A stretch of 64,000 bases of DNA from Streptomyces sp. NBC_01197 (lineage in GTDB: Bacteria; Actinomycetota; Actinomycetes; Streptomycetales; Streptomycetaceae), in NCBI RefSeq assembly GCF_036010505.1, contig NZ_CP108569.1, positions 6,583,501 through 6,647,500 of the forward strand, given 5' to 3'. A program made the position numbers and the translations under genes. A model generated the notes under the pieces. The model ran no database searches. It was not told the origin of the DNA and saw nothing but the letters and a program-made list of their open reading frames with translations. Position 1 is the first letter of the stretch; each line of letters starts with the position of its first letter. Below are positions 1 to 64,000 of this stretch, in pieces.

Positions 1-621
1 AGGGACTTCGCCGACGCCACGGCTGTGAGCCTGTCCCTCTTCGGGACGAACTTCGCCCAGCTGGCACTTGGCGTCCTCGGCGTGCTGGTCGCCGCCGGGG
101 AGTACTCGACCGGGATGATCCGGTCCACCCTGGCCGCGGTCCCGCGCCGGCTGCCGGTTCTGTGGTCCAAGGCCGCCGTGTTCGGGGTGATCGCCCTCGT
201 ACTCAGCAGCGTCGGCGCCGTCGTCGTCTTCCTCTTCGGCAGCATTATCGTCTCGGGTACGCCCGCGGCGCTCTCCCTGTCGGACGCGGGTGTCGTGCGC
301 AGCCTCCTGGGAGCGGGCCTCTACCTCGGTCTGGTCGGTGTGCTCGGTGTCGCCCTGGGCGCGCTGCTGCGCTCGGTCGCCGGAGGTATCTCGGTTCTGG
401 TCGGCGCTCTGATGCTGGTGCCGGGACTGGTATCGCTGCTGCCCAGTTCCTGGCGGGACAACATCAGCCCCTACCTGCCGAGTAACGCGGGCGAATCGAT
501 CTTCGCGCTCCACAACACCGCCCCGGCGCTCTCGGCGGGCGCCGGTCTGGCGGTGTTCGCCGGGTGGACGGTGCTGGCCCTGGCGGCAGCCGCCTACCGG
601 CTCACGCGCACCGACGTCTGA
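1..621 (+). CDS. ABC-2 type transporter permease, C-terminal part
   Basis: The reading frame is already open at base 1, so the gene begins outside the window; a GTG at 25 is in frame but is probably internal. The visible 206 residues contain about five hydrophobic segments and end in AAYRLTRTDV, which is typical of ABC-2 exporter permeases. The motif GEYSTGMIRSTLAAVPRR near the start is a hallmark of this permease family in actinomycetes: it follows the second membrane segment and precedes a conserved basic loop. The protein would sit in the cytoplasmic membrane and pair with an ATPase encoded upstream, out of view. The two-component genes immediately downstream are a common neighbour and may control it. 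Substrate unknown. Confidence 0.8.
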   Translation, partial: RDFADATAVSLSLFGTNFAQLALGVLGVLVAAGEYSTGMIRSTLAAVPRRLPVLWSKAAVFGVIALVLSSVGAVVVFLFGSIIVSGTPAALSLSDAGVVRSLLGAGLYLGLVGVLGVALGALLRSVAGGISVLVGALMLVPGLVSLLPSSWRDNISPYLPSNAGESIFALHNTAPALSAGAGLAVFAGWTVLALAAAAYRLTRTDV

Positions 622-725
622 CCAGCGGCGAGCGGGACATACGCCCCGCCCGTACGTACCCGGATCCCGCCGGATGACTCCGCCTCCCCCTCGGCGGGGT
701 CACCCGGCGGGTCGCGGATGATGGG

Positions 726-2069
726 GTGGTGACACACATGGCGAACGAGGACCTCCTGTGGGAACACCCACTGGTGTCCCGGCTGATACGTGGCGGACGA
801 CGCCTGCGCCAGGACCACCGGAGCAGGCCGTGGCTGCTGAACACCGGGCTGGTCGTCCTCGTCCTGCTGTTCTTCGGCCTTCCTGACCTGCTGCACCGGG
901 GCGATCACGACGAACTCGTCCGGGTCACGGACTTCCCGGTGGTGGGCGCTGTCGCGCTGCAGCTGGGCCTGACACTGCCGCTGCTGTGGCGGCGCGGCAG
1001 GCCCGGTACCGTGTTCGCCGCCGTGATGACGGTCTTCCTGCTCCAGTGGTCGATGGATGTGTGGCTGCACATCGATATCGCTCTGTTCATCGCCCTCTAC
1101 GGCGTGGCGAGGCGGGGCGGGCTGCGCTACCTGCCGTGGGTCTGTGGTGTCACGGTGGCCGCAATGGTGCTGGTGGTTCTTCGGGTCTCCACCGTGGCGT
1201 CGCCTTTCGAGGCCATGTTCTTCCTGTGCAGCGCCGCCACCGCGGCGGTCGCCCTCGGCCTGGGCGTACGGATCGGCCAGGCACACCTGGGGGCGCTGCG
1301 GGAGCGCGCGGCCAGACTGGAACGCGAGCGGGAGCAGCAGAACAGACTGGCCGCCGCTGCCGAACGGGCCCGGGTGGCACGGGAGATGCACGACATCATC
1401 GGCCACAACCTGTCCGTGATCATCGGCCTCGCCGACGGCGGCTCCTACGCAGCCGACGTCGTACCCGAACGAAGCAAGGAAGCGCTCCAGCTGATCGCGG
1501 GGACCAGCCGGCAGGCGCTCGGCGAGCTGCGCCGGATGCTCGGCGTGCTCCGGGAGGAACCCGGGCCCCAGCCGCAGGGGCGGCCCGAACTCAGTCCGCA
1601 ACCCGGAATCGCCGACCTCGAAGCCCTGTGCGAACGGGTCCGCGTCGCCGGGCCCGAGGTGGCCTACCGCACCGCCGGTGGCCTGGACACCCTGAATGAG
1701 GGGGTGCAGCTGACGGTCTACAGAATCGCCCAGGAGTCGCTGACCAACGCTCTCAAGCACGCCGGACCGGACACCAGGACCTCCCTCACGGTGGCCGCTG
1801 AGGCCGGGGGGATCCGTATCCGGGTCGAGGACACGGGCCCGGCCGACGGCCGGACGGTTCCGGCCCGTCCGGGCACCGGACACACCGAGGCGGGGCGATC
1901 CTGGCCCAGCGGGCAGGGCATCGCCGGCATGGCCGAGCGTGCAGCCCTCTACGGCGGCACCGTCACGGCCGGGCCGAGGCCGGGCGGCGGCTGGGCGGTG
2001 GAAACCCGGCTGGACCTCGCTCCGCCTCCGGCCGTGCCTGCCGGCGCGCACCGGTCGGAGGCGTCATGA
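726..2069 (+). CDS. NarL-type sensor histidine kinase
   Basis: A membrane sensor kinase that would autophosphorylate and pass phosphate to the response regulator encoded next. About six hydrophobic segments occupy the first 190 residues, followed by a short charged linker. The HisKA_3 dimerisation motif REMHDIIGHNLSVI follows, with the phosphorylated His at about residue 222. The ATPase domain has an N-box (ESLTNALKHA) and G-boxes (EDTGPADG, GQGIAGMAERAALYGG). GTG at 726 gives 447 aa; ATG at 738 (MANEDLLWEH) is an equally good start. Its last four bases overlap the ATG of the regulator, so the two are translationally coupled. The permease upstream suggests a role in sensing something that the transporter exports, which is inference. 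Confidence 0.9.
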   Translation: MVTHMANEDLLWEHPLVSRLIRGGRRLRQDHRSRPWLLNTGLVVLVLLFFGLPDLLHRGDHDELVRVTDFPVVGAVALQLGLTLPLLWRRGRPGTVFAAVMTVFLLQWSMDVWLHIDIALFIALYGVARRGGLRYLPWVCGVTVAAMVLVVLRVSTVASPFEAMFFLCSAATAAVALGLGVRIGQAHLGALRERAARLEREREQQNRLAAAAERARVAREMHDIIGHNLSVIIGLADGGSYAADVVPERSKEALQLIAGTSRQALGELRRMLGVLREEPGPQPQGRPELSPQPGIADLEALCERVRVAGPEVAYRTAGGLDTLNEGVQLTVYRIAQESLTNALKHAGPDTRTSLTVAAEAGGIRIRVEDTGPADGRTVPARPGTGHTEAGRSWPSGQGIAGMAERAALYGGTVTAGPRPGGGWAVETRLDLAPPPAVPAGAHRSEAS

Positions 2070-2743
2070 CGACAGTGCTCATCGTCGACGACCAGCCCTT
2101 GCAGCGCTTCGGCTTCCGTATGCTCCTGGAGAGCACCCCCCACACCGAGGTCGTCGGCGAGGCGGCACACGGCGCGGAGGCTGTCCGGGCGACTGCCGAA
2201 CTACGGCCCGACGTCGTGCTGATGGACGTGCGGATGCCGGGCATCGACGGCATCGAAGCCACCCGCCGCATCGTGGCAGCCGGCGGCCGTTCCCGGATCC
2301 TGGTGCTGACCACCTTCGACCTGGACGAATACGCTCACGCGGCGCTGCGCGCCGGAGCAAGCGGCTTCCTCCTCAAGGACGCCCTGCCCGAGGAACTCCT
2401 CGCCGGCATTCGCGCGGTGGCCGGTGGAGACGCGGTCATCGCCCCCGCGCTCACCCGCAGACTCCTCGATGCCTACGCGCACCACCTGCCCGTCCGGGCC
2501 CCGGAGGAGGTACGAGCGGACGACACCCGGCTGAGCTCGCTGACCGAGCGGGAACACCAGATCCTGGTCGCTCTGGGACAGGGCTGGACCAATGGCGAGA
2601 TCGCGGAACGGCTGGTGCTCTCCGGGTCGACCGTGAAGACACATGTCGGCCGGGTGCTGGCGAAGATGGGCGCCAGGGACCGGGTGCAGGCGGTGATCCT
2701 GGCGTACGACCTCGGCCTGACCCGGCCGAACCGGCCGCGGTGA
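2066..2743 (+). CDS. LuxR/NarL-family response regulator
   Basis: A 225-residue cytoplasmic DNA-binding regulator and partner of the preceding kinase, with which it shares a 4-bp overlap. The receiver domain spans about residues 1-120, with acidic DD at 8-9, the phospho-acceptor Asp54 in VVLMDVRMPGIDG, a conserved Thr in VLTTFD and the switch Lys in FLLKDA. The C-terminal GerE helix-turn-helix (LTEREHQILVALGQG to STVKTHVGRVLAKMG) lies at about 160-215. Length and architecture are exactly those of the family. The likely target is the adjacent transporter operon, but no operator was identified. Confidence 0.93.
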   Translation: MTTVLIVDDQPLQRFGFRMLLESTPHTEVVGEAAHGAEAVRATAELRPDVVLMDVRMPGIDGIEATRRIVAAGGRSRILVLTTFDLDEYAHAALRAGASGFLLKDALPEELLAGIRAVAGGDAVIAPALTRRLLDAYAHHLPVRAPEEVRADDTRLSSLTEREHQILVALGQGWTNGEIAERLVLSGSTVKTHVGRVLAKMGARDRVQAVILAYDLGLTRPNRPR

Positions 2744-2867
2744 CGCGGGGACTCGTTCAGGGCCGTCGGCCGGAAGGGCCGCGCAGGCGGGGTCCCGTCG
2801 CTCCCGGGAGGTGCTGCGGGAGCGACGGAACACGTCGGCGAGTGGACCGACGTCGCTGGCCGGGCGG

Positions 2868-3704
2868 CTACTTCGCTACGACGGCGACCGGTGCGTCCCA
2901 GGCGTCCCGGTCGATGGTGAGGGTGCCCCCGGTGTGGGTCACCTTCTTGTTGACGGCGAACTGGTGGCCGCGGCGGTGCCCGGTGTACAGGGTCGAGGCG
3001 TACGGGAAGCCCTTGGTGGTGGAGTAGATGTCGTCGTAGCGCGCGTACCAGAGGATCTCCGGCAGGTCGGTGCGCGTCTTGGCGTTGGCGATGACGGCGG
3101 CGCTGGAGTTGCTGAACCCGTAGAAGCCGGACCAGTAACCCTTGGCCTTGACGGTCTTGTCGAAGGAACGGACGTAGGCGAGCACGGTGTTCACGCAGGA
3201 CGTGTTGGCCGGATCGAAGTACTCCATGTCCAGGTAGACCGGGCTGCCCGTCTTCATGCCGAGCCCCGCCTCCTTCGCCACGGCGTCGGCGGCGTCGGTG
3301 GCACCGAGCGAGGTGGCGTTGGTGGCGGTCATCTTCTCCGGGTTGTTGCTGGTCTGACACGGCGGCTGCGCGCCGACGTACAGCGGGATCAGCTTCCAGC
3401 CGGTGGCGCTCACGGACTTCACCCAGGAGGCGGTGAGCTGCGGCTGGGCACAGCCCCGGTTCTTCCCGCCGACATACACGGCAGCGCCGCGGTAGACGGA
3501 GGAGGTGTACCAGCCCTTCATCGCGGTCAGCGAGGGGGCGGTGCAGGTGTCGAAGGCGTGTCCGGTGAAGACCGCGGGCGCGGGCCGGGCGACGGCGGTG
3601 GCGTTCGCGGACTCCGCCGCGAAGGCGCCGCCGGCCAGGACGCTCATGCCTGCCAGGGACATGGCGATATAGCGCCGCTTTTTGGATATGCGGTGATTCG
3701 GCAC
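2868..3704 (-). CDS. Secreted DUF1906 (Rv2525c-like, glycoside-hydrolase-like) protein
   Basis: About 278 residues from GTG at 3704. That start is favoured because GAGG lies just upstream and the protein then opens with a basic n-region, a hydrophobic core (MSLAGMSVLAGGAFA) and an Ala-rich cleavage site. The frame stays open upstream but without signal-peptide character. After cleavage the protein has the DUF1906 TIM-barrel-like features: GFDTC-like HAFDTCTAPS, IPLYVGAQPPC, YLDMEYFD and GFYGFSNSSA. Homologues such as M. tuberculosis Rv2525c are Tat-exported and linked to cell-envelope homeostasis; activity on a glycan is suspected but not established. Five cysteines suggest disulphides outside the cell. 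It is monocistronic and convergent with the response regulator. Confidence 0.8.
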   Translation of the reverse strand: MPNHRISKKRRYIAMSLAGMSVLAGGAFAAESANATAVARPAPAVFTGHAFDTCTAPSLTAMKGWYTSSVYRGAAVYVGGKNRGCAQPQLTASWVKSVSATGWKLIPLYVGAQPPCQTSNNPEKMTATNATSLGATDAADAVAKEAGLGMKTGSPVYLDMEYFDPANTSCVNTVLAYVRSFDKTVKAKGYWSGFYGFSNSSAAVIANAKTRTDLPEILWYARYDDIYSTTKGFPYASTLYTGHRRGHQFAVNKKVTHTGGTLTIDRDAWDAPVAVVAK

Positions 3705-3899
3705 AGAGACCTCGACGGTTCTCGAAGGAGGAGGAACAAGAGAGCAGAGAAGTGGCCGGAGACGGGCACTCGGGCAGCCGTCTCGGCGGAGGAGCAGCAT
3801 CTCACGACGGTGATCAACTCGGGCAGGTTGTGGAGACGTTGTGCCGAGCTGTGATCGAAGCTTGACGTGCTCATTACCTCAGCGAGGCCGGGGCGTCCT

Positions 3900-5093
3900 T
3901 CACGGCGCCGTGTGGGCGTAGTACAGCGTGTACGCCCCATAGGTCACGGAGACCGCGGCAACGGTGGCGATGAGGACGACTGCGGTGCGCGGCCGGGCTT
4001 TCGTCAGGGCGAGTGCGGGGGGAAGCAGCAGAGGAAACGCGGGCAGCAGGAAGCGTGGCCGGGAGGCGTAGTACCCGGTGCCGCCGATCGCGATGACGAG
4101 GAGCACGAAGGAGTAGACGACCAGGGGCACCGGTGGCCGGTCCATGGTGAGCAGGACGAGCGCGGCCACGGCGGCGAGCAGGACGGCGGCGGCCATGTCG
4201 TAGGCCAGATGCGGGGCGGCGCCCCGGTCCGTGAAGAGCCGCCGGACGAAGTGGAACTCACTTGCTCCGAAGTCGAAGCGGGAGCCCCATTCCCGCTGGA
4301 TCCTGAAGTAGCCGAGCGGGCTGCCGGAGCGGTTGCCCACCCAGGCCGCGTAGCCGAGCCAGCCGAGCGGTGCGAGGGCCGCGCCGACCCAGATCCGCCA
4401 GTCACGCCGGGCATCTTCGCCCCGCCGGAGTGCGAGTCCTGCCGCGCAGAGAACCGCGACCACGACAGCGATGGCGTTGGGGCGTGCCAGCCCGGCGAGC
4501 AGGGCCAGAATTCCGGCCCACAGCCGGCGGCGGGTGAGGAGCGCGTACAGCGACCATGCGGCCAGCGCCGTCATCAGCGGCTCGCTGTAGGCCATCGTCT
4601 CCACGACGGCGTGCGGGAGCAGCCCCCACAGCAGGACGAGGAAGGTCCCGGTCCGGCGGCCGTGGAGACGCTCACCGACGGCGTAGATGCCCCAGGCGGC
4701 GGCCCCCGCGGAGAGCCAGGCCACGAGCAGTCCGGCAATCGTCAGGCTGATCGGAGCGAGTGTGGCGACTCCCCGCTCCAGACCGGGAAAGAGCGGGAAG
4801 AACGCCAGATCGCTGCGCGTCGTGCCGGGAAGCCTGCCGGGCACCACGGTGCCGTAGCCGTGCCGGGCGATGTGTGCGTACCACTTGCTGTCCCAGGAAT
4901 CGCCCAGCGCTGCCCATACCGGCCGGTGCGTCGTCAGGGCGACAGTGGCCGCCACGGCCAGGCCCGCCAGGCGTACCGCGGCGTACAGCGCCAGAGCCGG
5001 AGCGGCCCTGCGCAGTGCGCCACGCGCCCGGCGCGCCGGGCGGAGGGCGCGCTCGGTACGGGGAGGTGCGCTCACCAGAGGATCAGCAGGCAC
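3900..5093 (-). CDS. PIG-V-like integral membrane mannosyltransferase
   Basis: A polytopic membrane protein of about 397 residues with roughly nine hydrophobic segments. The N-terminal loop motif DSWDSKWYAHIARHGYG has the acidic/aromatic signature of GT-C lipid-linked glycosyltransferases. The downstream motif FFPLFPGLERG and the later MAYSEPLMTALAAWSLY match the PIG-V (GPI mannosyltransferase 2) family found in actinobacteria. Such enzymes take mannose from polyprenyl-phosphate-mannose outside the membrane. The Ppm synthase that makes this donor is encoded near 22.7 kb in the same window, though linkage is only inference. I chose GTG at 5093 because GGAGG precedes it by six bases; GTG at 5132 also keeps the frame open. 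Acceptor unknown. Confidence 0.72.
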   Translation of the reverse strand: MPADPLVSAPPRTERALRPARRARGALRRAAPALALYAAVRLAGLAVAATVALTTHRPVWAALGDSWDSKWYAHIARHGYGTVVPGRLPGTTRSDLAFFPLFPGLERGVATLAPISLTIAGLLVAWLSAGAAAWGIYAVGERLHGRRTGTFLVLLWGLLPHAVVETMAYSEPLMTALAAWSLYALLTRRRLWAGILALLAGLARPNAIAVVVAVLCAAGLALRRGEDARRDWRIWVGAALAPLGWLGYAAWVGNRSGSPLGYFRIQREWGSRFDFGASEFHFVRRLFTDRGAAPHLAYDMAAAVLLAAVAALVLLTMDRPPVPLVVYSFVLLVIAIGGTGYYASRPRFLLPAFPLLLPPALALTKARPRTAVVLIATVAAVSVTYGAYTLYYAHTAP

Positions 5094-5305
5094 CACGCAC
5101 CTCCGCTCCGCTGCCGGTGCGACGAGACGCACTGATTCCCGCTCGTCCTGGACCGGGACACCCCGCCTCCCGATGTTGCGCGGCGGGTGCCGCGGGCGCG
5201 AGCGGGGCAGGGCAGGCGGGTGGCGGCCCGGAGGGGCAGGAGTGCCGGATGGGACGGGGCGGCACTCAGGATGTGTTCAGGTTTCTGCTGGCACGGTCTG
5301 GCGTC

Positions 5306-6121
5306 ATGACATCCGATACGTACAGCAGGCCCGGCGCGGCTCGTGGCCACGGCCTGCGCTTGAACAAGGTTCCCGAGGTCACCGTCTACTTCTGGGCGAT
5401 CAAAGTGCTCTGCACGACGGTCGGCGAGACCGGGGCCGACTATCTCAATTCCCAGATGGGGCTGGGGCTGACCGGTACCTCGCTCGTCATGAGTGTGCTG
5501 CTGGTGGTGGCCCTGATCGTCCAGTTCCGCGCCACCGCCTACCGGCCGGGGATCTACTGGCTGGCCGTGGTGCTGATCAGTGTGGTCGGCACCCTGATCA
5601 GCGACAATCTGACCGACAACCTGGGAGTGCCGCTGCAGGACACCACCGCCGCGTTCGCCGCGGTGCTCGCGGTGGTGTTCGTCGCCTGGTACAGGGCCGA
5701 GCGGACGCTTTCCATCCACAACATCGACACGGTGAGCCGGGAGGTCTACTACTGGCTCGCCGTGCTCTTCACCTTCGCGCTGGGAACGGCCGCCGGTGAC
5801 CTCGTCGCCGAGCAGCTGTCCCTGGGCTACTGGGTGTCCGCGGTGCTGTTCGCGCTGGCCATCGCCGCGATCGGGGTGGCGCACTTCGCGATGGGCCTGA
5901 ACGCCGTCTGGAGCTTCTGGATCGCCTACGTGCTCACGCGCCCGCTGGGAGCGTCCATGGGCGACTACCTCTCGCAGCCGACCGGCGACGGCGGGCTCGG
6001 CCTGGGAACCACGGTGACCAGCGTGTTGTTCCTTGCGGTGATTCTGGCACTGGTCGTGTACCTGACCGTGGCGCGGCGGGACTCGACGGAGCGCCGGGAA
6101 CTCATCCAGCGGGCAGACTGA
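5306..6121 (+). CDS. COG4705-like integral membrane protein
   Basis: A 271-residue membrane protein with about eight hydrophobic segments arranged as two similar halves: TVYFWAIKVLCTTVGETGADYL in the first half is echoed by REVYYWLAVLFTFALGTAAGDL in the second. This internal duplication is typical of the COG4705 family (membrane-anchored, function unknown). Conserved acidic residues sit inside membrane segments (GETGADY, GTAAGDL, MGDYLSQP), which suggests ion or metal handling, an inference. ATG at 5306 is chosen because the region upstream, although open, lacks a plausible signal. It is convergent with the sensor-kinase gene: the two stop regions overlap by about 20 bp (6102-6121). Confidence 0.72.
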   Translation: MTSDTYSRPGAARGHGLRLNKVPEVTVYFWAIKVLCTTVGETGADYLNSQMGLGLTGTSLVMSVLLVVALIVQFRATAYRPGIYWLAVVLISVVGTLISDNLTDNLGVPLQDTTAAFAAVLAVVFVAWYRAERTLSIHNIDTVSREVYYWLAVLFTFALGTAAGDLVAEQLSLGYWVSAVLFALAIAAIGVAHFAMGLNAVWSFWIAYVLTRPLGASMGDYLSQPTGDGGLGLGTTVTSVLFLAVILALVVYLTVARRDSTERRELIQRAD

Positions 6122-7481
6122 CCACGAACCGGGCACCGGTGGCGTGCAGTTCGTCGTAACGCACATCGCCACCTGCGGAGCGGGCCAGGCGTCGCGCGAG
6201 CGACAGCCCCAGGCCCGCTCCGGTGTGCTCGTCGTCGGGGGCCGCGCGCCGGCCGGGGTGGAACAGGTACGGCACGAACGGCCCCGGCACGCCGGGCCCG
6301 TCGTCGGTGACATCGATCCGTACGCCACCCGGCAGGGGGGACACGTGCAGGCTGACACCCGAGTCGGCATGGCGCAGACCGTTGTCGAGGAGCGGGCCGA
6401 CGATGCGTTCGAGCAGCGCGGGGGAGACCCCGGCAGACAGTTCCGGGTCTCCGCCCACGACGGTGAGCCCTGGAGTCCGCGGGCCGCTCGGCCCGCTCGG
6501 GCCCTCGGCCAGTCGGTTCAGTACCGCCAGGACGACAGCGGTGCCGGGTTCGCTGCGAGCGCCGGCGCGCGCGTCGTCGAGCAGGGTCTCGCAGATCGCC
6601 CGCATGGACTGAGCGGCGTCCGCGACGGCCAGTTGGCCGGCCCGGGTTTCCTGCGCCGTACGGGGACGGGCCTGCAACCAGTCGAGTTCGGCGACGATCC
6701 TGGCCAGCGGATTGCGCAGCTCGTGCGACAGTTCCTTGGTCAGCTGCTGTTCGTGCCGCAGTACTGCCCGTATGCGGTCCAGGAGCGCGTCCAACGAGCC
6801 GCCCAGCTGGGTGAGTTCGGTCGGTCCCGCCCTGCCGCGGAAGCGTTCGTCGGAGTCGGCGGCGCTCCACCGGGTGGCCTGGTCCGTCATGGTGTGCACC
6901 GGGCGCAGGGCCCGCCCCACCGCCAGTCGGGTGAGGGCGTAGGTACAGGCCAGCATGGTGATGTCCAGTGCGATGGACGCGAGGAGCAGGGTGTCGGCGG
7001 AGCTGAGGTAGGGCGCGAGGTCCAGTGCGGTGACCACGACCGCGCGAGGCGCGGCGCCGTCGGTCGTCGGGACGGCTACGGCACACAGCCGGACCGCCCT
7101 GCCGGCATGCAGGGTCGTGCAGCCCTGCCCGCCGTGGCCGGCGAGGGCGTCGGCGGCGCGGGTGAGGGGGCGTGCGCCGGAGCTGTTCGGCGGATGTTCG
7201 AGCAGCAGCCCGCCCGCGTAGATCCACACGTTGTCGTCCAGCAGTGCGTCGTTCGGCGATTCCAGCACCCTTACGGAGCCGCCAACCGTGTCGACCGTCG
7301 TGGCGACAGCGGTGGCCCGGGTGCGCAGATGGTCGTCGGCCTGGTGCTGGAGCCGCTGCTGGGCGATCGTATTGAAGACGACAGTGAGAATCGCCATCAG
7401 CAACAGGGCGGTGGCCACCGCGACCAGGGAGAGCCGGCCACGCAGGGTGCGCGGCCACAACCAGGCCGGACAGGCCGTCAT
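6102..7481 (-). CDS. OmpR-type sensor histidine kinase
   Basis: A 459-residue membrane kinase. The first hydrophobic segment at about residues 14-38 and the second at about 165-190 flank an extracytoplasmic sensor loop with three cysteines. A HAMP linker (GRALRPVHTMTDQ) follows, then the H-box TKELSHELRNPLARI, an N-box-like region with PLLDNGLRHA, and G-boxes (VTDDGPGVPG, GAGLGLSLARRLA). The ATG overlaps the stop of the response regulator by four bases (ATGA), so the pair is translationally coupled with the regulator first. Adjacent glycosyltransferase and deacetylase genes suggest an envelope stimulus, which is inference. Confidence 0.9.
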   Translation of the reverse strand: MTACPAWLWPRTLRGRLSLVAVATALLLMAILTVVFNTIAQQRLQHQADDHLRTRATAVATTVDTVGGSVRVLESPNDALLDDNVWIYAGGLLLEHPPNSSGARPLTRAADALAGHGGQGCTTLHAGRAVRLCAVAVPTTDGAAPRAVVVTALDLAPYLSSADTLLLASIALDITMLACTYALTRLAVGRALRPVHTMTDQATRWSAADSDERFRGRAGPTELTQLGGSLDALLDRIRAVLRHEQQLTKELSHELRNPLARIVAELDWLQARPRTAQETRAGQLAVADAAQSMRAICETLLDDARAGARSEPGTAVVLAVLNRLAEGPSGPSGPRTPGLTVVGGDPELSAGVSPALLERIVGPLLDNGLRHADSGVSLHVSPLPGGVRIDVTDDGPGVPGPFVPYLFHPGRRAAPDDEHTGAGLGLSLARRLARSAGGDVRYDELHATGARFVVSLPAG

Positions 7482-8140
7482 GAGAGCCGGTGACCGACAC
7501 CGCGGGCGGTGCTGATCGTCAGCGCGCTGCCCGTGTCGCGGAGCTTCCGGCGGAGCCGGGTGAGGTACTGGTCCAGGCTGTTGTCGCTGACCTGGGAGCC
7601 CTCCGGCCAGCCTGCCCTGATCAGCTCGCGCCTGTGGACGATGGCCCCCGCCGATGCCATGAGTGCGGCGAGCAGCCGGAACTCGGTCGGCGTCAGCGCG
7701 GCCGAGGTGCCCCGGACCGCCATCGAGTGCCGGACGGCGTCCAGGACCAGGTCGCCCGTACTGGCGGGGGAGGGCGGCCCGGTGCGCTTGAGCGCGGCCC
7801 GCAGTCTGGCGGCGAGTTCCGCGAAATGGAACGGCTTGGGCAGATAGTCGTCGCCGCCTGCCGAGAAGCCGGTCAGCCGGTCGGTGAGCCGGTGATGGGC
7901 GGTCAGGAAGATGACGGGGGAGAGGAAGCCGTTCGCCCGCAGTGCCTGGCACACATCCCGTCCGTCGGCATCGGGCAGTCCTACGTCCAGCACCACCGCG
8001 TCGATGTCGGCTGTCGCCAGCCGCAGGGCGCTCGCGCCGTCGGGCGCGGGGACTGTCCCGAAGCCCTCGTCGCGCAGCCCGCGCCGCAGGACGTCCCGCA
8101 AGGCGTGATCGTCCTCGACGACCAGGATCCTCTGCTGCAC
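7478..8140 (-). CDS. OmpR/PhoB-family response regulator
   Basis: A 220-residue regulator from GTG at 8140, preceded by a good AAAGGAG ribosome binding site; longer in-frame starts add only Pro/Arg-rich residues. The receiver domain has the acidic pair at 10-11, phospho-acceptor Asp52 in VVLDVGLPDADG, the conserved Thr in VIFLTAHH and Lys in YLPKPFHF. The C-terminal winged helix (about 125-220) carries LTPTEFRLLAALMAS and SDNSLDQYLTRLRRKL, typical of PhoB-type DNA binding. It is coupled to the downstream kinase. Its promoter faces that of the glycosyltransferase across a 393-bp region with two BlaI-like palindromes, so both divergent units may share control. Confidence 0.93.
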   Translation of the reverse strand: MQQRILVVEDDHALRDVLRRGLRDEGFGTVPAPDGASALRLATADIDAVVLDVGLPDADGRDVCQALRANGFLSPVIFLTAHHRLTDRLTGFSAGGDDYLPKPFHFAELAARLRAALKRTGPPSPASTGDLVLDAVRHSMAVRGTSAALTPTEFRLLAALMASAGAIVHRRELIRAGWPEGSQVSDNSLDQYLTRLRRKLRDTGSALTISTARGVGHRLS

Positions 8141-8292
8141 GGCTCGGTCTCCTTTCTGCGGTTCCCGGTGGGGGCGGGGCCTCCGGGCAGCGGCTGAGGT
8201 GTGGGCCGGTGAGGGGGTGAGAGGCGTGTGGGGCGCCGGATTGTGCGGGAGGGGCGCGGGCCCGGACCGGAGTGGCCGCACCCCAGCCCAAT

Positions 8293-8310
8293 GTCTACGT
8301 GACTGTAGAC
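8293..8310. promoter_or_regulatory. BlaI/MecI-like operator 1
   Basis: A perfect dyad, GTCTAC-N6-GTAGAC. Its TCTAC/GTAGA half sites match the TAC(A/T)/TGTAGT-type palindromes bound by BlaI, MecI and CopY repressors. A BlaI-family gene lies 2.5 kb downstream (10770). The site is in the shared promoter region of the response regulator and the glycosyltransferase-deacetylase operon. Binding is inferred, not shown. Confidence 0.5.
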
Positions 8311-8374
8311 GATAGCGGGAGACGGATGCGGCCCACGTTGCGCGTGTATCTCCAGGCGGATGCGGTTCACCATA

Positions 8375-8393
8375 CTTCTACATCATGTAGTAG
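8375..8393. promoter_or_regulatory. BlaI/MecI-like operator 2
   Basis: The dyad CTACA-TCA-TGTAG (8378-8390) lies within a longer imperfect palindrome. It is the closest of the three sites to the classical BlaI/MecI operator. It sits about 140 bp upstream of the glycosyltransferase start and likely overlaps its promoter. Confidence 0.55.
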
Positions 8394-8533
8394 TTTCGGC
8401 GGCGCCCCCGGCTCCGGCCCGAGTAGGCAGGCGGTGCCGGGCGGCGCCGTACTCGCGCGCCTGAAATCGCAGCTCGCCGACCGGCGGAAGCAATTCCCGT
8501 TCGCGCCCTGACCAGCATGGAGGCTGATCGGCT

Positions 8534-9886
8534 GTGCCCCACCGTGGCAATCCTGCGAAGGTGTGCGCCCTCCCGCTCCCGTCCGGCGTCCAGCCGCACA
8601 AGCGGTCCGCCCCCCGAATCGTCATCATTTCGGCCAGTGTGGGCGCGGGGCATGACGGCGCGGCCGACGAACTGGCCCGACGCCTCCAGGCCGACGGGTT
8701 CCTGGTGGACCGGCACGACTTCCTCGATCTGCTTCCCTTCGGGCTGGGGAGGCTGCTGTCCGGCGGATACCACCGGCTGCTCACCTGGGCCCCCACCGGA
8801 TATCAGCGGATCTACGTGGCCACCGAACGCACCGGGCGCCCGGGGCTCTTGGTCCGCTCCCTGTTCCGCAGCGCGGAGCGTCGTACCCTGCGGGCCATCA
8901 CCCCGGATACCTGTGCGGTCGTCTCGACCTACCCGGGGGCCGGCCAGGTGCTCGGCGCGATGCGCTCACGCGGGCGTCTCGGGGTGCCCGCCATCACCTA
9001 CCTCACCGACTTCTCCGTCCACTCCCTGTGGGTCGCGCCCGGTATGGACGTACATCTCGCCGTGCACGCGATACCGGCCGGCCAGGCGCACGCACAGGGC
9101 GCCGCCGGGGTCACGGTGACCGGCCCGGTGGCTGCCGCGCGATTCACTCCCGCCACCGTCGGTGAGCGGCGGGCGGCGCGCGTCCGCTTCGCTCTCCCCG
9201 AACGGTCCCCGCTCGCGCTGCTGGTCGCGGGTTCCTGGGGGGTGGGCCCTGTGGAACAGGTGGCCGCCGAGATCCAGGAGAGCGGTGCTGCGGTGCCCGT
9301 CGTGGTGTGCGGCAGAAACCAGGCCCTGGCCGAACGCCTCCGCAAGGCCGGTGTCGAGCATGTGTACGGCTGGGTGGACGACATGCCGGCTCTCATGTCC
9401 GCCGCTGACGTCCTGGTGCAGAACGCGGGCGGCCTCACCTCGCTGGAGGCGTTCGCCAGCGGCCTGCCGGTCGCCAGCTACCGCTGCATACCGGGTCATG
9501 GGCAGACCAACGCCGCCGCACTGCAGGAGGCCGGCCTCGCCACCTGGATCCAGCAGCCGGCCTCCCTCAAGCCGGTACTCGACGAGCTGCTCCACGGCCC
9601 CCTCGGCCACCAACAGCGCGCCAGAGGACTGGTGTTGTTCCGCGCCGACCACGGCCCGGCGCAAGCCGTCGCCGCCGTAGCGCGCACGGTCCCCTGCCGG
9701 GGCGGGGCCGTCAGCCCCGGGGGCCGGCGCCCGGCCCGGCGCTTCCGCCTCGGCGTCCCGGTCGCGACCGCGGCGGTGGCGGCCACCGTGCTGCTCGGCG
9801 TCGGCGCCCCGATAGCCGAGGCATACGGCGACTCCCCGGCGCACCTGGGCGCACTCACCCGGTTCCTGGACGGACACGAACGATGA
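8534..9886 (+). CDS. MGDG-synthase/MurG-like glycosyltransferase
   Basis: A 450-residue GT-B glycosyltransferase. The N-terminal domain begins with IVIISASVGAGHDGAADELARRL, the GAGH signature of monogalactosyl/processive diacylglycerol glycosyltransferases. TYPGAGQVLGAMR and a TDFSVHSLWV motif follow. The C-terminal nucleotide-sugar site has VYGWVDDMPALMSAADVLVQNAGGLTSLEA, with the conserved acidic/Asn-Gly-Gly region seen in MurG and MGD synthases. A single hydrophobic segment near 400-420 may anchor the C-terminus, which is unusual for the family. The last bases overlap the deacetylase ATG, so the two enzymes are coupled and may act successively on one glycolipid or envelope glycan (inference). 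GTG at 8534 follows GGAGG with a rather long spacing. Confidence 0.8.
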   Translation: MPHRGNPAKVCALPLPSGVQPHKRSAPRIVIISASVGAGHDGAADELARRLQADGFLVDRHDFLDLLPFGLGRLLSGGYHRLLTWAPTGYQRIYVATERTGRPGLLVRSLFRSAERRTLRAITPDTCAVVSTYPGAGQVLGAMRSRGRLGVPAITYLTDFSVHSLWVAPGMDVHLAVHAIPAGQAHAQGAAGVTVTGPVAAARFTPATVGERRAARVRFALPERSPLALLVAGSWGVGPVEQVAAEIQESGAAVPVVVCGRNQALAERLRKAGVEHVYGWVDDMPALMSAADVLVQNAGGLTSLEAFASGLPVASYRCIPGHGQTNAAALQEAGLATWIQQPASLKPVLDELLHGPLGHQQRARGLVLFRADHGPAQAVAAVARTVPCRGGAVSPGGRRPARRFRLGVPVATAAVAATVLLGVGAPIAEAYGDSPAHLGALTRFLDGHER

Positions 9887-10656
9887 CCACGGCCCGGACC
9901 CTCCTGCGCGCTGGAGCCGTGACGCTGCCCGCGCTCGCCGCTTTCCACGCCGCGCCGGTCATCTCCACCTTCGGGCCGCTGCGTAACCGGCTCATGCCCC
10001 GCCTGTCCGGCCAGGGCCGCTCCGACCACGTCGCGCTCACCTTCGACGACGGCCCCGACCACCTCTCCACCCCGCATTTCCTGCGCCTGCTGGAAGTCCG
10101 GGAGCTCCGTGCGACGTTCTTCCTGCTCGGCTCCATGGCGGTGCGCTCACCCCAGCTGGTGAAAGCCATGTCCGCCGCCGGGCACGAGATCGCGGTGCAC
10201 GGGTGGGCCCACCGCCCGCTGCTGCTGCGTGGCCCGCGGGCCACGTACGACGACCTGGCCCGTGCCCGCGACACCATAGGCAACCTCACCGGCACCCAGC
10301 CCCGCCTGTTCCGGCCCCCGTACGGCGTCATGACCACCGGCACCTACCTGGCCTGCCGCCGTCTCGGCCTGACACCTGTGCTGTGGAGCGCCTGGGGCGA
10401 GGACTGGCGTGCCCGGGCGACACCGGATTCTGTCCACGACACCGTCGTACGGGATCTGCGCGGCGGGGCCACCATCCTGCTCCATGACTCCGACTGCACA
10501 TCCGCCACCGGATCCTGGCGCAACACCCTCGGCGCGCTGCCCCGCATCCTCGACAGCTGCCGGGAAAGCGGCCTGAGGGTCGGACCACTCCGTGACCACA
10601 CCCGCACGGGACCGGTGGAGCGAGGAGCACCCGCAGGTCCTTTCTACAGGCCGTAG
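9883..10656 (+). CDS. Polysaccharide deacetylase (NodB/CE4 family)
   Basis: A 257-residue CE4 enzyme that would remove N-acetyl groups from a glycan using a metal ion. The catalytic motif TFDDGPD is present. The metal site VHGWAH is a variant with Gly where most members have Ser/Thr (H-S/T-x-x-H). The RPPYG motif and C-terminal ILLHDSD follow in order. The N-terminus is hydrophobic (ALAAFHAAPVIS), so the protein may be membrane-anchored or exported. It overlaps the preceding glycosyltransferase gene by four bases, so it probably trims the product of that enzyme. Its TAG stop lies inside a BlaI-like palindrome that precedes the blaI-like gene. Confidence 0.87.
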   Translation: MTTARTLLRAGAVTLPALAAFHAAPVISTFGPLRNRLMPRLSGQGRSDHVALTFDDGPDHLSTPHFLRLLEVRELRATFFLLGSMAVRSPQLVKAMSAAGHEIAVHGWAHRPLLLRGPRATYDDLARARDTIGNLTGTQPRLFRPPYGVMTTGTYLACRRLGLTPVLWSAWGEDWRARATPDSVHDTVVRDLRGGATILLHDSDCTSATGSWRNTLGALPRILDSCRESGLRVGPLRDHTRTGPVERGAPAGPFYRP

Positions 10657-10658
10657 TA
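10643..10658. promoter_or_regulatory. BlaI/MecI-like operator 3
   Basis: TCTAC-AGGCC-GTAGT, with half sites matching operators 1 and 2. It straddles the stop codon of the deacetylase, about 115 bp upstream of the blaI-like start, and is consistent with autoregulation, as is usual for BlaI/MecI genes. Confidence 0.45.
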
Positions 10659-10769
10659 CCTTGAAGGCTCCGTGCACTCCGTAACGCCGTCGCCGGCCGG
10701 GGCCGACGACCAGGTGCGGTGTCGGGTCGCGGAGTGCCGACGACGGACGACAAGCGGTGGTGAACAGCG

Positions 10770-11162
10770 GTGGGAAGCGTGAGCGAGCAGGGCGGTGCGG
10801 CGGCAGGCCGGCGTGCGCCCGGCGAGCTGGAGAGCGAAGTCCTGGCGGCCCTGTGGGCGGCCGGCCGGCCGGTGGGGGCGACCACGGTACGCGAGCAGGT
10901 GGCCGGTGACCCCGCTTACACGACCGTCCTGACGATCCTGACCAGGTTGCACGACAAACGCCTGGTGACCCGCGAGCGAGCCGGCCGCAGCTATCTGTAC
11001 TCACCGGTCCAGGACAAGGCCGGCCACACCGCGGCGGGAATGCGCGATCTGCTGGATCGCGGTGGAGACCGGGCCGCCGTCCTCGCCCGGTTCGTCTCCC
11101 AGCTGCCGGCCGAGGACGAGCAACTGCTGGAACAGCTGCTGCACGGACCCGCGGAGGACTAG
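10770..11162 (+). CDS. BlaI/MecI/CopY-family repressor
   Basis: A 130-residue winged-helix repressor. The N-terminal DNA-binding part reads GELESEVLAALWAAGRP, then AYTTVLTILTRLHDKRLVTRERAGRSYLYSP, an almost canonical BlaI helix-turn-helix and wing. The short C-terminal helix is for dimerisation and protease cleavage. GTG at 10770 is taken; GTG at 10779 would also serve. It is followed after 3 bp by an M56 membrane metalloprotease, the classical BlaI-BlaR1-type arrangement, though without a penicillin-binding sensor domain. It probably controls the upstream glycosyltransferase-deacetylase genes through the three palindromes described here. Confidence 0.9.
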   Translation: MGSVSEQGGAAAGRRAPGELESEVLAALWAAGRPVGATTVREQVAGDPAYTTVLTILTRLHDKRLVTRERAGRSYLYSPVQDKAGHTAAGMRDLLDRGGDRAAVLARFVSQLPAEDEQLLEQLLHGPAED

Positions 11163-11165
11163 ACG

Positions 11166-12086
11166 GTGTTGATCAGCCTGTGTACACCGCTGCTGGTCAG
11201 CCTGATTTTCACGCTGAGCGCACCGTGGGCAGCCCGGAGACTGCCGCCCCGGACGGCTGCCTGGACGCTCGCGTCGGCCGCCGTGACAGCCGCCGGCGCG
11301 TGGCTGACCGTACTGGCGATGGCCGGTTTCACCCTGGTCGGCCAGGACCCGGAGGTGGCCGAGGAAGGTCGCTGGTCTCCTCACCTGCTCGCCATTGACA
11401 CTCCCATCGACCGGCCGGTCGCCGCCGCTTGCACCCTGGGCGTACTCGTATGTGCGGTCACCGTGACCGTGACCACCTGGCGCCGGGTGCGGGTGCTCGT
11501 CGACACTCGGCGCGACTGCCGGGACCTGCCCGCCACCGGGGACCTGGCCGTGCTCGACGACCCCGTTCCCACGGCCTTCGCCCTGCCCGGAGCCCCCGGC
11601 CGGGTCGTGGTCTCCTCCGGGATGCTGCGAGCACTCACTCCCGATGAACGGCGCGCGCTGCTGGCCCACGAACGCGCCCATCTCCACCGCCGCCACCACC
11701 TGTTCCTGCTCGTCCTCCAACTCGCGGCAGCGGTCAACCCGCTCCTGCGCCCCCTCGCCCGAGCGGGCGCGTTCGCACTGGAACGCTGGGCCGACGAAGA
11801 GGCAGGCAGCGTCGTGGCCGACCGCGGACTCGTCGCCCGCGCCGTCGCGCGGGCGGCGCTCGCCACCAAGCGCACCGCGCAACCAGCACTCGCAGCCACC
11901 GGCGGACCGGTGCCCCAACGCGTACGCGCCCTGCTCGCCGCGCCTACACCCTTCCGTCGTGGCCTGGCCATGGTGTTCCCGGCCTTGATGGTGTTGTGCT
12001 GCGCCAGCCTTGCCCTGGCCGCCCACGACATGGACCAGTTGTTCGACGGCGCTACGACCTCCCACATCACCACGCAGGCCCGCTGA
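11166..12086 (+). CDS. M56-family (BlaR1/MecR1-like) membrane metallopeptidase
   Basis: A 306-residue membrane protease with four hydrophobic regions (about 5-25, 35-55, 85-105 and 275-295). The zinc site HERAHLHRRHH at about residue 168 supplies HExxH; ERWADEEAG near 205 is the likely third ligand region. In BlaR1/MecR1 such a domain cleaves the cognate repressor after a sensor domain detects a beta-lactam. Here no extracellular sensor domain is attached, as in many actinobacterial M56 proteins, so the stimulus is unknown. It is co-transcribed with the BlaI-like gene three bases upstream. Confidence 0.87.
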   Translation: MLISLCTPLLVSLIFTLSAPWAARRLPPRTAAWTLASAAVTAAGAWLTVLAMAGFTLVGQDPEVAEEGRWSPHLLAIDTPIDRPVAAACTLGVLVCAVTVTVTTWRRVRVLVDTRRDCRDLPATGDLAVLDDPVPTAFALPGAPGRVVVSSGMLRALTPDERRALLAHERAHLHRRHHLFLLVLQLAAAVNPLLRPLARAGAFALERWADEEAGSVVADRGLVARAVARAALATKRTAQPALAATGGPVPQRVRALLAAPTPFRRGLAMVFPALMVLCCASLALAAHDMDQLFDGATTSHITTQAR

Positions 12087-12113
12087 CCCGGCAGCGCCAT
12101 ACGTCACCGGTAG

Positions 12114-12233
12114 CCGGGGGCGTATCGGCTTTCGGACCGTGCCTCCCAGGACCTGCTCGGCTGGTCGCCCACTCACCCCACCCTGCCCGACGACCTGAGG
12201 CACGGCGACTGCTTCGCCGTGCCGCCCTCCTGA
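12114..12233 (+). pseudogene. Possible remnant of an SDR/NAD-dependent epimerase C-terminus
   Basis: An in-frame stretch runs from just after a TAG at 12111 to TGA at 12231. It reads SDRASQDLLGWSPTHPT followed by a DDL-x-HGD-type ending. Extended SDR/epimerase proteins commonly end with a very similar 'R-x-x-LGW-x-P-T-x-P-x-LL-x-DL' block. There is no start codon or Rossmann region in front, so if real it is only a decayed tail. Chance similarity is possible. Confidence 0.3.
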
Positions 12234-12244
12234 CCGCTGGGGGC

Positions 12245-13015
12245 TCAGCGCACGGGGAAGCCGTAGGTGCGGCCTTGCTCCTTGAGCCGGGGGAGGAGTT
12301 GGCGCAGGGCCTGGATGGTCTGGGCGCGGTCGCCGCCGGCGTCGTGGAAGAGGAGCGTCGGCCCGTTGGGCAGTTCCTTCTCGACGGTGGCGATGATGGT
12401 GTCGGCGCCCGGGCGTTCGAAGTCCTTGCTGTCGACGTTCCAGCCGAGAGGGCGCATGCCGTGGGAGGCGGCGAGTCTGCGGCTGTAGGGGGTGAAGGCT
12501 CCGCCGGGTGCTCGGTAGTACATGGGCCGTACGCCGCCGGAGGCTTTGGTGATCATGCGTTCGGCGTCGAGGATCTCGTGTGACTGGTAGGTCTGGGAGG
12601 CTTTGTCCATGGCGGTGTTGTGCGACACCGTGTGGTCGCACAGCCGGTGTCCGGCTGCGACCACCTTCTTCACGAGGTCCGGGTGGGCCTGGGCCTCCGG
12701 CCCGATCATGCAGAAGGTGGCCTTCACCCCGTACTCCTGCAGCAGGTCGAGTACTTGGGGGGTCCAGGTGGGGTCGGGGCCGTCGTCGATGGTGATGTTG
12801 ACGCCGTGCGTCCCCTTGTCCGAGGCGTGCGCGATGGTCACCGCGACCTGCTTTACGGCGCTCCCCGGCATGGCGGGCGCGGCCGCCTCGGGCGACGAAT
12901 CGTGCGCGGAGCGGGCCTGTGCGGTCCACGCGGACGCGCCGACGGCGAGCATCGTCACCCCGAGTCCCGCTCCGAGCACCTTGCCGTACCAGCCCCGCCC
13001 GCTGTGCCGTGCCAT
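12245..13015 (-). CDS. Secreted/lipid-anchored polysaccharide deacetylase (CE4)
   Basis: A 256-residue CE4 deacetylase with an N-terminal membrane segment or signal peptide (about 10-33, LGAGLGVTMLAVGASAWTAQA). Catalytic motifs are NITIDDGPD, the metal-binding CDHTVSHN (canonical H-T-x-x-H), YRAPGG, GWNVDSKDF and LLFHDAGG. It is canonical at the metal site, unlike the deacetylase at 9883. Substrate is probably peptidoglycan or another extracellular GlcNAc polymer. It is transcribed alone from a promoter region shared with the TetR gene. No BlaI-like site was found in front of it. Confidence 0.88.
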   Translation of the reverse strand: MARHSGRGWYGKVLGAGLGVTMLAVGASAWTAQARSAHDSSPEAAAPAMPGSAVKQVAVTIAHASDKGTHGVNITIDDGPDPTWTPQVLDLLQEYGVKATFCMIGPEAQAHPDLVKKVVAAGHRLCDHTVSHNTAMDKASQTYQSHEILDAERMITKASGGVRPMYYRAPGGAFTPYSRRLAASHGMRPLGWNVDSKDFERPGADTIIATVEKELPNGPTLLFHDAGGDRAQTIQALRQLLPRLKEQGRTYGFPVR

Positions 13016-13252
13016 GTCCGCCCCATATCTCGCAGTCCCACGCCGATCCCGGTCACCTCGCGACCACTTGACAGGACGACGAAAGCGGGCCGGCGGATGC
13101 CTTTGTTACCGATCACGGACAATTCCGGGGGAGTTCGCGGACAACTCCCGCGAGCGGCGCCCGGAACCGTACCGGCGAGGCCCGCTGAGCCGCCGCAGGT
13201 CAACCGTGCTGCGGCCCCGCGTACTTGGTCCGAGAGGTCTGCCATACTTCGG

Positions 13253-13288
13253 GCTTCCGAGGCAGTGGCAGCTTCCTGAGGCAGTGGC
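13253..13288. repeat. Direct repeat upstream of tetR-like gene
   Basis: Two near-identical copies of GCTTCC(T)GAGGCAGTGGC (13253-13269 and 13271-13288) separated by one base, 15 bp before the tetR-like start. This may be an operator or a slipped-strand duplication. Confidence 0.5.
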
Positions 13289-13303
13289 GGAACAGGGCCG
13301 GAC

Positions 13304-13945
13304 GTGAACCAGAGCGGACCGTACATACATCAGCGCATCCCGACCGAGCGCTCCCAGCTCCGTCGCACGGACCTCATCGCCACCGGGCGGAGACTGTTCG
13401 CCGACACGTCGTACGACGCGCTGTCGATGGACGACATCGCCCGGCACGCGGGGGTCGCGAAAGGGCTCATCTACTACTACTTCAAGAGCAAACGAGGCTA
13501 CTACCTCGCCGTTGTCGAGGAGTCGGTGGCCGAGCTGGTCGCCCGCGCGGCCAGCGACACCGGGCTGCCCCGGGCCGAGCGCGTGCACCGCACCGTCGAG
13601 GGCTATCTGCTCTACGCCCAGCACAACAGGGCGGCCTTCCGGACCATCGTGACCGGTGGCGTCGGCTTCGACACCCAGGTGCAGGCGCTGCGTGGCGCGG
13701 TCCGCGAGGAACTCATCGCCACCATCGCTGATGGCGCCTACGGGCGCCGGGAGATCCCGCTCCTGGCCAGGATCGCGCTGCTGGGCTGGCTGAGCGCCGT
13801 GGAGGGCATTACGCTCGACTGGCTCGGTCACCAGGAGCTCGACCGCGCGGAGATCCGGGAGCTGCTGGTCCGTATGTTGCGCAACACCCTCGACACCATC
13901 GGCGAGTTCGTCGCCGAGTGCCCGTCGCCGCCGCCCCCGGAGTGA
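13304..13945 (+). CDS. TetR/AcrR-family transcriptional regulator
   Basis: A 213-residue repressor-type protein. The N-terminal TetR helix-turn-helix spans about 20-66: RRTDLIATGRRLFADTSYDALSMDDIARHAGVAKGLIYYYFKSK, with the conserved GLIYYYF recognition helix. The C-terminal ligand/dimer domain is all-helical and ends in a Pro-rich tail. GTG at 13304 has AGGG upstream and follows a direct repeat that could be its own operator. The divergent gene is a polysaccharide deacetylase; the downstream convergent gene is a chitinase across a strong terminator. Ligand and targets unknown. Confidence 0.9.
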   Translation: MNQSGPYIHQRIPTERSQLRRTDLIATGRRLFADTSYDALSMDDIARHAGVAKGLIYYYFKSKRGYYLAVVEESVAELVARAASDTGLPRAERVHRTVEGYLLYAQHNRAAFRTIVTGGVGFDTQVQALRGAVREELIATIADGAYGRREIPLLARIALLGWLSAVEGITLDWLGHQELDRAEIRELLVRMLRNTLDTIGEFVAECPSPPPPE

Positions 13946-13960
13946 GACCGGGGGCGGCTC

Positions 13961-13992
13961 GGGGGTGGAAGGCCGGCCGGCCTTCCACCCCC
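13961..13992. terminator. Bidirectional terminator
   Basis: A perfect 32-bp palindrome with arms GGGGGTGGAAGGCCGG and the exact reverse complement. It lies between the convergent tetR-like and chitinase genes and is very stable in RNA from either strand. Confidence 0.85.
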
Positions 13993-14020
13993 CTGAATAC
14001 GGGATGTGTGGCGACGGCTC

Positions 14021-15298
<1,278 letters not shown>

Positions 15299-15392
15299 GC
15301 TGTCTCCTTGTGGGGGAGGGGACGGGAGGTGGGGGGAGCTGCCCGGCACATGCGTTTTGGCATGAACGCGGAAAGCCAATAGCGGGAAGATA

Positions 15393-15408
15393 GAAGGACT
15401 AGACCAGT
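15393..15408 (-). promoter_or_regulatory. DasR operator (dre)-like site 1
   Basis: On the minus strand it reads ACTGGTCTAGTCCTTC, 12 of 16 matches to the dre consensus A(C/G)TGGTCTAGACCA(C/G)T. It lies about 95 bp upstream of the chitinase start. DasR is the GlcNAc-responsive GntR regulator of Streptomyces. Confidence 0.65.
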
Positions 15409-15414
15409 GCGGTC

Positions 15415-15430
15415 AATGGTTCGGACCAAC
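15415..15430. promoter_or_regulatory. DasR operator (dre)-like site 2
   Basis: AATGGTTCGGACCAAC keeps the outer TGGT/GACCA halves of the dre consensus but is degenerate at the centre (10 of 16). It is next to site 1, as in the paired repeats of many Streptomyces chitinase promoters. Confidence 0.45.
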
Positions 15431-15601
15431 CTCGCCCCGTGACGGAAGTCCGCCGATCGGGCATACTCAAGCCGCCACAGCCTCTGGTCAGCCTCTTCCG
15501 CGATCCGGGAGGGCAGCATCGGCTGAAGGCGAGACCCGGCGGCGTTGCCTCACCCTGGCCACGCGTACGCCGCAGCGCCCGACAGGGAGGAGAGTGTCGC
15601 C

Positions 15602-16774
15602 ATGACCGACCGCGCCCCGCAGTTGGTGGACCGCCAGTTGCCCACCGAGGAGTCCCGGGACCTGCTCGCGCTGGTGCGCGACATCGTCCAGCGGGAGATC
15701 GTGCCCGGTGCGGCCGCCGAGGAGGAAGCCGGCCGGTTCCCCCGCGAGGTATTCACCCTGCTCTCCGGTGCCGGACTGCTCGGCCTCCCCTACGACTCCG
15801 CGTACGGCGGCGGCGACCAGCCGTACGAGGTCTACCTCCAGATCCTCGAAGAGCTGGCGGCGGCGCGGCTCACCGTCGGCCTCGGCGTCAGCGTCCACTC
15901 GCTCGCCTGCCACGCCCTCGCCGGGTACGGCAGCAAGGAGCAACGGGCCGCGCAGTTGCCCGAGATGCTCGGAGGCGGACTGCTCGGGGCGTACTGCCTC
16001 TCCGAACCCGCGTCGGGCTCCGACGCCGCTTCGCTGCGCACGAAGGCCGTGCGGGACGGCGACGACTGGGTCATCACCGGGACCAAGGCGTGGATCACGC
16101 ACGGCGGCCTCGCCGATTTCTATACGGTGCTCGCGCGCACCGGCGGCGAAGGGGCGCGCGGGATCTCGGCGTTCCTGGTGCCGGGCGACGCCGCGGGGCT
16201 GACCGCCGCCGCCCCCGAGAAGAAGATGGGGATGAAGGGCTCGCCCACCGCCCAGCTGCACTTCGACGGCGTACGGGTGCCCGGCGAGCGGCTGATCGGG
16301 GACGAGGGCCAGGGCTTCGCCATCGCGCTCTCCGCGCTCGACTCCGGGCGGCTGGGGATCGCCGCCTGCGCCATCGGCGTCGCCCAGGCAGCGCTGGACG
16401 AGGCGGTGCGGTACGCCACGGAGCGGCAGCAGTTCGGCCACCCCATCGCGGACTTCCAGGGGCTGCGCTTCATGCTCGCAGACATGGCCACCCAGATCGA
16501 GGCGGGCCGGTCCCTCTATCTCACCGCCGCCCGGCTGCGGGACGCCGGGCGGCCCTTCTCGCGGCAGGCCGCCATGGCCAAACTCTTCTGCACGGACGCG
16601 GCGATGCGGGCCACCACCGACGCGGTCCAGGTGCTCGGCGGCTACGGCTACACCGCGGACTTCCCGGTCGAGCGGTTCATGCGGGAGGCCAAGGTGCTGC
16701 AGATCGTCGAGGGCACCAATCAGATCCAGCGGATGGTCATCGCCCGCCACCTCGCGGGTCCGGAGTCGCGCTGA
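15602..16774 (+). CDS. Acyl-CoA dehydrogenase
   Basis: A 390-residue flavoprotein catalysing alpha,beta-dehydrogenation of an acyl-CoA. ATG at 15602 follows GGGAGGAG. Domain order is canonical: N-terminal helical domain, beta domain with AYCLSEPASGSDAASL and WITGTK-like WVITGTKAWITHGG, then the C-terminal helical domain with RQQFGHPIADFQ and VQVLGGYGYTADFPVERFMREAKVLQIVEGTNQIQ. The catalytic Glu is in the REAKVLQIVEGT block, as in short/medium-chain enzymes. Downstream genes (a DUF7064-like protein and an APH-family kinase resembling the ACAD10/11 kinase domain) often travel with such dehydrogenases. Substrate unknown. Confidence 0.93.
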   Translation: MTDRAPQLVDRQLPTEESRDLLALVRDIVQREIVPGAAAEEEAGRFPREVFTLLSGAGLLGLPYDSAYGGGDQPYEVYLQILEELAAARLTVGLGVSVHSLACHALAGYGSKEQRAAQLPEMLGGGLLGAYCLSEPASGSDAASLRTKAVRDGDDWVITGTKAWITHGGLADFYTVLARTGGEGARGISAFLVPGDAAGLTAAAPEKKMGMKGSPTAQLHFDGVRVPGERLIGDEGQGFAIALSALDSGRLGIAACAIGVAQAALDEAVRYATERQQFGHPIADFQGLRFMLADMATQIEAGRSLYLTAARLRDAGRPFSRQAAMAKLFCTDAAMRATTDAVQVLGGYGYTADFPVERFMREAKVLQIVEGTNQIQRMVIARHLAGPESR

Positions 16775-16976
16775 ACCGACCCGGCCGGCCTGTCGTCGCG
16801 GTCAGGAGTGCCCACTCCTGGTCGCGCCGGCCCGGCAGAGTCCGGCCCGCCCTCCCCCACTGGCGGACCAGGGCCTGGTAGATCGGCGCCTCCGTGCTCT
16901 GCGGAAGCGATTCCTCAGGGGCGGGCGGGGGGAGCCGGTGCAGTCCGGTCCCGGTCCCGTAATGCAGAACGGTCAT
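16737..16976 (-). CDS. Small conserved-looking hypothetical protein
   Basis: A 79-residue reading frame opposite the 3' end of the acyl-CoA dehydrogenase gene, with a 38-bp tail-to-tail overlap. Codon use looks genuine (third positions mostly G or C). The middle contains an orderly block, STEAPIYQALVRQWGRAGRT then LPGRRDQEWALL, that resembles small Streptomyces hypothetical proteins I recall but cannot name. There is no membrane segment and no clear ribosome binding site before ATG 16976. Function unknown; it may not be expressed. Confidence 0.45.
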   Translation of the reverse strand: MTVLHYGTGTGLHRLPPPAPEESLPQSTEAPIYQALVRQWGRAGRTLPGRRDQEWALLTATTGRPGRFSATPDPRGGGR

Positions 16977-17157
16977 GCCCGGTCAACGCGGGGCGGCGGC
17001 GCACGGTCACCGCAGCGCGCCGTCGGGCGTCTGTTCGCGCGGTCAAGGCCGGTTCGCGCCACCGCCCGTCCGGGGTGCGGTCTGATCCCGCGCCCGGGTC
17101 TGGCCGTCCGTGCCGTTTCTGACGTACCGTCATCTTCTCTGTCAGCAGGAGGATGCC

Positions 17158-18282
17158 GTGGCCGACGACCGTCCCATCGCGCTCGACGAATACCCCGTCC
17201 ATCAGGTGCCGCTGTCGATGAAGCACGTCGCGACGGGCGACCGAAATGCCTATGACCGCTGCATCTTCCATGTCTTCGACCACCGGGGCAGAGCACTGCT
17301 CGTGGTGGGACTCGGCGTCTACCCCAACGCGGGTGTGATCGACGCGTACGCGACCCTGCGCACCGGCGACCGGCTGCACGCCGTACGCGCGTCCGACGCC
17401 CTCACGGACGACCGGATGAACCTCTCCGTCGGCCCGCTGCGCATCACCGTCGACGTCCCGCTCCAGCGGCTGACGCTGCACTGCGCGGCCGACCACGCCG
17501 ACCCGGACTCGCTCTCGTACGACATCGAGTGGACCGCGGACTTCCCGGCCGTCTGGGAACCGCACCATGTGCAGCGGCGTGGCGAGCGGCTGATGCTCGA
17601 AGGCCGCCGCTTCGTGCAGGCGGGCAGCTGCTCCGGGATCATCCGCGCGGGCGGCGCCGAGATACGGGTCGGAGCGGGGGAGTGGACCGGCACCCGCGAC
17701 CGGAGCTGGGGGGTGCGGCCCATCCCCGGCGAGGAGGGCGGGCGCGCCGAGGCCGAGTACCGGCCCGAAGGGTTCCACTGGCTCTGGATCCCGGTCCGCT
17801 TCGACGACCGTTTCGTCCTGGTCATCGCCCAGGAGGACGCCGACGGCTACCGGACGCTGAACGAGGCGCTGCTGGTGGGCGAAGAGGGTCACGACGTCCA
17901 GCTCGGCTGGCCGCGTACGGAGATCGGCTACCGGCCCGGCACCCGCCATCCCGAACGGGCCGTGATCCACCTCACCGGCCCGGACGGGCGGCCGATGGAG
18001 CTGACCGCCGAAACGCTCTGCTCGTCGCCACTGGCGCTCGGCGCGGGCTACCCGCCGGCCACCGACTGGCAGCACGGCACCTGGCAGGGGCGTGGCTGGA
18101 CCGACCGGCGCAGCTACGACATGAGCGACCCGGCGGCCCACCCGGCCGCCGCCTACGGCGTCACCGACCACGCCGCCCGCTTCACCCTCGACGGCCGGGT
18201 CGGGCACGGCATCTTCGAGCACGGCAGCTTCGGCCGCCACGACCCCAGCGGATTCACCGGATACGCATCGGTCGCGCCCTGA
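17158..18282 (+). CDS. AttH/CrtC-like (DUF7064/7065-type) hypothetical protein
   Basis: A 374-residue soluble beta-rich protein. GTG at 17158 follows AGGAGG. It contains DNAYDRC-like RNAYDRCIFHVFDHRG near the start, TRDRSWGVRPIPGE in the middle (conserved in the lipocalin-like AttH/CrtC superfamily and DUF7064/7065 proteins) and a C-terminal GRGWTDRRSYDMSDP. The family is uncharacterised but recurs beside acyl-CoA dehydrogenases and APH-type kinases, as here. Its gene is followed 73 bp later by the kinase-like gene, and probably forms an operon with it. Substrate unknown; hydratase-like activity is only a guess from superfamily membership. Confidence 0.65.
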   Translation: MADDRPIALDEYPVHQVPLSMKHVATGDRNAYDRCIFHVFDHRGRALLVVGLGVYPNAGVIDAYATLRTGDRLHAVRASDALTDDRMNLSVGPLRITVDVPLQRLTLHCAADHADPDSLSYDIEWTADFPAVWEPHHVQRRGERLMLEGRRFVQAGSCSGIIRAGGAEIRVGAGEWTGTRDRSWGVRPIPGEEGGRAEAEYRPEGFHWLWIPVRFDDRFVLVIAQEDADGYRTLNEALLVGEEGHDVQLGWPRTEIGYRPGTRHPERAVIHLTGPDGRPMELTAETLCSSPLALGAGYPPATDWQHGTWQGRGWTDRRSYDMSDPAAHPAAAYGVTDHAARFTLDGRVGHGIFEHGSFGRHDPSGFTGYASVAP

Positions 18283-18355
18283 ACGGACGGCCAACGGCCC
18301 TGCGGCCCAGGGCAGTACGCCGTCCGCACCCCCTTCCCGAGCGAGGAGCACCGCC

Positions 18356-19461
18356 ATGACCACGGCACCACGCCCCCGCACCACCACCCGAGACCCACAG
18401 GAACTGGGCCGCAGAATCGCCGCCTGGCTCGGCACCCGGCTGCCGGGCGCCCGTGTCGGCGACCTCACGACCCCCGCGTCGAACGGCATGTCCAGCGAGA
18501 CCCTGCTCTTCGGCATCGACGGCCCCGCCGTCCCAGTGGCCTCCTGCGCCCTGCGGCTGGCCGCCGACCCCGCCGCGTACACCGTCTTCCCCGCATATGA
18601 CATGGAGCGTCAGTACCGGGTGATGGGCCTGGTCGCCGCGCACACCGACATCCCGGTACCGCGCGTCCTGTGGCTCGAAACGGATCCGGGGCCGCTGGGC
18701 GCGCCGTTCTTCGTGATGGAACAGGCCCACGGCAGGGTCCCGCCCGACGTCATGCCCTATACGTACGAGGGGAATTGGCTGTACTCGGCGACCGACGCCG
18801 AACGCGCCGTGCTGGAGGAGGCGACCCTGCGGGTCCTGGCAGGGCTGCACCGGCAGTTCCCCGCCGCCGAGGCGGACTTCCTGCTGCCCGCGGGAGAGGG
18901 CGGGCCTACTACGCCTGGGTGGTGGACGGGCTCCCGCCCTCACCGCTGATCGAGAGGGCTTTCGAGCGGCTGGAGGAGCTGTGGCCCGGGGACGAGGGGC
19001 CTGCCGTGCTGTGCTGGGGAGACGCCCGGATCGGCAACATCGTGTACGACGGCTTCGAGCCCGCAGCCGTGCTCGACTGGGAGATGGCCGCCTTCGGCCC
19101 GTGCGAACTGGACCTCGGCTGGACCCTCTATCTGCACCGCTTCTTCCAGGACCTCACCGAGGGCTCCGGACTGCCGGGCCTGCCCGGCCTGCTGCGCCGG
19201 GAGAACGCCGAGCGGCGGTACGCCGAACTCACCGGCCACACACCGCGCGACATGGACTTCCATCTGCTCTACGCGGCTCTGCGGCACGCGATCGTCATGC
19301 TGCGCATCGCCTACCGGCAGGTGCACTTCGGCGAGGTCCGGGTCCCCGCGGACCCGGATGCCATGATCCTTCACCGGGCCTCCCTTGAGGCCCTGGTGGG
19401 GGGAGCGTACGACTGGTCAGGCGGCTTCGCGCGCCGGCCGGGCGGCCTTGACGGGGCGTGA
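18356..19461 (+). pseudogene. APH-family phosphotransferase (ACAD10/11 kinase-like), frameshifted
   Basis: Two reading frames together make one complete APH-fold protein of about 367 residues. The first frame (18356-18949) covers the N-lobe: NGMSSETLLFGI, SCALRLA and FFVMEQAHGRVPPDVMP. The second frame takes over near 18893-18903 and continues RAYYAWVVDG, then the catalytic loop CWGDARIGNIVYDG and the metal-binding VLDWEMAAFGPCELDLGW, to a stop at 19461. Losing one base in the G-rich run GAGAGGGCGGG explains the switch. Without repair, translation ends at 18949 and lacks all catalytic residues. The cause could be a real inactivating mutation, recoding, or a sequence error. ATG at 18356 follows GCGAGGAG. 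The 3' end overlaps the convergent hypothetical gene by 45 bp. Confidence 0.75.
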
Positions 19462-19818
19462 GCCCGGCCCGCCGACGTGCGAGAACGGCTGCTTGCGCCA
19501 GTCGAGTCCCTGAGGGAGCGTCAGCAGCAGTGCGGCGTCCTGCTCCTGGGCCTCCAGGGACTCGTCGGCGGGCTTCGCGTCCGCCGCCGCGCGGCCGGTG
19601 CCCGCGCACGCGGTCAGCCCGAACGGATTCCAGGGGCTGGCGCAGAGCGCGTGCTCGGGCAGTACGGTCTCGCCCGCGAGGAGGGCGATCGGCTGTGCGC
19701 AGTCCGGGCAGATCACCCGGTACATCTCAAAGGTGTCGTAGGCCGCGAGGCCTGGATCGTTCTCGATGGCCGCGAGCTCCGCGGGCTCGATGGAATCGAC
19801 GCTCTTCAGCTTGTGCAT
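19417..19818 (-). CDS. Hypothetical protein with a cysteine pair
   Basis: A 133-residue cytoplasmic protein starting at ATG 19818, preceded by GGGGAG. The sequence begins MHKLKSVDSIEPAELAAIEN. A VICPDCAQPIALL segment at about 32-44 looks like half a zinc knuckle, with further cysteines at ALCASPW and LTACAG. It has no membrane segments. I do not recognise the family. It is divergent from the Lrp-type regulator, whose start is about 200 bp away, and it overlaps the kinase-like gene tail to tail. Confidence 0.7.
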   Translation of the reverse strand: MHKLKSVDSIEPAELAAIENDPGLAAYDTFEMYRVICPDCAQPIALLAGETVLPEHALCASPWNPFGLTACAGTGRAAADAKPADESLEAQEQDAALLLTLPQGLDWRKQPFSHVGGPGSRPVKAARPAREAA

Positions 19819-20022
19819 GGAGATTCTCCCCCTCGGGTGGGCCGACCAGAGAACTGTGGTCTCGACCACAGCAAGCACTTCCCGCCCGGTGTCCGCGGTA
19901 ATCGCGCGGTCCCCGCGGACACGGCTCCAGGCCTGTGGCCTTCGTCACATGAACGCGTCAGGGGGCCCTTACCGGCCCTCTCCAGCTGTGCCGGAGAGGG
20001 CCGGGGCCATAGGTTGATCCGT

Positions 20023-20463
20023 ATGGAGGAGCTGGATCGCCGCATCGTGGAATTGCTCGTCAAGGACGGGCGGATGAGCTACACCGACCTGGGCAAGGCC
20101 ACCGGCCTGTCCACATCGGCGGTGCATCAGCGCGTACGCCGTCTCGAACAGCGCGGAGTCATCCGCGGTTACGCCGCGGTGGTCGACCCGGAGGCCGTCG
20201 GGCTCCCGCTCACCGCGTTCATCTCGGTGAAGCCCTTCGACCCGAGCGCCCCGGACGACATCGCCGAGCGGCTCGCCGGGGTCCCCGAGATCGAGGCCTG
20301 CCACAGCGTGGCGGGCGACGAGAACTACATCCTCAAGGTGCGCGTCCCGACACCGCTCGCCCTGGAGAACCTGCTGACCAGGATCCGCTCACTGGCCGGC
20401 GTCTCCACCCGTACCACCGTCGTGCTCTCCACCCCGTACGAGGCGCGGCCCCCGGAGATCTGA
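20023..20463 (+). CDS. Lrp/AsnC-family transcriptional regulator
   Basis: A 146-residue regulator. The N-terminal winged helix-turn-helix begins MEELDRRIVELLVKDGRMSYTDLGKATGLSTSAVHQRVRRLE. A linker strand (GYAAVVDPEAVGLPLTAFISV) leads to the C-terminal RAM effector domain with VPEIEACHSVAGDENYILKV and TTVVLSTPYE. Lrp-type proteins form octamers and respond to amino acids. There is no strong ribosome binding site before ATG 20023, so translation may be weak or leaderless. The downstream amidohydrolase gene begins 66 bp after the stop and is a likely operon partner. Confidence 0.92.
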   Translation: MEELDRRIVELLVKDGRMSYTDLGKATGLSTSAVHQRVRRLEQRGVIRGYAAVVDPEAVGLPLTAFISVKPFDPSAPDDIAERLAGVPEIEACHSVAGDENYILKVRVPTPLALENLLTRIRSLAGVSTRTTVVLSTPYEARPPEI

Positions 20464-20529
20464 GCGGCCCTCGCCCGCGCAGGGGCCCCCTGCGCTGACC
20501 GGCGCTCCGCAGGCGGGAGACTGTTCTCC

Positions 20530-22170
20530 ATGACCGAGAGCACCGCCACCCAGGCCGACCACCGCACCGTACTGCTGCGCGGTGGGGACATCCACAGCCC
20601 CGCCGATCCCTTCGCCACCGCGATGGTCGTGGAACGCGGGCACGTCGCCTGGGTGGGCTCCGAAGGGGCGGCCGACGCCTTCGCCAAGGGCGTCGACGAG
20701 ACCGTCGACCTCGAAGGGGCCCTGGTGACCCCGGCGTTCACCGACGCACACGTCCACACGACCTCGACGGGGCTGGCCCTCACCGGCCTCGACCTGTCGG
20801 CCGCGCGGACCGCGCAGGAGGCCCTCCGCCTCGTCCGGGAGCACGCGGCTGACCGCCCCGGCGACCGGGTGCTGCTCGGCCACGGCTGGGACGCGTCCGG
20901 CTGGCCGGACGGGCAGCCGCTGTCCCGCACCGCGCTCGACGAGGCGGCCGGCGGCCGGCCGGTCTATCTGCCGCGGGTCGACGTCCACTCGGCCGTGGTC
21001 TCCACCGCCCTGCTCGATCTGGTCCCGCGGGTCACCTCGCTGCCCGGCTACCGGGCGGACGCCCCGCTCACCGGCGCGGCGCACCACGCCGTGCGTGCGG
21101 CGGCCCACGCGCAGATCACCCCGGAGCAGCGCACCGAGGCGCAGCGCGCCGCCCGCGAGCGGGCGGCCTCGCTCGGTATCGGCTCGCTCCACGAGTGCGG
21201 CGGGCCCGACATCTCCGACGAGGACGACTTCACCGGCCTGCTCAGCCTCGCCGGGCAGGAGAAGGGGCCGCGCGTCTTCGGCTACTGGGCCGAGCGCGTC
21301 GCCGACGGCAAGGACGCCGCGCGCATCAGGGAGCTGGGCGCGATCGGCGCGGCCGGTGACCTCTTCGTCGACGGTTCGCTCGGGTCGCACACCGCATGTC
21401 TGCACAAGCCGTACGCCGACGCGGCGCACACCGGCACCGCGCACCTGGACGCCGCCGACATCGCCGCCCATGTCACCGCGTGCACCGAGGCCGGGCTCCA
21501 GGCGGGCTTCCACGCCATCGGGGACGCCGCGCTCAGCGCGGTCGTCGACGGGGTGCGGGCCGCCGCGGAGAAGCTCGGCCTGGCCCGGATCCGCGCCGCC
21601 CGGCACCGCGTCGAGCACGCCGAGATGCTCACCCCCGAAACCGTCGCCGCCTTCGCCGAGCTGGGCCTCACCGCCTCCGTACAGCCCGCCTTCGACGCGG
21701 CGTGGGGCGGCGCCGACGGGATGTACGCCCAGCGGCTCGGCACCGAGCGGGCCGGCACCCTCAACCCGTACGCGTCCCTGCTGCGGGCCGGGGTGCCGCT
21801 CGCCTTCGGCTCCGACAGCCCGGTCACGCCGCTCGACCCCTGGGGGAACGTGCGGGCCGCGGCCTTCCACCGGACCGACGGACACCGGATCTCCGTACGC
21901 GCCGCGTTCGCCGCCCACACCCGCGGCGGCTGGCGCTCCATCGGCCGGGACGACACCGGAGTCCTCGTGCCCGGCGCCCCGGCCGACTACGCGGTCTGGC
22001 GCACCGCCGACCTGGTGGTACAGGCCCCCGACGACCGGGTCGCGCGCTGGTCGACCGACCCGCGCTCCGGCACCCCGGGACTGCCGGACCTCACCCCGGG
22101 CGCCGAACTCCCGGTCTGCCTGCGGACGGTGGTCTTCGGACAAACTGTCTTCGTGCGGCCGAACGAGTGA
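20530..22170 (+). CDS. YtcJ-like amidohydrolase
   Basis: A 546-residue metal-dependent hydrolase of the Amidohydro_3 branch. An N-terminal beta-sandwich (VLLRGGDIHSP, VVERGHVAWVG) is followed by the first metal motif TDAHVHTTSTG. Later metal/active-site segments are ECGGPD, GFHAIGDAALS, RHRVEHAEML and the Asp motif LAFGSDSPVTPLDPW. The C-terminal part returns to the sandwich (GVLVPGAPADYAVW). YtcJ-type enzymes act on exocyclic N-formyl or amide bonds of varied compounds; the true substrate is unknown. Its gene follows the Lrp regulator, which may control it. Confidence 0.88.
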   Translation: MTESTATQADHRTVLLRGGDIHSPADPFATAMVVERGHVAWVGSEGAADAFAKGVDETVDLEGALVTPAFTDAHVHTTSTGLALTGLDLSAARTAQEALRLVREHAADRPGDRVLLGHGWDASGWPDGQPLSRTALDEAAGGRPVYLPRVDVHSAVVSTALLDLVPRVTSLPGYRADAPLTGAAHHAVRAAAHAQITPEQRTEAQRAARERAASLGIGSLHECGGPDISDEDDFTGLLSLAGQEKGPRVFGYWAERVADGKDAARIRELGAIGAAGDLFVDGSLGSHTACLHKPYADAAHTGTAHLDAADIAAHVTACTEAGLQAGFHAIGDAALSAVVDGVRAAAEKLGLARIRAARHRVEHAEMLTPETVAAFAELGLTASVQPAFDAAWGGADGMYAQRLGTERAGTLNPYASLLRAGVPLAFGSDSPVTPLDPWGNVRAAAFHRTDGHRISVRAAFAAHTRGGWRSIGRDDTGVLVPGAPADYAVWRTADLVVQAPDDRVARWSTDPRSGTPGLPDLTPGAELPVCLRTVVFGQTVFVRPNE

Positions 22171-22705
22171 CTTCACGGGATTCCGTGCGGCCGATCGATG
22201 CCGGAAAGTCTTCCCCACCACCTGCGGCTCTCCCGTACTGACCTGGTCATTCATCAGAACACCGCAGGTCGGGCGAGTATTGACAGGAAGCGGCCACCGG
22301 CGGGTAGGTTCGGCCGAGTCCACCACAGGACGTCCGACCGGCAAACCTCCACGCAGTCGTCGAACGCCGCTGGGTCATGGGGCGGCACACCGGAAGGCGT
22401 GCCACCACTGGGAGCCAGGTTCAGCGCCCGCGCCTCGGGGGCGAGGGAGGTTTCAGCCGGAAGGGGGTCCGCCCTGCTCCTCAGGAGTTCGTGGGCAGGT
22501 GCGACCCGGGTGGGGCCCGGACGTTCAGTAGACAACGGCTCTCGGTCGACCCGCAGCCAGCGGGCCCCAGGTCGGCCCGAAGGACGCCGGGCCCCGATCC
22601 GAAGTTCCCCTCTTCGGGAGTCGGGCCCACCGACGCGGCTGCGTTCCGCCGCCCCCGCGCTGGATAAGGTGATGGTTCGGCGTAGGGACACAGTGAGGGG
22701 CAGTA
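22171..22705. other. 535-bp gene-free stretch before ppm
   Basis: No reading frame with convincing codon use was seen on either strand. The stretch contains a good housekeeping-type promoter (22280-22310), several G/C-rich dyads (for example CTCCT-C-AGGAG near 22477 and CCCGG-x-GCCCGG near 22506) and, at its end, GAGGGG before the ppm GTG. It may hold a small RNA or an unusually long ppm leader. Confidence 0.5.
22280..22310 (+). promoter_or_regulatory. HrdB-type promoter
   Basis: TTGACA at 22280-22285 and TAGGTT at 22305-22310, separated by 19 bp. This is near the Streptomyces vegetative consensus TTGAC(A/G)-N18-TAG(A/G)(A/G)T. It points toward ppm but lies about 400 bp upstream of it. Confidence 0.55.
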
Positions 22706-23473
22706 GTGAACGACGGCGGTGAGCGGCGATTCGGTCCGCTCGGCAAGGCCTTGGTCATCATTCCGACCTACAACGAGGCCGAGAACATCAAGCCGATCGT
22801 TGCCCGGGTTCGCGCCGCGGTGCCGGAGGCGGACATTCTGGTCGCCGACGACAACAGCCCGGACGGCACCGGGAAGATCGTCGATGAGCTGGCGGAGGAC
22901 GACCCGCAGGTCCAGGTGCTGCACCGGAAGGGCAAGGAAGGCCTCGGCGCCGCGTACCTCGCGGGCTTCCGCTGGGGCATCGAGCACGGGTACGGCGTCC
23001 TGGTGGAGATGGACGCCGACGGCTCGCACCAGCCCGAGGAACTCCCTCGCCTGCTCACCGCGTTGAAGGGCGCGGACCTGGTGCTTGGCTCCCGGTGGAT
23101 GCCGGGCGGACGGGTCGTCAACTGGCCCAAGTCCCGGGAACTGCTCTCGCGGGGCGGCAGCACGTACTCGCGGATGCTCCTCGGTGTACCGATCCGCGAC
23201 GTCACCGGTGGATTCCGGGCGTTCCGCAAGGAGACCCTGGAGGGAATCGGCCTCGACGAGGTGTCGTCCCAGGGGTACTGCTTCCAGGTGGACCTCGCCC
23301 GGCGGGCCATTGAGGCGGGCTGCCACGTCGTGGAGGTTCCGATCACCTTCGTGGAGCGCGAGATCGGCGACTCCAAGATGAGCAAGGACATCGTCGTGGA
23401 GGCGCTGTGGAGGGTGACGGCCTGGGGGGTCGGCTCGCGGGCCTCACGCCTGCTGGGGCGGGAGCCTTCCTAG
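22706..23473 (+). CDS. ppm1: Polyprenol monophosphomannose synthase (GT2)
   Basis: A 255-residue cytoplasmic GT2 glycosyltransferase making polyprenyl-phosphate-mannose from GDP-mannose, the donor for protein O-mannosylation and lipid mannosylation outside the membrane. Motifs in order: ALVIIPTYNEAENIKPIV, ADILVADDNSPDGTGKI, the DxD-type VEMDADGSHQPE, LVLGSRWMPGG, RDVTGGFRAFRK and GYCFQVDLARRA. It lacks the C-terminal membrane domain fused in some mycobacterial proteins. GTG at 22706 follows GAGGGG. FxsA and RbpA genes lie downstream, a conserved Streptomyces order. The PIG-V-like mannosyltransferase at 3.9 kb is a possible user of its product. Confidence 0.92.
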   Translation: MNDGGERRFGPLGKALVIIPTYNEAENIKPIVARVRAAVPEADILVADDNSPDGTGKIVDELAEDDPQVQVLHRKGKEGLGAAYLAGFRWGIEHGYGVLVEMDADGSHQPEELPRLLTALKGADLVLGSRWMPGGRVVNWPKSRELLSRGGSTYSRMLLGVPIRDVTGGFRAFRKETLEGIGLDEVSSQGYCFQVDLARRAIEAGCHVVEVPITFVEREIGDSKMSKDIVVEALWRVTAWGVGSRASRLLGREPS

Positions 23474-23544
23474 GGCCCGATCAAAACGGAAGGCCCTGGC
23501 TCCCCAGCACGTCATCCGTGCGCGCCTGCGGGCACACTGGGAGT

Positions 23545-24120
23545 ATGACGACCGGCATACAGCCCCCGACCGCTCCCAAGCGCTCCCGGGCGCGCACCTT
23601 CGTACCGCTGGGCATCGCCGTCTGGGTGGTCCTGGAGATCTGGCTGCTGCTCCTGGTGGCCGACGCGGTGGGCGGGCTGACCGTGCTCTTCCTGCTCGTC
23701 GGCGCTCTGGTGTTCGGCGCCGCGGTCGTCAAGCGGGCCGGGCGGCGGGCCTTCCGCAATCTGACGGAGACCGTCCAGCGGCAGCAGTCGGGAGAGCTGC
23801 CGGCTCAGGAGCGCGAGAGCGGCGGGAACGGCTTCCTGATGCTCTCGGGGCTGCTGATCATGCTGCCCGGGCTGATCACCGACGTGATCGGGCTCCTGCT
23901 GCTGGTGCCGCCCCTGCGGTCGGCCCTGAGCCGGTACACCGAGCGGACCGTGGAGCGCCGGATGGGCAGGGCCGCGCCGGGGACCGTCGGCGACGCCTTC
24001 CAGCAAGCGCGGATGCACCGCCCGGACGGCAAGGTCGTCCAGGGCGAGGTCATCAAGAACGACGACCGGCCCGGCCCCGGAGGGGACGACGAGGGCCCGC
24101 GCCCGCCGCTGACGCCCTGA
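23545..24120 (+). CDS. fxsA: FxsA-family membrane protein
   Basis: A 191-residue inner-membrane protein. ATG at 23545 is preceded by GGGAG. Two hydrophobic segments (about 20-60) are followed by a cytoplasmic amphipathic stretch and a third region, NGFLMLSGLLIMLPGLITDVIGLLLLVPPLR, which is the FxsA signature. The C-terminus is charged and Pro/Gly-rich (RPGPGGDDEGPRPP). E. coli FxsA is known for relieving phage T7 exclusion by PifA; its normal role is unknown. The gene sits between ppm and rbpA and ends at a strong terminator. Confidence 0.9.
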   Translation: MTTGIQPPTAPKRSRARTFVPLGIAVWVVLEIWLLLLVADAVGGLTVLFLLVGALVFGAAVVKRAGRRAFRNLTETVQRQQSGELPAQERESGGNGFLMLSGLLIMLPGLITDVIGLLLLVPPLRSALSRYTERTVERRMGRAAPGTVGDAFQQARMHRPDGKVVQGEVIKNDDRPGPGGDDEGPRPPLTP

Positions 24121-24175
24121 CGCCGGGCCGGGGGCCCCGTGGGACGTACCAGGAACACAGGGGGCCGCATACAGA

Positions 24176-24223
24176 GAGCTGAGGGCTCCGGCACACCCTG
24201 AAGTGTGCCGGAGCCCTCAGCTC
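24176..24223. terminator. Bidirectional terminator fxsA/rbpA
   Basis: A perfect 21-bp stem (24176-24196 against 24203-24223; core GGGCTCCGGCACAC) with a 6-base loop CCTGAA. It separates the convergent fxsA and rbpA genes. Confidence 0.9.
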
Positions 24224-24258
24224 CTGATGTGGTCGTGCTGTACGCGAACGCCTGGGCG

Positions 24259-24633
24259 TTACGCAGACTTGCGGCTGTCCCGCGGATGCACGGCAATGTT
24301 CATGGCGCCGGAACGAAGGACGGCCAGCCTCTCGGCCAGCACCTCCTCCAGCTCCTCGCGGGTGCGCCGCTCCATGAGCATGTCCCAGTGCGTGCGCGCG
24401 GGCTTGCCCTTCTTCTCCTCAGGGCCGTCCCCGTCTACCAGGAGTGCTTGGGCGCCGCACGCCTTGCACTCCCACTCCGGCGGAATGTCCGCCTCTACAG
24501 AGAACGGCATCTCGAAGCGATGTCCGTTCTCGCATGCGTACTCCACCGCCTGGCGCGGAGCCAGGTCGATGCCGCGGTCGGTCTCGTAGCTGGTCACCAC
24601 GAGGCGCGTGCCGCGAAGAGCTCGCTCACTCAT
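24259..24633 (-). CDS. rbpA: RNA polymerase-binding protein RbpA
   Basis: A 124-residue actinobacterial transcription factor that binds RNA polymerase and group I/II sigma factors, stabilises the open complex and contributes to rifampicin tolerance. The N-terminal tail (MSERALRGTRLVVTSYETDRG) precedes a core with a Cys/His cluster (YACENGHRF, WECKACGAQ) and a basic linker (EEKKGKPARTHWDML). The C-terminal sigma-interaction helix is ERRTREELEEVLAERLAVLR. Length and sequence match Streptomyces RbpA throughout. A perfect sigma-R type promoter lies about 60 bp upstream, agreeing with the known thiol-stress induction of rbpA in S. coelicolor. Confidence 0.97.
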   Translation of the reverse strand: MSERALRGTRLVVTSYETDRGIDLAPRQAVEYACENGHRFEMPFSVEADIPPEWECKACGAQALLVDGDGPEEKKGKPARTHWDMLMERRTREELEEVLAERLAVLRSGAMNIAVHPRDSRKSA

Positions 24634-24694
24634 GAATCGTGCCTCCCGGGCTTGTCGCCCACAGGACAGGTGTCGCTGTCGTCGTCATCCGGTC

Positions 24695-24720
24695 AACGTC
24701 CGGTCGGCGGTAAAGATTCC
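24695..24720 (-). promoter_or_regulatory. Sigma-R promoter of rbpA
   Basis: On the minus strand GGAAT (24720-24716) is followed after exactly 18 bp by GTT (24697-24695), the GGAAT-N18-GTT consensus of the disulphide-stress sigma factor SigR. rbpA is an established SigR target in S. coelicolor. Confidence 0.8.
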
Positions 24721-24888
24721 CGTTGCGGGTCATACGTCGCCCGTCGTGCCGCCCCTTGTTGTACCCACCAGTGCCCTCTTTGTCACATCTGTTCAGAGAT
24801 GTCACCCTGCGATTTCGGCTGATGATCTCGCAGTAACGGTCCGTCCGGTGAGCCAAAGGCGTACACTACCGGCCTTTCACTTCAATGC

Positions 24889-26256
24889 CTAAACCCGCTG
24901 CGGTGCCGCGTTTCCGGCCGCTGCCACGGCCTCCCCCACAGGTACCCGCGCCAGCAGGAAGAAACCCAGTACGAAGAAGATCACCAGCGAGATGATCGCC
25001 GCACGGTAACTGCCGGTCAGCTGGTACGCGAGCCCGAACACCAGAGGGCCTAGCCAGCTCAGTCCGCGGTCGCTCATCTCGTACGCCGAGAAGTACTCGG
25101 CCTCCTTGCCCGCCGGCACCAGATGGGAGAAGAGCGAGCGCGAGAGCGCCTGGCTGCCGCCGAGTACCGCGCCGATCGCCGCCGCCAGAGCGAAGAACCA
25201 GACCGGCGCCCGCGCGGGCAGGAAGTACCCGGCGCCAAGGATCAGTGTCCACACGGCGAGGGAGCCGAGCACGGTGCGCTTCGCGCCGTACGTCCGCGCC
25301 AGCCGGCCCATGCCCAGCGCGCCCGCCACCGCCAGTACCTGCACCAGCAGAATCGCGGTGATCAGGGTGGTCTGGCCGAGGCCCAGCTCTTCGGATCCGT
25401 ACACGGACGCCTGCGAGATCACCGTCTGGATGCCGTCGTTGTAGACGAGGTACGCGAGCAGGAACGCGAGCGTCAGCGGATAGCGGCGCATGTCCCGCAG
25501 TGTCCGCAGGAGCTGCCGCCACCCGGCGCCGACCGCCCCACGGCCCGTGGCCGCGCCCACCCGGCGGTCGCGCAGCCCGCGCAGCGGAATCAGCGTGAAC
25601 GCGCCCCACCACACCCCGGCCGTCGCCAGGCAGATCCGTACAGCGGTGGACTCCGAGACCCCGAAACTGGCGTGGCCCGAGTAGAGCACCAGGTCCAGCA
25701 CCAGGACGAAGGCGCCCGATGTGTACCCGAAGGCCCAGCCGCGTGATGAGACGGTGTCACGCTCCTCCGGCTCCGCGATCTGCGGGAGGTAGGCGTTGTA
25801 GAGGACCATCGAGACGGCCAGCGAGGAGTTGGCCACGATCAGCAGCAGCGAGCCCAGCAGATAGCGGTCGCCGTCCAGGAAGAACATCCCGGCGGTCGCC
25901 CCGGCGCCGAGGTACGCCGCCCCCGCGAGCAGCGGCTTCTTCCGCCCTGTCCGGTCGGCGACGGCCCCCGCCAGCGGCATGACGAGCACCGCTACGACCA
26001 CGGACACCGAGACCGTGTACGCGAAGACGGACCCGGCACGCAGCGGGATGCCGAGGGGGTGGACGTAGCCCCCGGAGTCCGCCGCGGCCCTGGCGACCGA
26101 GGTCAGATACGGGCCGAGGAACACCGTGAGCACGCTGGTCGAGTAGACGGAGGACGCGAAGTCGTAGAAGTACCAGCCGTGCTGCTCGCGCTTCCGGTCG
26201 GCCGCGGTGTTCGCTTCGGCCGTGACGGCCGTGCCGTTCGCGGTACCAGCGCTCAA
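24889..26256 (-). CDS. UMF1-type MFS transporter
   Basis: A 455-residue membrane transporter with about twelve hydrophobic segments. The N-terminus HGWYFYDFASSVYSTSVLTVFLG is the UMF1/Atg22-like signature. The loop after segment two reads AGAVADRTGRKKPLL, and the second half contains GGSQALSRSLFSHLVPAGKEAEYFSAYEM, conserved in this family. TTG at 26256 is chosen because AGGGGG lies eight bases before it; GTG at 26283 is the alternative and would overlap the upstream GDPD gene. The three genes yczE-like, GDPD and this one run in the same direction with a 4-bp overlap and a short gap, so they are probably one operon. Atg22-like homologues export amino acids; the substrate here is unknown. Confidence 0.85.
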   Translation of the reverse strand: MSAGTANGTAVTAEANTAADRKREQHGWYFYDFASSVYSTSVLTVFLGPYLTSVARAAADSGGYVHPLGIPLRAGSVFAYTVSVSVVVAVLVMPLAGAVADRTGRKKPLLAGAAYLGAGATAGMFFLDGDRYLLGSLLLIVANSSLAVSMVLYNAYLPQIAEPEERDTVSSRGWAFGYTSGAFVLVLDLVLYSGHASFGVSESTAVRICLATAGVWWGAFTLIPLRGLRDRRVGAATGRGAVGAGWRQLLRTLRDMRRYPLTLAFLLAYLVYNDGIQTVISQASVYGSEELGLGQTTLITAILLVQVLAVAGALGMGRLARTYGAKRTVLGSLAVWTLILGAGYFLPARAPVWFFALAAAIGAVLGGSQALSRSLFSHLVPAGKEAEYFSAYEMSDRGLSWLGPLVFGLAYQLTGSYRAAIISLVIFFVLGFFLLARVPVGEAVAAAGNAAPQRV

Positions 26257-26273
26257 ACCGCGCCCCCTGCTCG

Positions 26274-27038
26274 TCAGTTCCACGCCCCCCGCGCGGTGAG
26301 AACCGTGCGCAGTGACTCCAGATGATCGGTCATGATGCCATCCACTCCCAGGTCGAGGAGGGCGGCCATCCGCCGGGGGTCGTTGACCGTCCAGACGTGC
26401 ACCTGGAGTCCGCGGGCGTGTGCGCTGCGTACGAAGCGCCGGTCGACCACCCGGATCCGGCCGTGGAATTCCGGAACCTGGGCGCAGACAGCGCCGGTGC
26501 GCAGGGCGGCCGGGGCCCCGTAGGAGCGCAGCCGCAGCGCCGCGATGCCGCTCATGCCGTACGAGGTGGCGAGCCGCGGACCCGCGAGCCGGGCCGCAGC
26601 CGCCACGCGCCTCTCCGAGAACGAGCCGACGCACACCCGGTCCCAGGCGTCGGTGCCGCGGATCAGCCGGATCAGCGGGGCCAGAGCGGGACCGGCCTTG
26701 ATGTCGACGTTCCAGCGGGCTTCGGGGAACTCCTCCAGGAGGTCCGCGAAGAGCGGCAGCGGTTCGGTGCCGGCCACCCGCGCCTGCCTGACCTCGCTCC
26801 ACGGCAGGGCGGCGATGGGGCCCTGCGCGTCCGTCATCCGGTCAAGTGTCGCGTCGTGGAAGGCGACGAGCCGTCCGTCGGCCGTGGCATGCACATCGGT
26901 CTCGAAGTGGCGGTAACCGGCGCGGTCCGCCCGCCGGAAGGCGGCCGCGGTGTTCTCCAGGCCGTCCGCCGAGCCGCCCCGGTGGGCGAACGGGATCGGG
27001 CCCGGGTGGTCCAGATAGGGGTGGTGGGTGCTCGTCAC
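26274..27038 (-). CDS. Glycerophosphodiester phosphodiesterase
   Basis: A 254-residue cytoplasmic GDPD that hydrolyses glycerophosphodiesters to glycerol-3-phosphate and an alcohol. Motifs: IPFAHRGGSADGLENT (catalytic His/Arg), HFETDVHATADGRLVAFHDATLDRMTD (metal-binding Glu, Asp and second His), WNVDIKAGP, and C-terminal VHVWTVNDPRRM, DGIMTDHLE. There is no signal peptide, so it acts inside the cell. GTG at 27038 overlaps the stop of the YczE-like gene (GTGA), indicating coupling. Confidence 0.93.
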   Translation of the reverse strand: MTSTHHPYLDHPGPIPFAHRGGSADGLENTAAAFRRADRAGYRHFETDVHATADGRLVAFHDATLDRMTDAQGPIAALPWSEVRQARVAGTEPLPLFADLLEEFPEARWNVDIKAGPALAPLIRLIRGTDAWDRVCVGSFSERRVAAAARLAGPRLATSYGMSGIAALRLRSYGAPAALRTGAVCAQVPEFHGRIRVVDRRFVRSAHARGLQVHVWTVNDPRRMAALLDLGVDGIMTDHLESLRTVLTARGAWN

Positions 27039-27679
27039 TCGGGAAGTATCGCCTGCGCGGTGGCGCCGGTCAGCGGCGCCCGGTCGGCGGCCGGAGTGGG
27101 CAGCGCGAACACCCGCAGGAAGATCTGGGCGAGCGGCCCGATGGAGAGGGCGTAGGCCACCGTGCCCACCCCGAGGGTCCCGCCCAGGACGAAACCGGTG
27201 GCCACGACGGCGATCTCGATGGCGGTGCGCGAGAGCCGGATCGAAAGACCGGTCAGGCGGTGCAGCCCGGTCATCAGGCCGTCCCGGGGGCCGGGGCCGA
27301 AGCGGGCGGAGATGTAGAGGCCCGTGGCCGCGCCGTTGAGCAGGATGCCCGCGGCCATCAGCGGGATCCGGCCGGGCAGGCCGTGCACGGCCGGGACCAG
27401 GTCGAGGGTCGAGTCCATGGCGATGCCGATGACGAAGACGTTGGAGACGGTGCCGAGCCCCGGGCGCTGCCTGAGCGGGATCCACAGCAGCAGTACGGCG
27501 GCACCGACGATGATCGAGACGGTGCCGATCGTCAGGCCGGTGAGCCGGGCCAGCCCCTGGTGCAGAACGCCCCACGGCTCAAGGCCGAGGCCCGCTTCGA
27601 CGAGAAGGGCGGAGCTGACTCCGTACAGCGCCAGACCGACGTAGAGCTGTACCAGCCTGCGTATGACATTCCTGGACAA
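27035..27679 (-). CDS. YczE/YitT-type membrane protein
   Basis: A 214-residue membrane protein with about five hydrophobic segments; family features include GLEPWGVLHQGLARLTG, GTVSNVFVIGIAMD and FGPGPRDGLMTGLHR. TTG at 27679 is taken because GGAGGA lies five bases upstream. YczE-family genes are recurrently paired head to head with MocR-type regulators (the YczR subgroup), exactly the arrangement here with the gene at 27788. The transported compound is unknown; a B6-, amino acid- or amine-related ligand would fit a PLP-dependent regulator, which is inference. Confidence 0.82.
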   Translation of the reverse strand: MSRNVIRRLVQLYVGLALYGVSSALLVEAGLGLEPWGVLHQGLARLTGLTIGTVSIIVGAAVLLLWIPLRQRPGLGTVSNVFVIGIAMDSTLDLVPAVHGLPGRIPLMAAGILLNGAATGLYISARFGPGPRDGLMTGLHRLTGLSIRLSRTAIEIAVVATGFVLGGTLGVGTVAYALSIGPLAQIFLRVFALPTPAADRAPLTGATAQAILPE

Positions 27680-27787
27680 TATGGTCCTCCGTGCTGGTGG
27701 GTAGGCGTAGTGGACTGGTACGTGACACTCTGTGGCTTGGAATCCGAGGCCAACCATGGCCAATTCCGGGAAGGTGGACTGAATTCC
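27680..27787. promoter_or_regulatory. Divergent yczE-mocR control region
   Basis: 108 bp holding two direct copies of GTGGACTG (27710-27717 and 27774-27781, 64 bp apart; the second overlaps the mocR ribosome binding site). A dyad with TTGGAAT (27737-27743) and AATTCC (27762-27767) arms lies between them. MocR proteins of the YczR type bind such intergenic repeats, so these are the best candidate operator halves. Confidence 0.45.
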
Positions 27788-29287
27788 ATGACGCAGTGGA
27801 CTTCGGCGGTCGGCGCGGCGCAGCTGGCCCGGCAGCTCAGCACCCAGCAGCCACGGCCGGCCGGCCCCGGTACGCGCAGGCCGCCCGCCTACCGCGCGCT
27901 CGCCGACGGCATCAGGGTGCTCGTACTCGAAGGCCGCGTCCCGGTGGCCGCACGACTGCCCGCCGAGCGGGAACTGGCGGTGGCGCTGGCGGTGAGCCGC
28001 ACCACGGTGGCCGCCGCCTACGAGGCGCTGCGCGCCGAGGGCTTCCTGGAGTCCCGCCGGGGCGCGGGCAGCTGGACCGCCGTCCCGGCCGGCAACCCGT
28101 TGCCCGCCCGTGGTCTGGAACCGCTGCCGCCCGAGACGCTCGGCTCGATGATCGACCTCGGCACCGCCGCGCTTCCCGCCCCGGAGCCCTGGCTCACCCG
28201 CTCGGTCCAGGGCGCGCTCGAAGAGCTGGCGCCGTACGCGCACACCCACGGCGACTACCCGGCGGGGCTGCCGGCGCTGCGCCAGATGCTCGCCGACCGC
28301 TATACGGAGCAGGGCATCCCGACCATGCCCGAGCAGATCATGGTGACCACGGGGGCGATGGGCGCCATGGACGCCATCTGCCACCTGTTCGCCGGGCGCG
28401 GCGAGCGCATCGCCGTCGAGTCGCCCTCGTACGCCAACATCCTCCAGCTGATGCGGGAGGCCGGGGCCCGGCTGGTGCCTGTCGCGATGGCCGAGGGGCT
28501 CAGCGGCTGGGATCTGCCCAGGTGGCGGCAGGTGCTGCGCGACGCGGCACCCCGTCTCGCCTATGTGGTGGCCGACTTCCACAACCCGACCGGCGCACTC
28601 GCCGACGAGGACCAGCGGCGCGGTCTTGTGGACGCGGCCCGCTCCGCCGGCACGGTCCTGGTCGTCGACGAGACCATGACCGAGCTGCTCCTCGACGAGG
28701 GGATCGAAATGCCGCGCCCGGTCTGCGCCTTCGACCCGGCCGGCAGCACGGTGCTGACGGTGGGCTCGGCGAGCAAGGCGTTCTGGGCCGGTATGCGGAT
28801 CGGCTGGGTGCGCGCCGCGCCCGACGTGATCCGCAGCCTGGTGTCCGCCCGGGCCTACGCCGACCTGGGCACCCCCGTGCTCGAGCAGCTGGCCGTCAAC
28901 TGGCTGATGAGTACGGGAGGCTGGGAGGAGGCCGTCTCCATCCGCCGCGCGCAGGCCAGGGAGAACCGCGACGCGCTGGTCGGTGCCGTCCGCAGGGAGC
29001 TGCCCGACTGGGAGTTCGACGTGCCGCACGGCGGGCTGACGCTCTGGGTGCGGACGGGCGGGCTCTCCGGTTCCCGGCTCGCCGAGGTCGGTGAGCGGGT
29101 CGGGGTCCGGGTGCCGTCCGGGCCCCGGTTCGGGGTCGACGGGGCCTTCGAGGGGTATGTGCGGCTGCCGTTCACCGTGGGGGGCCGGGTGGCCGACGAG
29201 GCCGCGCAGCGGCTGGCGGCCGCCGCGCGGCTGGTCGGGACCGGCGTGAGCACCGGGACCGATGCCCCACGGACGTTCGTGGCCTGA
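27788..29287 (+). CDS. MocR-family (GntR + aminotransferase fold) regulator, YczR type
   Basis: A 499-residue two-domain regulator. The GntR winged helix (about 40-110) has YRALADGIRVLVLEGRVP and LPAERELAVALAVSRTTVAAAYEALRAEGFLESRRGAGSW. A linker leads to a fold-type I aminotransferase domain with GDYPAGLPALRQMLADRY, DFHNPTGALAD (PLP Asn/Tyr region), VVDETMTEL, and the PLP-lysine motif VGSASKAFWAGMRIGW. MocR proteins use bound PLP to sense effector amines rather than for catalysis. It is divergent from the yczE-like gene, its probable target. The ATG has AAGGTGG upstream. Confidence 0.9.
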   Translation: MTQWTSAVGAAQLARQLSTQQPRPAGPGTRRPPAYRALADGIRVLVLEGRVPVAARLPAERELAVALAVSRTTVAAAYEALRAEGFLESRRGAGSWTAVPAGNPLPARGLEPLPPETLGSMIDLGTAALPAPEPWLTRSVQGALEELAPYAHTHGDYPAGLPALRQMLADRYTEQGIPTMPEQIMVTTGAMGAMDAICHLFAGRGERIAVESPSYANILQLMREAGARLVPVAMAEGLSGWDLPRWRQVLRDAAPRLAYVVADFHNPTGALADEDQRRGLVDAARSAGTVLVVDETMTELLLDEGIEMPRPVCAFDPAGSTVLTVGSASKAFWAGMRIGWVRAAPDVIRSLVSARAYADLGTPVLEQLAVNWLMSTGGWEEAVSIRRAQARENRDALVGAVRRELPDWEFDVPHGGLTLWVRTGGLSGSRLAEVGERVGVRVPSGPRFGVDGAFEGYVRLPFTVGGRVADEAAQRLAAAARLVGTGVSTGTDAPRTFVA

Positions 29288-29370
29288 CCTGGCGGCCCTC
29301 CGGCAATCCCTGACAAAAACCGGCAAACACCGGTGAACCGATTCGGCCCCCGTCGCCCGGTCGGTCCCCG

Positions 29371-31029
29371 TCAGCCCTCGGCCGCCACCGGCGCCGTCTC
29401 CAGGGACCGCGGCCCGGCCTTGAGCAGATCGGTCTTCAGCGGATCGGCCTCGGCGGGGGCCGCCTCCACGGGAACCGCTTCCACGGGGACTGCCTCCACC
29501 GGCGCGGGCGCCGGGTCCGGCCCGCCCCGCCGGCCGGGGAGCAGATCAAGTACGGCCTTGCGGTGCGCCTCACTGGTCGCGTCGTCGTACGGGTCGGGGG
29601 TGGCCGGGACCTGGAGCCGCAGCACCGGCCCGGACCCGAGCCGCGCGTAGCCGCGCCCAGGCGGGGTGCCGGGCGTCGGCGTGGTGTGGGGCGGTGTGCC
29701 GAGCAGCGCCTCGATCTGGCCTTCGGGCGCCGGTCCGAGCACGACGCGGGCGCGGGTGTGGTGCCGGACGGCGTCGCTCAGCGCGTCCACCGAGTCCGAC
29801 TGGTCGGCCACCACCACCGTGACGCTCGCCGCCCGGCCGTGCCGCAGGGGGACATGCAGCAGTTCCTGGGGGTCGGTGCGCCCGTCGGCCGCCGCCAGAT
29901 GCCCGAAGACGCTCGGCCGGTCGAACAGGATCCACAGCGGGCGCCTGGTGTCCTCGGGCGTGGGATGCCCGGCCTGCCTGGCGCGGTTGGCCGCGATCAG
30001 CCGCCGCTCGGTCTCGTGCGCCGCCCACTCCAGGGTGCTCAGCGCCCCGGTGAGTCCGCACTCGACGGCGAGCACTCCGTCGCGCCCGGTGAGGCAGGCG
30101 TACTCGCCGGTCCCGCTGCCCTCGATGATCACCACGTCGCCGTACCGCAGGGCCTGGAGCGCGATCGAGCGCAGCAGCGTGGTGGTCCCGCTGCCCGGTT
30201 CGCCCACGACGAGCAGATGCGGTTCGGTCGAGCGCGCGCCCGTCCGCCAGACGACGGGCGGTGCGTCGCTCTGGCCTTCGCTGTCCCGCACCGGCATGGT
30301 GCGCCGTACCGCGTCCGGGTCGGTGAAGCCGAGGACGGTCTCCCCGGGTCCGGTGACGAAGGGCTGCGCCGCGATCGTGGTGGACAGGGCGGGCAGCACG
30401 CTCATCGCGAGCCGGTTGCCCTCCTCGTCCCAGTCGAAGCGGTACTCGCGCCCGCGTCCGGACTTGGCGTGCAGGAGCTGCTCGATCCGGGTGCGGGACG
30501 CCGCTTCGCCGTCGGTGAAGTGCGGCGGGTAGGCGACGCGCAGCGCGGTGAGCCGCCCGTCGCCGTCGAAGATGTAGTCGCTGAACGCCTCGTCCCACGC
30601 GCCTCCGTGGCTGAAGAGGGGGGCCGGGTCGTCGGGTACGGAGAAGTACGGCACCAGGGCCTCGTACAGCGCCTGGAGCCGGGCGGTCTCCGCCTCGTCG
30701 GGCCCGGTCTTCACCCCGGTCCGCTGGTGCCCCTTCCAGGCTGCCGCGGCCATCACCGTGATCAGGGCGAGCAGCGGCCCGTACGGGATGAGCGCGACGA
30801 CCAGGACGCAGGCCGCGACGAGGAACAGCGCGGGACCGCGCCGGTCCTTGGGTGTCGCGGCCCACCTCTGCCGCCCGGCCGAGGCCAGCTTGCGCAGGCC
30901 CCGCCCGATGGTGATCAGTGGATGGAGGACGTCTGTGGCGCTGTCGGCGGCCGTCCGCGCGATCTCGCGGCTGCGGGTGATCGATGCGCTGCTGCTGCTC
31001 AGAATGCGGGGAAGTGGTCGCCGGGCCAC
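29371..31029 (-). CDS. sffA: SffA: SpoIIIE/FtsK-like sporulation septum ATPase
   Basis: A 552-residue membrane-associated protein encoded just after smeA. An N-terminal region with a double hydrophobic hairpin (about 66-100, PALFLVAACVLVVALIPYG and LLALITVMAAAAW) precedes a FtsK/SpoIIIE-type nucleotide-binding domain. The P-loop reads LLVVGEPGSGTTTLLR near residues 273-288, with Thr replacing the usual lysine. The Walker B-like stretch PLWILFDRP lacks the usual Glu. A Pro/Ala/Glu-rich tail contains tandem VEAVP repeats. In S. coelicolor SmeA recruits SffA to sporulation septa, and loss of smeA-sffA disturbs spore chromosome segregation and septation. GTG at 31029 follows AGGAGA. Confidence 0.85.
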   Translation of the reverse strand: MARRPLPRILSSSSASITRSREIARTAADSATDVLHPLITIGRGLRKLASAGRQRWAATPKDRRGPALFLVAACVLVVALIPYGPLLALITVMAAAAWKGHQRTGVKTGPDEAETARLQALYEALVPYFSVPDDPAPLFSHGGAWDEAFSDYIFDGDGRLTALRVAYPPHFTDGEAASRTRIEQLLHAKSGRGREYRFDWDEEGNRLAMSVLPALSTTIAAQPFVTGPGETVLGFTDPDAVRRTMPVRDSEGQSDAPPVVWRTGARSTEPHLLVVGEPGSGTTTLLRSIALQALRYGDVVIIEGSGTGEYACLTGRDGVLAVECGLTGALSTLEWAAHETERRLIAANRARQAGHPTPEDTRRPLWILFDRPSVFGHLAAADGRTDPQELLHVPLRHGRAASVTVVVADQSDSVDALSDAVRHHTRARVVLGPAPEGQIEALLGTPPHTTPTPGTPPGRGYARLGSGPVLRLQVPATPDPYDDATSEAHRKAVLDLLPGRRGGPDPAPAPVEAVPVEAVPVEAAPAEADPLKTDLLKAGPRSLETAPVAAEG

Positions 31030-31069
31030 ATCTGTCTCCTGGGGTGGGTGGGGGAACGGTTGCCGAGGG

Positions 31070-31264
31070 TCAGAACTTGATTCCGCCCAGCATGCTGGCC
31101 AGGCTCGCGCCGCCGGCCGTGATGCTCGGTGCGATGGCGGTACCCGCGACGTAGAAGCCGAAGAGGGCGCAGACGAGCCCGTGGGAGGCCTTGAGTCCGT
31201 CCTTCTTGAAGAAGAGGAACGCGATGACTCCCAGCAGTACGACGCCTGAGATGGAAAGGATCAT
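31070..31264 (-). CDS. smeA: SmeA: small membrane sporulation protein
   Basis: A 64-residue membrane protein with two hydrophobic segments: MILSISGVVLLGVIAFLFF, then HGLVCALFGFYVAGTAIAPS, joined by a basic loop (KKDGLKAS). ATG at 31264 has AGGAGAA six to seven bases upstream; a longer open frame to 31315 lacks this. Size, topology and the directly following SpoIIIE-like gene (40-bp gap) match the smeA-sffA operon of S. coelicolor, where SmeA localises to sporulation septa and targets SffA. The region upstream is unusually A+T-rich for this window (CTATACGATAAAAGG on the plus strand), probably a developmental promoter. Confidence 0.85.
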   Translation of the reverse strand: MILSISGVVLLGVIAFLFFKKDGLKASHGLVCALFGFYVAGTAIAPSITAGGASLASMLGGIKF

Positions 31265-31491
31265 GAGTGTTCTCCTGTTTGAGGGGACAGTCACCATGAG
31301 TTCTTCCAGGTTCACAGAAAGTATCTATACGATAAAAGGTGCAAATGGGTGAAATGTCTGGCAATTCACCCGACTGGCGGACGGAGGTGCGCGAGCGTGC
31401 CAGGCGCCGGGGCCGGGCAGTAACCTGTCGGTTCACTCGTACGGCTCACCTGCCGTACCCCGAGGTCACGGCATGGAAGGCGGTACGCGTG

Positions 31492-31884
31492 ATGAGCGAG
31501 GCTCCGGACCCCGAGGTGGTCGAGCTCGCGACGAGGGTCTTCGACCTCGCCAGGCAGGGGGAGACCGCCGCGCTCGCCGCGTACGTCGACGCGGGGGTCC
31601 CGGTGAACCTCACCAACGACCGCGGTGACACCCTCGTGATGCTCGCCGCCTATCACGGCCACGCGGAGACGGTGGAGGCCCTCATCACCCGCGGCGGACA
31701 GGCCGACCGGGCCAACGACCGGGGGCAGACCCCGCTGGCCGGAGCGGTCTTCAAGGGCGAGGACGCGGTGGTCCGCGCCCTGCTCACCGGCGGGGCCGAT
31801 CCGGAGGCAGGGACTCCGTCCGCGGTGGATACGGCGCGGATGTTTGGGAAGGCGGAGCTGGTGGAGCTGTTCGGCGCCCGTTGA
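31492..31884 (+). CDS. Ankyrin-repeat protein
   Basis: A 130-residue cytoplasmic protein made of about three ankyrin repeats: FDLARQGETAALAAYVDAGVP, NDRGDTLVMLAAYHGHAETVEALITRGG and NDRGQTPLAGAVFKGEDAVVRALLTGGADP, ending with a short capping helix (MFGKAELVELFG). Such proteins mediate protein-protein contacts; the partner is unknown. ATG at 31492 begins MSEAPDPEVV; there is no strong ribosome binding site, so start choice rests on where the repeat fold begins. It is divergent from smeA. Confidence 0.85.
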   Translation: MSEAPDPEVVELATRVFDLARQGETAALAAYVDAGVPVNLTNDRGDTLVMLAAYHGHAETVEALITRGGQADRANDRGQTPLAGAVFKGEDAVVRALLTGGADPEAGTPSAVDTARMFGKAELVELFGAR

Positions 31885-31978
31885 CCGGCCTGTCGTAAAT
31901 GTGGTCGCGGTGGCGATTTGGCTGGGTCATCATGACGTCGCGGGTCCATATCGGACCACCGACGAGAGGCAGAGGAAG

Positions 31979-32038
31979 ATGAACTGCACCAAGCAGATGG
32001 CAACGGGCGGCCGGACATGTTGTTGCGCGGCCAGGTAG
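31979..32038 (+). CDS. Cysteine-rich leader peptide candidate
   Basis: A 19-residue frame, MNCTKQMATGGRTCCCAAR, ending in TAG. It is preceded by AGAGG and GAGGAAG at good spacing and lies 47 bp before the HEAT-repeat gene. Four of nineteen residues are Cys, with a Cys-Cys-Cys run near the end. Actinobacterial genes linked to sulphur supply are sometimes preceded by short poly-Cys upstream frames that attenuate expression according to Cys-tRNA charging. The downstream gene has no obvious sulphur role, so this may be chance. Confidence 0.35.
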   Translation: MNCTKQMATGGRTCCCAAR

Positions 32039-32085
32039 TCCACGTATCCCCGGTTGCGTCTACAGCTTGATGTGAGGCCTCTTCC

Positions 32086-33504
32086 ATGATCGATCCAGTC
32101 ATAGCGCCGAGCGGCACCTTGCTCGGCCTCCTCCAGCGGGGCCGCGGCGACGGCACGCTGCACGCGCTCGCCGCACCGCGCAAGGAAGCGCTGGCCGCCC
32201 TGGACCACTGCGTCCTGAGCGACCCCCGCCACGACTGGCAGGTCGAGAACCGCTCGCTCTACTACGCGCGCCTCTACCTCGACCTCGACGGCGGACTCGG
32301 CGAGATCGAGCGGCACCTCTTCCTCCCGGACGACCACTTCGTCACCGAGGACAGCAGGACCGGGCTCGCCCTCGCCGTGCTGGGGCACCTCGCCTCGTAC
32401 GACAGGGACGACGCGCTCGCGCTGCTGCGGCGGTACGCGGCGACCGGCTCCAACTGGGCCTGGGCGCTCGACGAACTCGCCCTGCGTGACGACGACGCCG
32501 GACTGCGCGCCCTGGCCGTGCCCGTACTGGACCGGTTCCCCGCCACCCCGCAGGGCGAGGCCGAACTGGCCGCAGCCGTGCGCGACGCCTACGAGCCCCG
32601 GCCCTGGCGGCTGTGGGCCGACGACCCGCGGGAGTCGGTGGGCGCCCGCATCCGGGCCGCCGGGGAGCAGGGATCCTTCGACCGCTGGCAGCGGCAGATG
32701 CGCCCGACCGGACCCCGCCCCGGCTGGAGCGTGCAGGCAGTCTTCGACTGGGCGCAGCAGGGACTGGAGCGCGGCAGCGAACTGCATCTGCCCGCCGCCC
32801 GCTGCCTCACCGCCGTGGCCGGTCCGGGGGACCGTGCCGCGATCGTCGAGGCCGCCCGCGGCGGTACGGACGGGGCACGCTGCGCGGCGCTGCACTACCT
32901 CGCCGAGGCGCGGGACCCCGCTGTGCTCGACCTCATCGAAGCCGCGGTGGACAGCCCCTCCCGTACCGTCGCCGAGACGGCCGTGGCCGCCTTCGAGCGG
33001 ATGTGCGGCGACGAAGCGGTGGACCGGGCGCGCCGCTGGGTGCAGCGGCCCGACGCGCTGGGTGCCGCCGCCGCCGGAGTGCTCGCCCGGCGCGGCGGGG
33101 CGCAGGACGCACACCTGGTCCTCGGCGCGCTGCGCGAGACCGTGCGGGCCGACGGCCCCGACGCGGCCCTGCTCTGGACGCTCGTCGACGGTGCCGGCCG
33201 GCTCGGGATCGCCTGTGCGGCCCCCGTCCTGCGCCATGTGTACCGCGAGACGGCCTCCTCGCATCTGCGCGGCAGCGCGGCCCGCGCGCTCGCCGCCACC
33301 GACCCGTCCTTCGGCGCCGGATTCGCCGTCGAGTGTCTGTGGGACTGTGAGGAGACCACCCGGGAGGTGGCTGCCCTGCACGCCGCGACCGGCGATATCA
33401 GGGTGGTCGACCGGCTCCGCCGGCTGGCCGCCGACCCCGCCGAGGAAGCCGAGGTGCAGACCGCGGTCCGCAGCCGGATCGGCACCGAGGGGACCGCGGT
33501 CTGA
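32086..33504 (+). CDS. HEAT-repeat protein
   Basis: A 472-residue soluble all-helical protein. Successive two-helix repeats are visible from about 60 to the end, for example GLALAVLGHLASYDRDDALALLRRYAA, CAALHYLAEARDPAVLDLIEAAVDSP, TAVAAFERMCGDEAVDRARRWV and LRGSAARALAATDPSFGAGFAVECLWD. This is the HEAT/PBS-lyase-like scaffold pattern. No catalytic motif is seen. It is probably a protein-interaction or scaffold protein; the partner is unknown. ATG at 32086 has only a weak GAGG upstream. A Cys-rich mini-frame precedes it. Confidence 0.82.
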   Translation: MIDPVIAPSGTLLGLLQRGRGDGTLHALAAPRKEALAALDHCVLSDPRHDWQVENRSLYYARLYLDLDGGLGEIERHLFLPDDHFVTEDSRTGLALAVLGHLASYDRDDALALLRRYAATGSNWAWALDELALRDDDAGLRALAVPVLDRFPATPQGEAELAAAVRDAYEPRPWRLWADDPRESVGARIRAAGEQGSFDRWQRQMRPTGPRPGWSVQAVFDWAQQGLERGSELHLPAARCLTAVAGPGDRAAIVEAARGGTDGARCAALHYLAEARDPAVLDLIEAAVDSPSRTVAETAVAAFERMCGDEAVDRARRWVQRPDALGAAAAGVLARRGGAQDAHLVLGALRETVRADGPDAALLWTLVDGAGRLGIACAAPVLRHVYRETASSHLRGSAARALAATDPSFGAGFAVECLWDCEETTREVAALHAATGDIRVVDRLRRLAADPAEEAEVQTAVRSRIGTEGTAV

Positions 33505-33669
33505 CGCTGCCGGGCAGCCGCCCCACGGCCGGACGGCCCCCGGGGCGCCGGGCCGACGGCCGGTCGGCTGCGAACACGCCGGGAGGGAACTGGCCTACGC
33601 CGTGGGGCTGTTGGGACATAGGTTGGGTGCTGAACGGTACACAACTCGGCCCGAAGACGGACGGTACCC

Positions 33670-34488
33670 ATGACCGACCACCACGCCACGCCGCCCGGAC
33701 CCGCGGCACAGCGGAAGACCGACACACTGGTGCCGCACTCGGCCCGGATCTGGAACTACTGGCTGGGCGGTAAGGACAACTACCCCGTCGACGAGCAGGC
33801 CGGCGACGCGTACAGCGCCGTCTTCCCCGGCATCGTCACCATCGCCCGCAGCAGCCGCGCCTTCCTGCGCCGGACCATCACGCACCTGGTCGAGGAGGCG
33901 GGCATCCGGCAGTTCCTGGACGTCGGGACCGGCCTGCCGACCGTGGACAACACGCACGAGGTCGCCCAGCGGCTCGACCCCGGGGCGAGGATCGTCTACG
34001 TCGACCACGACCCGATGGTCCTCACGCACGCCCGCGCCCTGCTCACCTCCACCCCGGAGGGGGCGACCGCCTATGCCGACGCCGACCTGGCCGACACCGA
34101 CCGCATCCTGGGCTTGGCCGCCCGGACGCTGGACCTCACCCGCCCCACCGCCCTGATCCTCAGCAACATCCTGGGCCACGTCGCCGATCACGGCCGGGCG
34201 CGTGCCATCGTCGGCCGTCTGATGGAGGGGCTGCCGTCCGGCAGCTACCTCGCCGTCAACGACGGTTCACGAGGCACCGACGCCGACTACGAACAGGCCC
34301 AGGACGCCTACAACGAGACCGGCGCCATCCCGTACTTCCTGCGCCCCGTCGACGAGATCGCGGCGTTCTTCGACGGCCTGGAGCTGCTGGAGCCCGGAGT
34401 TGTCTCCGTCCAGTTCTGGCGCCCGGACCCCGGCTCCCCGGCCCCGCAGCCCATCGGCGAACACGGTGGCCTCGCCCGCAAGCCGTGA
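33670..34488 (+). CDS. SAM-dependent methyltransferase, DUF574 (Methyltransf_19)
   Basis: A 272-residue protein of an actinomycete-expanded family. The hallmark SARIWNYWLGGKDNYPVDEQAG is near the N-terminus. The SAM-binding fold follows: FLDVGTGLPTVDNTHEVAQ (motif I), IVYVDHDPMVLTHAR (motif II) and a YADADLADTD acidic region. The C-terminus has FFDGLELLEPGVVSVQFWRP. Members of this family are abundant in Streptomyces, some next to conservons or regulators. Substrates are unknown; structure suggests small-molecule or protein methylation. It is transcribed alone. Confidence 0.9.
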   Translation: MTDHHATPPGPAAQRKTDTLVPHSARIWNYWLGGKDNYPVDEQAGDAYSAVFPGIVTIARSSRAFLRRTITHLVEEAGIRQFLDVGTGLPTVDNTHEVAQRLDPGARIVYVDHDPMVLTHARALLTSTPEGATAYADADLADTDRILGLAARTLDLTRPTALILSNILGHVADHGRARAIVGRLMEGLPSGSYLAVNDGSRGTDADYEQAQDAYNETGAIPYFLRPVDEIAAFFDGLELLEPGVVSVQFWRPDPGSPAPQPIGEHGGLARKP

Positions 34489-34528
34489 CACCGGACAGCC
34501 AGTCGGCAGGCGTACGGAGCGGGCCGGA

Positions 34529-35491
34529 TCAGCGGGCCGGCCGACCCGGGGCGCCGGGCCCCGGGTCAGCCTGCCGGCCGTGTACGGGAACGAACACCAC
34601 CGGGGTCCCCGGCACCGCCTGCGCCGCAGCCCCGAGCCGGTCCTCGGGTACGACCCCGATCACCGGATAGCCCCCGGTCACCGGATGATCGGCGAGGAAG
34701 AGCACCGGCAGCCCGTCGGGCGGGACCTGCACCGCGCCAAGAACCATTCCCTCACTGGGGAGTTCGGCGCCGTCCGAACTTTCCAGGGGCGGGCCCTCGG
34801 TGCGCAGTCCGATGCGGTTGCTCTCGGCCGAGACCCGGTAACCGGCCTCCGGCAGGGCCCGCAGCGCCGCATCCGTGAACCGGTCCGCACGGGGGCCAAG
34901 GACCAGCGGGAGCACCAGCTCGGCCGGGGGAGCGGGCAGCGGCACGGCGTCCACCGGGCCGGGCGGCGGTTCACCCGGGGCCCCGAGCGGCAGCAGCTGG
35001 CCGGCCTCCAGCGGAGCGGGGCCGAGGCCGGAGAGCAGGTCGGTGGCCCGGCTGCCCAGCACCGGCCGCACGGCGACGCCACCGCCGAACGCCACATAGC
35101 TGCGCAGCCCGTCGACCGCCCCGCCCACATCGAGCACGGCCCCCGCGGGCACCCGCACCGGCGCGCCCCAGGCGGCGGGGCGGCCGTCGATCCGTACCGG
35201 ACAGGGCGCACCGGTCACGGCCGCAGTGACGTCCGTACGGACCTGTACCGCGGTGCCGTCGAGCGTGGTCTCCAGGGTGGCGGCGTCCGCCGCGTTCCCG
35301 GCGAGGAGGTTCGCCAGCCGGTGCGCGGCCGGGTCCAGGGCGCCCGAGCGCGGCACGCCGAGATGCGCGTAGCCCGGGCGCCCGAGGTCCTGCACGGTGG
35401 TGAGCGCCCCGGGGCGCACGACCTCCAGAGCCTCCGGAACTGCCGCCTCCGGCGCACGGGTCCCCGGTTCCCCCGGGCCGGTCGTCCTCAT
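34529..35491 (-). CDS. pxpC: 5-oxoprolinase subunit PxpC
   Basis: A 320-residue subunit of the prokaryotic ATP-dependent 5-oxoprolinase, which opens pyroglutamate to glutamate. Characteristic segments: LEVVRPGALTTVQDLGRPGYAHLGVPRSGALDP, SYVAFGGGVAVRPVLGSRATDL, ESNRIGLRTEGPPL and SEGMVLGAVQVPPDGLPVLFLADHPVTGGYPVIG. This is the allophanate-hydrolase subunit-2 fold. It overlaps pxpB by four bases (ATGA) and is the last gene of the pxpA-pxpB-pxpC operon. It repairs pyroglutamate formed from glutamine or cleaved peptides in the cytoplasm. Confidence 0.93.
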   Translation of the reverse strand: MRTTGPGEPGTRAPEAAVPEALEVVRPGALTTVQDLGRPGYAHLGVPRSGALDPAAHRLANLLAGNAADAATLETTLDGTAVQVRTDVTAAVTGAPCPVRIDGRPAAWGAPVRVPAGAVLDVGGAVDGLRSYVAFGGGVAVRPVLGSRATDLLSGLGPAPLEAGQLLPLGAPGEPPPGPVDAVPLPAPPAELVLPLVLGPRADRFTDAALRALPEAGYRVSAESNRIGLRTEGPPLESSDGAELPSEGMVLGAVQVPPDGLPVLFLADHPVTGGYPVIGVVPEDRLGAAAQAVPGTPVVFVPVHGRQADPGPGAPGRPAR

Positions 35492-36108
35492 ACCGCCTCC
35501 TCCGTGGTGAACCGCACCCGCGCGCCGGGGACCAGCAGCGCCGCAGGCTCACGGTCCTGGTCCCACAGCACCGCGCCGGTGGTGCCGATCAGCTGCCAGC
35601 CGCCGGGGGACGAGCGGGGGTAGACGCCCGCGTAGGTGTCGGCGAGAGCGACCGAACCGGCGGGCACAGCCGTACGGGGCGTGGTCCGGCGCGGCAGCCG
35701 GAGCCGGTCGGGAAGCCCGGACAGATAGCCGAAGCCCGGCACGAAACCGCAGAAGGCGACCCGGAACCGGAGCCCGCCGACGATCCCCGGGACGTCCTCG
35801 GGTGCCACCTGCCAGTGGTGCGCCACCTCCGCCAGATCGGGGCCGTCGTAGCGCACGGCGATCTCGATCTCGGGGCCGCCGGTCCCGGCGGACGGCGGTA
35901 CGGTCCAGGAGATGAGCCGGGCGGCGAGCTCCTGAGGACGGGCCAGACCGTCCAGCAGTACGGTCCGGGCGGCCGGCACGATCTCCGTCACCGGGGGAAG
36001 TTCACCGGCGTCGCGCCTGCGCAGCAGCTCCGCGTGGAAGGCCTCCGTCTCCGGCGCCGACTCCAGCTCGACGAGCAGGGCGTGTTCGCCCACCGGAAGC
36101 ACCCTCAC
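35488..36108 (-). CDS. pxpB: 5-oxoprolinase subunit PxpB
   Basis: A 206-residue allophanate-hydrolase subunit-1 type protein. The start is taken at GTG 36108 (VRVLPVGEHALLVELE), where homologues begin; no strong ribosome binding site is seen and the frame is open upstream, so a slightly different GTG (36102) is possible. Conserved parts: EIEIAVRYDGPDLAEVA, FRVAFCGFVPGFGYLSGLPDRL, RTAVPAGSVALADTYAGVYPRSSPGGWQLIG. It lies 49 bp after pxpA and overlaps pxpC by four bases. It forms the kinase/hydrolase complex with PxpC. Confidence 0.92.
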   Translation of the reverse strand: MRVLPVGEHALLVELESAPETEAFHAELLRRRDAGELPPVTEIVPAARTVLLDGLARPQELAARLISWTVPPSAGTGGPEIEIAVRYDGPDLAEVAHHWQVAPEDVPGIVGGLRFRVAFCGFVPGFGYLSGLPDRLRLPRRTTPRTAVPAGSVALADTYAGVYPRSSPGGWQLIGTTGAVLWDQDREPAALLVPGARVRFTTEEAV

Positions 36109-36157
36109 CGGCGCGGCCCGCCGTGCGGCCGGTGCGCCCCGCCGCGTACCCGGGCCG

Positions 36158-36946
36158 TCATGCGAAGGGCTCCAGGACCACACCGGCGGCGAGCAGCTCC
36201 CGGCGGACCCGCAGGGCGGTCTCCGCCGCGCCGGGGGTGTCGCCGTGCAGACAGAGCGACCGCGCGTCGACGCTGACGCGCTCCCCGGTGATCGCGGCCA
36301 CCGAGTGGTCGCGCACCATGTCCAGCGCGCGGGCGACCACCGCGTCCGGGTCCTCCACCACCGCTGCGGGCCTGCCGCGCGGAACGAGTGTGGCCTGCGC
36401 GGTGTACGCGCGGTCGGCGAACGCCTCGGGCACCGCGGGCAGACCCGCGTCCGCGGCTGCCGCCAGCAGCCGGGAGCCGGGCAGCCCGAGCACCGGCAGC
36501 GCGCCCCCGGCGAGCCGCACGCCCGAGACGACCGCGCCCGCCTGCTCCTTGTCGTGGACGGTGCGGTTGTAGAGCGCGCCGTGCGGTTTGACGTACGACA
36601 CCCGGCTGCCGGCGGCCCGCGCGAAGAGCTCCAACGCGCCGATCTGATAGGCGACTTCGTCGGCCAGCTCACGGGCGGGGACATCCATCGCGCGCCGCCC
36701 GAAACCCGCCAGGTCGCGGTACGAGACCTGGGCGCCGATCCGTACACCGCGAGCGGCGGCCAGTTCGCAGACCCGGCGCATGGTCGACGGGTCACCCGCG
36801 TGGAAGCCGCAGGCGACGTTGGCACTGGTGACGACGGAGAGCAGCGCCTCGTCGTCGGTGAGCGTCCAGCGGCCGAACCCCTCACCGAGGTCGGCGTTGA
36901 GATCGACCACGGCCGGGGCGGCGGGGATCGGGACGGTCGTGCTCAT
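36158..36946 (-). CDS. pxpA: 5-oxoprolinase subunit PxpA (LamB/YcsF family)
   Basis: A 262-residue LamB/YcsF protein, the first gene of the pxp operon. ATG at 36946 follows GGAGGGAG. Family motifs: VDLNADLGEGFGRW, SANVACGFHAGDPSTM, GVRIGAQVSYRDLAGFGRR, SYVKPHGALYN, and C-terminal SLCLHGDTPGA. It supplies the ring-opening part of 5-oxoprolinase. The upstream region holds a long imperfect inverted repeat at 37040-37120. Confidence 0.95.
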   Translation of the reverse strand: MSTTVPIPAAPAVVDLNADLGEGFGRWTLTDDEALLSVVTSANVACGFHAGDPSTMRRVCELAAARGVRIGAQVSYRDLAGFGRRAMDVPARELADEVAYQIGALELFARAAGSRVSYVKPHGALYNRTVHDKEQAGAVVSGVRLAGGALPVLGLPGSRLLAAAADAGLPAVPEAFADRAYTAQATLVPRGRPAAVVEDPDAVVARALDMVRDHSVAAITGERVSVDARSLCLHGDTPGAAETALRVRRELLAAGVVLEPFA

Positions 36947-37039
36947 TCGGCTCCCTCCGGGAGCGGGACGGGGGCGGACACCGCGCGGCCCGGGGGTGGT
37001 TATGGCTGGATCCGGGCCGGTACGGGGAGTACGAAGCCT

Positions 37040-37120
37040 AACTTGATCTTTGACCTGTGCGGCGTGGTCGTGGGGATGTTGACTTCTTCGTTCGCTGTTT
37101 CGCAGGTTGAAGATCAAGTT
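37040..37120. repeat. Imperfect inverted repeat, MITE-like
   Basis: The left arm (37040-37061, starting AACTTGATCTTTGACCTG) and right arm (37101-37120, ending AGATCAAGTT) are near-complementary over about 20 bp, separated by 39 bp. The sequence is less GC-rich than its surroundings and carries no gene. It could be a small non-autonomous element or a long hairpin between pxpA and the mukF-like gene. Confidence 0.5.
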
Positions 37121-37217
37121 GGCCGTCGCCGGCCGCGCGGGCCCGGTGGGCCGGTGGACAGGCGCCCCATCCGCGCCGTTTCGACCGTTGTCAGTGCGAG
37201 GACCTAATCTGTGCAGC

Positions 37218-38744
37218 GTGACTTCGCCTGCCCCGACGGAATTCGTTCCGCCCCAGCTCAGCGCGGGGCCGCGCCCCGCACCGGGCCCGGCCGCCGACGA
37301 AGGGCTGGCGCGGCGGCTGCGCGCACTCGCGTGCACCGCCCCGCTGCACGACCTCGATGTGCGCAAGGCCAATCTGGCCGGCGAGTACACGGTCTACGCG
37401 ATGGCCGAGGTGGCGCTCGCCGCGATCGACCTGGTCACGCTCAACATGGACTTCGACACTGGGGCCGACCACGACCAGATAGTGGCGAGGCTGCTGCCGC
37501 GCGTCGCGGCCCAGGCCCCGCGCCGCCCGGCGGACGAGCACGAGCGGGTGGCCCGCTGGGTGCTGGAGAACCTGATCAATGTCGGCAGCGTGGACCGTGG
37601 GTTCCGCGCGGTCTACGGCACGTTCGGTCCCGACGGTGAGTACGTCCGCCGTGACTACGACTTCAAGCTGGTCGAGGAAGTGCCGGGTCACGGCGGCACC
37701 GTCTATCTGCGCACCACCGACGAAGCGGTCAACGTCCTGGTGGGCGCCCTCGACACGGATGTCACCAGCGCGCAGATCGCCGCCGAGGTGAAGCTGGAGG
37801 TGCTGATCAGCCGGGGCAGGCTCGCCGACGCCCAGCTCGCCGCGGAGCAGGCCCGGTACCGGACCGTGCAGTACGCCGAGACGTTGCGCAGGACGCTGGA
37901 GGCGACCCGGCGCAACGTCCGCGCGGTCGACTGGCTCAGGACCGTGCCCGACATGATCGACGAAGCCCTGGACCACGTGGCCGACCGCTACCGCCATGAG
38001 AACGCGATCCTCACCAACATCCGCAAGGCCAGGGACGAGACGGAGGAGCCCGAGCACAAGCGGCGCGCCGCCGAGCTCGTCGACATCGTCAAGGACTGCA
38101 TCCGCCGCCACACCCAGCTCCAGTCCCGGCTGCTGGAGGCGGGGCCTCTTTTCCGCGCCGAGCAGGACCGGCAGGCCTTCGCCCCGCCGGCGGCGAGTTC
38201 CGGACTGGATCTGTACGGACAGCTGGTCGCCCCCGTACTGCCACTGCCGCTGGAGCAGGCCATCCGGGTCACCGACGCGTTCTTCGCACGGGGCACCGGA
38301 CTCCGTACCCCCGTGTCGGTACGGGTCGGGGACCTGGTCGACATCCTGCTGACGCCACCGGCCGAGCGGGAGCACCTGGGCGCCGAGATGCCCGAGCCCG
38401 ACCTCATCGCGACACCGGACGACAGCCGGTTCAGTGAGGGCCAGCTGGCAGCCGCGATGGAGTTGCTCGACCTGGAGCACGACGCCCCGCGCCGGCTCTC
38501 CGGTCTGCTGGCCGAAGCCCGGCTGCGCGATCCGGAACTGCCCTATCTGGTCGCCCTGCTGGCCATCCACGCGGCCAGCCCGCCGGTCGGCACCGCGTAC
38601 CGGCAGGGTGAGGAACGCCTGCTCTTCGCCGTGGACGACGGCACCGATCTGGACGACTCCGAGTTCGGCGGTGCGGATCTGATAGTGGGGACGGCCCTCC
38701 TGGACACCGTCGGAATGGCCGCGGGCCGTACGGAGTCCGCATGA
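37218..38744 (+). CDS. Kleisin-like (MukF/MksF/JetA-type) protein of SMC operon
   Basis: A 508-residue mostly helical soluble protein, first gene of a three-gene operon ending in an SMC-like ATPase. By position and size it corresponds to MukF/MksF/JetA, the kleisin that bridges the SMC heads. An N-terminal winged-helix-like section (LAGEYTVYAMAEVALAAIDLV to HERVARWVLENLINVGS) is followed by KLVEEVPGHGGTVYLRTTDEAVNVLVGAL, recalling the 'read-through' strand before the helical bundle of MksF. Then come long helices (QIAAEVKLEVLISRGRLADAQLAAEQARYRT) and a C-terminal globular region. No catalytic motif is seen. GTG at 37218 lies 12 bp after a TAATCT -10-like hexamer, so the transcript may be leaderless. 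Assignment rests on context and fold impression. Confidence 0.55.
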   Translation: MTSPAPTEFVPPQLSAGPRPAPGPAADEGLARRLRALACTAPLHDLDVRKANLAGEYTVYAMAEVALAAIDLVTLNMDFDTGADHDQIVARLLPRVAAQAPRRPADEHERVARWVLENLINVGSVDRGFRAVYGTFGPDGEYVRRDYDFKLVEEVPGHGGTVYLRTTDEAVNVLVGALDTDVTSAQIAAEVKLEVLISRGRLADAQLAAEQARYRTVQYAETLRRTLEATRRNVRAVDWLRTVPDMIDEALDHVADRYRHENAILTNIRKARDETEEPEHKRRAAELVDIVKDCIRRHTQLQSRLLEAGPLFRAEQDRQAFAPPAASSGLDLYGQLVAPVLPLPLEQAIRVTDAFFARGTGLRTPVSVRVGDLVDILLTPPAEREHLGAEMPEPDLIATPDDSRFSEGQLAAAMELLDLEHDAPRRLSGLLAEARLRDPELPYLVALLAIHAASPPVGTAYRQGEERLLFAVDDGTDLDDSEFGGADLIVGTALLDTVGMAAGRTESA

Positions 38745-38883
38745 ACCTCCGGCAGGACGCCCCGTACACCCCGGGCGCCCGGGCCGGGAAGTCCGGGAGG
38801 CCGGAAGCCCGGCGGCCAGGAGGCGGGGCGCAGCCACGACCCGGAGCGCAGCACAGAACGACACCGACCGAGGAGCAGCAGCT

Positions 38884-39783
38884 GTGAGCGAGACCCACGC
38901 CGAGCACACCGCGTGGAGCGAGCCCGACCAGGCCGGCACCGCCGTGCCGCCGGCCGGCCCGGCGGTGACCCCGGCCGACGCCGCCGACGCGGCGCGTCTC
39001 GTCGCCTTCGGACTCCAGCCGAAGCTGCTGCCCGCCCGTGACGCCGAGTACGCGGAGCTGCTCCGCCGCTACCGCGAGGCGCCCGCCTTCGCCCGGCTCG
39101 CCGACGCTGTCGCCACCGGACTCGGCCTGGTCGTCCTGGAGGTCTCGACCCGGGCCGGCATGGCCGTGGCCGCAGGGGAGGACTCCGTCTTCGCCGTACG
39201 TATGGGTGACTACGCGCGCCGCGCCGCCGCCGACTCGGCCGACCGCTTCCTGCACGGGCTGGCCCATCTCGCTGTCGCCGCCATGTCCTTCCCGCGCCCC
39301 GAAGACCTCGCCGACGACGGGTACATCGGCCGGATCACGGTCAACGGCGTCGACGCCTTCGTCCGCCAGGCCTGCCGCCGGCTTGAGGAGCGGGCCGACG
39401 AACAGGGCGAGAACAGCGACCCGGCCACCGACACCCCCGGGCTCGAAGCCGCCTGGCGGATCTACGCGAGGCGCAGCTCCACCGGAGCAACCAAGGACGC
39501 CAGGCGCCTGGCCGGCTCCACCACCGGGATCGTCGCCAAGACCGTTGTGTTCCTCACGGATTCGGGGTTCCTGCAGCGCACCGGCGACGACGCCGGAGGC
39601 GCGTACCGCACCACCGCCCGCTACCAGCTCCAGGTCCGCGACATGGCGGGCAGCGCCGCCATGGCCGAGCTGCTCGACCTGGGGGTCGTACCGGTGACCG
39701 ACGGCACGGCCACACTGCTGCCGCCCTCCGGGACGGACGACCTCGAACTGACCGCCGACGCAGGACTCCCCTTCCACTCCTGA
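38884..39783 (+). CDS. KITE-like (MukE/MksE/JetB-type) protein of SMC operon
   Basis: A 299-residue protein between the kleisin-like and SMC-like genes, the place and size of MukE/MksE/JetB. GTG at 38884 follows GAGGAG. A disordered Pro/Ala-rich N-terminus (about 1-45) precedes two probable winged-helix units: YAELLRRYREAPAFARLADAVATGLGLVVLEVST, and ATKDARRLAGSTTGIVAKTVVFLTDSGFLQ with a strand pair YRTTARYQLQVRDM. Two tandem winged helices are the hallmark of KITE subunits. No enzymatic motif is present. The spacing to the SMC gene is 63 bp. Function inferred from operon structure. Confidence 0.5.
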   Translation: MSETHAEHTAWSEPDQAGTAVPPAGPAVTPADAADAARLVAFGLQPKLLPARDAEYAELLRRYREAPAFARLADAVATGLGLVVLEVSTRAGMAVAAGEDSVFAVRMGDYARRAAADSADRFLHGLAHLAVAAMSFPRPEDLADDGYIGRITVNGVDAFVRQACRRLEERADEQGENSDPATDTPGLEAAWRIYARRSSTGATKDARRLAGSTTGIVAKTVVFLTDSGFLQRTGDDAGGAYRTTARYQLQVRDMAGSAAMAELLDLGVVPVTDGTATLLPPSGTDDLELTADAGLPFHS

Positions 39784-39846
39784 CCAGCCCCTTCCTGACC
39801 AGTACCTGAGTCAGATCCCGCACCACAACGACGAGAGTCCGCCGCC

Positions 39847-42800
39847 ATGTACGAGCTGTCCCGGGTCCGCCTCTACTCGATCGGGCCTGCCGGTGCGCGC
39901 TACGCCGACACCGTGCTCGACCTGCGGGGAGTGGGCGCCCCCGTGCCCAGCCCGGCCCCGGCCCAGGCGGAGTTCTTCGAGGAGGAACCGGTCGGCCCGC
40001 CGCGCCGCCCCGCGCCCGCTGGTGTCCTCTTCCTGGAGAACGGCGGGGGAAAGTCGGTCCTGCTGAAGCTGATCTTCTCGGTGATGCTGCCGGGCCACCG
40101 CAACACGCTCGGCGGCGCCAGCTCCGGTGTCCTGCGCAAGTTCCTGCTCGCCGACGACTGCGGCCATGTGGCCCTGGAGTGGCAGCACACCCTCACCGGT
40201 GAGCTCGTCGTGGTCGGCAAGGCCAGCGAGTGGCGCGGCCGGCAGGTCTCCAACGACCCGCGGAAGTTCGCCGAGGCCTGGTACTCGTTCAGGCCGGGCC
40301 CCGGGCTGAGCCTCGACTCCCTTCCGGTCGCCGAAGCCACCACCGTACGGCCGCCGGCGGAGGGCGTCTCCGGGGCGCGGGGCAGGCGCCGGACCATGAA
40401 GGGCTTCCGGGACGCGATCACCGAGGCCGGCAAGTTCTATCCCCATCTGGACGTCCACTGGGAGGAGATCCACGACCGCTGGAACGAACACCTGGGCGAT
40501 CTGGGCCTCGACCCCGAACTCTTCCGCTACCAGCGCGAGATGAACGCTGACGAGGGCGAGGCGGCCGGTCTCTTCGCGGTCAAGAAGGACTCCGACTTCA
40601 CCGATCTGCTGCTGCGGGCCGTCACCGACACCCGCGACACGGACGGCCTGGCCGACCTCGTCGGCAGTTTCGGCAGCAAGCTCGGGCGCCGCGCCGAACT
40701 CACCGCGGAGCGCGACTTCACCGCGGGCTCGGTCGATCTGCTCGGGCGCATCGTCGACGCCGCGGCGGCGCGCTCGCGGTCCAGGGACGTCCACGCGGGC
40801 GCCGAGCGCCGTACCCGCACCCTCGCCCGCCGACTCTCCGCCCGCGCCGCCGAAGAGCGGGGCCGCGCGTCCGACCTCGCCCAGCAGGTCACCTCCGCCG
40901 CCCACACGGTCACACAAGCCGAGGAGGCCCGTGGCCGCAGCGCGCTGATCGCCGCGGAACTGGCCTACCGGCACGCCTCGTTGGCGCTCACCGTCGCCGA
41001 GAAGGCCGCAGCGGCCCAGCGCAGGGAGCTGGCCGACGCGCGGACGTTCCACTCGGCGTGGCAGGCGGCCGAGGCGGTACTGAGGCACCGCGCGGCGGCC
41101 GACCGGTCCGCCCGGGTCGCCGTGGCCATCCGGGAGGCCGAACGGGACGCCGCCCCGGCCCTGGCCGCCCGGGCCACCGCGGCGGCCGACCTGGTCCGCG
41201 CGCTTCACGCGGCGGCCGAGAGCGGCGAGCAGCTCGCCAACGAGGAGGAGGAGCGCGCGGCCGTGCTCCAGACGGCGGGCGAGGCGGCCCACCGCGACGC
41301 CACCGCCGCGGCGACCGAGGCGCAGCGCGCCCGCAGCGAGGCCGGGCACCTGCGCCAGCGCCTCACCGAAGTCGCCCAGGAGACCTCCGAGGCCGTTCGC
41401 GCGGGCTGGCTGGACGACACCGCGCCCGACGCGGATCCGGCGCGCGCCGCTCTGGCGGCCGGTGACGCGGAGAAGTCAGCGGTCGCCGCCTGGGAAACCG
41501 CCCGCGAGCAGGCGCGGGCCACGGCGGACGAGGCCAGGGAAGCAGCCTCCCGGGAGAGCCGGGCCGACCTCGCCGCCGCCCGGGCCGCGGATGCGGCGCG
41601 GGCCGCCGAGCACGTGTACGAGGCGGAGCTGCACATCGCCGAATCCATCGCGGCTGAGCCCCGGCTGGCCGACCTGCTCGGCCTGCCCGCACCCTCCTCA
41701 GCGGGGTCAACCCCGGTACCCGGTAAGGCTGTCGGGCTGCCTCAGCCCCGTAACGGCACGGTGCCCCCGGCTACGGCCCGGCCCCGGGGCACGGCCACCG
41801 CAGGCCCGGCCGACGACGCGGAGTCAGGGTGCTCCGGAGCCGCCGGCGACCGCGAGCCGGAGAGCCACGCGCGCTCCCTCACGCGCGGCCGGCTCACCGC
41901 AGCCGAACTGGACCGCAACGTGGAAGAACTCCGGGAACTGCTCGACGGGGGCGTCGCATCGGCCGAACGGCAGCTCTTCGAGCTGCGCACCGCCGCGGCG
42001 GACGACGCCCGCATCCTCGGCGCACTGGGCGACGGCGGGCTGCTGCCGCCGGGACCCGATGTGCTGGCCACCGTGGAATTCCTCGGCGAGCACGGCATCC
42101 CCGCACTGCCCGGCTGGCGCTATCTCGCCCAGGCGGTGGACCCCGCCGACCACGCGGCGGTGCTGGCCGCCCGCCCCGAGCTGGTCGACGGTGTGGTGAT
42201 CACCGATCCGGCCGCGCACGGCCGGGCCCGGTCCGTACTGGGCGGGGCCGCCCTGCTGCCGCGCTCCGCGGTCGCCGTCGGCACCGCTTCCGCGCTGCTC
42301 GCACCGGTACCGGGTCCCGGCCCGTCCGGTACCGGGGACGGCGACGTGTTCCTCGTACCGCCGAACCCGGCCATGCACGACGAGCACGCCGCCGACGAGG
42401 AGCGGCAGGCGCTGCGCTCCCGTGCGGGCCGGCGCGACGAGGAGATCCGCACACTCGCGGCCCGGCTGGGCGGCGACCGGACCCTCGCCGCCCGGCTCGG
42501 CTCCTGGCGGGCCGCCTGCCCGCCCGGGACGCTCGCCGAACTGGCAGCGGCCGCGAGCGGCGCGCAGGACGCCGCCGGGGCCGCCACCGCCGCACTTGAG
42601 GAAGCCCGTACCGCCCGGGCCGAGGCCGACGAGGCCGCCGCCGACGCCGCCCGGGTACGCGACGAACGCCAGGACAACGCCCAGCGCGCCCGGCGAGTGG
42701 CCGACGTGCTTTCCGGACTCGCCTTCCGGCTCCGCGAACGGGCGGGCTGGCAGGTCACCCTGCGCGAACTGGGCGACGAGGCGGCCCAGTCGGAATCCCG

Positions 42801-44691
42801 GGCCGCGGCCTGCCTGGAGCGTGCCAGGGCCGCCGACGAGGACCGCAGGGCCGCCCAGCGGGCCGCCGACGACGCGCGCCGCACCGCCCGGGCGCTGCGG
42901 GCCGAGAGGTCCGAGATCGCGGGAGTGCCCGAGGACCTGCCCGAACCGGACGCGGGCGCGCAGCGCTCCGCCCTTCCTGCCCTGCGGGAGGCCTACCGGG
43001 CAGCATCCCAGCTGTACGAGAAGGTCGGCGTCGGAGCCGACCTCCGGGCCGAGCAGGCCAGGGCCGAGAGCGACGAGAGCGCGGCCCGCGCCGAGCTGGA
43101 CCGGCTCTCCAACAAGGTCCGTACCCGCGCCTCCCAGCTGCTCGAATCCACCGACGGCGCCGACGGCCCGTCCCGGCAGGCGGCCGCGGCCCGCGCGGAG
43201 TCGCTCGTACAGATGCTGGAGACACGGGCGTCGGCCGCCAGCGAACAGCTCGGCCGGCTGCGCGGCGAGGCCGAGCGGCTCGCGCCCGAGGACGGCGCGG
43301 ACGCCCACACCGAGCTGCCCGACGGGCTGGCACCGGCCGACGCGGATGCCGCACAGACCCTGCTGCGCACCGCCACGGCCGAACTGGGCGCCCGCACCGA
43401 CGCGTTGGAGACCGCCCGAGAGGCCCATGCCGAACTGCTGCGCGCCCACCGGGCGTCGGAGGACGCGGCGGGCGGTTTCGACGAATCGGCAGCCCTGCTG
43501 CGGGATTTGCTCCGTGACCCGCACCAGGACGACGAGAGTGCCGAATCCACGCCGCCAGAGCCGTACCCCGGCAGCCAGGAGGAGGCCCGCGAGTCGGCCG
43601 CCGAGGCCCGCCGCTCACTGCGCGCCTGCGCCGGCGACCTTTCGGCGGCCGAGTCGGCCGTACGGGAGGCGAGCGACATCCTGGTACGCCATGCCAACGC
43701 CACCCGTTACGAGCAGGTCCGCACCCCGGCACGGCAGCAGATCCGTGAACTGCCCGCCGCCGCGCTCCCCGAGCACGCCGGGAAGTGGGCGGCGGCCTTC
43801 GCGCCCCGGCTGCGGGTGCTCACCGATGAACTGGAGCAACTGGAGCGCAACCGGGACTCGATCGTCGACCGGCTGCGTGGCCTGGTGGAGTCCGCGCTCA
43901 CCACACTGCGCTCCGCCCAGCGGCTCTCCCGGCTGCCAGAGGGGCTCGGGGAGTGGTCGGGCCAGGAGTTCCTGCGGATCCGCTTCGAGGAGCCCGACCA
44001 GGCCACCCTCGCCGAACGGCTCGGCGAGGTCATCGACGAGGCGACCAGGGCGGCCCTGAAGAAGAACTCCGATCTGCGCAGGGACGGGATGTCTCTGCTG
44101 TTGCGGGCAGTCCATGCGGCGCTCGAACCCAGGGGCGTGGCCGTAGAGATCCTCAAGCCGGACGCCGTGCTGCGGGCCGAGCGGGTCCCGGTGGGGCAGA
44201 TGGGAGACGTCTTCTCCGGCGGACAGCTGCTCACCGCGGCCATCGCCCTCTACTGCACGATGGCCGCCCTGCGCAGCAACGACCGGGGCCGTGACAGGCA
44301 CCGGCACGCGGGCACGCTCTTCCTCGACAACCCGATCGGCCGGGCGAACGCCACGTATCTGCTGGAGCTCCAGCGTGCGGTCTCCGACGCCCTCGGCGTC
44401 CAGCTGCTCTATACGACGGGGCTGTTCGACACCACAGCGCTCGCCGAGTTCCCGCTGGTCATCAGGTTGCGCAATGACGCGGACCTCCGGGCGGGGCTGA
44501 AGTACATCAGCGTCGAGGAGCATCTGCGGCCGGGCCTTCCGCAGCAGGACTCCGGCGGGGAGCAGGTGCACGGCGAGATCACCGCGACCCGGATGTTCAA
44601 ACGGGCCCAGGGGGCACAGAGCACCCAGCCGTCCCAGCAGCCGTCCGAGACGTCCCAGGCGGGCCGGACGGGGACCCACGGGCGGCCCTGA
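39847..44691 (+). CDS. SMC-like ATPase (MukB/MksB/JetC-type)
   Basis: A 1614-residue SMC-type protein. The head's N-terminal half contains Walker A LFLENGGGKSVLLKL (GGGKS at about 66-70). Coiled coil begins near 310 (Ala/Glu/Arg-rich heptads). A central globular hinge-like domain occupies about 690-850, with ILGALGDGGLLPPGPDVLATVEFL, GWRYLAQAVDPADHA and VDGVVITDPAAHG. A second coiled coil runs to about 1390. The C-terminal head carries the ABC signature VFSGGQLLTAAIALYC (about 1456) and Walker B TLFLDNPIGRAN (about 1490), then QLLYTTGLFDTTAL. The shape (1.5-kb arms, mid hinge, Walker A and B at opposite ends) is that of MukB/MksB/JetC. It would load on DNA with the two upstream proteins and act in chromosome organisation or plasmid restriction. 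No JetD nuclease gene follows. ATG start; very high Ala/Arg content. Confidence 0.8.
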   Translation: MYELSRVRLYSIGPAGARYADTVLDLRGVGAPVPSPAPAQAEFFEEEPVGPPRRPAPAGVLFLENGGGKSVLLKLIFSVMLPGHRNTLGGASSGVLRKFLLADDCGHVALEWQHTLTGELVVVGKASEWRGRQVSNDPRKFAEAWYSFRPGPGLSLDSLPVAEATTVRPPAEGVSGARGRRRTMKGFRDAITEAGKFYPHLDVHWEEIHDRWNEHLGDLGLDPELFRYQREMNADEGEAAGLFAVKKDSDFTDLLLRAVTDTRDTDGLADLVGSFGSKLGRRAELTAERDFTAGSVDLLGRIVDAAAARSRSRDVHAGAERRTRTLARRLSARAAEERGRASDLAQQVTSAAHTVTQAEEARGRSALIAAELAYRHASLALTVAEKAAAAQRRELADARTFHSAWQAAEAVLRHRAAADRSARVAVAIREAERDAAPALAARATAAADLVRALHAAAESGEQLANEEEERAAVLQTAGEAAHRDATAAATEAQRARSEAGHLRQRLTEVAQETSEAVRAGWLDDTAPDADPARAALAAGDAEKSAVAAWETAREQARATADEAREAASRESRADLAAARAADAARAAEHVYEAELHIAESIAAEPRLADLLGLPAPSSAGSTPVPGKAVGLPQPRNGTVPPATARPRGTATAGPADDAESGCSGAAGDREPESHARSLTRGRLTAAELDRNVEELRELLDGGVASAERQLFELRTAAADDARILGALGDGGLLPPGPDVLATVEFLGEHGIPALPGWRYLAQAVDPADHAAVLAARPELVDGVVITDPAAHGRARSVLGGAALLPRSAVAVGTASALLAPVPGPGPSGTGDGDVFLVPPNPAMHDEHAADEERQALRSRAGRRDEEIRTLAARLGGDRTLAARLGSWRAACPPGTLAELAAAASGAQDAAGAATAALEEARTARAEADEAAADAARVRDERQDNAQRARRVADVLSGLAFRLRERAGWQVTLRELGDEAAQSESRAAACLERARAADEDRRAAQRAADDARRTARALRAERSEIAGVPEDLPEPDAGAQRSALPALREAYRAASQLYEKVGVGADLRAEQARAESDESAARAELDRLSNKVRTRASQLLESTDGADGPSRQAAAARAESLVQMLETRASAASEQLGRLRGEAERLAPEDGADAHTELPDGLAPADADAAQTLLRTATAELGARTDALETAREAHAELLRAHRASEDAAGGFDESAALLRDLLRDPHQDDESAESTPPEPYPGSQEEARESAAEARRSLRACAGDLSAAESAVREASDILVRHANATRYEQVRTPARQQIRELPAAALPEHAGKWAAAFAPRLRVLTDELEQLERNRDSIVDRLRGLVESALTTLRSAQRLSRLPEGLGEWSGQEFLRIRFEEPDQATLAERLGEVIDEATRAALKKNSDLRRDGMSLLLRAVHAALEPRGVAVEILKPDAVLRAERVPVGQMGDVFSGGQLLTAAIALYCTMAALRSNDRGRDRHRHAGTLFLDNPIGRANATYLLELQRAVSDALGVQLLYTTGLFDTTALAEFPLVIRLRNDADLRAGLKYISVEEHLRPGLPQQDSGGEQVHGEITATRMFKRAQGAQSTQPSQQPSETSQAGRTGTHGRP

Positions 44692-44706
44692 CGGGCCCGG
44701 GACGGC

Positions 44707-45132
44707 TCAGGACTGCGGCGACAGCCGCCCGGAGCGGGTACGTATCCGTTCGGCGTCCCCCTCCTGCCGACGGGCCGAACGCCGTGCCGAACGCCGGGCC
44801 GTGCGCCGCTCCTTGCGGAGCCGGCGGGCGGTGCTGCTGGGGGCGGATGTCACCCCATGGCGCTGGTTCCACACCTGCCGGGTGATCCAGACGTCCAGCA
44901 CCGCCCAGGTCGCCACGACCGTACTGGCCACACTGCTCAGCACCATCGGGAAGGCGAGCCAGGAGCCCGTTACGGTGGAGAGGAAGGCCGTCACCGCCTG
45001 GATCAGCGTCACGGACACGATGAGCACCGCACGCACCGCGCTTGTGCGCACCGGATCCGGCAGCCGGTACCGTCCGACCGGCTCCTCGACCCACAGCGTC
45101 CGCAGGGGGGCCTCGCCCTCTTCGATGGTCAT
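44707..45132 (-). CDS. Small membrane protein with basic tail
   Basis: A 141-residue protein. ATG at 45132 follows AAGAGAG. An N-terminal cytoplasmic stretch (EAPLRTLWVEEPVGRYRLPDP) precedes two hydrophobic segments (about 38-58 and 62-88, VLIVSVTLIQAVTAFLSTV and LSSVASTVVATWAVLDVWI). A strongly basic tail follows with repeated RRxARRSARR. Family not recognised. The basic tail could contact membrane lipids or nucleic acid. It is tail to tail with the SMC-like gene, 15 bp apart, and divergent from the conservon. Confidence 0.72.
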   Translation of the reverse strand: MTIEEGEAPLRTLWVEEPVGRYRLPDPVRTSAVRAVLIVSVTLIQAVTAFLSTVTGSWLAFPMVLSSVASTVVATWAVLDVWITRQVWNQRHGVTSAPSSTARRLRKERRTARRSARRSARRQEGDAERIRTRSGRLSPQS

Positions 45133-45509
45133 GCTCTCTTCACCCTCGACCTTCACGCCTCGGCGCTGTCCGACTCCAGAACGGATGCCCGGCTTGGGTC
45201 GGTTCAAGCGTCCCCGCCCGTGGTGCGCCCCTCGGACGCAAGGACGAACAACTGACCTCAAAGATTCCCGCCATTCATTGAATTCCAGCCATCTGGGCAG
45301 GGGCGGAAAGTGCCGTCCTGCCAGGATTCTCTGACCGGAACAGGGAAGACGATCTGCTGGGATACCAGGACATGGCGTGATCAACTCCTCTGCGGTCGGC
45401 TGAAAATAGACCGGACGTCTCTTCGAGTTGCCTGTGCGGCAGTAGTAGGCTCACGCCGTTTGTTGACGGAACACCACCCCCGCCGGGCGGGGTTGAGCTG
45501 GGGGAGGCC
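45133..45509. other. 377-bp divergent region before the conservon
   Basis: No gene is seen. It contains a promoter-like pair for cvnA (TTCGAG at 45422-45427, 18-bp spacer, TAGGCT at 45446-45451). A G/C hairpin, CCCCGCC-G-GGCGGGG (45478-45492), lies just before the GGGGGAGG ribosome binding site and could hinder translation. Confidence 0.5.
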
Positions 45510-48308
45510 ATGCGCTTTCGCGGGAAGTCCATCCGCAGGAAGATCGTGGCGCTGTTGCTGGTCCCACTTGTCGCGTTGACGGCGATCTGGACGTTCTCCG
45601 TCTATCTCACCGGCCGGGACGCCCTGCAACTGATGCGCACCGGAACTGTCCACAAGAGCGTGGCGCACCCGCTCGTCGTCGCCCTTGGGTCGGTGGAGGA
45701 GGAACGCTCCCTGACCCTGCGCCAGCTGGTCGATCCGGGAGCCTCGGACACCCAGTCCCAACTGCGCACCCAGCGCGCGGACACCGACGCGGCCGTGGCC
45801 CAGCTGCGCAGCAGCTCCGCGCGGAGTGACGCCCGTTCCGCGATGGGCGCGCACTCCGAACGGCAACTGCGCAACGTACTCGACGGGTTCGCGGGACTCG
45901 GTTCGCTGCGGCACAACACCGGCGACCACGAGGTGACCCGGCGCGAGGCGTACGACCAGTACAACCGGCTCTGCGACCAGGCGCTCGACTTCCTGGCCGA
46001 CCTGCCCACCCTGCAGAACTCAGGGCTCGACAAGGAGGCGCGCGGCCTCGTCGGCGTCAGCCGGGCCCGTGAGTCCCTCTCGCGTGAGGACGCGCTCCTC
46101 GGTTCCGCCCTCACATCCGGACGGCTCGACTCCAGTGACCTGCGCGACATCTCGGACCTCGTCACCGCACGCGAGGTGTACTACACGGACAGCCTCCCCT
46201 CGCTGCCGGGCCGGGCGGGCGACGCGTACAGGGAGTACTGGAGCGGACCCGCGACCATCCCGGTGCGCACCGCCGAATCCACCGTGCTGGGCAAGAGCCC
46301 CGGCAGCTCCTCCATCACGGGCTCCGCGTCCCGCTGGACCACCGACGCCGACCGGACGCTCAGCCATCTCGACACGCTGGGAACCGAGGCCCGCAAGGAC
46401 TTCCAGAACCGGGTGAGGCCCGCGGCCGTCGGCGTCTTCGCCAAGGCCGGGATCGCGGCACTGCTCGGCGTCGGCGGACTGCTGGTCTCCCTGGTGGTGT
46501 CCGTGCGCATCGGCCGCGAACTGATCCGCGACCTCAGCAGACTGCGCAAGGAGGCCCACGAGGTCTCCGGGGTGCGGCTGCCCGCCGTGATGCGCCGGCT
46601 CGCGGCCGGGGAGCAGGTCGACATCGAAACCGAGGCGCCGCGCCTTGAGTACGCGAAGGACGAGGTCGGCCAGGTCGGCCTGGCCCTCAACACCGTCCAG
46701 CGGGCCGCCGTCGAAGCAGCGGTGCGCCAGGCGGACCTGCGCCGCGGGGTCTCCGACGTCTTCGTCAACCTCGCCCGCCGCAACCAGGTCCTGCTGCACC
46801 GCCAGCTGACGCTGCTGGACAGCATGGAGCGCCGTACGGAGGACACCGAGGAACTCGCCGACCTGTTCCGCCTCGACCACCTCACCACCCGTATGCGACG
46901 GCACGCCGAGGGCCTGGTGATCCTCTCCGGAGCCTCACCCTCCCGGCAGTGGCGCAAGCCGGTCCAGCTGATGGACGTCGTACGAGCGGCGGTCGCCGAG
47001 GTCGAGGACTACGAGCGGGTCGAGGTACGGCGGCTGCCGAGGATCGGGGTCGGCGGCCCCGCCGTCGCCGACCTCACGCACCTCATCGCCGAACTCCTGG
47101 AGAACGCCACGGTCTTCTCGCCCCCGCACACAGCGGTGCAGGTGCTGGGCGAGCGAGTCGCCAACGGCTTCACCCTGGAGATCCACGACCGCGGACTCGG
47201 TATCGCGCCCGACGCGCTGCTCGACGCCAATCTCCGTCTCGCCGAGACCCCCGAGTTCGAGCTGTCCGACACCGACCGGCTCGGCCTCTTCGTAGTGAGC
47301 AGGCTCGCGCAGCGGCAGAATGTGCGGGTCTCGCTCCAGCCCTCACCGTACGGCGGCACCACCGCCGTCATCTTCATCCCGGTGGCGCTGCTCACCGACG
47401 CCCCCGACAGTGATGCCCCGGACACCGACGGCACGGACGCCGGGTCCGGTATCGACGGCGCCGGATTCCGCTCCGACCGGCGGTCCGTCCACCGGCCGGG
47501 ACCGCGCTCCGGGCTCGCACCGGTGCCCACCGCAGGGCGCACCCCGGTGTCCGTGATCGACGGGCCCGTCGAACTGGAGCCGCCGGTAGACCCGTTGACG
47601 TTCGACGACACGGCGGATCTGGACGACGAGGACAGCGCACCGGGCGGGATCTTCCGCAACCGCGCCGTGGCCCCGGCACCCGACCAGCACCAGCAGACCC
47701 CCGACGAAGGCGCGGCGCCGCAGAGCGCCACACGTCCCGCCGGTCCGGCCGGACTGCCCCGGCGCCGTAAACCCGGACAGCCGACCCTCGTCTCCGACCA
47801 CGGGCGCAGGGTCGACATCCCGGCACCACCGCGGACCGATCCGTTGCGGAGGGAACCGCCGCGGAGCAAACCGCAGAGGACCGATACGCCGCCGACCGAT
47901 ACGCCGCCGACCGATACGCCGAGGGCCGAGCCGTCGCGGATCGAACCCCGGCGGGCCGGACTCCCGCAGCGCGTACCCCGGCGGACCGAACCGTCGAGGA
48001 CCGACCCCTCGCAGCCCGGACCACCGCGCACCGGCCCCCCGGTGGCAGGCCCCGGCGGGCTGCCCCGCAGAGTTCGCCAGGCGAATCTGGCCCCGCAGCT
48101 GAGAGGCGTGCCCGCAGCCGAACCGGCCACGGCGGACGACGATGAACGCGACGCGGACGAGGTACGCAGCCGGATGGCATCGCTCCAGCGTGGCTGGCAG
48201 CGGGGCCGCCGCGACAACGCCGCACAGGACTCGGCAGAATCAGCCGCAGTCGGCACCGGACCGGCCGGCACAGCACCAGGAACCACATCGGAGGGGACCG
48301 GTCGATGA
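45510..48308 (+). CDS. cvnA: Conservon sensor kinase CvnA
   Basis: A 932-residue membrane sensor with a histidine-kinase-like ATPase, first gene of a conservon. Segment 1 is at about 13-33 (KIVALLLVPLVALTAIWTFSV). A long extracytoplasmic helical sensor (nitrate-sensor-like) follows, then segment 2 at about 315-335. A HAMP domain leads to DLFRLDHLTTRMRRHAEGL (the conserved His region of CvnA) and the ATPase N-box HLIAELLENATVFSPP with DRGLGIAPD. After residue about 630 the tail is long, Pro-rich and repetitive (tandem TDTPP units from a 15-bp repeat at 47880-47921). CvnA is thought to pass signals to a small GTPase through CvnB and CvnC, resembling a eukaryotic receptor complex. The stop overlaps cvnB by four bases. 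Confidence 0.93.
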   Translation: MRFRGKSIRRKIVALLLVPLVALTAIWTFSVYLTGRDALQLMRTGTVHKSVAHPLVVALGSVEEERSLTLRQLVDPGASDTQSQLRTQRADTDAAVAQLRSSSARSDARSAMGAHSERQLRNVLDGFAGLGSLRHNTGDHEVTRREAYDQYNRLCDQALDFLADLPTLQNSGLDKEARGLVGVSRARESLSREDALLGSALTSGRLDSSDLRDISDLVTAREVYYTDSLPSLPGRAGDAYREYWSGPATIPVRTAESTVLGKSPGSSSITGSASRWTTDADRTLSHLDTLGTEARKDFQNRVRPAAVGVFAKAGIAALLGVGGLLVSLVVSVRIGRELIRDLSRLRKEAHEVSGVRLPAVMRRLAAGEQVDIETEAPRLEYAKDEVGQVGLALNTVQRAAVEAAVRQADLRRGVSDVFVNLARRNQVLLHRQLTLLDSMERRTEDTEELADLFRLDHLTTRMRRHAEGLVILSGASPSRQWRKPVQLMDVVRAAVAEVEDYERVEVRRLPRIGVGGPAVADLTHLIAELLENATVFSPPHTAVQVLGERVANGFTLEIHDRGLGIAPDALLDANLRLAETPEFELSDTDRLGLFVVSRLAQRQNVRVSLQPSPYGGTTAVIFIPVALLTDAPDSDAPDTDGTDAGSGIDGAGFRSDRRSVHRPGPRSGLAPVPTAGRTPVSVIDGPVELEPPVDPLTFDDTADLDDEDSAPGGIFRNRAVAPAPDQHQQTPDEGAAPQSATRPAGPAGLPRRRKPGQPTLVSDHGRRVDIPAPPRTDPLRREPPRSKPQRTDTPPTDTPPTDTPRAEPSRIEPRRAGLPQRVPRRTEPSRTDPSQPGPPRTGPPVAGPGGLPRRVRQANLAPQLRGVPAAEPATADDDERDADEVRSRMASLQRGWQRGRRDNAAQDSAESAAVGTGPAGTAPGTTSEGTGR
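47880..47921 (+). repeat. 15-bp tandem repeat in cvnA
   Basis: Nearly three copies of ACCGATACGCCGCCG, encoding TDTPP repeats in the disordered tail of CvnA. Likely variable in copy number between strains. Confidence 0.75.
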
Positions 48309-48742
48309 CCGTACCGAACGCAGCAGCACATAACGCCGCAGGGAGCCCCGGTGAGCTCAACTGGCTCCTCGACGAGCTCGTCGACCGGGTCGGCAGCATC
48401 CGCAAGGCGCTGGTCCTCTCGGGAGACGGCCTGGCGACCGGCACCTCGAAGGACCTGACCCGGGAGGACGGCGAGCACCTGGCAGCCGTCGCATCCGGTT
48501 TCCACAGCCTGGCCAAGGGCGTCGGACGCCACTTCGAGGCGGGCAAGGTCCGCCAGACCGTCGTGGAGCTGGACGAGGCATTCCTCTTCATCACGGCAGC
48601 GGGCGACGGCAGTTGCCTCGCCGTGCTGGCCGACGCGGACTCCGACGTCGGCCTGGTGGCGTACGAGATGACGCTGATGGTGAAGCGGGTCGGTGCCCAC
48701 CTCGCGACGGCCCCGCGGAGCGGGCTCACCGCAGGAGGTTGA
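48305..48742 (+). CDS. cvnB: Conservon roadblock/LC7 protein CvnB
   Basis: A 145-residue roadblock/LC7 protein, usually the GTPase-activating or docking partner in conservons. After a flexible start it reads GELNWLLDELVDRVGSIRKALVLSGDGLATGTSKDL, then FHSLAKGVGRHFEAGKVRQTVVELDEAFLFI and a DADSDVGLVAYEMTLM strand-helix end, matching the family closely. It overlaps cvnA by four bases. cvnC follows after 10 bp. Confidence 0.95.
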   Translation: MTVPNAAAHNAAGSPGELNWLLDELVDRVGSIRKALVLSGDGLATGTSKDLTREDGEHLAAVASGFHSLAKGVGRHFEAGKVRQTVVELDEAFLFITAAGDGSCLAVLADADSDVGLVAYEMTLMVKRVGAHLATAPRSGLTAGG

Positions 48743-48752
48743 GGGGGACACC

Positions 48753-49151
48753 ATGAGTGACGCGGGCCGACCACCGGCGCACCACTGGTTCGACGACGAC
48801 GCGGGCCCCGTGGTCCGGCCGTACGCCATGACACGCGGCCGTACCGGTTCCGACGGCGGCCACCGTCTCGACCTGATCGCACTGGTCGTCCCGGAGCCGG
48901 CCGCCGACGACCCGGGCAGGGACCAGACACTCTCGCCCGAGCATGTGGACATCGTCGAGCGCTGCAGCACCGCACCGCAGTCCATCGCCGAACTCGCGGC
49001 CGACTTCGACCTGCCCGTGGGGGTGGTGCGGGTCCTTGTCGGCGACCTCGTCGACGACGAACTCGTCCGTGTGACCCAGCCAGTACCGCCGGCGGAACTG
49101 CCGGATGTCAGCATTCTTCGCGAGGTAATCAATGGCCTTCGGGCGCTCTAG
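48753..49151 (+). CDS. cvnC: Conservon DUF742 protein CvnC
   Basis: A 132-residue DUF742 protein with a winged-helix-like fold. ATG at 48753 follows GAGGGGG. Conserved blocks: VVRPYAMTRGRT near the N-terminus, LIALVV, LSPEHVDIVERCSTAPQSIAELAADFDLPVGVVRVLVGDLVDDELV and the C-terminal DVSILREVINGLRAL. CvnC is part of the complex with CvnB and the GTPase. It overlaps cvnD by 20 bp, suggesting coupled translation. Confidence 0.95.
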   Translation: MSDAGRPPAHHWFDDDAGPVVRPYAMTRGRTGSDGGHRLDLIALVVPEPAADDPGRDQTLSPEHVDIVERCSTAPQSIAELAADFDLPVGVVRVLVGDLVDDELVRVTQPVPPAELPDVSILREVINGLRAL

Positions 49152-49737
49152 CCGCAACCAGCAGTTCGTCGAACCGGTGACCCTCAAGATCCTGGTGGCG
49201 GGCGGCTTCGGTGTGGGAAAGACCACGCTGGTGGGTGCGGTCAGCGAGATCAAGCCGCTGCGCACCGAGGAGACCCTGAGCGAGGCGGGCCGCCCGGTGG
49301 ACTCCACCGACGGCGTGGAACAGAAGACCACCACCACTGTCGCCATGGACTTCGGCCGCATCACGCTCAAGGAGGACCTGGTCCTCTATCTGTTCGGCAC
49401 ACCGGGCCAGGACCGCTTCTGGTTCCTCTGGGACGAGCTGGCGCAGGGTGCGCTGGGTGCGGTCGTCCTTGCCGATACCCGCCGCTTAGCAGACTGCTTC
49501 GCGGCCGTCGACTACTTCGAGCGCCGCTCCATCCCGTTCACCGTGGCGGTCAACTGCTTCGACGGTGCGGACCGTTACCCCGGGGAGACCGTGCGGTCGG
49601 CGCTCGACCTCGACCCCGATGTGCCCGTCCTGATGTGTGACGCGCGGGACCGGGAGACGGTGAAGGAGGTCCTGGTGGCCGTCGTGGAGCACGCCATGGC
49701 CCTCGCCTCCGGAGCCCGCGCGCACGCCGTCACCTAA
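49132..49737 (+). CDS. cvnD: Conservon GTP-binding protein CvnD
   Basis: A 201-residue Ras-like/SRPRB-type GTPase. P-loop GGFGVGKTTLVGAV (G1), switch region TTTTVAMDFGRI, G3 YLFGTPGQDRFWFLWD, a conserved GALGAVVLADTRRL, and G4-like VNCFDG. It completes the cvnABCD set. In S. coelicolor conservons influence antibiotic production and development. Its TAA stop lies inside the left arm of the MITE-like element at 49734. Confidence 0.95.
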   Translation: MAFGRSSRNQQFVEPVTLKILVAGGFGVGKTTLVGAVSEIKPLRTEETLSEAGRPVDSTDGVEQKTTTTVAMDFGRITLKEDLVLYLFGTPGQDRFWFLWDELAQGALGAVVLADTRRLADCFAAVDYFERRSIPFTVAVNCFDGADRYPGETVRSALDLDPDVPVLMCDARDRETVKEVLVAVVEHAMALASGARAHAVT

Positions 49738-49901
49738 GGGCTGTCCCGCAATTCCCGGCGGGCGCGCGACGACAGCTACGGCACCTCGCCGCGTTGTCGG
49801 AACGTCCACATACATCCAGTATGCGGACGCCCCTCCGCCTTGCGATGCACCGCATCTGACGCCGCGCGCTGATCCACCAGGAATTGCGGGACAGCCCTTA
49901 G
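49734..49901. mobile_element. MITE-like element with 22-bp terminal inverted repeats
   Basis: A 168-bp element with perfect 22-bp arms (49734-49755 and 49880-49901; core AGGGCTGTCCCGCAATTCC and its reverse complement). It has no coding capacity. An inner dyad (GTCCACATAC against GTATGCGGAC, about 49803-49833) could form a second hairpin. I recall similar CTGTCCCGCAATT-ended repeats scattered in Streptomyces genomes. The left arm supplies the TAA stop of cvnD, so it arrived at the very end of that gene. It also serves as a hairpin between convergent genes. Confidence 0.6.
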
Positions 49902-49927
49902 GGCCTCCGGTTGGGGACCACGGCCGC

Positions 49928-51118
49928 TCAGCGGACGGCGATCACCGACGACCCGTGCCCGAACAGTCCCTGGTTGGCGGTGATCGCCGCGCGCGCCCCC
50001 GGCACCTGACGCGCGCCGGCCCGGCCCCGCAGCTGCCAGGTCACTTCGCAGACCTGCGCGATGGCCTGGGCGGGCACCGCCTCACCGAACGAGGCCAGAC
50101 CGCCGCTGGTGTTGACCGGCACACGCCCGCCGAGCGCGGTGGCACCCTCCCGTACGAGCTTCGCGCCCTCACCCGGCGCGCAGAGCCCGATGTCCTCGTA
50201 CCACTCCAGTTCCAGGGCGGTCGACAGGTCGTAGACCTCGGCCAGCGAGAGGTCCTCGGGGCCGGCCCCCGCCTCCTCGTACGCCGCACGCGCGATGGAG
50301 GCGCGGAAGGACTCCGCGGGGGCCGCCACGGCGGTGGACGAGTCGGTGGCGATGTCCGGCAGGTCGAGGACGGTCCTCGGATAGGTCGGGGTGACGGTGG
50401 ACACCGCACGGATACGGACTGGGTCGGCCACCCCGTGCCGGCGCGCGAACGCCATGCTGGTGAGTACGAGAGCGGCCGCGCCGTCGGAGGTCGCACAGAT
50501 GTCGAGCAGCCGCAGCGGGTCGGCGATCACCGGGGAAGCGGCCACGTCGTCGAGGCCGACCGGCTGGCGGTAGCGGGCGCTGGGGTTGAGCACACCCGCC
50601 GCCGCGTTCTTCACCTTCACCCGTGCGAAGTCTTCGAGGGTGTCGCCGTACATGGCCATCCGGCGGCGGGCGTACAGCGCGAAGTACGCCGGGTTGGTGG
50701 CCCCCAGCACCCGGAACCGCAGCCAGTCGGGGTCGTCGGGCCGCTCACCGCCCGCGGGGGCGAAGAACCCCTTCGGTGCGGAGTCCGCGCCGACCACCAG
50801 CGCCACATCGGCCATCCCGGCGAGGATCTGGGCCCTGGCCGTACTGATGGCCTGCGCCCCGGAGGCGCAGGCCGCGTACACGCTGGTGACACGCGCTCCC
50901 TGCCACCCCAGTGCCCGCGCGAAGGTCGCCCCCGCCACGTACCCGGGATAGCCGCAGCGCACTGTGTCAGCGCCGACCACCGACTGCACGTCCTGCCAGC
51001 CGATCCCGGCGTCCGCCAGCGCGGAACGGGCCGCCGCCGTCCCGTACTCGATGAAGCTCCGCCCCCACTTGCCCCACGCGTGCATCCCGGCCCCGAGGAC
51101 CGCTATGTCGCCGGTCAT
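49928..51118 (-). CDS. Thiolase-like protein (lipid-transfer/acetyl-CoA acetyltransferase type)
   Basis: A 396-residue thiolase-fold protein. An active-site Cys lies in VYAACASGAQAIS (about residue 85). The C-terminus has NTSGGLASFGEAVPAQAIAQ and NQGLFGHGSSVIAV in place of the standard CxG thiolase end, with Gly-His (GHG) instead of Cys. This fits the SCP-x/steroid-type 'lipid-transfer' thiolase group, paired with an OB-fold DUF35 protein, which here precedes it with a 4-bp overlap. Such pairs perform retro-aldol or thiolytic steps on acyl- or sterol-like CoA thioesters. Substrate unknown. Confidence 0.87.
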   Translation of the reverse strand: MTGDIAVLGAGMHAWGKWGRSFIEYGTAAARSALADAGIGWQDVQSVVGADTVRCGYPGYVAGATFARALGWQGARVTSVYAACASGAQAISTARAQILAGMADVALVVGADSAPKGFFAPAGGERPDDPDWLRFRVLGATNPAYFALYARRRMAMYGDTLEDFARVKVKNAAAGVLNPSARYRQPVGLDDVAASPVIADPLRLLDICATSDGAAALVLTSMAFARRHGVADPVRIRAVSTVTPTYPRTVLDLPDIATDSSTAVAAPAESFRASIARAAYEEAGAGPEDLSLAEVYDLSTALELEWYEDIGLCAPGEGAKLVREGATALGGRVPVNTSGGLASFGEAVPAQAIAQVCEVTWQLRGRAGARQVPGARAAITANQGLFGHGSSVIAVR

Positions 51119-51579
51119 GAGCGCGCCTCCGGCGGCGTCGGCACCGGCCGCCAGTGCCAGGTGGTCCAGGTTGTCTCCGTGTCCTCGTTGAGCACGCCGG
51201 GTACGGCTTCGACCAGGGCGCCGACCGCCAGATCCGAGAGTGCCACGTCCGGCGCGGCCTGCCCGAGCACGACCATGCCCTCCGCTTCGAGCTCGACGGC
51301 GACCAGGGTGTACGGCTCCCACTCCACGGCGGGATCCGAGACGTAGGGCGCGGGCGGCCGGTACCGGCCGTCGGTGTACGACCAGACGCGGCCGCGCTTG
51401 GAGAGCGGCACCTCCGCCAGCTCCCCGCTCTGACAGCCGGGGTTGCGGCAGAAGGTGTCCTCGCGCGGGAAGAAGACGGCGGAACAGGCTGAGCACCGGG
51501 TGCCCAGCAGCCGGAAGTCGTCCTCCCCGGCATCGGCCGTGAACCATCCGGCCACCACGGGTGTGCGCGTGCGCGTCAA
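51115..51579 (-). CDS. DUF35 Zn-ribbon/OB-fold protein
   Basis: A 154-residue partner of the thiolase-like enzyme. TTG at 51579 is taken because GGGAGGG lies seven bases upstream. The N-terminal zinc ribbon (LLGTRCSACSAVFFPREDTFCRNPGCQ) has four cysteines. The OB-fold (GRVWSYTDGRYRPPAPY, TLVAVELEAEGMVVLGQAA) follows. DUF35 proteins bind and guide acyl-CoA substrates for thiolase/aldolase partners. First gene of the two-gene operon, with a palindromic operator 33 bp upstream. Confidence 0.88.
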   Translation of the reverse strand: MTRTRTPVVAGWFTADAGEDDFRLLGTRCSACSAVFFPREDTFCRNPGCQSGELAEVPLSKRGRVWSYTDGRYRPPAPYVSDPAVEWEPYTLVAVELEAEGMVVLGQAAPDVALSDLAVGALVEAVPGVLNEDTETTWTTWHWRPVPTPPEARS

Positions 51580-51611
51580 AATCCCTCCCGGCGTCAGCGT
51601 CCGACAGTAAC

Positions 51612-51626
51612 CTGACGGTACGTCAG
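51612..51626. promoter_or_regulatory. Palindromic operator upstream of DUF35-thiolase operon
   Basis: CTGACG-GTA-CGTCAG, a dyad with perfect 6-bp arms located 33 bp before the TTG start. TGACG-N3-CGTCA palindromes are typical of TetR-type regulators of acyl-CoA metabolism; the specific regulator is not in the window. Confidence 0.55.
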
Positions 51627-51636
51627 AATTGCCAGT

Positions 51637-51780
51637 GTGCCATGGGTCAGCCGTTCTCCGCGAGCCACTTGGCGGCTGTGGCACAGCCCGTTCGTGGTCG
51701 CGGCTGTCGGCATGCTCCTGTCGGCCGAGGTCTACCTGGTCCTGGCACCCAGGTGCCGCACCCGCATGGGCCGCGCCTGA
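51637..51780 (+). CDS. Possible small hydrophobic protein
   Basis: A 47-residue frame starting GTG at 51637, immediately beyond the palindromic operator and pointing away from the DUF35 gene. It contains a plausible membrane segment, SPFVVAAVGMLLSAEVYLVLA, and a basic C-terminus (RCRTRMGRA). There is no clear ribosome binding site. It could be a small membrane protein, the tail of a decayed gene, or chance. Confidence 0.25.
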   Translation: MPWVSRSPRATWRLWHSPFVVAAVGMLLSAEVYLVLAPRCRTRMGRA

Positions 51781-51878
51781 ACGCCCCCGGCCTGCCGGGA
51801 CTTGACGTAGCAGGCAACGCCCCGCGCCCGGGCGGTGCGCCTACGCGACCGCAGCGTGCAGCCGCTTCTCCTCCGATG

Positions 51879-52694
51879 TCATCGGTGCCCGGCCACCGAG
51901 CGCCACGCGACCGGGAAGTCGAAGTACCGGTCGGGGTACACCTCCGGCTGGTAGGTGAAGTGCCACCACTCCTCGGGGAGGTTGACGAAGCCGACGGCGC
52001 CGAGGGTGGTCCGCAGCAGGTCGCGATTGGTGCGCTGGACGCCCTTGATCCGCGGGTCGTCGGTGTGCGCGAGAGTGTCGAAGCAGTCGAACCCGGTCCC
52101 CATGTCGATGGAGTTGTCCGGGAAGCGCTGCGCCTTCGGTGCGTAGCAGGGGGCCAGTGGCTGTCCGTGACGGTACGGACGGGTCGGCAGGGCCGGGAGC
52201 TTCACCAGCGTGAGATCCATGGTGCTGCCCCGGCTGTGGCCGGACTTCTCCGCGATGTAACCGTCCGCGAAGAGCCTCGACTTGTCGACCCGTGGATAAA
52301 ACTCCGCCTTCATCGCCAGCGCGTCCGGGTCCTCGGCCCAGCGCACGAAGTTGTCGACGGCCCGCTGGGGCCGGTAGCAGTCGTAGACCTTGAGCGAGTA
52401 GCCCCGGCGGCGCAGTTTCGTCTGGGCGCGGTGCAGGGCCTGCGCGGCGGGGCGGGTGAGGATGCACAGGGGCTGGTCGTAGCCGTCGACCGGTGCGCCC
52501 GTGAAGTTGTGCTCGTACGGGTAGCGCATCTCCTGGATGATCGTCGGGTCCACCGAGCGCAGAGCGACGAAGTCCCCGGGCGCCCGCGGTTCCCGCTGGG
52601 CCCCGGCGGCGGGCGTGACGGAGGAGAGGGTGAGCAGGGCGGCGGCGGCCACGGCCAGGGACCGTGCGGCGGAGGTCAGTCGTGTCATGGGCAT
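51879..52694 (-). CDS. Secreted VanX-like D-Ala-D-Ala dipeptidase (M15D)
   Basis: A 271-residue protein with a signal peptide (SLAVAAAALLTLSSVTPAAGA). The zinc site SGHSRGSTMDL fits SxHxxGxxxD, and EEWWHFTY supplies the catalytic Glu and third zinc His. Other VanX-like parts are MRYPYEHNFTG, LYIL-like LCILTRPAAQALHRAQTKL and VYDCYRPQRAV. Unlike VanX itself it is exported, so it probably trims D-Ala-D-Ala released from the wall and is not a glycopeptide-resistance enzyme (no VanH/VanA neighbours). ATG at 52694, or at 52688. Confidence 0.88.
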   Translation of the reverse strand: MPMTRLTSAARSLAVAAAALLTLSSVTPAAGAQREPRAPGDFVALRSVDPTIIQEMRYPYEHNFTGAPVDGYDQPLCILTRPAAQALHRAQTKLRRRGYSLKVYDCYRPQRAVDNFVRWAEDPDALAMKAEFYPRVDKSRLFADGYIAEKSGHSRGSTMDLTLVKLPALPTRPYRHGQPLAPCYAPKAQRFPDNSIDMGTGFDCFDTLAHTDDPRIKGVQRTNRDLLRTTLGAVGFVNLPEEWWHFTYQPEVYPDRYFDFPVAWRSVAGHR

Positions 52695-52751
52695 TCCATC
52701 TATCAGGTGAACGGCCCGGAGGGGAAGAGCGATCGGCTACAGTCCGCGTCC

Positions 52752-53285
52752 ATGAACGAGCCTGTCGACCAACCTTCGGACGAGCCTGTCAGGGATTCCC
52801 ACTGTTCGAGCTGCGGCGCCCCGTTCGCCGCCGCCGGATGGCCCCGCACCTGCCCGTCCTGCGGGACCACGGCCTACCGCAACCCGCTGCCCGTCGCCGT
52901 GGCGCTGCTACCGGTACGGGACGGGCAGGGCGCCGGACTCGTCGTCATCACCCGGACCAACGAGCCGCAGGCCGGCGGGATCGCCCTGCCCGGCGGCTTC
53001 ATCGACGGCACCGAAACGTGGCAGCACGCGGTCGTGCGTGAGCTGCGGGAGGAGACGGGCATCCTCGCCCGGCAGCAGGACGTACGGCTGGCCGACGCGC
53101 GCAGTTCGCCGGGCGGCCATCTGCTGCTCTTCGGCCTGCTCCCGGAACGCGAGGCGGCCGCCCTTCCGCCGTCCGTGCCCACCGACGAGACGGCGGGCCG
53201 GCACATCCTCCGGGAGCCCACGGACCTCTGCTTTCCGCTGCACACCGCGGTTGTCCGGAACTGGTTCGCCGGACGGTACGGCTGA
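52752..53285 (+). CDS. NUDIX hydrolase with N-terminal zinc ribbon
   Basis: A 177-residue protein. A four-Cys zinc ribbon (CSSCGAPF, CPSCGTT) precedes the NUDIX domain. The NUDIX box is GGFIDGTETWQHAVVRELREETGI, matching Gx5Ex7REUxEExGU. The arrangement resembles NudC/ADP-ribose-type pyrophosphohydrolases, but the downstream residues do not fix a substrate. ATG at 52752 begins MNEPVDQP. Divergent from the VanX-like gene. Confidence 0.88.
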   Translation: MNEPVDQPSDEPVRDSHCSSCGAPFAAAGWPRTCPSCGTTAYRNPLPVAVALLPVRDGQGAGLVVITRTNEPQAGGIALPGGFIDGTETWQHAVVRELREETGILARQQDVRLADARSSPGGHLLLFGLLPEREAAALPPSVPTDETAGRHILREPTDLCFPLHTAVVRNWFAGRYG

Positions 53286-53354
53286 ATCCGGGGCCCTGGC
53301 TGGGCCCGACGGAGCCGAATCTCCCTGCGAACGCTGCGACAACGCGGCGACACC

Positions 53355-53417
53355 CCTACGTTCCGAACCCCCGGACCTACGTTCCGGACCCCCGGACCTA
53401 GATTCCGGACCCCCGCA
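53355..53417. repeat. Three tandem 21-bp repeats
   Basis: Units at 53355-53375, 53376-53396 and 53397-53417, consensus CCTACGTTCCGGACCCCCGG plus a final A. The first two are almost identical; the third is diverged and encodes the last residues of the GH31 gene. The array lies between convergent genes, so contraction or expansion could change the C-terminus. Confidence 0.7.
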
Positions 53418-55758
53418 CCCGCACCTGGCAACCCGGCTCCACCGCCCCCTCGGCCACCACGCGCCGGACCACCACCCGGCCGTCCTGCAGTGCTGTGGTG
53501 TAGCGCTCGACCTCCGGTTCCTCCCACCCGTCACCGGCGTCCCGGATGACCACCCCGCCCCCGGTACGCCCGGCGCCCGGCGCCCAGACCTCCAGTTCGG
53601 TACCGCCGTCGTCACCCCGGACCGGAATCACCGAACCGGCCCGCGCCAGCACCGGTATGCGCGACAGGGGCGCGTCCAGCACCACCTGCCCCGGCCCCTC
53701 GTGGGCCGCGCCGGTCGCCGTGTCGTACCACCGGCCCCGCGGCAGCCGCACCGCCCGTCGGTCGCCGCCGGGGTCGAGGACCGGAGCCACCAGCAGGCTG
53801 TCGCCGAGCAGGAAGGCGTCCTCGCAGTCCCGCAGGGCCCGGTCCCCGGGCGAACTCCACCAGACCGGCCGCACATACGGGGCGCCGGTCAGCCGGGACA
53901 CGTGCGCCAGCGTCACGAAGTACGGGTGCAGCCGCTCCCGTTCCACCAGCGCCGCCCTCGCGTGCTCCAGGGTCTCCGTGCCGAACTCCCACGGCTCCCT
54001 GCGCCCGGCCAGGATCGCCGAGTGGGTGCGCAACAGCGGCAGGAAGGACGCCAGTTGGAGCCAGCGCAGATACAGCTCGGGGGAGGGGCTGCCGTCGAAA
54101 CCGCCCACGTCGGGGCCCGAGTACGGCACGCCGCACAGACCGAGGCCCAGCACCAGCGACAGAGAGGCCCGCAGCCCCGGCCAGCCCGTCGTCACATCGC
54201 CCGACCAGGTCCCGCCGTACCGCTGCATCCCCGCCCACCCGGAGCGCGAGAACAGAAACGGGCGCTCATCGGGGCGCAGCGCCCGCAGCCCCTCGTAACC
54301 GGCCCGCGCCATCGTCAGGCCGTAGACGTTGTGGGCCTCCCGGTGGTCGCCCCCACGGCCCTCCAGGGCGTGCCGTGACGACAGCGGCAGCGTCGGATCG
54401 CCGAACGGGACGATGGAGGCGGGCTCGTTCATGTCGTGCCAGAAACCGGCGAAGCCCTGCGCGAGCCGCTCCGCGTACAGGCCGCCCCACCAGGCACGTA
54501 CCTGCGGCGACGTGAAATCGGGGTAGACGCACTCACCCGGCCGGACAACCCCGCGCGCCGCCCCGCCCCGTGCCTCCCCGACGAAGGCGTCGGCGGCCAG
54601 CCCCTCCTCGTACAGGCGGTTGCCCGGTTCGGCCGGCACCGCCGGATCGACGATCGAGACCAGCCGTACGCCGTCCCTGCGCAGCTCTCCCGCGAGGCCC
54701 GGAAGATCGGGGAACCGCTCGCCGTCGACGGTGAAGACCTGATGCCGGTCGAAGTGGTCGACGTCCAGATGCAGCGCCGTCAGGGGCAGCCCGTGCTCCC
54801 GGTATCCGGCGACGACCCTGCGAACCTCCCGCGCACTGCCGAAGCCCCACCGCGCGTGCTGCGGCCCCAGCGCCCAGGACGGCGGGAGCGCGGGCCGCCC
54901 GGTCAGCGCCGTCCAGCCCAGCAGGACCCGCGCCGGGGTGCCGGCCACCACCCAGCAGCGCAGCGGACCGCCGCCCATGCGCACCTCGCTGGAGCCCGGC
55001 CTGTCATGCCCGGAGCCCGCGCCCTCCCGTCCCTCGGCCAGCAACACCCGGCCCTCCCGGGTGTTGTCGTGGAAGACCAGATGGGTCCCGGCGTCCGCGA
55101 CCACCAGCTGCACCGGCATCGTGATGTACAGCGGGTCGTCACCGGGTCCGAAGCCACCGCGCGGATCGGTGTTCCACAGGTGGTACGTGCCGTCGCGCAG
55201 CCGGGGCCCCGAGGCCCGCCCGCCGAGTCCGAAGAAGCGGGCGTCGGCCGGGACCTCGGCCCGCTGCACCCAGCGCGCCGCACCGCCGGAGACCGGCTCC
55301 CACCAGCGCGGCGGCAGCTCACGGCGGATCCGCACACCGCCCGGCGTCAGGATCTCGACGGCCCCCAGCCGGGACACCGTGAGGGTCACCCGCTCCGAGA
55401 CCACCCGCCACCCGCCGTCCTTGTCCGGTTCGAGGACGGCCCGGGGGTCCGCGTCCGGGGAGCCGGCCAGCGCGTACGAGGGAGTCGGCTCCGCGCCGTC
55501 CCACCCCCAGAAGACCGCGCCGCCCACCGCGACCCGTACCAGCAGCTCCGAGCGGGCGAACCGGACGACACCGCCGCCCGGCCGGTGCTCCACACCCGTC
55601 ACCGCACCGGGCACCCGCGCCAGCTCGGGGCCGCGCGGCGCGAGCTCCGCAGCGTCCGTATGCCGTCTGCGCAGGGCCGTGCGCAGGGCCAGCCGCCCCC
55701 GAGCCGAACCGAACGCCTTCACCGAGCGGACCAGGCCGCGACCGTCCATGCTGATCAC
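53398..55758 (-). CDS. GH31 alpha-glucosidase family protein
   Basis: A 786-residue GH31 hydrolase (alpha-glucosidase/alpha-xylosidase type) without a signal peptide, so intracellular. Conserved N-terminal domain; the barrel starts near PPSWALGPQHARWGFGSAREV. The nucleophile is in AGFWHDMNEPASIVPFG and the acid/base in TWSGDVTTGWPGLR. RTHSAILAGRREPWEFG and YVRPVWWSSPGD are standard. C-terminal beta domains follow. ATG at 55758 (or 55749, MDGRGLV). The 3' end lies within a 21-bp tandem repeat. Confidence 0.92.
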   Translation of the reverse strand: MISMDGRGLVRSVKAFGSARGRLALRTALRRRHTDAAELAPRGPELARVPGAVTGVEHRPGGGVVRFARSELLVRVAVGGAVFWGWDGAEPTPSYALAGSPDADPRAVLEPDKDGGWRVVSERVTLTVSRLGAVEILTPGGVRIRRELPPRWWEPVSGGAARWVQRAEVPADARFFGLGGRASGPRLRDGTYHLWNTDPRGGFGPGDDPLYITMPVQLVVADAGTHLVFHDNTREGRVLLAEGREGAGSGHDRPGSSEVRMGGGPLRCWVVAGTPARVLLGWTALTGRPALPPSWALGPQHARWGFGSAREVRRVVAGYREHGLPLTALHLDVDHFDRHQVFTVDGERFPDLPGLAGELRRDGVRLVSIVDPAVPAEPGNRLYEEGLAADAFVGEARGGAARGVVRPGECVYPDFTSPQVRAWWGGLYAERLAQGFAGFWHDMNEPASIVPFGDPTLPLSSRHALEGRGGDHREAHNVYGLTMARAGYEGLRALRPDERPFLFSRSGWAGMQRYGGTWSGDVTTGWPGLRASLSLVLGLGLCGVPYSGPDVGGFDGSPSPELYLRWLQLASFLPLLRTHSAILAGRREPWEFGTETLEHARAALVERERLHPYFVTLAHVSRLTGAPYVRPVWWSSPGDRALRDCEDAFLLGDSLLVAPVLDPGGDRRAVRLPRGRWYDTATGAAHEGPGQVVLDAPLSRIPVLARAGSVIPVRGDDGGTELEVWAPGAGRTGGGVVIRDAGDGWEEPEVERYTTALQDGRVVVRRVVAEGAVEPGCQVRVRGSGI

Positions 55759-55966
55759 ACTGCCATCCCGGCCCCGGGACGCGAGGGCCGTTCAACCGTC
55801 GTTCACCTCGCCCTTGACCAGATGTTCACCATGCCGACGTCGGCCGGCCCGCCCTGGTGCGCGGGACGATCACATGGCATCGTCGCTGCCAGCCGTGTCA
55901 CGCGCACACCCCTCGCACGTGCGCCGCCCCACACGCAACACCACGCGTACAGCCGGGAGCCGCCCC

Positions 55967-57940
55967 ATGAACCCATCGAACGCCGCGCCCCTCTGGCAGC
56001 CCAGCCAGGAACGGATCGACGCTGCCAGGATCACCCGCTTCCAGGCGTGGGCCGCCGAGCGGTACGGCGCACCCACCGACGGCGGGTACGCGGCCCTGCA
56101 CCGCTGGTCGGTCGAGGAGCTCGCCACTTTCTGGGAGGCGGTCGCCGACTGGTTCGGCATCCGGTTCACAGCCCCGTACGAGAGCGTGCTCGCCGACCGT
56201 TCCATGCCGGGCGCCCGGTGGTTCCCCGGAGCCACCGTCAACTACGCGGAACACGCCCTGCGGACCGCCGCCGACCCGGCCCGCGCGCAGGAACCCGCCC
56301 TGCTGTACGTCGACGAGAGCCAGGACCCGCAGCCCGTCAGCTGGTCCGAACTGCGCCGCCAGGTAGGAGCGCTCGCCGCCGAACTGCGCGCACTGGGCGT
56401 ACGCCCCGGCGACCGCGTCAGTGGCTACCTGCCCAACATCCCGCAGGCCGTCACCGCGCTGCTCGCCACAGCCGCCGTCGGTGCGGTCTGGACCTCCTGC
56501 GCCCCCGACTTCGGCGCCCGGAGCGTCCTCGACCGCTTCCAGCAGGTCGAACCGGTCGTCCTGTTCGCCGTCGACGGCTACCGCTACGGCGGCAAGTCCC
56601 ACGACCGGCGCGACACCGTCGCCGAACTCCGCGCCGAACTGCCCACCCTGCGCGCCGTGATCCATATCCCGCTGCTCGGCACCCCGGCACCGGACGGCGC
56701 GCTCGACTGGTCCGCCGTCACATCCGGCGACGCCGAGCCGGTGTTCGAGCAGGTCCCCTTCGACCACCCGCTCTGGGTGCTCTACTCCTCGGGCACGACC
56801 GGACTCCCCAAGGCCATCGTGCAGTCCCAGGGCGGCATCCTGATCGAGCACCTCAAACAGCTCGGCCTGCACTGCGACCTCGGTCCTGGCGACCGCTTCT
56901 TCTGGTACACCTCCACCGGCTGGATGATGTGGAACTTCCTCGTCTCCGGCCTGCTCACCGGCACCACGATCGTCCTGTACGACGGCAGCCCCGGCTTCCC
57001 CGGCACCGACGCGCAGTGGCGCATCGCCGAAGCCACCGGGGCAACGCTCTTCGGCACGTCCGCCGCCTACGTCATGGCCTGCCGCAAGGCGGGCGTCCAA
57101 CCCGCACGCGACCACGACCTCTCCCGCGTCAAGTGCGTCGCGACGACCGGCTCCCCGCTCCCGCCCGACGGATTCCGCTGGCTCCACGAAGCGGCGGGAG
57201 AAGATCTCTGGATCGCCTCGGTCAGCGGCGGTACGGACGTGTGCAGCTGCTTCGCGGGCGCCGTGCCCACCCTCCCTGTCCATATCGGCGAACTCCAGGC
57301 GGCCGGCCTCGGGACCGACCTCCAGGCCTGGGACCCGCAGGGCCGGCCGCTCATCGACGAGGTCGGGGAACTCGTCGTCACCAACCCCATGCCGTCCATG
57401 CCGATCCGCTTCTGGAACGACCCCGACGGCAGCCGCTACCTGAGCAGTTACTTCGAGACGTACCCCGGAGTCTGGCGGCACGGCGACTGGATCACGATCA
57501 CCGGACACGGCTCCGTGATCATCCACGGACGCTCGGACTCCACTCTCAACCGGCAGGGCGTCCGGATGGGATCCGCCGACATCTACGAAGCGGTCGAGCG
57601 GCTCCCCGAGATCCGCGAGTCACTGGTCATCGGGGTCGAAGAGCCCGACGGCGGCTACTGGATGCCGCTCTTCGTGCACCTCGCCCCGGGCACCCCGCTC
57701 GACGACGGCCTCCGGCTGCGCATCAAGCAGACGATCCGCGAGCAGCTCTCGCCGCGCCACGTCCCCGACGAGATCATCGAGGTCCCCGGGGTCCCGCACA
57801 CCCTCACCGGCAAGCGGATCGAGGTCCCGGTGAAACGGCTGCTCCAGGGCGCGGCGCTCGACAAGGCGGTCAACCCCGGCTCGGTCGACAACCTCGAACT
57901 GCTGCACTTCTACGAGAAGCTGGCCCGCGACCGCGGCTGA
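55967..57940 (+). CDS. Acetoacetate-CoA ligase (acetoacetyl-CoA synthetase)
   Basis: A 657-residue ANL-superfamily enzyme activating acetoacetate to acetoacetyl-CoA with ATP. ATG at 55967 follows GGGAG. Motifs: adenylate-forming LYSSGTTGLPKAIVQSQGG, WYTSTGWMMWNFLVSGLL, SVSGGTDVCSCF, WRHGDWITI, GRSDSTLNRQGVRMGSADIYE, and the catalytic Lys in HTLTGKRIEVPVKRLL. Length and motif choices (WYTSTGWMMWN, NRQGVRMGSADIY) fit acetoacetyl-CoA synthetase rather than acetyl-CoA synthetase. S. lividans has a characterised homologue regulated by acetylation. It ends 18 bp before the convergent MocR-type gene. Confidence 0.93.
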   Translation: MNPSNAAPLWQPSQERIDAARITRFQAWAAERYGAPTDGGYAALHRWSVEELATFWEAVADWFGIRFTAPYESVLADRSMPGARWFPGATVNYAEHALRTAADPARAQEPALLYVDESQDPQPVSWSELRRQVGALAAELRALGVRPGDRVSGYLPNIPQAVTALLATAAVGAVWTSCAPDFGARSVLDRFQQVEPVVLFAVDGYRYGGKSHDRRDTVAELRAELPTLRAVIHIPLLGTPAPDGALDWSAVTSGDAEPVFEQVPFDHPLWVLYSSGTTGLPKAIVQSQGGILIEHLKQLGLHCDLGPGDRFFWYTSTGWMMWNFLVSGLLTGTTIVLYDGSPGFPGTDAQWRIAEATGATLFGTSAAYVMACRKAGVQPARDHDLSRVKCVATTGSPLPPDGFRWLHEAAGEDLWIASVSGGTDVCSCFAGAVPTLPVHIGELQAAGLGTDLQAWDPQGRPLIDEVGELVVTNPMPSMPIRFWNDPDGSRYLSSYFETYPGVWRHGDWITITGHGSVIIHGRSDSTLNRQGVRMGSADIYEAVERLPEIRESLVIGVEEPDGGYWMPLFVHLAPGTPLDDGLRLRIKQTIREQLSPRHVPDEIIEVPGVPHTLTGKRIEVPVKRLLQGAALDKAVNPGSVDNLELLHFYEKLARDRG

Positions 57941-57958
57941 CGACCGCGCCCCCGGACC

Positions 57959-59278
57959 TCAACCCCCGTACGTGGCCTCGGACTCGTCCAGCACCTCCGC
58001 GAAGTCCGAGGCCAGCGCGGCCGCGTCGGGCCCGGTGAGGGTGGCCGTCGTGATCCGTACGGCCGGGGGAGCGGCGATACGGAACCGCGCACCCGCCGCG
58101 ATCCACCAGCCGCGCGACCGCATACCGTTGACCACCGCCGACTCGTCCCGCACCGGCACCCAGACATTGAGCCCGCTCGCCCCGTGCGCGGCGATCCCCA
58201 GCTCCCCGAGTTGTGCGATCAGAGCTTCCCTGCGCTCCGTGTACGTGCGTCCGGCCCGCGCCACCAGTGTGCGCACCGGCTCAGCGGACATCGCCCGCAC
58301 GACCGTCTCCTGCAGCAGATGGCTGACCCAGCCGGACGTCAGCAGCATCCGGCCGTCGTGGCGAGCCAGCGTCGTCGCATCGCACGCCACCGCTGCCCAG
58401 CGCAGATCGATCCCCAGATGCTTGGAGACGGTCCGCACCTGGGCCCAGCGGGCCAGACCGCCCGAAGCCAGCGGGAACGGCGCCGCGCCCGCGACATCGG
58501 CGTTGTGGTCGTCCTCGATAACCAGCACATCGGGAGACCCCGCCAGCACATCGAGGAGCGCCGCCCGGCGCTCCGCGGAGAAGCAGCCGCCGACCGGACT
58601 CTGCCCCCGCGGACTGCACACCACGGCGCGCGCACCGGCGCGCAGCGCGGCGCGCAGGGCGTCCGGGCGGATCCCCTCGTCGTCCACCGCGACCGGAGCC
58701 ATCCGCAGCCCCAACGCCGGTACGAGATCGAGGAGATGGTGAAACCCCGGATCCTCCACGGCGACCGTGTCACCCGGTTTCAGCTCCACCGAGAGCAGCC
58801 GCGCCATGCAGTCGAGCGCCCCGTGCGAGAACGTCACCCGGTCGTGCGGCACCCCGTCCCGCGCGAACCACTCCCGAGCCGGCTCCTCCAGGGCGGGCAG
58901 CCGCGGTGAACCCCGGTGCGAGCCCCGCACCGGGTCGACCCGCCGGGGCGGCAGCAGTACGGGAAGGAGCGCCGGGTCGGGATACCCACCGGCCAGGTCA
59001 CGCACCCCCGGCGGCACCTTGGGCGGCCGTCGCGAGCCCACAGCCGGGGTCCGCGCCACCACCGTGCCGCCCCGGCCGCGCGTGACCACGATGCCGCGCT
59101 GCCGCAGCTCCCGGTACGCCATGGCGACCGTGCCGGGGCTCACACCGAGCCCCTCGGCCAGCCTGCGCACCGGTGGCAGGGCGTCCCCAGGGCCCAACGC
59201 GCCCTCGGCGACGCCCTGTTCGACCGAGGCGGAAATATCCCTGGCTGTCGTACCACTGATCGCATATTGTGTTGCCAC
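57959..59278 (-). CDS. MocR-family (GntR + aminotransferase fold) regulator, PtsJ-like
   Basis: A 439-residue regulator. The GntR winged helix (about 15-75: ALPPVRRLAEGLGVSPGTVAMAYRELRQRGIVVTRGRGG) is linked to an aminotransferase domain with FSHGALDCMARLL, CSPRGQSPVGGCF, LVIEDDHNADVAG and the PLP-lysine motif RTVSKHLGIDLRWA. It starts with GTG at 59278 and no ribosome binding site is visible, so translation is likely leaderless. Divergent from the MFS gene with only 46 bp between starts; the dyad TGTG-TTGC-CACA (59268-59279) overlaps its own start and may be its operator. Confidence 0.88.
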   Translation of the reverse strand: MATQYAISGTTARDISASVEQGVAEGALGPGDALPPVRRLAEGLGVSPGTVAMAYRELRQRGIVVTRGRGGTVVARTPAVGSRRPPKVPPGVRDLAGGYPDPALLPVLLPPRRVDPVRGSHRGSPRLPALEEPAREWFARDGVPHDRVTFSHGALDCMARLLSVELKPGDTVAVEDPGFHHLLDLVPALGLRMAPVAVDDEGIRPDALRAALRAGARAVVCSPRGQSPVGGCFSAERRAALLDVLAGSPDVLVIEDDHNADVAGAAPFPLASGGLARWAQVRTVSKHLGIDLRWAAVACDATTLARHDGRMLLTSGWVSHLLQETVVRAMSAEPVRTLVARAGRTYTERREALIAQLGELGIAAHGASGLNVWVPVRDESAVVNGMRSRGWWIAAGARFRIAAPPAVRITTATLTGPDAAALASDFAEVLDESEATYGG

Positions 59279-59324
59279 ATAGATGAGTATGTATCAGTAC
59301 GTAACTTTGGGTCAAGGGGGAACA

Positions 59325-60599
59325 GTGAGTCCGAGCCGGCGTCGAGCAGCACTGTACGAACGGATCCCGGGGGGCCAGGACGGCCGCCGGATGCTCTGGA
59401 TCGCCCTCATCAACAAAGTGGGCACCGGGCTCTGGATGGGCGCCGCCGCGCTCTACTTCACTCTCGTCGCCGGCCTCTCCGTCGCCCAGGTCGGCATCCT
59501 CATGGGGGTCTCGGGGGTCGCAGGCATCGCGGGCGCACCGCTGGCCGGCCACCTCGCCGACCGGTTCCCCCTCACCCGGGTCCTGGTGACCGCCCAGGTG
59601 CTGCAGGCACTGGCCCTGCTCGCGCTGCTCACCACACACAACTTCACGCTGATGCTCATCTACTCCGCCGTCGGCAGCCTCGGCGACCGCGGATCCAACG
59701 TCCTCACCAGGCTCTACTCGGCCCGGGTGAGCGGAACCGACCGCATCCGCTACCAGGCGGTCCAGCGCACGGTCTCCAACGCGGGCTGGGCCATCGGCGG
59801 CCTCGCCGCCGCCGTCACGCTCGGCATCGGGACCACCCACGCCTACTACGGCCTGCTCATCGGCAACGCCGTGTCGTACGCCGTGGTCGCGGCCCTCACC
59901 CTCCGCTGCGCCGAACCGCAGGCGCCCTCCAGGGTCGTCACGGGTTCACAGGAACCGGCCCCCGCGGCCCCGCCGCCCAACCCCTGGCGCGACCGCGCGT
60001 TCCTGCTCTTCACGGCGACCGAGACGATGCTCTTCCTCGACGACGCCGTGCTACAGGTCGGTATGCCGCTGTGGATCGTCCACGCCACCACGGCCCCGCA
60101 CGGCCTGGCGCCCCTGCTGATGGTCCTCAACTGCGTGATGGTCGTCTTCTGCCAGGTACCGCTCAGCCGGTTCGCCTCCACCCCGCAGTCGGCCCGCACC
60201 CTCCTGATACCGCTCGCCGGCTCCTTCACGGTCGGCTGCCTCGCCATGACCGCGTCGTCGCACGGCGGCACCTGGGCAGCCGTCACCGCACTGCTCGTCG
60301 CCGCGATCGCGCTGACCTTCGCCGAGATGCTGCACTCCACGGCCTCCTGGGAACTCTCGGTCACCCTCGCCGCCGGCGAGGCACAGGGCGCCTACCTCGG
60401 AGTGCACGGTCTGGCCTCCTCCGCCCAGCGCAGCGGCGGCCCCCTGCTCGTCACGGCGGTCATCGCCGCAGGTCCGCCGGGATGGCTCGGGCTCGCCGCC
60501 GGCGTCGTGGCGACCTGCGCGGCCCAGAGCCGCCTGGTGCGGTCCCGGCTGTCCGCAACGGCGTTGTCAGTGCCCCCGGTTACTGTGAGTGAGCACTGA
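59325..60599 (+). CDS. MFS transporter
   Basis: A 424-residue major-facilitator protein with about twelve hydrophobic segments. GTG at 59325 is chosen because AAGGGGG lies six bases upstream; an ATG at 59283 is in frame but almost touches the divergent gene. The loop after segment two (GAPLAGHLADRFPLTRVLV) shows the MFS signature. The N-terminus is basic. It is probably an efflux pump controlled by the divergent MocR regulator. Substrate unknown. The following hypothetical gene starts 22 bp later. Confidence 0.87.
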   Translation: MSPSRRRAALYERIPGGQDGRRMLWIALINKVGTGLWMGAAALYFTLVAGLSVAQVGILMGVSGVAGIAGAPLAGHLADRFPLTRVLVTAQVLQALALLALLTTHNFTLMLIYSAVGSLGDRGSNVLTRLYSARVSGTDRIRYQAVQRTVSNAGWAIGGLAAAVTLGIGTTHAYYGLLIGNAVSYAVVAALTLRCAEPQAPSRVVTGSQEPAPAAPPPNPWRDRAFLLFTATETMLFLDDAVLQVGMPLWIVHATTAPHGLAPLLMVLNCVMVVFCQVPLSRFASTPQSARTLLIPLAGSFTVGCLAMTASSHGGTWAAVTALLVAAIALTFAEMLHSTASWELSVTLAAGEAQGAYLGVHGLASSAQRSGGPLLVTAVIAAGPPGWLGLAAGVVATCAAQSRLVRSRLSATALSVPPVTVSEH

Positions 60600-60621
60600 T
60601 CGAGCGCGCTCAGGGGGAGTC

Positions 60622-61506
60622 ATGGCGCAGACACACCGGACCGGATCCATGCGGCACGCACTGCGCCGCGAAGCACCGAGCACCGTCGGCCTGCTGGCCG
60701 ACGAGCAGGACTTCGCGGTGATGCGGCGCTACCGCACCTTCACCTTCGACGACCACACGGCCTACCTCCAGCAGGTCGAGGGCCTGCTGCGGGCCCTCAC
60801 CGCCGAGGAGGTGCACACGACGGTCGCACTCTTCGACCCGGAGGAGTACGAGGAGTTCTGCACGGCGACCGGACTCGACCCGGACTCGGCGGACAGCCGG
60901 ACGCGCTTCACCGCGGGCATCGCGGCGGACGGGGCGACCGTCCCGTACACCGGGCAGCCCATCGACCGGCTGGTCCCGCTCCTCATCAACGCCGCGGTGT
61001 GCCGGGCCACTCTGGAGTACGCGACGCTGGTGCTGGCCGAGGCGGGGGAGTGCGCCGACTGCGGCCAGGACATCGGCGCGACCTCCTTCGACCGGGCCTC
61101 CCGGGCACTGAAGAGCCTGCTGGACGGCGCGGGGCCAGGGGTCCACCATCTCGTCTGCAGCATTCCCGCCGAGGCCGAACCGCTCTTCGCCGTCCTGCAC
61201 GCCGAGAGCGGCGAAGGCCCCCGGGCCCGGCTCGACCGCGCGGAAGGCATGGCCTTCGTGACAGTGCTCGCCGCCGGTATGGCCTTGGAGAGCCCCGGCG
61301 GAATCGTCATCCGTACGACGGTGCCGGGCCAGGACGACAAGGTCCGCGGCTGGCGGCTCCACCGCGGCCGACTGCAACCGCTCACCGCGGGCGAGGTGTT
61401 CAGCGCCTACTGCACCGACGCCGACACGGGCGACCCGGTGGCACCGGAACCGGGCGTCGACTACTGCGCCGGCTACGCGATCCCCGAGGAGGACCCACAC
61501 CACTGA
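60622..61506 (+). CDS. Conserved-looking hypothetical protein
   Basis: A 294-residue soluble acidic protein. ATG at 60622 follows GGGGGAG. Recognisable stretches include FAVMRRYRTFTFDDHTAYLQQVEGLLRAL near the N-terminus, a CADCGQDIGATSFDRASRALKSLLDGAGPG centre and a C-terminal DYCAGYAIPEEDPHH. No enzyme motif is evident; the single CADC pair is too short for a zinc ribbon. Same strand and close to the MFS gene, so possibly co-transcribed. Family not recognised. Confidence 0.75.
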   Translation: MAQTHRTGSMRHALRREAPSTVGLLADEQDFAVMRRYRTFTFDDHTAYLQQVEGLLRALTAEEVHTTVALFDPEEYEEFCTATGLDPDSADSRTRFTAGIAADGATVPYTGQPIDRLVPLLINAAVCRATLEYATLVLAEAGECADCGQDIGATSFDRASRALKSLLDGAGPGVHHLVCSIPAEAEPLFAVLHAESGEGPRARLDRAEGMAFVTVLAAGMALESPGGIVIRTTVPGQDDKVRGWRLHRGRLQPLTAGEVFSAYCTDADTGDPVAPEPGVDYCAGYAIPEEDPHH

Positions 61507-61548
61507 CCCAGGGGGCCACTGACCCCTGAGACCACGGGTCACCGACGC

Positions 61549-61587
61549 CCGAGGGGCTCCCGCCCGACACGGCAGGAAGCCCCTCGG
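61549..61587. terminator. Terminator between hypothetical gene and ptsI
   Basis: Perfect 10-bp arms, CCGAGGGGCT (61549-61558) and AGCCCCTCGG (61578-61587), with a 19-base loop. They lie between convergent genes and can act for either strand. Confidence 0.65.
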
Positions 61588-61616
61588 ACACCACCCGGCG
61601 CGGGAACCACGCGCGG

Positions 61617-63287
61617 CTACTCGCCGGACAGCACCGCCTGAGCGGCCCGCCGTGCTTCGTCCGCCGAGTCCGCGGCACGCGCCGCGGCAGCCGCGCGCTC
61701 GCACTGGGCGAGCGTGTGCTGCGCCAGCGTCGTACGGACATACGGAATGGCGGCCGCACCCATGGAAAGGCTGGTCACACCGAGACCGGTCAGTACACAT
61801 GCGAGCGTTGGATCGGAGGCGGCCTCACCACAGACACCACAGCTCTTGGCCTCGGCCTTCGCGGCCTCGGCGGCCATCGACACCAGGTCGAGCAGCGCGG
61901 GCTGCCACGGATCCTGCAGCCGGGACACCGCACCGACCTGGCGGTCTGCCGCGAAGGTGTACTGCGCCAGGTCGTTGGTGCCCAGCGAAAGGAACTCCAC
62001 CTCACGGAGGATGGACCGTGCCCGGAGCGCGGCGGACGGGATCTCCACCATCGCGCCGAACTTCGCGTGCAGCCCGGCCTGTCGGCAGGCGTCGGCGAAC
62101 GCCTTGGCGTCGGCCCGGTCCGCCACCATCGGTGCCATGACCTCCAGATACACCGGCAGACCCTCAACTGCCCTGGCCAGCGCGGTCAACTGGGCGCGCA
62201 GCACATCCGGGTGGTCGAGGAGCGACCGCAGCCCCCGTACACCGAGGGCGGGATTCGGCTCGTCGGCCGGCGTCAGGAAGTCCAGCGGCTTGTCCGCCCC
62301 GGCGTCCAGCACCCGCACCACAACCCGGCTCTCCGGGAACGCCTCAAGCACCGAGCGGTACGCCTCGACCTGCTTCGCCTCCGACGGCGCCTTCGCGGAG
62401 TCGTCCAGGAACAGGAACTCGGTACGGAAGAGTCCGACGCCCTCCGCGCCTGCCTCCAGCGCAGCGGCGACATCGTCCGGCCCGCCGATATTGGCCAGCA
62501 GCGGCACCTTGTGGCCGTCCGATGTTGCCCCGGGACCGGTCGTAGCGGACAGCGCCGCCTTGCGGGCGGCGGCGGCGGAAACCAGCTCGGCTCGCTTCTC
62601 GTCGCTCGGCCGGACGAAGATCTCCCCCGTACTGCCGTCGACGGCCACGACGGTGCCCTCGGCCAGTTCGCCGGCACCGGGCAGGGCCACGACGGCCGGC
62701 ACACCGAGCGCCCGGGCCAGGATCGCGCTGTGGCTGGTGGGCCCGCCCTCCTCGGTCACGAAACCGAGCACCAGCGCGGGGTCGAGCAGCGCGGTGTCCG
62801 CGGGAGCGAGATCCCGGGCGATCAGTACATACGGCTCGTCGCTGTCGGGCACACCCGGCATCGGCACACCCAGCAGCCGCGCGACGATACGGTTCCGAAC
62901 GTCGTCCAGGTCCGCGACCCGGCCGGCGAGATACTCACCGGCACCGGCCAGCAGCGCCCGGTACGAGGCGAACGCGTCGTACACCCCGCGCTCGGCGGAA
63001 CTGCCCACGGCGATACGCCGGTCGACATCAGCGATGAGCTCAGGGTCCTGGGCCATCATGGCCTGGGCCTCCAGCACGTGCTGTGCCTCACCGCCGGCCA
63101 GATTGCCCCGCGCGGTCAGATCGGCGGCCACGGCTTCCACGGCCTGCCGGGCGCGACCCTGTTCGCGTTCCGCGTCCTCGGCCGGGATCTGCTTGGCAGG
63201 CGGTTCGAGAACGGCCGTACCCATGTGCCTGACCTCGCCGATGGCCACACCGTGGCTCACGCCGACGCCTCGCAGCGTTGTCTGCAT
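61617..63287 (-). CDS. ptsI: Phosphoenolpyruvate-protein phosphotransferase (PTS enzyme I)
   Basis: A 556-residue general PTS enzyme that takes phosphate from PEP and passes it to HPr. ATG at 63287 (MQTTLRGVGVSHGVAIGEV). The active-site His is in EEGGPTSHSAILARALG. PEP-binding C-terminal domain: EGVGLFRTEFLFLDD, NPALGVRGLRSLL, GAMVEIPSAAL, LSLGTNDLAQYTFAADR and the conserved Cys in SCGVCGEAASDP. Downstream of crr on the same strand with a 79-bp gap. In Streptomyces crr-ptsI belongs to the DasR regulon and serves GlcNAc and fructose uptake. Confidence 0.96.
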   Translation of the reverse strand: MQTTLRGVGVSHGVAIGEVRHMGTAVLEPPAKQIPAEDAEREQGRARQAVEAVAADLTARGNLAGGEAQHVLEAQAMMAQDPELIADVDRRIAVGSSAERGVYDAFASYRALLAGAGEYLAGRVADLDDVRNRIVARLLGVPMPGVPDSDEPYVLIARDLAPADTALLDPALVLGFVTEEGGPTSHSAILARALGVPAVVALPGAGELAEGTVVAVDGSTGEIFVRPSDEKRAELVSAAAARKAALSATTGPGATSDGHKVPLLANIGGPDDVAAALEAGAEGVGLFRTEFLFLDDSAKAPSEAKQVEAYRSVLEAFPESRVVVRVLDAGADKPLDFLTPADEPNPALGVRGLRSLLDHPDVLRAQLTALARAVEGLPVYLEVMAPMVADRADAKAFADACRQAGLHAKFGAMVEIPSAALRARSILREVEFLSLGTNDLAQYTFAADRQVGAVSRLQDPWQPALLDLVSMAAEAAKAEAKSCGVCGEAASDPTLACVLTGLGVTSLSMGAAAIPYVRTTLAQHTLAQCERAAAAARAADSADEARRAAQAVLSGE

Positions 63288-63366
63288 GTCACCCGTCTCC
63301 GTCTGTCGCGGCGCACTCCGGCGCCGGGGTGGTTGGACCGATGCACCTCTGTGTACGGCGCCGATG

Positions 63367-63816
63367 TCACTGCCAGCTGAAGAGCGACTCCCCGGCCGCG
63401 ACGTGGCCGCTCTCCGAAACGTCCGAGAGGGAATCCGCAGTGGCCTCCAGCGCGACGACCGGGCAGATGGGGGACTTGCCGGCGGCCTCGACCGCAACCG
63501 GATCCCAGCGCACCATGGCCTGTCCGCGCGCCACGGTGTCCCCCTTGTTGACGAGCAGTTCGAAGCCCTCGCCGTTGAGCTGAACGGTGTCGATGCCGAG
63601 GTGCGTCAGCACTCCGTGCCCCTCTCCGTCGACGACGACGAAAGCATGTGGATGCAGGGAGACCACGATGCCGTCGACGGGTGACACCGCGTCCGACGGC
63701 TCGCGCACAGGGTCGATGGCAGTGCCGGGGCCCACCATCGCACCGGAGAAGACGGGGTCCGGCACCGCGGCCAGTCCAATCGCGCGTCCGGCGAGCGGGG
63801 ATGTCACGCTGGTCAT
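63367..63816 (-). CDS. crr: PTS glucose-type EIIA component
   Basis: A 149-residue IIA(Glc)-type protein. ATG at 63816 (MTSVTSPLAGRAIGL). Typical order: FSGAMVGPGTAIDP, VSPVDGIVVSLHPHAFVVVDGEGHGVLTHLGIDTV (phosphorylatable His in THLGID), GFELLVNKGDTVARGQAMVRWD and CPVVALEATADS. It passes phosphate from HPr to membrane IIBC permeases such as NagE2. It lies just before ptsI on the same strand and is probably co-transcribed. The longer open frame upstream shows no family similarity. Confidence 0.95.
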   Translation of the reverse strand: MTSVTSPLAGRAIGLAAVPDPVFSGAMVGPGTAIDPVREPSDAVSPVDGIVVSLHPHAFVVVDGEGHGVLTHLGIDTVQLNGEGFELLVNKGDTVARGQAMVRWDPVAVEAAGKSPICPVVALEATADSLSDVSESGHVAAGESLFSWQ

Positions 63817-63871
63817 ATAGGGGCCTCTCAGAGGGCTGCGTACTGTTTCAGCAGGGTAAGTCATAATAAGT

Positions 63872-63946
63872 CCCGGTTCCGCGCTGGAGCGGCGGGTTGA
63901 CAGAACCGGGGTACGAGGCAAGCGATTTGCCTCGCCCTTGGGCGAG
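63872..63946. promoter_or_regulatory. Cluster of stem-loops upstream of crr
   Basis: Three perfect dyads: CCCGGTTC (63872-63879) with GAACCGGG (63903-63910); GAGGCAA (63915-63921) with TTGCCTC (63927-63933); and CTCGCCC-TT-GGGCGAG (63931-63946). The second and third share bases 63931-63933, so they exclude each other. They lie in the crr leader/promoter or form the end of a gene outside the window. No dre site was recognised here. Confidence 0.4.
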
Positions 63947-64000
63947 CTGTACTGTCGTACTCCTGCCTGGCCCCGCTGCGACTTCAAGTCGGGGGTCGGC

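What the first reader, a model, noticed from the sequence alone, without database searches (positions are those of the whole stretch)
37218..44691. Three-gene MukFEB/JetABC-like SMC operon without a nuclease gene
Three consecutive plus-strand genes encode proteins of 508, 299 and 1614 aa. The third shows an N-terminal GGGKS Walker A, two long coiled coils around a central globular hinge-like domain, and a C-terminal FSGGQ signature with FLDNP Walker B: an SMC ATPase. The order and sizes mirror mukF-mukE-mukB (440/234/1486 aa in E. coli) and jetA-jetB-jetC of Wadjet. Streptomyces already has canonical SMC-ScpAB, so a second condensin would be notable. The JetD/MksG TOPRIM-type nuclease that defines Wadjet is not on either side: upstream is pxpABC on the other strand and downstream a small basic membrane protein. 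The system may be a chromosome-organising MksBEF relative, a nuclease-free variant, or use a nuclease elsewhere.
Basis: partly seen in the sequence, partly recalled or inferred. Interest (0 to 1): 0.85.

Follow-up and report, generated by a model that had tools for sequence, protein, structure and literature searches.

The report
Nuclease-free Wadjet-derived SMC complex in Streptomyces
Streptomyces and their relatives almost all carry a three-gene DNA-folding machine that descends from a plasmid-destroying defence system but has lost its DNA-cutting subunit, so it is probably an overlooked second chromosome-organising complex.

Summary
In detail: a kleisin (A, 508 aa), a KITE protein (B, 299 aa) and an SMC ATPase (C, 1614 aa), without JetD. 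A and C match the PADLOC type III Wadjet profiles JetA3 and JetC3 (5e-188; 1388 bits); fold models of A and B resemble MukF and JetB/MukE. Three searches find no JetD in the genome. A core-type JetA is in 119 of 121 Streptomycetaceae genomes; strong JetD3 hits occur in only 10, each beside its own JetC or a JetC remnant. None of 80 named Streptomyces loci has JetD (75 hold 3 kb downstream). The nuclease-free operons form one clade in the A tree (98/96) and in a joined A+B+C tree (support 89); B and C trees leave one or two origins open. dN/dS is 0.06-0.20. The clade also occurs in a second family, probably Frankiaceae (by recall). Best reading: a type III Wadjet lost its nuclease and became a vertically inherited, MukBEF/MksBEF-like complex beside canonical SMC. 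Function on the chromosome is inferred, not shown. Nine open-access paper searches found no description of it.

The parts
37218..38744 (+). gene A: JetA3/MukF-type kleisin, 508 aa
38884..39783 (+). gene B: KITE protein of the JetB/MukE kind, 299 aa
39847..44691 (+). gene C: JetC3-type SMC ATPase, 1614 aa
   Evidence: PADLOC JetC3 PDLC00588, 1388 bits
40036..40056 (+). Walker A, ENGGGKS, residues 64-70 of C
   Evidence: alignment of 26 JetC
41653..41973 (+). hinge-proximal linker of C, residues 603-709, variable in length, Ala/Gly/Pro-rich
   Evidence: 49% mean identity against 84-95% for hinge and heads; 0-262 residues, median 80, in 76 full-length C including the window's; 39-152 residues in 11 nuclease-free rows (3 of them within the JetD-bearing range) against 37-48 in 15 JetD-bearing rows
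41974..42561 (+). putative hinge domain of C, residues 710-905
   Evidence: 84% mean identity between coil regions of 79-80%; a weak contrast, not modelled in 3D
44212..44226 (+). ABC signature FSGGQ
44320..44334 (+). Walker B FLDNP, Asn at the place where other SMC ATPases carry the catalytic Glu (that comparison is recalled)
   Evidence: LDNP in 26 of 26 JetC aligned, 15 JetD-bearing and 11 nuclease-free

Best explanation
The locus encodes a three-subunit SMC complex: JetC-type ATPase, JetA/MukF-type kleisin and JetB/MukE-type KITE. It descends from a type III Wadjet whose ancestor lost the nuclease JetD. It most likely works as Wadjet's motor without the scissors: dimers of C bridged by A, with B at the heads, bind DNA and extrude loops on ATP, so they compact and organise chromosomal DNA beside the canonical SMC-ScpAB, as MukBEF and P. 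aeruginosa MksBEF do. Shown here: subunit identities by profile and predicted fold, absence of a detectable JetD, grouping apart from JetD-bearing relatives, near-universal conservation in the family, purifying selection. Inferred: direction of the change (loss of JetD), loop extrusion, action on the chromosome, and any role in hyphal or spore nucleoids.
For: Subunits: JetA3 5e-188, JetC3 1388 bits; folds of A and B. No JetD in the 99.96% complete own genome: PF09983 best E 0.2, below cut-off; PDLC00594 none at E 0.01; own JetD alignment best E 0.67 over a 58-aa frame. JetC3 in 147 of 150 Streptomyces (accessory copies are counted in this). JetA3 in 120 of 121 Streptomycetaceae genomes; in G445 the only match is an accessory JetD-bearing copy, so 119 carry a JetA3 away from any strong JetD3, by the positions. 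Strong JetD3 (E<1e-40) in 11 of 150 and 10 of 121. All 11 of the genus draw lie against a JetC; of the 10 in the family draw, 9 do and that of G323 follows a 97-residue JetC remnant. One clade in the A tree (41 rows, 98/96) and in the joined A+B+C tree (29 rows, SH-aLRT 89, below the star limit), with JetD-bearing rows outside on two successive branches of support 100. dN/dS 0.06-0.11 (A), 0.08-0.16 (B), 0.15-0.20 (C), window against 10 loci. Among 72,556 plasmid records only 4 match A, all under 60% identity, and among 50,697 phage records none. Canonical SMC sits elsewhere in the genome. A review says that P. [quoted passage not shown]
Against: No experiment bears on function. C. glutamicum MksBEFG, an actinobacterial relative with nuclease, is reported to act only on non-chromosomal DNA (PMC7083940, passages). 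The B and C trees alone need two changes of state and do not settle one or two origins (B: one origin in 10% of bootstrap trees); no tree was rooted. In the second family only 19 of 35 genomes have JetA3. Walker B carries Asn at the catalytic Glu position, so ATP turnover is uncertain, though JetD-bearing relatives share this. G499 has no JetA3 and G445 only an accessory one, so the complex is dispensable in places; JetA reads in pieces in G498 and G505 and C in pieces in L167 and L190, which may be sequencing errors or decay. One IMG/VR contig carries an 89% identical A without B or C in the 10 kb held after it.
Confidence: 0.62

Rival explanations
1. It is still an immunity complex: without a nuclease it entraps, silences or sequesters plasmid or phage DNA by loop extrusion, in the manner proposed for Smc5/6.
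For: Close relatives with JetD look like accessory defence systems, some on plasmids. Passages of a review describe Smc5/6 acting against viral extrachromosomal DNA. In Streptomyces, Wadjet as called by DefenseFinder is enriched toward chromosome ends (PMC10482375, passages).
Against: Near-universal presence in the family (119 of 121), strong purifying selection and no copy of the core type among plasmid and phage records (but see the IMG/VR contig) are unusual for a defence system; the JetD-bearing cousins are patchy (10 of 121).
Confidence: 0.2
2. A diverged or unrelated nuclease encoded elsewhere completes the complex, making it a split Wadjet.
For: JetD families diverge fast: the Pfam model JetD_C misses some type III JetD, such as that of G007.
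Against: Three searches of the whole genome failed, while the same JetD3 profile finds strong hits in 11 other Streptomyces. None of 549 flank ORFs of the second family's loci has a relative among 835 flank ORFs of 18 Streptomycetaceae loci (E 1e-10, half length), so no fourth gene is shared beside the operon.
Confidence: 0.1
3. It is a decaying leftover of a former Wadjet.
For: Loss of one subunit; variable linker beside the hinge; a few loci with A or C in pieces.
Against: C is one ORF over 1400 aa in 75 of 79 loci, the other 4 running into contig ends; dN/dS 0.06-0.20; heads 94-95% identical across 75 Streptomyces loci.
Confidence: 0.02
4. It acts on other DNA business, such as repair or transfer of linear replicons or chromosome ends, rather than bulk chromosome folding.
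For: The operon lies 10-25% of chromosome length from an end in 23 of 29 single-contig genomes (29 of the 33 single-contig genomes were taken by hand).
Against: Many other genes sit there too; the sister clade lives in a family whose chromosomes I recall as circular.
Confidence: 0.06

Closest known systems
Wadjet type III (JetABCD)
   Same: A, B and C are homologous and in the same order; JetC Walker motifs shared; nuclease-bearing members occur as accessory systems in some of the same genomes
   Different: JetD not detectable at the locus or in the genome; near-universal in Streptomycetaceae; core type not found in the plasmid and phage records searched (one IMG/VR contig holds an A alone); linker near the hinge often longer and variable
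MksBEF of Pseudomonas aeruginosa (nuclease-free)
   Same: three subunits, no nuclease, coexists with SMC-ScpAB; thought to come from JetABCD by JetD loss (PMC10586767, passages)
   Different: no match of A, B or C to Pfam or NCBIfam models; groups with type III relatives of actinomycetes, so apparently a separate loss (inference; no MksB sequence was compared)
MukBEF of Escherichia coli
   Same: gene order F-E-B (recalled), predicted folds of kleisin and KITE subunits
   Different: no sequence match to the solved MukBEF chains; MukBEF replaces SMC-ScpAB, whereas here SMC is present
MksBEFG of Corynebacterium glutamicum (Wadjet type I)
   Same: actinobacterial SMC complex beside SMC-ScpAB
   Different: carries the MksG nuclease and acts on plasmids (PMC7083940, PMC10123090, passages); a different Wadjet type

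Membership tests
Wadjet (type III) | JetA kleisin | tested here: met
   JetA3 PDLC00567 5e-188
Wadjet (type III) | JetB KITE | tested here: met
Wadjet (type III) | JetC SMC ATPase | tested here: met
   JetC3 PDLC00588 1388 bits
Wadjet (type III) | JetD TOPRIM-type nuclease, called the signature protein of the operon (PMC12287153, passages) | tested here: not met
   none at the locus or in 80 related loci, none in the genome
Wadjet (type III) | cleaves small circular plasmids | not testable with these tools
   needs a plasmid restriction assay
MukBEF / MksBEF | three-gene kleisin-KITE-SMC operon without nuclease | tested here: met
MukBEF / MksBEF | sequence membership of curated MukB/MukE/MukF families | tested here: not met
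   no Pfam or NCBIfam family at E 1
MukBEF / MksBEF | kleisin and KITE folds | tested here: met
   MukF- and MukE-containing entries among the top fold matches; the match of A covers its helical part, about residues 169-321
MukBEF / MksBEF | organises the chromosome | not testable with these tools
   needs deletion and Hi-C
SMC-ScpAB | SMC_prok_B model | tested here: not met
   C has no NCBIfam match at E 1; the genome's canonical SMC is at C1:1918357-1922130
Lamassu | LmuB ATPase profile | tested here: not met
   only JetC3 profiles match C at E 1

The most novel reading that the evidence does not exclude
Streptomycetaceae have an overlooked, near-universal second condensin, born when a type III Wadjet lost its nuclease, that helps fold or segregate the multi-copy chromosomes of hyphae and spores; an independent case of immunity machinery turned into chromosome maintenance.
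Probability: 0.5. Interest if true: 0.87.

Novelty: new variant of a known kind. Interest (0 to 1): 0.76.

Why it matters
Streptomyces chromosome folding has been mapped and explained through SMC and HupS. Term searches of two such papers (PMC8410768, PMC13121528; passages) found no mention of a second SMC complex in Streptomyces. If this complex works on the chromosome, part of that picture is missing. It also gives a traceable example of a defence system becoming housekeeping by losing its effector, which has been proposed for MksBEF and MukBEF but is hard to see there because the sequences are so diverged. Relatives with and without JetD sit in the same genera, so the step can be tested directly. 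Defence-finding profiles label these proteins as Wadjet components, which risks miscounting.

Tried and rejected
All-against-all clustering of flank ORFs timed out and was redone on fewer loci, then across the two families. Sequence search of solved structures found no relatives: single proteins and profiles gave only coiled-coil or marginal chance hits, so fold comparison was used. C was too long to model (limit 1200 aa) and both prediction jobs went to A and B.

A trans JetD from accessory Wadjets was considered and rejected as a general answer: 139 of 150 genomes lack a strong JetD3. Loss of the Walker B Glu as an effect of nuclease loss was rejected, because JetD-bearing relatives share LDNP. 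An inverted repeat upstream of A looked like an operator, but was absent upstream of A in all 78 other loci tested. No Rfam match in the window; the promoter and terminator scan was uninformative. The weak JetD_C hit in the own genome (L001) was looked at: the overlapping ORFs printed show nothing I recognise as JetD, by eye only.

Papers: searches. PMC11329512 (mycobacterial MksB) was not held; I know it only from a reference-list line.
Full report
What is there. Three + strand genes, 37218-38744, 38884-39783 and 39847-44691, encode 508, 299 and 1614 aa. The window lies at 6.58-6.65 Mb of a 7.63 Mb contig in a 99.96% complete genome of two contigs; the second is about 80 kb by difference.

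No nuclease. In the own genome JetD_C (PF09983) finds only a sub-threshold hit (E 0.2), JetD3 (PDLC00594) nothing at E 0.01, and a profile of six type III JetDs built here only a 58-aa frame at E 0.67. Among 80 named Streptomyces loci (the best 80 of 518 relatives found, so biased to close ones), A is in 80 and B and C in 79. None has a JetD hit, and 75 hold at least 3 kb beyond C. As positive control, the same JetD queries found all 8 accessory loci, 4 of which supplied the queries.

Distribution. JetC3 is in 147 of 150 Streptomyces; the misses are G079 (78% complete), G112 and G116. Accessory JetC copies count in that number. JetA3 is in 120 of 121 Streptomycetaceae genomes and 17 of 17 genera; G499 has none, and G445, the only genome listed from its genus, has only a JetD-bearing accessory copy. 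That leaves 119 with a JetA3 away from any strong JetD3, by position. JetD_C is in 18 of 150. Strong JetD3 (E<1e-40) is in 11 of 150 and 10 of 121; weaker hits bring those tallies to 22 and 14, and the four weak ones of the family draw lie far from JetA3 or on other contigs. All 11 loci (L111-L121) have a JetC directly before JetD. Of the ten, nine have a JetC and the tenth, G323, a 97-residue JetC remnant. In a class-wide draw of 296 genomes JetA3 was found in 43: 28 Streptomyces and 15 of a second family, f18, in 5 of 114 genera. In the same draw 7 have JetD3 at E 1e-8; one, G293 of f18 on a 3.2-kb stretch, showed no JetC. In f18, JetA3 is in 19 of 35, and JetD3 with E<1e-30 in 5 of 35. The contig length of G186 (7,497,934) is what I recall for Frankia alni, so f18 is probably Frankiaceae; this rests on recall.

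Accessory relatives. JetABCD loci exist in some of the same genomes, 29-55% identical in A to the window (11 rows of alignment A2). In six of eight (L102-L105, L108, L109) the JetD ORF overlaps the end of C; in L106 and L107 it is there but its start was not placed. On plasmids, four records match A, all under 60% identity: a Rhodococcus linear plasmid copy (53%) has an annotated JetD right after C; a Streptomyces plasmid copy has an unnamed 382-aa gene there; two were not opened. Phage records have none. One IMG/VR contig carries an 89% identical A at its edge, with no B, C or D in the 10 kb held after it; I did not test whether it is viral.

Descent. In the A tree (57 rows) 41 nuclease-free rows are one clade (98/96). 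A 42nd row labelled nuclease-free, L176, is cut by its contig end inside C and groups with a JetD-bearing locus; its genome has a JetD3 on another contig. The program warned of long branches in this tree. The B and C trees need two changes but do not exclude one. A joined tree of 40 rows without the longest branches puts the 29 nuclease-free rows together (SH-aLRT 89, below the star limit), with JetD-bearing rows outside on two successive branches of support 100. The trees are drawn from the midpoint, not rooted; but the more distant rows of the A tree are all JetD-bearing, so loss of JetD, once before the two family clades split or twice, is the likelier direction. Each family's nuclease-free clade is well supported in the A, C and joined trees (f18 100, Streptomycetaceae 99/98 or 100); the B tree was not drawn.

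Selection and shape. Window against 10 Streptomyces loci: dN/dS 0.06-0.11 (A), 0.08-0.16 (B), 0.15-0.20 (C). In C, heads are 94-95%, hinge 84% and coils 79-80% identical across 75 loci, but the linker before the hinge is 49% and varies from 0 to 262 residues. It is 39-152 residues in 11 nuclease-free rows, 3 of them within the 37-48 of 15 JetD-bearing rows. Walker B reads LDNP in 26 of 26 type III JetC, with and without JetD.

Neighbours. In Streptomycetaceae a convergent membrane protein often follows C (12 of 18 loci). None of 549 flank ORFs of 14 f18 loci has a relative among 835 flank ORFs of 18 Streptomycetaceae loci, so no shared partner gene was found.

How it probably works. By homology to Wadjet and MukBEF, C dimers closed by A and B should load on DNA and extrude loops. 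In Wadjet the motor stalled on a small circle leads to cleavage by JetD (PMC12287153, passages). Without JetD the motor should act without cutting. Near-universal conservation next to a normal SMC fits housekeeping better than defence, but no functional data exist here. The immunity reading keeps a fifth of my belief.

Prior work. Nine paper searches over an open-access library listed no report of this complex that I could recognise from titles, abstracts and the passages opened. PMC10482375 (passages and one section) surveys defence systems in Actinobacteria with DefenseFinder, finds Wadjet in 42% of them and toward Streptomyces chromosome ends, and holds no occurrence of JetD. PMC10586767 (passages) proposes JetD loss for P. 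aeruginosa MksBEF. Subscription papers were not searched, so novelty is limited to what these searches cover. The source names shown for A's 120 best database relatives are mostly hypothetical protein, some DUF3375 or membrane protein.

Noticed in passing
window 44320-44334; 26 aligned JetC: Type III JetC proteins carry LDNP, with Asn at the usual catalytic Glu place of Walker B (recalled), in 26 of 26 rows including nuclease-bearing Wadjets; how they hydrolyse ATP is an open question.
   Followed up: partly
window 44707-45132, minus strand: A small basic membrane protein converges on the end of C; relatives lie there in many Streptomycetaceae loci (ORF 44707-45384 has hits in 51 of 80 loci; 12 of 18 loci), none among the flanks of the second family.
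   Followed up: partly
window 37040-37050 and 37110-37120: Exact 11-bp inverted repeat AACTTGATCTT / AAGATCAAGTT with 59 bp between the arms, upstream of A; absent upstream of A in 78 of 78 other Streptomyces loci tested.
   Followed up: partly
G090:C1:11107-15633 and 9223501-9228027 (L109, L208): An accessory JetABCD lies about 11 kb from both chromosome ends in mirrored copies, as if in terminal inverted repeats; the JetD match is shorter in the second copy.
   Followed up: no
L205 8267-13049, L207 7909-14883; L096: Wadjet-like clusters with a 518-523 aa JetD-like protein and, in L205 and L207, a short (1123 and 1023 aa) C that matches JetC profiles only weakly; the JetD-like gene is about 34 kb from both ends in G049 and G129 and internal in G012. 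Possibly an undescribed Wadjet type.
   Followed up: partly
29 single-contig Streptomyces genomes: The core operon sits 10-25% of chromosome length from an end in 23 of 29 genomes (29 of the 33 single-contig genomes), a steady place toward the arms.
   Followed up: partly
L209 10100-11397 (G323): A JetD3 gene follows a 97-residue remnant of JetC: a decayed accessory Wadjet that kept its nuclease gene.
   Followed up: yes
L202 1-1485: An IMG/VR contig of 30.9 kb begins with an 89% identical A but has no B or C in the 10 kb held after it; perhaps an element or rearrangement at the end of A.
   Followed up: partly
window 45510-49737: Conservon-like group next to the operon (name recalled): NIT/HATPase kinase, Roadblock protein and GTPase-like protein.
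   Followed up: no
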